16,295 nt of DNA from Candidatus Micrarchaeum sp. (GTDB lineage Archaea; SpSt-1190; DYHY01), in NCBI GenBank assembly GCA_020723935.1, contig DYHY01000019.1:1-16295 (forward strand). The letters run 5' to 3'. A program made the translations under genes and the position numbers. The notes under the pieces are model-generated. The model made no database searches and was not told where the DNA came from. It saw nothing but the letters and a program-made list of their open reading frames with translations. The first letter of the stretch is position 1. The number at the start of each line of letters is the position of its first letter. Positions 1 to 16,295 of the stretch are shown here, piece after piece.

Positions 1-72
1 CGGGGAGTGGATTTGAACCACCGATCTTCGGGTTATGAGCCCGACGGGCACTCCAGACTACCCTACCCCGCT
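1..72 (-). tRNA. Initiator tRNA-Met (CAT), 3' end cut by window edge
   Basis: Read on the minus strand, the sequence starts AGCGGGG, folds into a D arm, has the anticodon stem TCGGG/CCCGA around loop CTCATAA (anticodon CAT), the variable segment AGATC, and a T arm with loop TTCAAAT. It ends at CCCCG, so the last two acceptor bases and the discriminator lie outside the window. Three consecutive G:C pairs next to the anticodon loop are the initiator signature. The first base A, expected to pair with an unseen U72, also fits archaeal initiators. No intron is visible. A TATA-like box lies about 35 nt upstream. Confidence 0.93.
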
Positions 73-102
73 ATGCTGGGCAGGGCGGGCGCCGGTTTCC
101 CG

Positions 103-111
103 CTTTATATT
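103..111 (-). promoter_or_regulatory. TATA-like box for initiator tRNA-Met
   Basis: The minus strand reads AATATAAAG about 35 nt before the tRNA 5' end, in otherwise GC-rich sequence. This position allows a short 5' leader that RNase P would remove. Confidence 0.55.
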
Positions 112-122
112 GGTTTGCCGAA

Positions 123-140
123 GTCCAGCCGAGGCTGGAC
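123..140. repeat. Perfect 8-bp inverted repeat (2-nt spacer)
   Basis: GTCCAGCC-GA-GGCTGGAC lies in the 211-nt gap between the initiator tRNA and the first protein gene, just upstream of the tRNA TATA box. It could be a regulator-binding palindrome or a hairpin. The rest of the gap (141-245) is very GC-rich with several further short hairpins, and I could not match it to a known RNA. Confidence 0.4.
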
Positions 141-248
141 GGAGGCTTTCTTAGGGGAAAGGGGGCCGAAGGCGCCGGGGCCCGTCGGCGGCGGCCTGCG
201 GGCCGTTGGCCCCCAAACGCCCTGCGGGCGCGCCCTACAGGCAAAAGT

Positions 249-256
249 CTTTTTAG
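249..256 (+). promoter_or_regulatory. TATA-like box upstream of 284-964
   Basis: CTTTTTAG is centred about 31 nt before the ATG at 284, the usual spacing for a leaderless archaeal transcript. Confidence 0.5.
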
Positions 257-283
257 CCCGCCGGCGGGTCCCATCCCGCACAT

Positions 284-964
284 ATGATTGCTCGCGCCAG
301 GGAGAACGGGGGCGGGAACGGAAGGGGCGCCGCGGCGAAGGTCGGCGTATCGCCGCTAGCCATCGTCCTCCTGATACTCCCCGTCCTGATAGTCCTCATG
401 ATAGCCCTGTTCTCCGGAGCCGGCGCCTCGGCGCCCTGCCTTTCCGACTCCGACTGCGCTGCAAAGGAGTCCTGCTCGCAGACCCTGGGCCAGTGCTATT
501 TCCAGGATTTCGCGGCCGTCTCGCCGATGATAGCGCAGATGGACGTCGGGCAGTCCAGGACGATAATCTTCACGATAATCCCGCCCTTCAACACGACGAA
601 GAGGATGGGCCTGCGCGTCGCCGGGAACGGGGCGGTCTACACCAAGTTCGTGGGAAACGTCCCCTCCATCTCGGTCGACATCTCGCCATCGGAAGCGAGG
701 AGGGTCCCTGCCTTCTTCTTCTCGGGGGCCGTCGGCACCTACAAGGCGTGTATCGTCGCGATCGACGCTGCCCTGCCCGAGATCAACAACACCCATCCGG
801 ACCCGATGAACTGCGCGACCTTCATAGTCCAGAACAAGGGCAAGGGCGTCTCCCTGATATCGACGCCGTCCCTCGGGCCCCTCGGGATCGCTTTCCTCGC
901 GATCCTGGCCTCGGCGGCCTTCGTCCTCGTTTCGAAGAACAACAACAAGAGCGGCGGTGCCTGA
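284..964 (+). CDS. Membrane-anchored extracytoplasmic protein, cysteine-rich, unknown function
   Basis: This 226-residue protein is not recognised. A charged, glycine-rich N-terminus is followed by a strongly hydrophobic segment (about residues 22-46), either an uncleaved signal anchor or a signal peptide. A short cysteine cluster (PCLSDSDC, then KESC and LGQC, about residues 52-71) then suggests disulfide bonds outside the cell. The middle (about 75-195) looks like a beta-rich extracytoplasmic domain with two more cysteines. The C-terminus has TPSLGPLG, then a second hydrophobic helix and a lysine/asparagine tail, a shape that resembles a sorting or anchoring signal. The ATG lies about 31 nt downstream of a TATA-like box. 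The gene ends 6 nt before AMMECR1, so the two are probably co-transcribed. Confidence 0.75.
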   Translation: MIARARENGGGNGRGAAAKVGVSPLAIVLLILPVLIVLMIALFSGAGASAPCLSDSDCAAKESCSQTLGQCYFQDFAAVSPMIAQMDVGQSRTIIFTIIPPFNTTKRMGLRVAGNGAVYTKFVGNVPSISVDISPSEARRVPAFFFSGAVGTYKACIVAIDAALPEINNTHPDPMNCATFIVQNKGKGVSLISTPSLGPLGIAFLAILASAAFVLVSKNNNKSGGA

Positions 965-970
965 AAGAAG

Positions 971-1579
971 ATGCGCCTCCTCCAGGGACAGTTCCTAGTG
1001 AAGACCGCCCGCACCTTCCTCAAGAGCAGGTTCATCGCCCCGCAGCACAGGTTCGAGCTCGGGACCGAGTGGCCCAAATGGTGCCTGGAGAAGGCCGGCT
1101 GCTTCGTGACCCTCCAGACGTATCCCACGCGCGAACTGCGCGGCTGCGTCGGGTTCCCGGAGCCCGTCCTCCCCCTCAAGGACGCCCTCCTGGAAGCGGC
1201 CCTTTCGGCCGCCTTCCACGACACGAGGTTCCCACAGCTTGGCTCCGAGGAGCTCCCCGAGACGGTCGTCGAGGTGAGCGTCCTCACGAAGCCCAAGAGG
1301 ATAATGGCTTCCCGGCCCGGCGCCCTCCTCTCCTCGATAAGGCTCGGGACGGACGGCCTCATCCTCAAGTACAGGAGCGGCTCCTTCTCCGGCCTCCTCC
1401 TCCCGCAGGTGCCCGTCGAATGGGACTGGAGCGTCTCGGAGTTCGTGGAAGCGACCTGCCAGAAGGCTGGCCTCCCCAAGGACGTGTGGATAACCGATTT
1501 CGAGAACTGCCATTTCTTCAGGTTCCAGAGCGAGATCTTTTCCGAGGATCGGCCCGACGGAGAGGCCTCCCGCAAGTGA
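971..1579 (+). CDS. AMMECR1 domain protein
   Basis: The 202-residue product matches the AMMECR1 family in length and in its hallmark motif: LRGCVG at residues 56-61, where the family shows LRGC(I/V)G. It is followed by conserved stretches such as FHDTRFPQL and, near the C-terminus, LLPQVPVEW. The family occurs in archaea, bacteria and eukaryotes. Its structure is known from archaeal members, but its biochemical role is not settled; a link to RNA or redox chemistry through the conserved cysteine is speculation. The ATG comes 6 nt after the preceding stop. The stop codon overlaps the GTG start of the deacetylase gene (GTGA), so translational coupling is likely. Confidence 0.92.
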   Translation: MRLLQGQFLVKTARTFLKSRFIAPQHRFELGTEWPKWCLEKAGCFVTLQTYPTRELRGCVGFPEPVLPLKDALLEAALSAAFHDTRFPQLGSEELPETVVEVSVLTKPKRIMASRPGALLSSIRLGTDGLILKYRSGSFSGLLLPQVPVEWDWSVSEFVEATCQKAGLPKDVWITDFENCHFFRFQSEIFSEDRPDGEASRK

Positions 1580-2250
1580 CCCTGCGCGAGGTCCTGGACT
1601 TCTTCCGCTTCGAGGCGAGGTTCGGCCCCCTGACGGCTTTGCGGGACATGGCGACCCTCCCGGGCACCGTGCTTTCGGGCGACGGGCGCGAGCTGTGTAG
1701 GATAGCGCGAACCCTGAAGGCGCACAAGGCCAAGGCGACCTTCTTCTTCGTCGGGAAGACGGTTCACAGGTACGGGAAGGAAATCCGGCTCCTAAGGAGG
1801 GCGGGCCACGAGATCGCCTGCCACGGATTCGGCCACGTCCTCCTCTCACGCCTCCCGCTGGAAAGGATCTCCCAAGAGCTCGCCCTCGCAAAGGAGGCCT
1901 TCGCGAAGCTCGGCATGAAGCCCCTTGGCTTCCGCCCGCCCTACCTCGACTCGTCGGTGGAGGTCGAGTTCGCCTGCAGGGAGGTGGGATTCGGGTACGT
2001 CTCCTGCCGCTCCCACTACGGCCACCTCCCGAACGTCTTCGTGAAGAGGCCCTACGACTGGGAGCGCCTCGTCGCGGGCCTGCGGATTCCCGTCACTTCC
2101 GCCCGCTCCTGCCACCTCTTCCACCCGCGCTTCGTCGCTGCGAGGCCCGAGCTCCTCGAGACGGCCCTCGAGCGCGAGAGGTTCCCGAAAACGCTCCTGC
2201 AGCTCTCCCGCGAGAAGGAAGGGACGGGTCTCTCCTTCGACGTCTATTGA
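1576..2250 (+). CDS. NodB/CE4-type polysaccharide deacetylase-like protein, altered motif 1
   Basis: This 224-residue protein has the NodB fold signature: ATFFFVG (residues 54-60), metal-binding HGFGH (83-87, the family HxxxH), RPPY (120-123) and a late CHLFHP (179-184) that supplies the usual C-terminal His. Enzymes of this family remove acetyl groups from N-acetylated sugars using a metal and a catalytic Asp. The usual first motif, TFDDG, aligns best with LSGDG (33-37): the metal-binding Asp (D36) is kept but the catalytic-base Asp appears as Gly. I chose GTG at 1576 because it overlaps the preceding TGA and gives the full domain; ATG at 1648 would truncate it. It forms an operon with AMMECR1. 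The protein may be an inactive or re-purposed binding version. Confidence 0.8.
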   Translation: MTLREVLDFFRFEARFGPLTALRDMATLPGTVLSGDGRELCRIARTLKAHKAKATFFFVGKTVHRYGKEIRLLRRAGHEIACHGFGHVLLSRLPLERISQELALAKEAFAKLGMKPLGFRPPYLDSSVEVEFACREVGFGYVSCRSHYGHLPNVFVKRPYDWERLVAGLRIPVTSARSCHLFHPRFVAARPELLETALERERFPKTLLQLSREKEGTGLSFDVY

Positions 2251-2263
2251 GCCGAGGAAAGAA

Positions 2264-2272
2264 CTTATTTAA
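2264..2272 (+). promoter_or_regulatory. TATA-like box for tRNA-Val
   Basis: CTTATTTAA lies about 29 nt before the tRNA-Val 5' end and is AT-rich against a GC-rich background. Confidence 0.65.
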
Positions 2273-2296
2273 CCCTCTTTGCAGGATTCTTCAGAA

Positions 2297-2369
2297 GGGC
2301 TCGTGGTCTAGTGGTTATGACGGCGCACTTACACTGCGCAGGCCGCCGGTTCAATTCCGGCCGAGCCCA
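2297..2369 (+). tRNA. tRNA-Val (TAC)
   Basis: The 73-nt cloverleaf has acceptor stem GGGCTCG/CGAGCCC with discriminator A, a D arm GTC...GAC, anticodon stem GCGCA/TGCGC with loop CTTACAC (anticodon TAC, reading GTA/GTG Val codons), variable AGGCC, and T arm GCCGG-TTCAATT-CCGGC. There is no intron and no encoded CCA. Confidence 0.96.
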
Positions 2370-2498
2370 CTAGCCCCATCCCCTTCACTGCGTCGGCGGG
2401 GCGCGTGACCTGCGCCTTCGCGCCCTTGGCGCTCGGCCCGGCCGCCCCCCACAAGTCCGAAACCAGCCGTCCGGTTCCGATAACCTGCGCCCCGAACC

Positions 2499-2506
2499 GT
2501 TTTAAG
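2499..2506 (+). promoter_or_regulatory. TATA-like box upstream of 2547-3047
   Basis: GTTTTAAG is followed by a predicted start of transcription near 2528, which would give a short leader containing GGGGAGG about 11 nt before the TTG at 2547. The gap 2370-2546 otherwise shows nothing recognisable. Confidence 0.45.
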
Positions 2507-2546
2507 GCGGGCCCGCATCCGGCATCAAGGGGAGGCATGCCGGGGT

Positions 2547-3047
2547 TTGGACAAGGCTAGCAGGAATTCAAAGGGGTTTTTCGAGGGGCGCTCCTATGCG
2601 GCGGAAGCGGAGGCGGTTTCCGCGGCGCTCGCCCGGAACGGCGTGCCCAAGGATGCTCTGGACTATATCGCCGCCAACCCGCCCTCTGCTTACGGCTTCA
2701 TGGCAAGCCTCCTACTAGGACACCGGGATGATCCCGGGCGAGCCCCATCATTGCGTCGGGAGCGGGAGGAGTTCGTCGGCTTCCGGATGTGCATGCCAGG
2801 AAAGGGCGCAGAGGAGATGGAGCGCAGGTTCTCCGGAGACGTCGAGAGGCCCGATGAGGGCGGAAGCTATCTCACCGTCTGGTCCGCCTATTATCCGGAA
2901 AATTCCGTCCCTAGGGACGAGGCGATCTTCCGGCTCGCCTCCAATGCGAGGGTCTTCTGGCACGAGGTTTCCAAATACGCTCAGGACGTGCATCCGCCCG
3001 CCGACCTTCGCATCTACCGGGCGCCGGAGCTAGCGAAGGTCGCCTGA
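2547..3047 (+). CDS. Hypothetical protein, 166 aa
   Basis: I do not recognise this protein. It is soluble, with no signal peptide or membrane helix. It begins with basic and polar residues, has alternating charged helices (EAEAVSAALARNG, ALDYIAANPPSAYGF), and a C-terminal half rich in aromatic residues (YLTVWSAYYPEN, VFWHEVSKYAQ). The start is uncertain: a TTG at 2547 gives the full frame and has a GGGGAGG purine run upstream, while an ATG at 2537 is in another frame and stops at once. The next in-frame ATG would remove about 50 residues. It stands alone between tRNA-Val and a convergent minus-strand gene. Confidence 0.6.
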   Translation: MDKASRNSKGFFEGRSYAAEAEAVSAALARNGVPKDALDYIAANPPSAYGFMASLLLGHRDDPGRAPSLRREREEFVGFRMCMPGKGAEEMERRFSGDVERPDEGGSYLTVWSAYYPENSVPRDEAIFRLASNARVFWHEVSKYAQDVHPPADLRIYRAPELAKVA

Positions 3048-3059
3048 GCGAGCCCTAGC

Positions 3060-3455
3060 CTAGCCGGCCCGCACCCCGTCCGGAACGGGTTTTTCGGGCA
3101 CCGCGAGGACCGGGATGATCCCGTCCGGATAGCCGATGTCAAAGAGCATCCCTTCCGAAACAATCCCCATCATCTTCCGCGGCTCAAGGTTGACGACGAA
3201 GAGCGCCTGTTTCCCCTCGATCTCGTCGCGTATGCGCTTTATCGGCGACACCTTGGCTGCCGCCTCGGCTTCGGTGATGGGCCGCTCCTTCTTCATTCCC
3301 GCGGCAATCGCGCGCCGGAAATCGCCGAAATCCACCGTCAGGCCGACGAGCTTGTCGGAGCCTTCGACGTCCTCGACGGAAAGTATCTTCCCGACCCTGA
3401 TGTCCAGCTTTTCGAAGTCCTTGATCGTCACGTTGGCCTTCACGGGCGCGCCCAT
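3060..3455 (-). CDS. Stand-alone tRNA-binding (EMAP II / MetRS C-terminal type) OB-fold protein
   Basis: The 131-residue protein is one tRNA-binding OB-fold domain like the C-terminal domain of methionyl-tRNA synthetase, CsaA and EMAP II. Family landmarks are KLDIRVGKI near the N-terminus, SDKLVGLTVDFGD (the usual ADKL..L.VD.G), AIAAGM, and VVNLEPRKMMGIVSEGM, the classic NL.PRK.MG..S.GM signature. About 20 residues between AAGM and the NLEPRK strand (ERPITEAEAAAKVSPIKRIR) are longer than in short family members. In several archaea this domain is a separate polypeptide that aids the synthetase; here no synthetase gene lies nearby. ATG at 3455 sits about 25 nt from a minus-strand TATA box, implying a leaderless mRNA. 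Confidence 0.9.
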   Translation of the reverse strand: MGAPVKANVTIKDFEKLDIRVGKILSVEDVEGSDKLVGLTVDFGDFRRAIAAGMKKERPITEAEAAAKVSPIKRIRDEIEGKQALFVVNLEPRKMMGIVSEGMLFDIGYPDGIIPVLAVPEKPVPDGVRAG

Positions 3456-3476
3456 GGAAAAATGACCTGCCGGAGG

Positions 3477-3483
3477 AATATAA
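3477..3483 (-). promoter_or_regulatory. TATA box for the tRNA-binding protein gene
   Basis: The minus strand reads TTATATT centred about 25 nt before the ATG at 3455. It is one half of a compact divergent promoter region (3456-3533). Confidence 0.6.
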
Positions 3484-3499
3484 CCGCTTGCATCGGGGA

Positions 3500-3509
3500 A
3501 ACTTAAAAA
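3500..3509 (+). promoter_or_regulatory. TATA box for the HAD phosphatase gene
   Basis: AACTTAAAAA is centred about 29 nt before the ATG at 3534. It is the plus-strand half of the divergent promoter region. Confidence 0.65.
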
Positions 3510-3533
3510 ACGGACCGGGAAATTCCGCCCGTC

Positions 3534-4247
3534 ATGCCGCCCGCTCCGGGACCCACCGGGGCCGTCGTCTTCGATTTCGACGGGCCTGCGGGGAACACCA
3601 TCTGGATGTGGACGGAGTCGCGCGAGGAGGCTTTCGTGGAGATGGGGATAGGCCTTCCCCCGGAGAAGAGGAACGACACCCTCTCCAAGAGCGACCGCGT
3701 CTACATGGAGATGGCGGGCGCCCCCGAGCGGCTTGAGGAGTTCAAGGCCCGCTATTTCGCGAAGCTTCGGGCGCTCATCCCGCGCGCCGAGCTCGAAGCC
3801 GGGGCGATGGAGGCCCTCGCCTGGTGCAAAGCGGAGGGGATCGGGACGGCGATCGTCACGTTCGCCTACCGCTGGTACATCGACGCGGTCCTCGAGAAGC
3901 TGGGCCTCTCCGGCGCCTTCGACTGCGTCCTCGCGTTCGAGGACGTGAAAAACCCCAAGCCGGCGCCCGACAGCATCAGGATCGTCGCCGAAAGGCTCGG
4001 CATCTCAGCAGGGGAGATCGTTGTCGTCGTCGGCGACTCCTCCAACGACATCTGGATGGGGAACGCCGCGGGAAGCAGGACGATCCTCTACAACCACGGA
4101 GGCCATTCCCCCTATCGCGACAGAGGGAAGCTCATGCGCGCCGAGCCCGGCTACGTTGCGCGGGATTTCGGGCGGGTCGCCGCGATAATCCTGGAGCTAT
4201 CATCCGGAAAGCAGAAAAAGGCCGGCGCAGGCATCCGGGGGAAATGA
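3534..4247 (+). CDS. HAD-superfamily phosphatase (phosphoglycolate phosphatase-like)
   Basis: The 237-residue protein has all four HAD motifs in order: motif I DFDG (nucleophile D14, acid/base D16), motif II T109 in AIVTF, motif III K142 in KNPKPAPD, and motif IV GDSSND (D168 and D172 for Mg2+). An alpha-helical cap lies between motifs I and II. This arrangement is that of Gph/phosphoglycolate-phosphatase-like enzymes, which hydrolyse small phosphomonoesters in the cytoplasm; the substrate cannot be read from sequence. Motif I continues DFDGPAGN where most relatives have DFDGTL(V/I)D, which is unusual. The ATG lies about 29 nt from a TATA box. The stop overlaps the ATG of the next gene (ATGA at 4244-4247), so the two are translationally coupled. 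Confidence 0.9.
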   Translation: MPPAPGPTGAVVFDFDGPAGNTIWMWTESREEAFVEMGIGLPPEKRNDTLSKSDRVYMEMAGAPERLEEFKARYFAKLRALIPRAELEAGAMEALAWCKAEGIGTAIVTFAYRWYIDAVLEKLGLSGAFDCVLAFEDVKNPKPAPDSIRIVAERLGISAGEIVVVVGDSSNDIWMGNAAGSRTILYNHGGHSPYRDRGKLMRAEPGYVARDFGRVAAIILELSSGKQKKAGAGIRGK

Positions 4248-4627
4248 AGTTCGTCCCCCGGATGGCGTCGCTCATCCAGGCGCTCCATTCCGTCGCCCTC
4301 TCCCTCATGGGCGCCCTCTTCGGCCTCGCGGTGAGGCCCGAGATCGCCGAGAACCTCCCGATAGCCGACCTCGTGTTCTCCTCCTCGACCGCCTACACCC
4401 TCTTCGCCCTGGTCCTCGTGACGACGATGGGCGCGATCCTCCTGCGCTCCAACAGGTTCGGCGGCTTCTGGGGGGTGACCGGCGGCGCCCTCTCCCTCGC
4501 CGGTGGCGCGATGATGATAATCGCGACATCCTACTGGTTCCTCGGGACGATCCCCGGCGCCGTCATGATAATCCTCTCGCCTTACTTCCATTCGGGCTAC
4601 GAGTCGATGATGCCCAAAAGGTACTAG
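4244..4627 (+). CDS. Small integral membrane protein, 127 aa
   Basis: I do not recognise a family. After a short basic N-terminus (MKFVPR) the protein is almost wholly hydrophobic, with three or four membrane segments at roughly residues 8-30, 42-66, 74-95 and 97-113, and a polar, lysine/arginine-containing C-terminus (MMPKRY). The start ATG overlaps the TGA of the HAD phosphatase gene, so it belongs to that operon. A pyrimidine-rich tract follows its TAG stop (4641-4652) and may terminate transcription before the convergent ATPase pseudogene. Confidence 0.75.
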   Translation: MKFVPRMASLIQALHSVALSLMGALFGLAVRPEIAENLPIADLVFSSSTAYTLFALVLVTTMGAILLRSNRFGGFWGVTGGALSLAGGAMMIIATSYWFLGTIPGAVMIILSPYFHSGYESMMPKRY

Positions 4628-4640
4628 TCCCGGGCGCGGG

Positions 4641-4652
4641 CTTCTTTTCTTC
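4641..4652 (+). terminator. Possible T-rich terminator
   Basis: CTTCTTTTCTTC sits in the 34-nt gap between two convergent transcription units. Archaeal RNA polymerase stops at T-rich tracts on the non-template strand, so this could end the HAD/membrane-protein operon. Confidence 0.35.
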
Positions 4653-5100
4653 CGGCCTCCCTTACTGGGAAACGGCCTGCCGGTTCTGCAGCTTCGCCCG
4701 CTCGACGTCCCCCATCCAGCGCGCGAGCCATTTGCGCGCCTCCTCCATCAGGAACACGGCCGGGGCGAGCATGTAGAGGAAGAGGAGGTCCTTCCTGGTG
4801 AGCGCCGCGGTCCCGAAGGCGGGCTGGAGGAACGGGACGTAGACGAGGCAGAGCATCAGGGCGGTCTGGGCCGCGATCCCCGCGAAAAGCCACTTGTTCC
4901 GCCCGACGTCCAGGGCGAGCGCCGAGCCGCGCGTCGTCCGCGTGGCGAAGAGGTTCCCGATCTGCGCCGCCATGATCCCTACCATTATCCCGGCAGTCCC
5001 CCGCGCGTAGATCGCCGGGTCGCTGACGATCCTCTGGCCGAGCGCCCAGCCGGCCTCGCCCCACACCCCGAAGACCCGGCGCAGGAGCGCTATCGAGACG

Positions 5101-5108
5101 AAGGAAGG
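5101..5108. repeat. 4-bp tandem duplication (AAGG AAGG) causing ATPase frameshift
   Basis: Removing one AAGG copy restores the minus-strand reading YIGAFVSIALLRRVFGVW across the break, joining two well-conserved transmembrane parts. Confidence 0.6.
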
Positions 5109-6747
5109 CACCTATGTAGGCGGCCCTCATGAGCGACTTGACGCCGAGGAGGCTGTTGTTCTTCCTCGGCGCCTTGGCCATGATGTTCTGCTTGGGCGGC
5201 TCCATTATGAGGGAGAGTGACGGGGGGACGTCCATTGCCAGGTCTATCGCTATTATCTGCATCACGAGGAGCGGGAGGGGGATTCCCAGGAGCATGAAGG
5301 CGATGAAGGTCCCGAGTTCCGCCATGTTGTGCGTGAAGATGTAGCCGACGAACTTCCTGAGGTTGTCGAAGCCCGTCCGGCCCAACCTTATCGCCTCGAC
5401 GATCGAGACGAAGTTGTTGTCCAGGAGTATCATGTCCGCCGACTAGCGGGCCACGTCCGTCCCGCCCACCCCCATCGCTATCCCCACGTTCGCCTCCAGG
5501 AGCGCGGGCGCGTCGTTCACCCTGTCGCCCGTGACGCCGACGATCTCGCCCTGGGCCATCAGCGCCTGGACGATCCCCAGCTTCTGCTCCAGGAGGATCC
5601 TAGCGAAGACGACGTCCCTGTGCCCGAGCGCGCTCTTGAGATCCTCCCGGCTCATCTTCGCGAGCTCGTGGCCCGTGACGACCCTCGGGTCCGGCATGGA
5701 AACGACCCCGAGGCGGTGGGCAATAGTCCTCGCCGTGAGCTCGTGGTCGCCAGTCATCATTACGATCCGTATCCCCCCGCGCTGGGCTTCCGCGAGGGCC
5801 TCCTTGACGCGCGGGCGCGGCGGATCGGCGAGGGCCGCCCTGCCGACGAAGGTCATTCCCGACTCCACTTCCTCCGGAGCCTTTTCGCGTGCCGCGCGGG
5901 GAAGCTCCCTCTCGGCCAGGCCTATCACGCGGTAGCCCTGGGAGGTGAAATCGTCCATCTGGCACAGGGTCGCCTCCCGCGCGCCTTGGGCGAGGGGCAC
6001 GGCCCTGCCGCCGGAAAGAGCTGAGGAGCATTTCTCGAGGAGCTCCCTGCACGCGCCCTTCGAATATGCGAAGAACCTGCCGTCCGCCGCCCTCCGGTGG
6101 ACGCTCGTCATCATACGCCTCTTCGAAGTGAACAGGATAAGGTGGGCCCGCGGCTCGGCGGAAGGATCCTCCTGCGCGCCGAAGAAGCCCTCTTTCATGG
6201 CGAAGGCCAGGAACGCGCCGTCGGTCGGATCGCCGAAAAGGGCCCACCTGCCCCCCGCCTTCCCGTCGGCCGGGGGGTTGAGCTTGGCTTTGTTGCAGAA
6301 CGCCGAGATCCTGAAGATGCGGGCGAGGTGGGCCTTCTCGGCCTCGTCGAAATCCCTCCCGGAGGTGGTTATGAGCCTGACGGGCGAATGGCCGTCCCCT
6401 GTCGCGTTGAAGAGCCGCCCGTCCGACTAGGCGCGCTTGATCATCATCTCGCCGCTAGTCATCGTCCCCGTCTTGTCGACGCACAGGACCGTCATCGCGC
6501 CGAGGGTCTCGATAGCCGAGGGGCGCTTGATGACCGCGTTCCTCCTCGCCATGTTCCTAGTGGTGAGCGCGAGGGAGACGGTGAGCTGGAGGCCCTGGGG
6601 GACGAGGGACATCATCACCCTGATAGCGAAGAGGATGCTGTTAGCGACGTTCAGGCCGAGGAACGCGAGGGCTATCGCGAAGAACGATGTCGCCACCGCC
6701 ACAATCATCGTGAGCTTCGCGCTGTTGCCTATCTCCTGCTCGAGGGG

Positions 6748-6755
6748 GCTCGCTC
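6748..6755. repeat. 4-bp tandem duplication (GCTC GCTC) causing ATPase frameshift
   Basis: Removing one GCTC copy restores the minus-strand reading FERTSPLEQEIGNSAKLTM, which is what the family shows before the third membrane segment. Confidence 0.7.
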
Positions 6756-7607
6756 GTGCGCTCGAAGAGGGCGGCTATCTGGCCTATCTGGGAATCCGCC
6801 CCGGTGTAGACGACGACGCCCTTCGCAATCCTGGTCGCGACGGTCGTCCCGGCGAAGACGATGTTCGGGAGCTTCGCGAGGTCGTCCGCGTGCTCGTGCG
6901 AATGCGGGATCGCGTCGCCTGACCGCGCGCCTAGAGGCGCGATTCCCCGGTGAGGAGGGCGTTGTTCACCCGGACGTCGAAGGCGCTCACGAGCCTGATG
7001 TCGGCAGGGACCTCGTCGCCCTCCTCGAGGAGGACGAAGTCGCCAGGGACGATGCCGGACACGTCGATGTGCCCGGTCCTCCCGTCCCGCACGACCTTGA
7101 CCTTCCTCGGGATGAGCATCGTCACGGCCTGGACGAGCTTTTCCGCCCGGTATTCCTGGACGATGTTGAAGACGGCGTTCAGGACGACGACGCCGAGGAT
7201 GACGAAGCCGGACCGAATCAAGGTGGGGTCAGAATAGGCGACCCCGCTGAAGAACGAGAGGGCGGCCGCGAGGAGCAGCATCACGTTGAAGAGGTTCCTT
7301 ATCTAGAGGAGGAACTTCTTGAGGTGGCCGTCCTTCTTCGCCACCTGGGGCGTGTTCGGGCCGCGTGCTCCGCGAGCCTGCGGGCGGCTTCCGCGCCCGA
7401 AAGGCCGCCCTCCCCCGTCCCGAAAGCCCTGTAGAGCTCGGCGGCGCTAGCGGTGGCGTGCGCCCTGTAGCGGACGGCCTGGCTGTGCGCAGGATCCTGG
7501 CCGTGCGGGCCGGCTTTCAGCGGAGCCGGAGAAGGGGCGGAAGCAGCGGCGCGGTGTGAGACTGTGATGTCGTCAGAAGGCATAGGGTGGTCTTGGTTTT
7601 TCCAGTC

Positions 7608-7615
7608 GGTATACC
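7608..7615 (-). promoter_or_regulatory. TATA-like box of the ATPase pseudogene
   Basis: GGTATACC is centred about 28 nt before the ATG at 7583 on the minus strand. The spacing matches the window's intact genes, so the promoter has not visibly decayed. Confidence 0.55.
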
Positions 7616-7650
7616 GGCAACCCCTCCTGAGGCAGGTCCAGTCCGGAGGG

Positions 7651-7658
7651 GTATAAAC
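7651..7658 (+). promoter_or_regulatory. TATA box for the APC permease
   Basis: GTATAAAC predicts a transcription start near 7680. This is about 70 nt before the best start codon, so this gene, unlike its neighbours, would have a real 5' leader. Confidence 0.55.
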
Positions 7659-7748
7659 GCATTTCCGACGGCAAAACCGGAGGCCCGAGGCCTGAATCCG
7701 AGAAAGGCCCGTAAAAGGTGCGTCTTTCCCAGCGAAAGGGACAAATGC

Positions 7749-9095
7749 ATGTTTGCGTCCGTAAGCCGCGGGATGAGAAGGCGGCTTTCCTTTTCCGCTA
7801 GCAAGGCGGTCGGGCCCGGCAAAAGGGATGGCGGCGGCTCCAACCATCTGGCGAGATCTATGGGCCTCCTTGACGCGACCGCCCTCGGGATAGGCTCGAT
7901 AATCGGCGCGGGGATATTCGTCGTCCTAGGGGTCGCCTATTCCGTCGCGGGGCCGGCGGTCCTCGTCTCGGTCGTCCTCGCCGGAATCGCCGCCGCCCTG
8001 ACGGGCTATTCCTACTCCTTCCTCGCCCGACGCATACCGAGGGAGGGGGGCGCGTACGAGTTCGCGCACGAGATCCTGGGCTCCGGGGCGGGCTTCCTCA
8101 CCGGGTTCGTCTGGATTGTCTCAAACGTCGTCGCCCTCGCCGCGGTGTCCCTGGGCTTCGGCCACTATTTCTCGGCGTTCTCCGGCCTGCCGGTGGTTCC
8201 TGTCGCCCTCGCCGCCTGCGCCCTCGCGATAGGGGCGAACCTCCTCCCGGTCGGCAAGTCCGCCGGGATGAACAACGCCCTCGTCGCGGTCAAGCTCGCG
8301 ATCCTCGCGCTCTTCGTCCTGGCGGGCCTGTTCTTCGTCAAGCCCGCGCACTTCTCCCGGCCCGCCTTCGCCCCGGCCGGCTGGGGAGGGATAGTTGCGG
8401 GCGCGGGGCTCGTCTTCTTCGCGTTCGGAGGCTTCGCCCGGATAACGACCGCCTCCGAGGAGGTGCGCGACCCCAAGCGCACGATCCCCCTCGCCATTTT
8501 CCTGGGGATCGGGATCTCCGCGCTCCTCTACTTGCTGATAGCTCCCGTCTCGATAGGCCTTCTGAGCTACGGCCCCGACCAGCCCAAGGACTTCCTCGCG
8601 CAGGCGGCCGCATCTACGGGCCTCCCGCTCCTCCCGCAGCTCATGGCCCTCGGCGCCCTCATCGCGACCTTCAACGTCCTCCTGACAACGCTCCTGGGCC
8701 TTTCAAGGATAATCTTCGCGATGGCGAGGAACTACGACCTCCCCAGGCCCCTCGCCGACGTCTCGGATTCCGGGGTGCCGTGGAAATCCGTCCTCTTCGG
8801 CGGGATTGCGGCGCTCGCGCTGACATTGGTCGGGGACCTCGGCCTCGTCGTCGGGATAAGCAGCTTCGCGATGCTCTGCTACTACGGGTCAACGAACCTC
8901 GCGGCCGCGAAGCTTTCCAGGGGTTTTGGCAGGGTCCTGAATCTCCTGGGCCTCGTCTCCTGCCTGATCCTCGCGCTCTCGCTCCCGGGCGAATCGATAG
9001 CGATCGGCGCCCTCTCCCTCCTCGCGGGCGGCGCGTACTACCTTCTCGTCGTCTTCCCGGCGGCGAGGCGCGGCATAGCGAACATCAGGGCGTAG
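7749..9095 (+). CDS. APC-family amino-acid permease
   Basis: The protein (about 448 residues from ATG 7749) has about 12 predicted membrane helices. It shows APC-superfamily landmarks: the first helix with GIGSIIGAGIFV (unwound GxG substrate site), REGGAYEF after helix 2, FFAFGGF in the helix-6 region, and ASEEVRDPKRTIPLAI, the family's classic cytoplasmic loop signature. It should import amino acids or exchange related solutes across the cytoplasmic membrane; the substrate is not readable. The start is uncertain: the frame is open from 7587, but the TATA box at 7651 excludes the upstream starts. ATG at 7749 and ATG at 7773 are both possible. The 3' end overlaps the convergent gene at 9038-9448 by 58 nt. 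Confidence 0.9.
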   Translation: MFASVSRGMRRRLSFSASKAVGPGKRDGGGSNHLARSMGLLDATALGIGSIIGAGIFVVLGVAYSVAGPAVLVSVVLAGIAAALTGYSYSFLARRIPREGGAYEFAHEILGSGAGFLTGFVWIVSNVVALAAVSLGFGHYFSAFSGLPVVPVALAACALAIGANLLPVGKSAGMNNALVAVKLAILALFVLAGLFFVKPAHFSRPAFAPAGWGGIVAGAGLVFFAFGGFARITTASEEVRDPKRTIPLAIFLGIGISALLYLLIAPVSIGLLSYGPDQPKDFLAQAAASTGLPLLPQLMALGALIATFNVLLTTLLGLSRIIFAMARNYDLPRPLADVSDSGVPWKSVLFGGIAALALTLVGDLGLVVGISSFAMLCYYGSTNLAAAKLSRGFGRVLNLLGLVSCLILALSLPGESIAIGALSLLAGGAYYLLVVFPAARRGIANIRA

Positions 9096-9448
9096 GAGAG
9101 CCATATTGAGCCGTACGCGAAATAGTCCTGGCTCCTGAAGACGAACACGTAGACGAGGACGTCCAGGAGGAAGTTCACCATGAAGAACACCGCGCCGAAA
9201 TGCGAGGGCGTCTCGGGGGTGTTCCTGGAGAAGAGATAGATTAGGGCCGCGTAAAGGGGAAGGAGCACGAAGCTTACCGCTGGGAACTTGGAGACGTACC
9301 GGATTGCCGGGATGTCTGCGAGCGCCGGGACCATGAAGACGACGAGGCCCCAGACGAAGCCCAGGCACCAGAGGCCGAGGGCCTGCAGGGCGGTCTTCTT
9401 GAGCGATCCGTCGACGTCGGAATGCTTTGCGCGGAATTTGGCGGCCAT
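9038..9448 (-). CDS. Integral membrane protein with four predicted helices, 136 aa
   Basis: I do not recognise a family. A polar, basic N-terminus (MAAKFRAKHSDVDGSLKK) precedes four hydrophobic segments at about residues 22-42, 56-74, 83-104 and 110-127, and a short basic tail (GKTTRR). The frame is open up to 9544, but ATG at 9448 is preferred: it lies about 30 nt downstream of a minus-strand TATA-like box, and the upstream extension would overlap the divergent Toprim gene. It is transcribed toward the permease gene, and the last 58 nt of each overlap in antisense. Confidence 0.7.
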   Translation of the reverse strand: MAAKFRAKHSDVDGSLKKTALQALGLWCLGFVWGLVVFMVPALADIPAIRYVSKFPAVSFVLLPLYAALIYLFSRNTPETPSHFGAVFFMVNFLLDVLVYVFVFRSQDYFAYGSIWLSYALMFAMPRLAAGKTTRR

Positions 9449-9474
9449 TTCGCGGTATAAGGGGCCTTTTGCGC

Positions 9475-9482
9475 CTTTATCC
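9475..9482 (-). promoter_or_regulatory. TATA-like box for 9038-9448
   Basis: The minus strand reads GGATAAAG centred about 30 nt before ATG 9448. This element decides the start choice of the membrane protein. Confidence 0.5.
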
Positions 9483-9504
9483 GTTTCCAAAAAACGGGCG
9501 GCAT

Positions 9505-9513
9505 CCTTTAATT
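9505..9513 (+). promoter_or_regulatory. TATA-like box for the small Toprim gene
   Basis: CCTTTAATT is centred about 29 nt before the ATG at 9538 and fixes the start of the Toprim gene. Confidence 0.55.
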
Positions 9514-9537
9514 GCAGCCCTCCCGCGGGCCGCAGAG

Positions 9538-9951
9538 ATGCCAAGATCCGGCTTCCGGGAAAAATCCCTCGAGGAGGCCCGAAGGCTCCTGCGGGAACTG
9601 CGCGAGACGGATTTGCCGATCCTCGTCGAGGGAAGGAACGATGAGAAAGCTTTAAGAAGCCTTGGCATCACGGCCGAGGTGCGAAGGATCCAGGAATCTG
9701 GGCCCGTCGCGGTGACGGTTTGGGACCTGAAGAGAAAGGGCCGCAAAGCCGCAATCATACTGACAGATCCTGACAGGGAGGGCGCGAAGATCGCGCGCCT
9801 CGCCGCCTCGGCACTCGAGGATTCCGGGATACACCCAGAGGTGCGCTACCGGAAGATGACACGGCTCTTCGGCAAATCGGCCGTGGAGCAGCTGGGAAAG
9901 GTAGCAGCGGAAGAGAATGAAGCGGAAGCGTCCGAAGGGATGCTTCGATAG
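9538..9951 (+). CDS. Small stand-alone Toprim-domain protein (archaeal UPF0292-like)
   Basis: The 137-residue protein is essentially one Toprim domain: [11 protein letters not shown] with the conserved Glu (E31) and Gly, and LTDPDREG with the DxD pair (D77, D79) and E81. These acidic residues bind Mg2+ in primases, topoisomerases and RNase M5-type nucleases. Small proteins of this layout are widespread in archaea and lack an assigned function. A charged C-terminal tail ([12 protein letters not shown]) follows. The ATG sits about 29 nt downstream of a TATA-like box; in-frame sequence further upstream belongs to the divergent promoter. DnaG, another Toprim protein, starts 82 nt downstream on the same strand, with no clear promoter between them, so co-transcription is likely. 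Confidence 0.85.
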
Positions 9952-10033
9952 CGCGTCGGTGTGGCTTGCGTTTTTGGGGTCCGCGGGCTCGTCCCATGCC
10001 GTGCGGTACGGAACGGAAGTGAATGAAGAGAAC

Positions 10034-11374
10034 ATGGGAAAGATAGCACCGGTGTCTTCGAAGTACATAGTAAAGGCGCAGATCCAGGCGAACGGGGTCA
10101 TTGAGAAGCCCGACGTGGTCGGGGCGATCTTCGGCCAGACGGAGGGTCTTCTCGGTAACGACCTCGAGCTAAGAGAGCTCCAGCGGTCCGGAAGGATAGG
10201 GAGGATAGAGGTCACTGTCGACTCCAAGAGCGGCAGGACTAGCGGCCTCATTGAGATCCCGTCCAGCATGGACAAGGCCGAGACGGCGATAATCGCGGCG
10301 GCCCTGGAGACGATAGATCGAGTCGGACCCTGCACGGCGACAATAAAGGTCGTCGGGGTGGACGACGTGCGCATCTCCAAGCGGAGGCTCATAATCAACA
10401 GGGCGAAGGACATCCTGAAGGACTTGGTCAACGACACCCTTCCGGACACCCAGGAGCTCACGGACGCGGTCCGCGAGTCCGTGCGCATAGGCGAGATAAT
10501 CGAATGGGGCCCGGACAAGATGCCCGCCGGCGCGGGGGTCCTTGACAGCGACGAGATAATCGTCGTCGAGGGCAGGGCCGACGTCGTGAACCTCCTGAGG
10601 AACGGGATAAAGAACTGCATAGCGATAGGCGGAACGCACGTTCCCAAGAGCCTCGGAGAGCTCTCCAAGAGGAAGACGGTGACGCTCTTCCTTGACGGGG
10701 ACCGTGGAGGGGACCTGATTTTCAAGGAGGTCAAACAGATAGCGGAGATAGACTACGTCTCCCGCGCCCCGGCTGGGAAGGAGGTGGAGGAGCTTGAGAA
10801 GAAGGAGATCCACAAGTGCCTCAGGGCGCGCGTGGCGGTCGAGCAGGTGGGCGAGAACCTCCAGGACATACCGAGCGCAAGCTCGATAGCCGAGGAGCCT
10901 TCCAACGAGGACGCGCCTTCCGAGAACGGCGGCTACCGCCAGCAGCAGCAACAGCACGCCCAGCAGCAACAGCAACAGCAGCAGGCCTTCCAGCAGGAGC
11001 AGGAGCAGGAGCAGCAGCGGCAGCAGCCGATGCCGCCCCAGCAGCCGCCCGCCGAGCAGAAGCCGGTCGAGCTGGACGCGACGCACAGGGAGACCTTCAG
11101 GAGGCTCGTCGACGAGATCGTCGGCACCAGGGGCGCATACCTCCTGGACAGCCAGCTGCAGATCCTGGGCCGCGTGCCGATAGCAGAACTTCAGCGCAGC
11201 CTCGAGGGCCTGGAGGGCGTCGAGGACGTCGTCCTGGACGGCGTGATAACCTCGCGCCTGCTGGACATGCTCAAGAGCAAGCCGATAAAGTACGTTGTCG
11301 GGATGAGGAAGATAAACGTCGGATTCGTCCCCGAGGGCGTGCAGCTCGTGACCCCGCAGGACCTCGGCCTCTGA
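10034..11374 (+). CDS. dnaG: Archaeal DnaG primase-like protein with glutamine-rich linker
   Basis: The N-terminal region (residues 1-160) is the conserved archaeal DnaG domain, recognisable from [17 protein letters not shown] and [13 protein letters not shown]. The Toprim domain follows (about 170-265) with VVEGRADV (E179) and FLDGDRGG (D221, D223), the catalytic acidic residues. The C-terminal domain starts near 345. Archaeal DnaG has primase activity and is also a stable subunit of the RNA exosome, which it joins through its C-terminal domain and Csl4. Residues 303-331 are an unusual run with 23 glutamines between the two domains. ATG at 10034 matches the family start (MGKIAP); an in-frame GTG at 10019 and ATG at 9917 are less likely. 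It is probably co-transcribed with the small Toprim gene. Confidence 0.95.
10940..11026 (+). repeat. CAG/CAA glutamine-codon tract in dnaG
   Basis: About 29 codons, 23 of them CAG or CAA, broken by His, Ala, Phe, Glu and Arg codons and followed by a Pro/Gln stretch. CAG and CAA are mixed, so it is not a pure trinucleotide microsatellite. Confidence 0.9.
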
Positions 11375-11439
11375 ACGCATAGAGACGCCCCGGCGGCGGA
11401 CCCGCGGGCAGCCAGACGGGGCGAACAGCGGGCCCCCTT

Positions 11440-11467
11440 GGAAGGGGGGCCCCTTCCCCCCTTTTTT
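11440..11467 (+). terminator. Hairpin plus T6 tract after dnaG
   Basis: GGAAGGGG-GG-CCCCTTCC (11440-11457) is followed by CCCC and TTTTTT (11462-11467), 66 nt after the dnaG stop. The T tract alone would suffice for archaeal termination; the perfect stem adds support. Confidence 0.6.
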
Positions 11468-11476
11468 CCAAGCTAT

Positions 11477-11486
11477 TTCTTAAATA
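11477..11486 (+). promoter_or_regulatory. TATA-like box for 11511-12176
   Basis: TTCTTAAATA is centred about 29 nt before the ATG at 11511. This favours that ATG over an in-frame GTG at 11496. Confidence 0.6.
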
Positions 11487-11510
11487 CTGGCAAGGGTGCC
11501 ACTCCCGGCA

Positions 11511-12176
11511 ATGGCAACCCAAAGGACACCTGCAATCGCTATGGCATTCACCGCAATATTCGCCCTAGCCTTCATGCTGCTTTCGGCCGGCTTCTCCGCG
11601 CCGGTCCTGTCATGCGCGAGCCCCTGCGTCTCGGGGAGCGCGTGCGCGTGCGCCATAACCTCCTGCCCCTCGGGGACCCTGATATACACGGACCCGGTCT
11701 CCGGCGTCCCGATAGGAGCCATCTCGATCTCCGGCGGGACGGCGTCATGGACTGCTCCTTCCGTCGCGACCTACAAGCTCCAGGCCAACTGCGCGGGAGC
11801 CCTTTCCAACGTCCTCGTGGAGGAGACAGCGAAGGTCGCCCCGCCCAAGGCGCCTGAGACGGCCGTGACGCCCGACACTCCCGTGACGCCCGCAACAACT
11901 CCTGTTCCCGGCACCCCTGGCACCCCTGGCACCCCTGGCACCCCTTTGCCTGACAATCCCGTTGCCTGCACCGAGGAAGCCAAGATATGCCCCGACGGAT
12001 CCTCCGTCGGAAGGACCGGCCCCGACTGCGAGTTCGCTCCCTGCCCCGGCGGCGCTCCGGCAAACCCGGCTCCGCCAGCCAGCCCTCCCAAGAGGACGTT
12101 CCTGCAGAGCGTCGGGGACGTTGTGACCGCCCCGTTCAGGTGGTTCCTCGGGCTCTTCGGCTGGGGCAAGAAATAG
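11511..12176 (+). CDS. Secreted cysteine-containing protein with Pro/Thr repeat linker
   Basis: The 221-residue protein starts with a signal peptide (hydrophobic AIAMAFTAIFALAFMLLSAG). A cysteine-rich domain follows (CASPCVSGSACAC, ITSC), then a small beta-like part (ISISGGTASWTAPSVATYKL). A linker rich in Pro and Thr includes four exact GTP repeats (about residues 134-145). A second Cys module, CPDGSSVGRTGPDC followed by EFAPCPG, resembles a short cysteine motif found in many secreted proteins of uncultured archaea and bacteria. The C-terminus ends in an aromatic amphipathic segment (FRWFLGLFGWGKK) that may touch the membrane. Function is unknown; a surface or adhesion role is only a guess. 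The ATG is leaderless by promoter spacing. Confidence 0.8.
   Translation: MATQRTPAIAMAFTAIFALAFMLLSAGFSAPVLSCASPCVSGSACACAITSCPSGTLIYTDPVSGVPIGAISISGGTASWTAPSVATYKLQANCAGALSNVLVEETAKVAPPKAPETAVTPDTPVTPATTPVPGTPGTPGTPGTPLPDNPVACTEEAKICPDGSSVGRTGPDCEFAPCPGGAPANPAPPASPPKRTFLQSVGDVVTAPFRWFLGLFGWGKK
11910..11945 (+). repeat. Four perfect 9-bp tandem repeats (GGCACCCCT)
   Basis: The repeats encode GTP four times in the secreted protein's linker. The unit is a multiple of three, so copy number can vary without a frameshift. Confidence 0.9.
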
Positions 12177-12208
12177 GGCCGGCTTATCGCCGGCCGGGAA
12201 ACCCGGCC
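12177..12208. terminator. Two overlapping, mutually exclusive hairpins between convergent genes
   Basis: GGCCGGC-TTATC-GCCGGCC (12177-12195) and GGCCGGG-AAA-CCCGGCC (12192-12208) share GGCC at 12192-12195, so only one can form at a time. They lie directly between the stops of the secreted protein and the minus-strand pseudogene. They could act as a bidirectional transcript-end structure, although no T tract follows. Confidence 0.5.
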
Positions 12209-12210
12209 CT

Positions 12211-12918
12211 TCACATCAAAGTAGGCCTTTTGCGCCCGCCGCCAGACTTCTTGACGAGGAAGATCGCCCCGTTCCCGGATGCAAGGGTCTGATAGAGGAG
12301 GATTTCCTCCCTGAGGCGCGCCTCGTGCTTTGACGCCACTCCTTCCGCCGTCCGAAGAACCCTCTCAGTCTCCGACCTCGTCGCGTACATGTCCCCGACG
12401 TCGCAGTCCAAGTAAGTACGCCACGGTGACGCCCGTCCCCTGATAGCCCGGGATCAAGATGGCCGCCGGAAGCTCATTCTCGCGCCCGGAGGGCCATGTC
12501 GTTGGAAATGTTGAGGAGGACTTGGACGAGCTTCCCGCCCTCGGTCTCAACCTGCCTGTAGGTGACCCTCCCCGGCGCCTCGCCGAAGGGCATTGCGCCG
12601 ATCGGCCCGTCGCGCTCGGCGTATATCAGATCCACGTCTGCTCCAGGAGCCTCACGTAGTCTTCTAGGAGCCCCCCTTGGCGGCGCGCACTATCTCGCGG
12701 TCCCGCCCGGCCTCCCCCGCCCCCGCCCCGAAGGCGAACGACGGGATGTGGCTGAAGAACATTATCGTCGCCGGGACGCGCGCCCTGCTGTCGACCGAAG
12801 CCTGCGTGGTGTAGACTATTATCCCGCGCTCGTACCTGGGCGCTCCCTCCGGCGGGAGGCTCACCCCCGCTTCCTGTGCAGCTAGCTCCACCTGGTTCCT
12901 GTACAATCCCGTCTGCAA
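12211..12918 (-). pseudogene. Frameshifted protein of unknown family
   Basis: Minus-strand reading frames join into one protein-like product of about 230 residues: ALQTGLYRNQVELAAQEAG and IMFFSHIPSFAFGAG, then LIYAERDGPIGAMPFGEAPG, KLVQVLLNISNDMALRA, ELPAAILIPGYQGTG, and finally DVGDMYATRSETERVLRTAE to IFLVKKSGGG. Frame changes occur at a C6 run (12671-12676 on plus), near 12620-12635, near 12475-12490, and at an AGTA AGTA duplication (12411-12418). I do not recognise the family; there is no membrane segment. A TATA-like box (12953-12960) precedes possible TTG starts at 12918 or 12906, so the gene seems to have been functional until recently. It is divergent from the S26e-like gene. Confidence 0.65.
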
Positions 12919-12952
12919 CGCCTTTCCCCCTTCGGCCGGGAAGGAGCTTTTT

Positions 12953-12960
12953 CTATAAAT
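12953..12960 (-). promoter_or_regulatory. TATA-like box of the 12211-12918 pseudogene
   Basis: The minus strand reads ATTTATAG about 39 nt before the TTG at 12918, with a GGGGGAAAGG purine run between. It forms a divergent promoter pair with the S26e-like gene. Confidence 0.5.
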
Positions 12961-12985
12961 CCCTGCCTGCCGCCCCCCGAAAACC

Positions 12986-12994
12986 CTTAAAAAG
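12986..12994 (+). promoter_or_regulatory. TATA box for the S26e-like gene
   Basis: CTTAAAAAG is centred 30 nt before the ATG at 13020, which selects that start over an out-of-frame ATG at 13010. Confidence 0.6.
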
Positions 12995-13019
12995 CCCCCT
13001 TCCGGCCAAATGTCTGACG

Positions 13020-13226
13020 ATGAGCGGAGCGAGAGGAAGCCAAAAGACAGTCGACTGCGACTACTGCCACAGGCGTATACCCCAGTCAAGGGCGTTCGTC
13101 CAGCACAAGCCGATAATAGACAAGGGTCTTGCGGGCGGAAGGAACTTCGTTGGCAAGTACTACAGGCCGACAAGGAAGCTCTACCTCTGCTACAAGTGCG
13201 CGAAAAGGCGCGGCGTCCTCAAGTAA
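13020..13226 (+). CDS. S26e-like zinc-ribbon protein (probable ribosomal protein eS26)
   Basis: The 68-residue basic protein has one zinc ribbon: CDYC near residue 14 and CYKC near residue 58. CDYCHRRIPQSRAF lines up with the eS26 pattern C-x2-C-x-R-x-(V/I)-P-x-x-(K/R)-A, and KYYRPTRKLYLCYKCAKRRGV matches the eS26 C-terminal strand and second Cys pair. eS26 sits at the mRNA exit channel of the small ribosomal subunit. This version is shorter than usual: the basic N-terminal extension and part of the loop between the Cys pairs are missing. A generic two-Cys-pair zinc ribbon remains possible. The ATG lies 30 nt after a TATA box, consistent with a leaderless mRNA. Confidence 0.6.
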   Translation: MSGARGSQKTVDCDYCHRRIPQSRAFVQHKPIIDKGLAGGRNFVGKYYRPTRKLYLCYKCAKRRGVLK

Positions 13227-13322
13227 CTGCTGAAAAGAGCGAGAGAGGGGCTGCCGGCGCGGGCTTGTCGTAGCGGAGGATCGGCCGACGTTGGACGCCC
13301 GAAGAGGGCCCTTCTACGCAGG

Positions 13323-13330
13323 GTATAAAT
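13323..13330 (+). promoter_or_regulatory. TATA box for the rhomboid gene
   Basis: GTATAAAT predicts transcription from about 13353, just upstream of the ATG at 13363. Nothing else is recognisable in the gap 13227-13362. Confidence 0.6.
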
Positions 13331-13362
13331 CCACGGCAGGCCTGATTCCCTGGGCAAGACAT

Positions 13363-14481
13363 ATGGCGCGAGGACGAAACATGGCAACGGACGCTCCCCC
13401 GGCCGCGCAGGCTCCCGAAGCTCCCCGGCCGCGCAGGCTCCCGAAGCTCCCCGGTCTCCCGAAGCTCCCCCTGGCGACCCTCTACCTCTTCTCCGGGATC
13501 CTCTTCGTCTACTACCTCTCGGTCAACTTCCTTCCCTTCATCTCCCCCAACTACGACATCCTCTCGAGCCTCGGCCTGCATTTCAACGCGCCCTGGTCCA
13601 TCTTCACGTACATGTTCATACACCTCTGGCCCAGCCACCTGATAGTGGACGCGCTCCTGCTCCTCGTCTTCGGGGTGATCGTGGAGAACAGGGTCGGCGG
13701 CTGGAAGATGCTGATAATCTTCCTCTCCAGCGGCTTCATAGGCGGCCTCGTCAACCTCTTCTTCTTCCCGACCAAGATCCTGATAGGCTCCAGCGGCGCC
13801 GTCTTCGGCCTGATCGGGGCGGCGATAGTCCTTCACCCCTTCCTGTCCTTCTCCCTCTTCGCCCTCTCCCTCAACGTCTTCGCCCCAATTGTCACGATCG
13901 CCGTCGACAACGCGGAGGCCGCGTTCGTCCAGAAGGTCGTCGGCGAGCGCGAGAACCTGGCATATTTCGACGAGGCGCTCCAGGAGAAGATAGGCGCCCT
14001 CTCCGTCCAGCGCGAGGCGGTCAACAGGAGCCTTGAGCGCACGCAAGACGCCCTGCAGGGCCAGGAGGAGTCCCTCGCGAAGCTGCAGGCCGACTACCGC
14101 GCCGGGCGCGTGAGCAGGGACACTTTCGAGAAGCTCTCAGCGCAGCTGGTCTCCTCAATCTCCACCCTCAAGGCGAACGTCACGCGGAACACCCAGGTGA
14201 TGACCCTTGTCAGCCGCGACATAATACAGGCGCACCAGGACAGGCTGCAGGTCGCAACCGAGCGCGTCGACGTCGAGGAAAAGGCGGTGCAGCTGGAGTT
14301 CTCCCAGCAGACGAGGGAGGCGACCCCGCAGGCCGCATGGCCGCATTCAGTCGGCCTGCTCGTGGGCGCGATAGCGCTCTTCGCCCTCAGGAAGGAGACC
14401 TTCCTAGAATGGGAGGGCAAATACGACGCGATAACGGGGTTCGTCCTCAGGAAGAAGCCCGAAAAAAAGCCCCGGCCTTAG
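13363..14481 (+). CDS. Rhomboid-family intramembrane serine protease with coiled-coil insertion
   Basis: The 372-residue protein has a Pro-rich basic N-terminus, then the rhomboid core: TM1 (LYLFSGILFVYYLSV), TM2 with MFIHLWPSHLIVDALLLLVFG (H87, H92, and D96 where most rhomboids have Asn), TM3, TM4 with GSSGAVFG (catalytic S144), TM5, and a last helix with PHSVGLLVG (catalytic H328, matching the family's HxxGxxxG). Rhomboids cut transmembrane substrates within the membrane. Ser and His are 184 residues apart instead of about 50 because about 130-140 mainly charged helical residues (about 186-325), with coiled-coil character, are inserted between TM5 and TM6. The start is at ATG 13363 from TATA spacing; ATG 13381 is also possible. 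Confidence 0.88.
   Translation: MARGRNMATDAPPAAQAPEAPRPRRLPKLPGLPKLPLATLYLFSGILFVYYLSVNFLPFISPNYDILSSLGLHFNAPWSIFTYMFIHLWPSHLIVDALLLLVFGVIVENRVGGWKMLIIFLSSGFIGGLVNLFFFPTKILIGSSGAVFGLIGAAIVLHPFLSFSLFALSLNVFAPIVTIAVDNAEAAFVQKVVGERENLAYFDEALQEKIGALSVQREAVNRSLERTQDALQGQEESLAKLQADYRAGRVSRDTFEKLSAQLVSSISTLKANVTRNTQVMTLVSRDIIQAHQDRLQVATERVDVEEKAVQLEFSQQTREATPQAAWPHSVGLLVGAIALFALRKETFLEWEGKYDAITGFVLRKKPEKKPRP
13401..13452 (+). repeat. 26-bp tandem duplication inside the rhomboid N-terminus
   Basis: The unit starting GGCCGCGCAGGCTCCCGAAG occurs twice back to back (13401-13426, 13427-13452), and an 18-nt partial copy follows. The length is not a multiple of three, so the two copies are read in different frames (AAQAPEAP, then PRRLPKLP). 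Confidence 0.9.
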
Positions 14482-14527
14482 GGCGCCCGCGCCCCCTTTG
14501 ACCATTTCGCTCCCCTTCCCGCCCAAC

Positions 14528-14536
14528 CTATAAATA
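14528..14536 (+). promoter_or_regulatory. TATA box for the HerA-like gene
   Basis: CTATAAATA is centred 26 nt before the ATG at 14558. This makes an in-frame TTG at 14543 an unlikely start. Confidence 0.65.
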
Positions 14537-14557
14537 ACGGCCTTGCGTCCCCGCGGC

Positions 14558-15895
14558 ATGCGGGAAATTCTTGTCGGCCGGGACGAGGAGGACCAGAAGA
14601 AGTTCGGCATGGAGGCGACGGGCTTCCTCGGCAAGCACTACGTCAAGACCGGCGACGAGATAAACCTCTCCGGCGAGGTCTTCATGGACCTCTCGCGCCC
14701 GCACGTCATGCTCATCTGCGGCAAGCGGGGCACGGGCAAGTCCTACACCCTCGGCGTCATAGCTGAGGAGATAAACTTCCTCCCCGAGAAGCAGAAGAAG
14801 TCGGTCGCCGTCCTCATCTTCGACCTCATGGGGATCTTCTGGACGATGAAGTTCGCTAACCTCAAGGATTCCGCGATCCTGAAGAACTGGGGCTTGGAGG
14901 GCAAGGCCCTCTCGGACGTGAACATTGTCGTCCCCTACGGGCACATGGAGCAGTTCACGAAGGCCGGGATCCCGGTGGACGTCGGCTTCTCCCTGCGCCC
15001 CTCGGAGCTCTCGGCGCAGGACCTTGGCATAGTTTTCGGCTTCAACCAGAACTCCCTTTCGTCGGTCGTCCTCGAGCGCGCGATGAAGTCGGCCCGCGCG
15101 AGGAAGCCCGAGTTCGGGATGGAGGACCTCATGGCCGAGGTGCGGGCGGACCAGACAGTGGATCCCCCCGTGCGCCTCGCCGTCGAGAACAAGCTCTCGG
15201 CCGCGATAGACTGGGGCCTCTTCCACGAGAGCGGGACGCCCCTCAAGGACATCATAAAGCCGGGCAAGATAAACATCCTGGACATCTCGCCCTACAGCTC
15301 GGCGATAGGGAGCTGGTCCATCAGGGCCCTCGTGATAGGCATACTCTCCAAGAAGATCTTCCAGGCGAGGACCGGGGCGAGGAAGTTCGAGGAGGTGCGC
15401 ACGCTCAACGCGGCCAAGCACCCGCTCCTGGAGCACGACACAGGCGAGAAGGAGATCCCGATGGTCTGGATATTCATTGACGAGGCCCATGAGGTCTTGC
15501 CCCGCGAGGGCTCAACGCCCGCGACCGAGCCGCTCCTCCAGGTCATAAGGGAAGGCAGGCAGCCGGGGATAACCCTCGTTGTCGCGACCCAACAGCCGGG
15601 GAAGCTCCACACGGACGTGATGTCGCAGTGCGACCTCGTCCTCGCCCACCGCGTGACATCCATCCCCGACATCGAGGCACTCAACAAGATAATGGCCAAC
15701 TACATGATCTTCACCCTCGAGAAATACCTCTCAGGCCTGCCGCGCGTCAAGGGCTCGGCAGTCCTCCTGGACGACAACAGCGAGAAGGTCTACGCAATAC
15801 GCACCCGCCCGCGCCTCACCTGGCACGGCGGCGAGTCGGCATCCCTCCTCTCGGGCAAGATCGAGCACGAGGACACGATGCCCCCGCCCGAATAG
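14558..15895 (+). CDS. HerA/DUF87-type hexameric P-loop ATPase
   Basis: The 445-residue protein belongs to the HerA/FtsK ATPase group. It has Walker A GKRGTGKS (G55-S62), Walker B WIFIDEAHEVLP (D308, E309), a LLQVIREGRQPGITLV segment with the arginines expected near the subunit interface, and ATQQPGKLHTDV as sensor region. HerA proteins form hexameric rings that move DNA. In many archaea HerA works with the nuclease NurA and with Mre11-Rad50 in end resection. None of those genes lie here, and the short N-terminus lacks an obvious HAS-barrel, so this may be a HerA paralogue rather than the resection helicase. The ATG is fixed by the TATA box. A short gap with no recognisable element precedes htpX. 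Confidence 0.88.
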   Translation: MREILVGRDEEDQKKFGMEATGFLGKHYVKTGDEINLSGEVFMDLSRPHVMLICGKRGTGKSYTLGVIAEEINFLPEKQKKSVAVLIFDLMGIFWTMKFANLKDSAILKNWGLEGKALSDVNIVVPYGHMEQFTKAGIPVDVGFSLRPSELSAQDLGIVFGFNQNSLSSVVLERAMKSARARKPEFGMEDLMAEVRADQTVDPPVRLAVENKLSAAIDWGLFHESGTPLKDIIKPGKINILDISPYSSAIGSWSIRALVIGILSKKIFQARTGARKFEEVRTLNAAKHPLLEHDTGEKEIPMVWIFIDEAHEVLPREGSTPATEPLLQVIREGRQPGITLVVATQQPGKLHTDVMSQCDLVLAHRVTSIPDIEALNKIMANYMIFTLEKYLSGLPRVKGSAVLLDDNSEKVYAIRTRPRLTWHGGESASLLSGKIEHEDTMPPPE

Positions 15896-15946
15896 GCCCC
15901 GGGGAACGCGCACACACACACGGGCGGCTTTTAGGCCCCTGAAGAA

Positions 15947-15955
15947 AACTTAAAA
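15947..15955 (+). promoter_or_regulatory. TATA box for htpX
   Basis: ACTTAAAAG is centred about 28 nt before the ATG at 15979, followed by a G-rich stretch. Confidence 0.6.
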
Positions 15956-15978
15956 GGGGGGGCGGCAGCCCGGCCTGC

Positions 15979-16295
15979 ATGAAACTGGAGCAAGTCGCAA
16001 GCCTGACAATCGTTATGCTTTTCGGGGCGATCGCCGGCCTCGTGGGCCTGGCCCTCTACGCGAGCGGCGCCTCCGGCGCATCCGCGATAATCTCGGCCCT
16101 CGTCCTCACGGCCCTGATAGGCGCCGCCCAGTGGTACTTCTCACCGACGATAATACGCTGGATAACCGGCGCGCGGGAGATAACGCGGGAGCAGGCCCCC
16201 AGGATATTTGCCGCCGTCGAGCGCCTCTCCAAGAAGGCGGGGGTGCCGCGCCCCAGGATCCTCGTCGTGAACAGCCCGGTTCCCAACGCCTTCGC
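15979..16295 (+). CDS. htpX: HtpX-type M48 membrane metalloprotease, N-terminal part
   Basis: The 105 codons inside the window begin with two membrane helices (about residues 8-27 and 33-52). The cytoplasmic start of the M48 domain follows: GAREITREQAPRIFAAVERL, then AGVPRPRILVVNSPVPNAFA, the conserved HtpX stretch just before the catalytic region. The HExxH zinc site lies beyond the window. HtpX degrades misfolded membrane proteins from the cytoplasmic side. The gene's leaderless promoter is separate from the HerA-like gene. Together with the rhomboid 1.5 kb upstream it gives two membrane proteases in a small region. Confidence 0.9.
   Translation, partial: MKLEQVASLTIVMLFGAIAGLVGLALYASGASGASAIISALVLTALIGAAQWYFSPTIIRWITGAREITREQAPRIFAAVERLSKKAGVPRPRILVVNSPVPNAF

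Follow-up and report, generated by a model that had tools for sequence, protein, structure and literature searches.

From our analysis of the 16,295-nucleotide window (the whole stretch of DNA analysed, from Candidatus Micrarchaeum sp.), a 366-residue protein, P0001, encoded on the + strand at 13381..14481, was predicted to be a rhomboid intramembrane serine protease in which an antiparallel coiled-coil hairpin, with arms of about 65 residues each, connects the fifth and sixth transmembrane helices (TM5 and TM6). Our preferred reading, to which we give a rough probability of 0.62, is that of an active rhomboid whose hairpin stands outside the membrane as a rigid and probably N-glycosylated arm and selects or limits substrates at the gate. 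The hairpin rhomboid is a real and conserved variant of a known enzyme family which, as far as the papers show, is undescribed in the open literature searched. The titles and opening parts of abstracts of open-access papers on rhomboids, coiled coils, and archaea contained no description of an insert of such kind, and the open-access literature yielded neither a paper pairing rhomboids with Altiarchaeota nor a described function for the hairpin rhomboid. The gene is counted here from the ATG at 13381, and the upstream ATG at 13363 is an equally possible start; an earlier note on this DNA had numbered from the latter, and its S144 and H328 correspond to S138 and H322 in our numbering. A TATA-like element (TATAAAT, 13324..13330, + strand), recognised by pattern match only, is the putative promoter of the gene.

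P0001 matched the Pfam Rhomboid profile PF01694 with 74.9 bits against a cut-off of 22.6 and was the sole rhomboid match in the window genome. The match covers residues 71-173 only, ending at this point because the insert begins there. Along with the profile score, the other marks of PF01694 rhomboids (the GxSx serine with the TM6 histidine, and the TM2 histidine) were all found. The catalytic residues Ser138 (GSSG, TM4; 13792..13794, + strand) and His322 (14344-14346), with which TM6 starts (14344..14388, + strand), as well as the TM2 residue His86 (13636..13638, + strand), which is equivalent to the oxyanion-hole residue H150 of GlpG, are invariant in the 26 insert rhomboids and in the 34 other rhomboids compared (26/26 and 34/34 each). 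Glu102 and Gly136 are also invariant in the 26-member alignment (A2). At the position of GlpG N154, P0001 has Asp90 (13648..13650, + strand), as does its relative L003; the usual Asn, which is not defining for the family, is found in 24/26 insert rhomboids. The position of GlpG Y205, which adjoins the active site, is occupied by Ser, Ala, or Cys in most insert rhomboids outside the window's phylum and by an aromatic residue or Met in ordinary rhomboids. We infer that P0001 is a catalytically competent rhomboid protease, its activity being putative.

Ser138 and His322 are 184 residues apart, as the earlier note had counted, compared with 53 between S201 and H254 of E. coli GlpG. The note had also taken the protein for a genuine rhomboid carrying an extended coiled coil in its TM5-TM6 loop, adjoining the gate, and this reading is upheld here. 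The stretch concerned (13906-14343, residues 176-321) had been described as free of Gly and Pro, which is wrong: Gly occurs at 188, 205, 227, and 242 and Pro at 316 and 321, with Gly242 falling at what is predicted as the tip of the hairpin and the two prolines sitting at its base. It had also been taken for a single unbroken coiled coil; the model instead gives an antiparallel two-arm hairpin with a turn at residues 241-245, and since the turn is present in both of our AlphaFold2 models, an unbroken parallel coiled coil was ruled out.

AlphaFold2 was run on P0001 together with 15 further rows of its alignment and then, separately, on L068, a protein of Candidatus Altiarchaeota isolate CSMAG_2918, which is the same protein as that of G001, a genome in the family of the window genome. 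In the P0001 model, a helix at 156-240, a break at 241-245, and a helix at 246-336 follow one another, and the arrangement predicted for L068 is the same. TM5 (residues 156-175; 13846..13905, + strand) is modelled with a low pLDDT of 65-71. The ascending arm (residues 176-240; 13906..14100, + strand) reaches a pLDDT of at least 87 from residue 191 onwards; the turn AGRVS (14101..14115, + strand) is the only place within the insert where the model interrupts the helix; and the descending arm (residues 246-311; 14116..14313, + strand) keeps a pLDDT of at least 87 up to residue 300, the values for residues 201-290 being 92-97. The base REATPQAAWP (residues 312-321; 14314..14343, + strand) lies before TM6 with a pLDDT of 67 and carries a weakly conserved clade motif, which tends towards G-x-[EQ]-x-E..T-P-x-S-x-x-I-H. 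At the junctions of the hairpin with TM5 and TM6, pLDDT was 65-78 in P0001 and lower in L068. With such low values at the junctions, a rigid connection between hairpin and gate is tentative, and a helix running straight through the base is doubtful because Pro316 and Pro321 sit there.

Among solved structures, GlpG was the best fit of both models. Residues 28-339 of the P0001 model aligned with GlpG 92-271 (Z 18.0, rmsd 2.7, 159 residues aligned, for a predicted fold), and the L068 model gave Z 17.3, rmsd 3.1, and 163 residues aligned. The approach of the catalytic histidine to the serine, which the earlier note had proposed to check by structure prediction, is supported by superposition of the model: P0001 superposes on GlpG through TM6, and H322 is predicted to fall onto H254 because model residue 339 pairs with GlpG 271 at the ends of the alignment. 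The hydrophobicity of the arms across the whole family follows a 3.5-residue repeat (z 7.9), which is the coiled-coil value; in P0001 taken alone, the periodicity is weak (p 0.41 and 0.06). Other members carry turn motifs (G-x-I-S/T or N-x-T) around the midpoint of the insert, and three of them (L051, L053, and L055) have a Cys pair flanking the turn. The lengths of the two arms covary with r 0.97, a value biased towards the hairpin idea because some turns, in members without G-x-I-S, were chosen by eye. Searches of Pfam and NCBIfam for a domain within the insert returned chance-level coiled-coil matches only, and the search for a specific solved-structure relative of the insert returned only generic coiled coils (e.g., SMC and PI3K regulatory-subunit segments) with Z values close together.

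We then examined the distribution of the insert. Homologues were searched by protein in 101 archaeal genomes and then by alignment in 394, and a group of about 26 genomes scored above ordinary rhomboids. All the 26 members of alignment A2 carry the insert between TM5 and TM6, with identical column limits and lengths of 56-139 residues, and since homologues in many genomes have it at the same place, the insert is more than chance. In a tree built on the rhomboid core with the insert left out, a branch with 99/99 support separated all the 26 insert rhomboids from the remaining sequences, which comprised 23 ordinary rhomboids of archaea and 11 of bacteria; the insert rhomboids form one distinct clade, found in three archaeal phyla. 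A proline in TM5, Pro169 of P0001 (13885-13887, + strand), is found in 25/26 insert rhomboids and 0/34 others, most of which are gapped in this column. The insert, which the earlier note had called unusual, extends beyond P0001 and is the hallmark of an archaeal clade. The homologues, by which the note had meant to detect a fusion, form one clade and no fusion was found; with the insert in place in all of them, a fusion or assembly artefact was ruled out.

In the phylum of G017, all the 19 genomes examined, from 17 genera, carry the insert rhomboid (19/19). Among the 87 genomes from the phylum of G069, about 21 matched the family profile over almost its whole length, and all of the 12 members examined there have the short form of the insert. 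The window's own phylum, which the identity of L068 with the protein of G001 makes probably Altiarchaeota, has the insert rhomboid in 3/10 genomes. A search of genome contigs with alignment A5 found one Altiarchaeota relative, plus 15 bacterial loci with ordinary rhomboids, and a search of viral contigs for insert rhomboids gave no match.

The inserts are rich in Asn-x-Ser/Thr sequons. We counted 59, against 12.3 +/- 3.1 in shuffles, a test that overstates independence because related members share some sites. The remainder of the 26 proteins has 6 sequons, and the control motifs in the inserts were equally few (reversed motif 7, D-x-S/T 6). Sequon density was 2.6 per 100 aa in the inserts vs 0.2 in ordinary archaeal rhomboids. 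Oligosaccharyltransferases prefer Thr over Ser in sequons, and the ratio of NxT to NxS in the inserts was 44:15. P0001 has two sites in its insert, Asn215 (N-R-S; 14023..14025, + strand) on the ascending arm and Asn266 (N-V-T; 14176..14178, + strand) on the descending arm, which are read from the sequence with the family-wide enrichment behind them; five members have an insert without any sequon. Matches to the STT3/AglB oligosaccharyltransferase were found in 18/26 host genomes, with two in the window genome; STT3 was not found in the other 8/26, several of which are incomplete. Because of the size of the sequon effect and the reversed-motif control, it is likely that the insert is extracytoplasmic and glycosylated. 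The sequons, the positively charged termini, and the known six-TM topology of rhomboids all point to a location outside the cell.

Compared with known systems, the hairpin rhomboid shares with E. coli GlpG and ordinary PF01694 rhomboids the same six-TM fold, the GxSx Ser in TM4, the His in TM6, and the His in TM2. The difference lies in loop 5, which is short and flexible in GlpG and takes the form of the hairpin here, making the Ser-His spacing 131 residues longer. P0001 scored below the cut-off of the GlpG equivalogue TIGR04239 (21.4 bits against 250), and its best NCBIfam match, the rhombosortase TIGR03902, reached 29.3 bits, far below the cut-off of 84, over residues 71-151 only. The iRhoms (iRhom1 and iRhom2), which came up as sequence and fold matches, likewise combine a rhomboid core with a big extra domain outside the membrane. 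The extra domain of the iRhoms is in the TM1-TM2 loop and they are without the catalytic dyad, whereas the dyad of the hairpin rhomboid is intact. Rho2 of Haloferax volcanii, set beside P0001 by description only, is an archaeal rhomboid too; when it is deleted, the S-layer glycoprotein shows changed N-glycosylation at N732, and adhesion and motility change as well, and a coiled coil is unmentioned in that paper (PMC11985538).

In the mechanism that we propose, the short flexible loop-5 cap that lies over the active site of GlpG would be replaced by the two-helix antiparallel hairpin. The hairpin would extend from TM5, the gate helix, and from TM6, which bears the catalytic His, and would stand about 10 nm outside the membrane (∼65 residues per arm at 0.15 nm per residue). 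Such a mast could serve as an ectodomain arm which, outside the chemistry itself, limits or selects the membrane proteins that reach the gate, conceivably by keeping bulky ectodomains or envelope layers away or by docking partners. This screening or docking of substrates is a putative role which we put forward less firmly than the existence of the hairpin. We think an ectodomain arm most likely, ahead of a true lever and then of an oligomerisation arm, because the length and sequence of the arms vary, the catalytic residues are fixed, and the base keeps its weak motif.

In GlpG, TM5 serves as the gate for substrates (PMC3494066; PMC12615303), and its motion is rate-limiting in that enzyme (PMC12615303), which favours a hairpin coupled mechanically to TM5, such that binding or pushing at the tip by an envelope layer, a partner, or a substrate opens or closes the gate. 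The hairpin is predicted to be a continuation of TM5 and TM6, and the clade-specific Pro169 could serve as a hinge. However, the base has low pLDDT and two prolines, and the length of the insert ranges from 56 to 139 residues, so that we regard such a lever or sensor as unlikely. It is similarly unlikely, in our opinion, that a glycosylated mast continuous with the gate helix acts as a built-in lever controlling the active site from about 10 nm outside.

Gene order raises another explanation. In one phylum, we observed a string of genes encoding a coiled-coil transglutaminase-like protein, a geranylgeranyl reductase, the rhomboid, and an NFACT_N protein, often with a PRC-barrel-like gene, named by eye, on the opposite strand (loci L084-L086, L089, L091-L100, L102, and L103). 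An NFACT_N (Rqc2-like) gene lies directly downstream of the rhomboid in 16/17 neighbourhoods of one phylum, and the geranylgeranyl reductase gene lies upstream in 13, which would suit a role of the hairpin rhomboid in membrane-protein quality control, removing faulty membrane proteins after stalled translation. Nevertheless, in both the window and G001 the rhomboid gene has DnaG upstream and a HerA-like ATPase after it instead, the NFACT gene of the window genome is on another contig, and gene order by itself is no proof of a common task; a quality-control role is improbable, and more so than a lever.

The 3.5-residue periodicity would also allow the hairpins of two or more molecules to bundle into a rhomboid complex. 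Yet the intramolecular hairpin of both models would already occupy the hydrophobic stripe, and the variable length and scattered glycan sites would hamper bundling, which makes oligomerisation a quite improbable function of the arm. That the protein is no protease at all (i.e., either a rhomboid-like scaffold without activity or a fusion between an incomplete rhomboid and a coiled-coil membrane protein of unrelated origin) might be argued from the big insert within the core and the Asp at the N154 position, but with an invariant Ser-His dyad in 26/26 members, a GlpG fold predicted through TM6, and a single clade in which insert and core were inherited together, we consider it hardly credible.

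The surroundings of the gene in the window were also inspected. The HerA/DUF87-like ATPase gene directly 3' of the rhomboid gene (14543-15895, + strand), which is conserved in G001, has its own TATA-like element at 14529, and with separate elements before them the two genes may therefore be transcribed apart. The DnaG-type primase (9917-11374, + strand; named by eye) has a long Gln-rich stretch in mid-protein. Two small proteins predicted to be at the surface had no Pfam match, one (284-964, + strand) having a hydrophobic segment at its end, followed by a short polar tail, and the other (11496-12176, + strand) containing a PGTPGTPGTP linker. A P-type cation ATPase (4624-7847, - strand) is split over several reading frames, its E1-E2 ATPase, HAD, and C-terminal parts each falling in a different ORF; either the gene has decayed or the assembly contains errors here.

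The choice of substrates by rhomboids and the control exerted by the TM5 gate and loop 5 are long-running questions for which GlpG has been the main object of study. With a hairpin at the gate in versions of about 56 to 139 residues, the natural clade described here provides a ready length series for questions of gating and ectodomain selection. The hairpin rhomboid also looks like a core gene in one archaeal phylum, where all the 19 genomes examined carry it.
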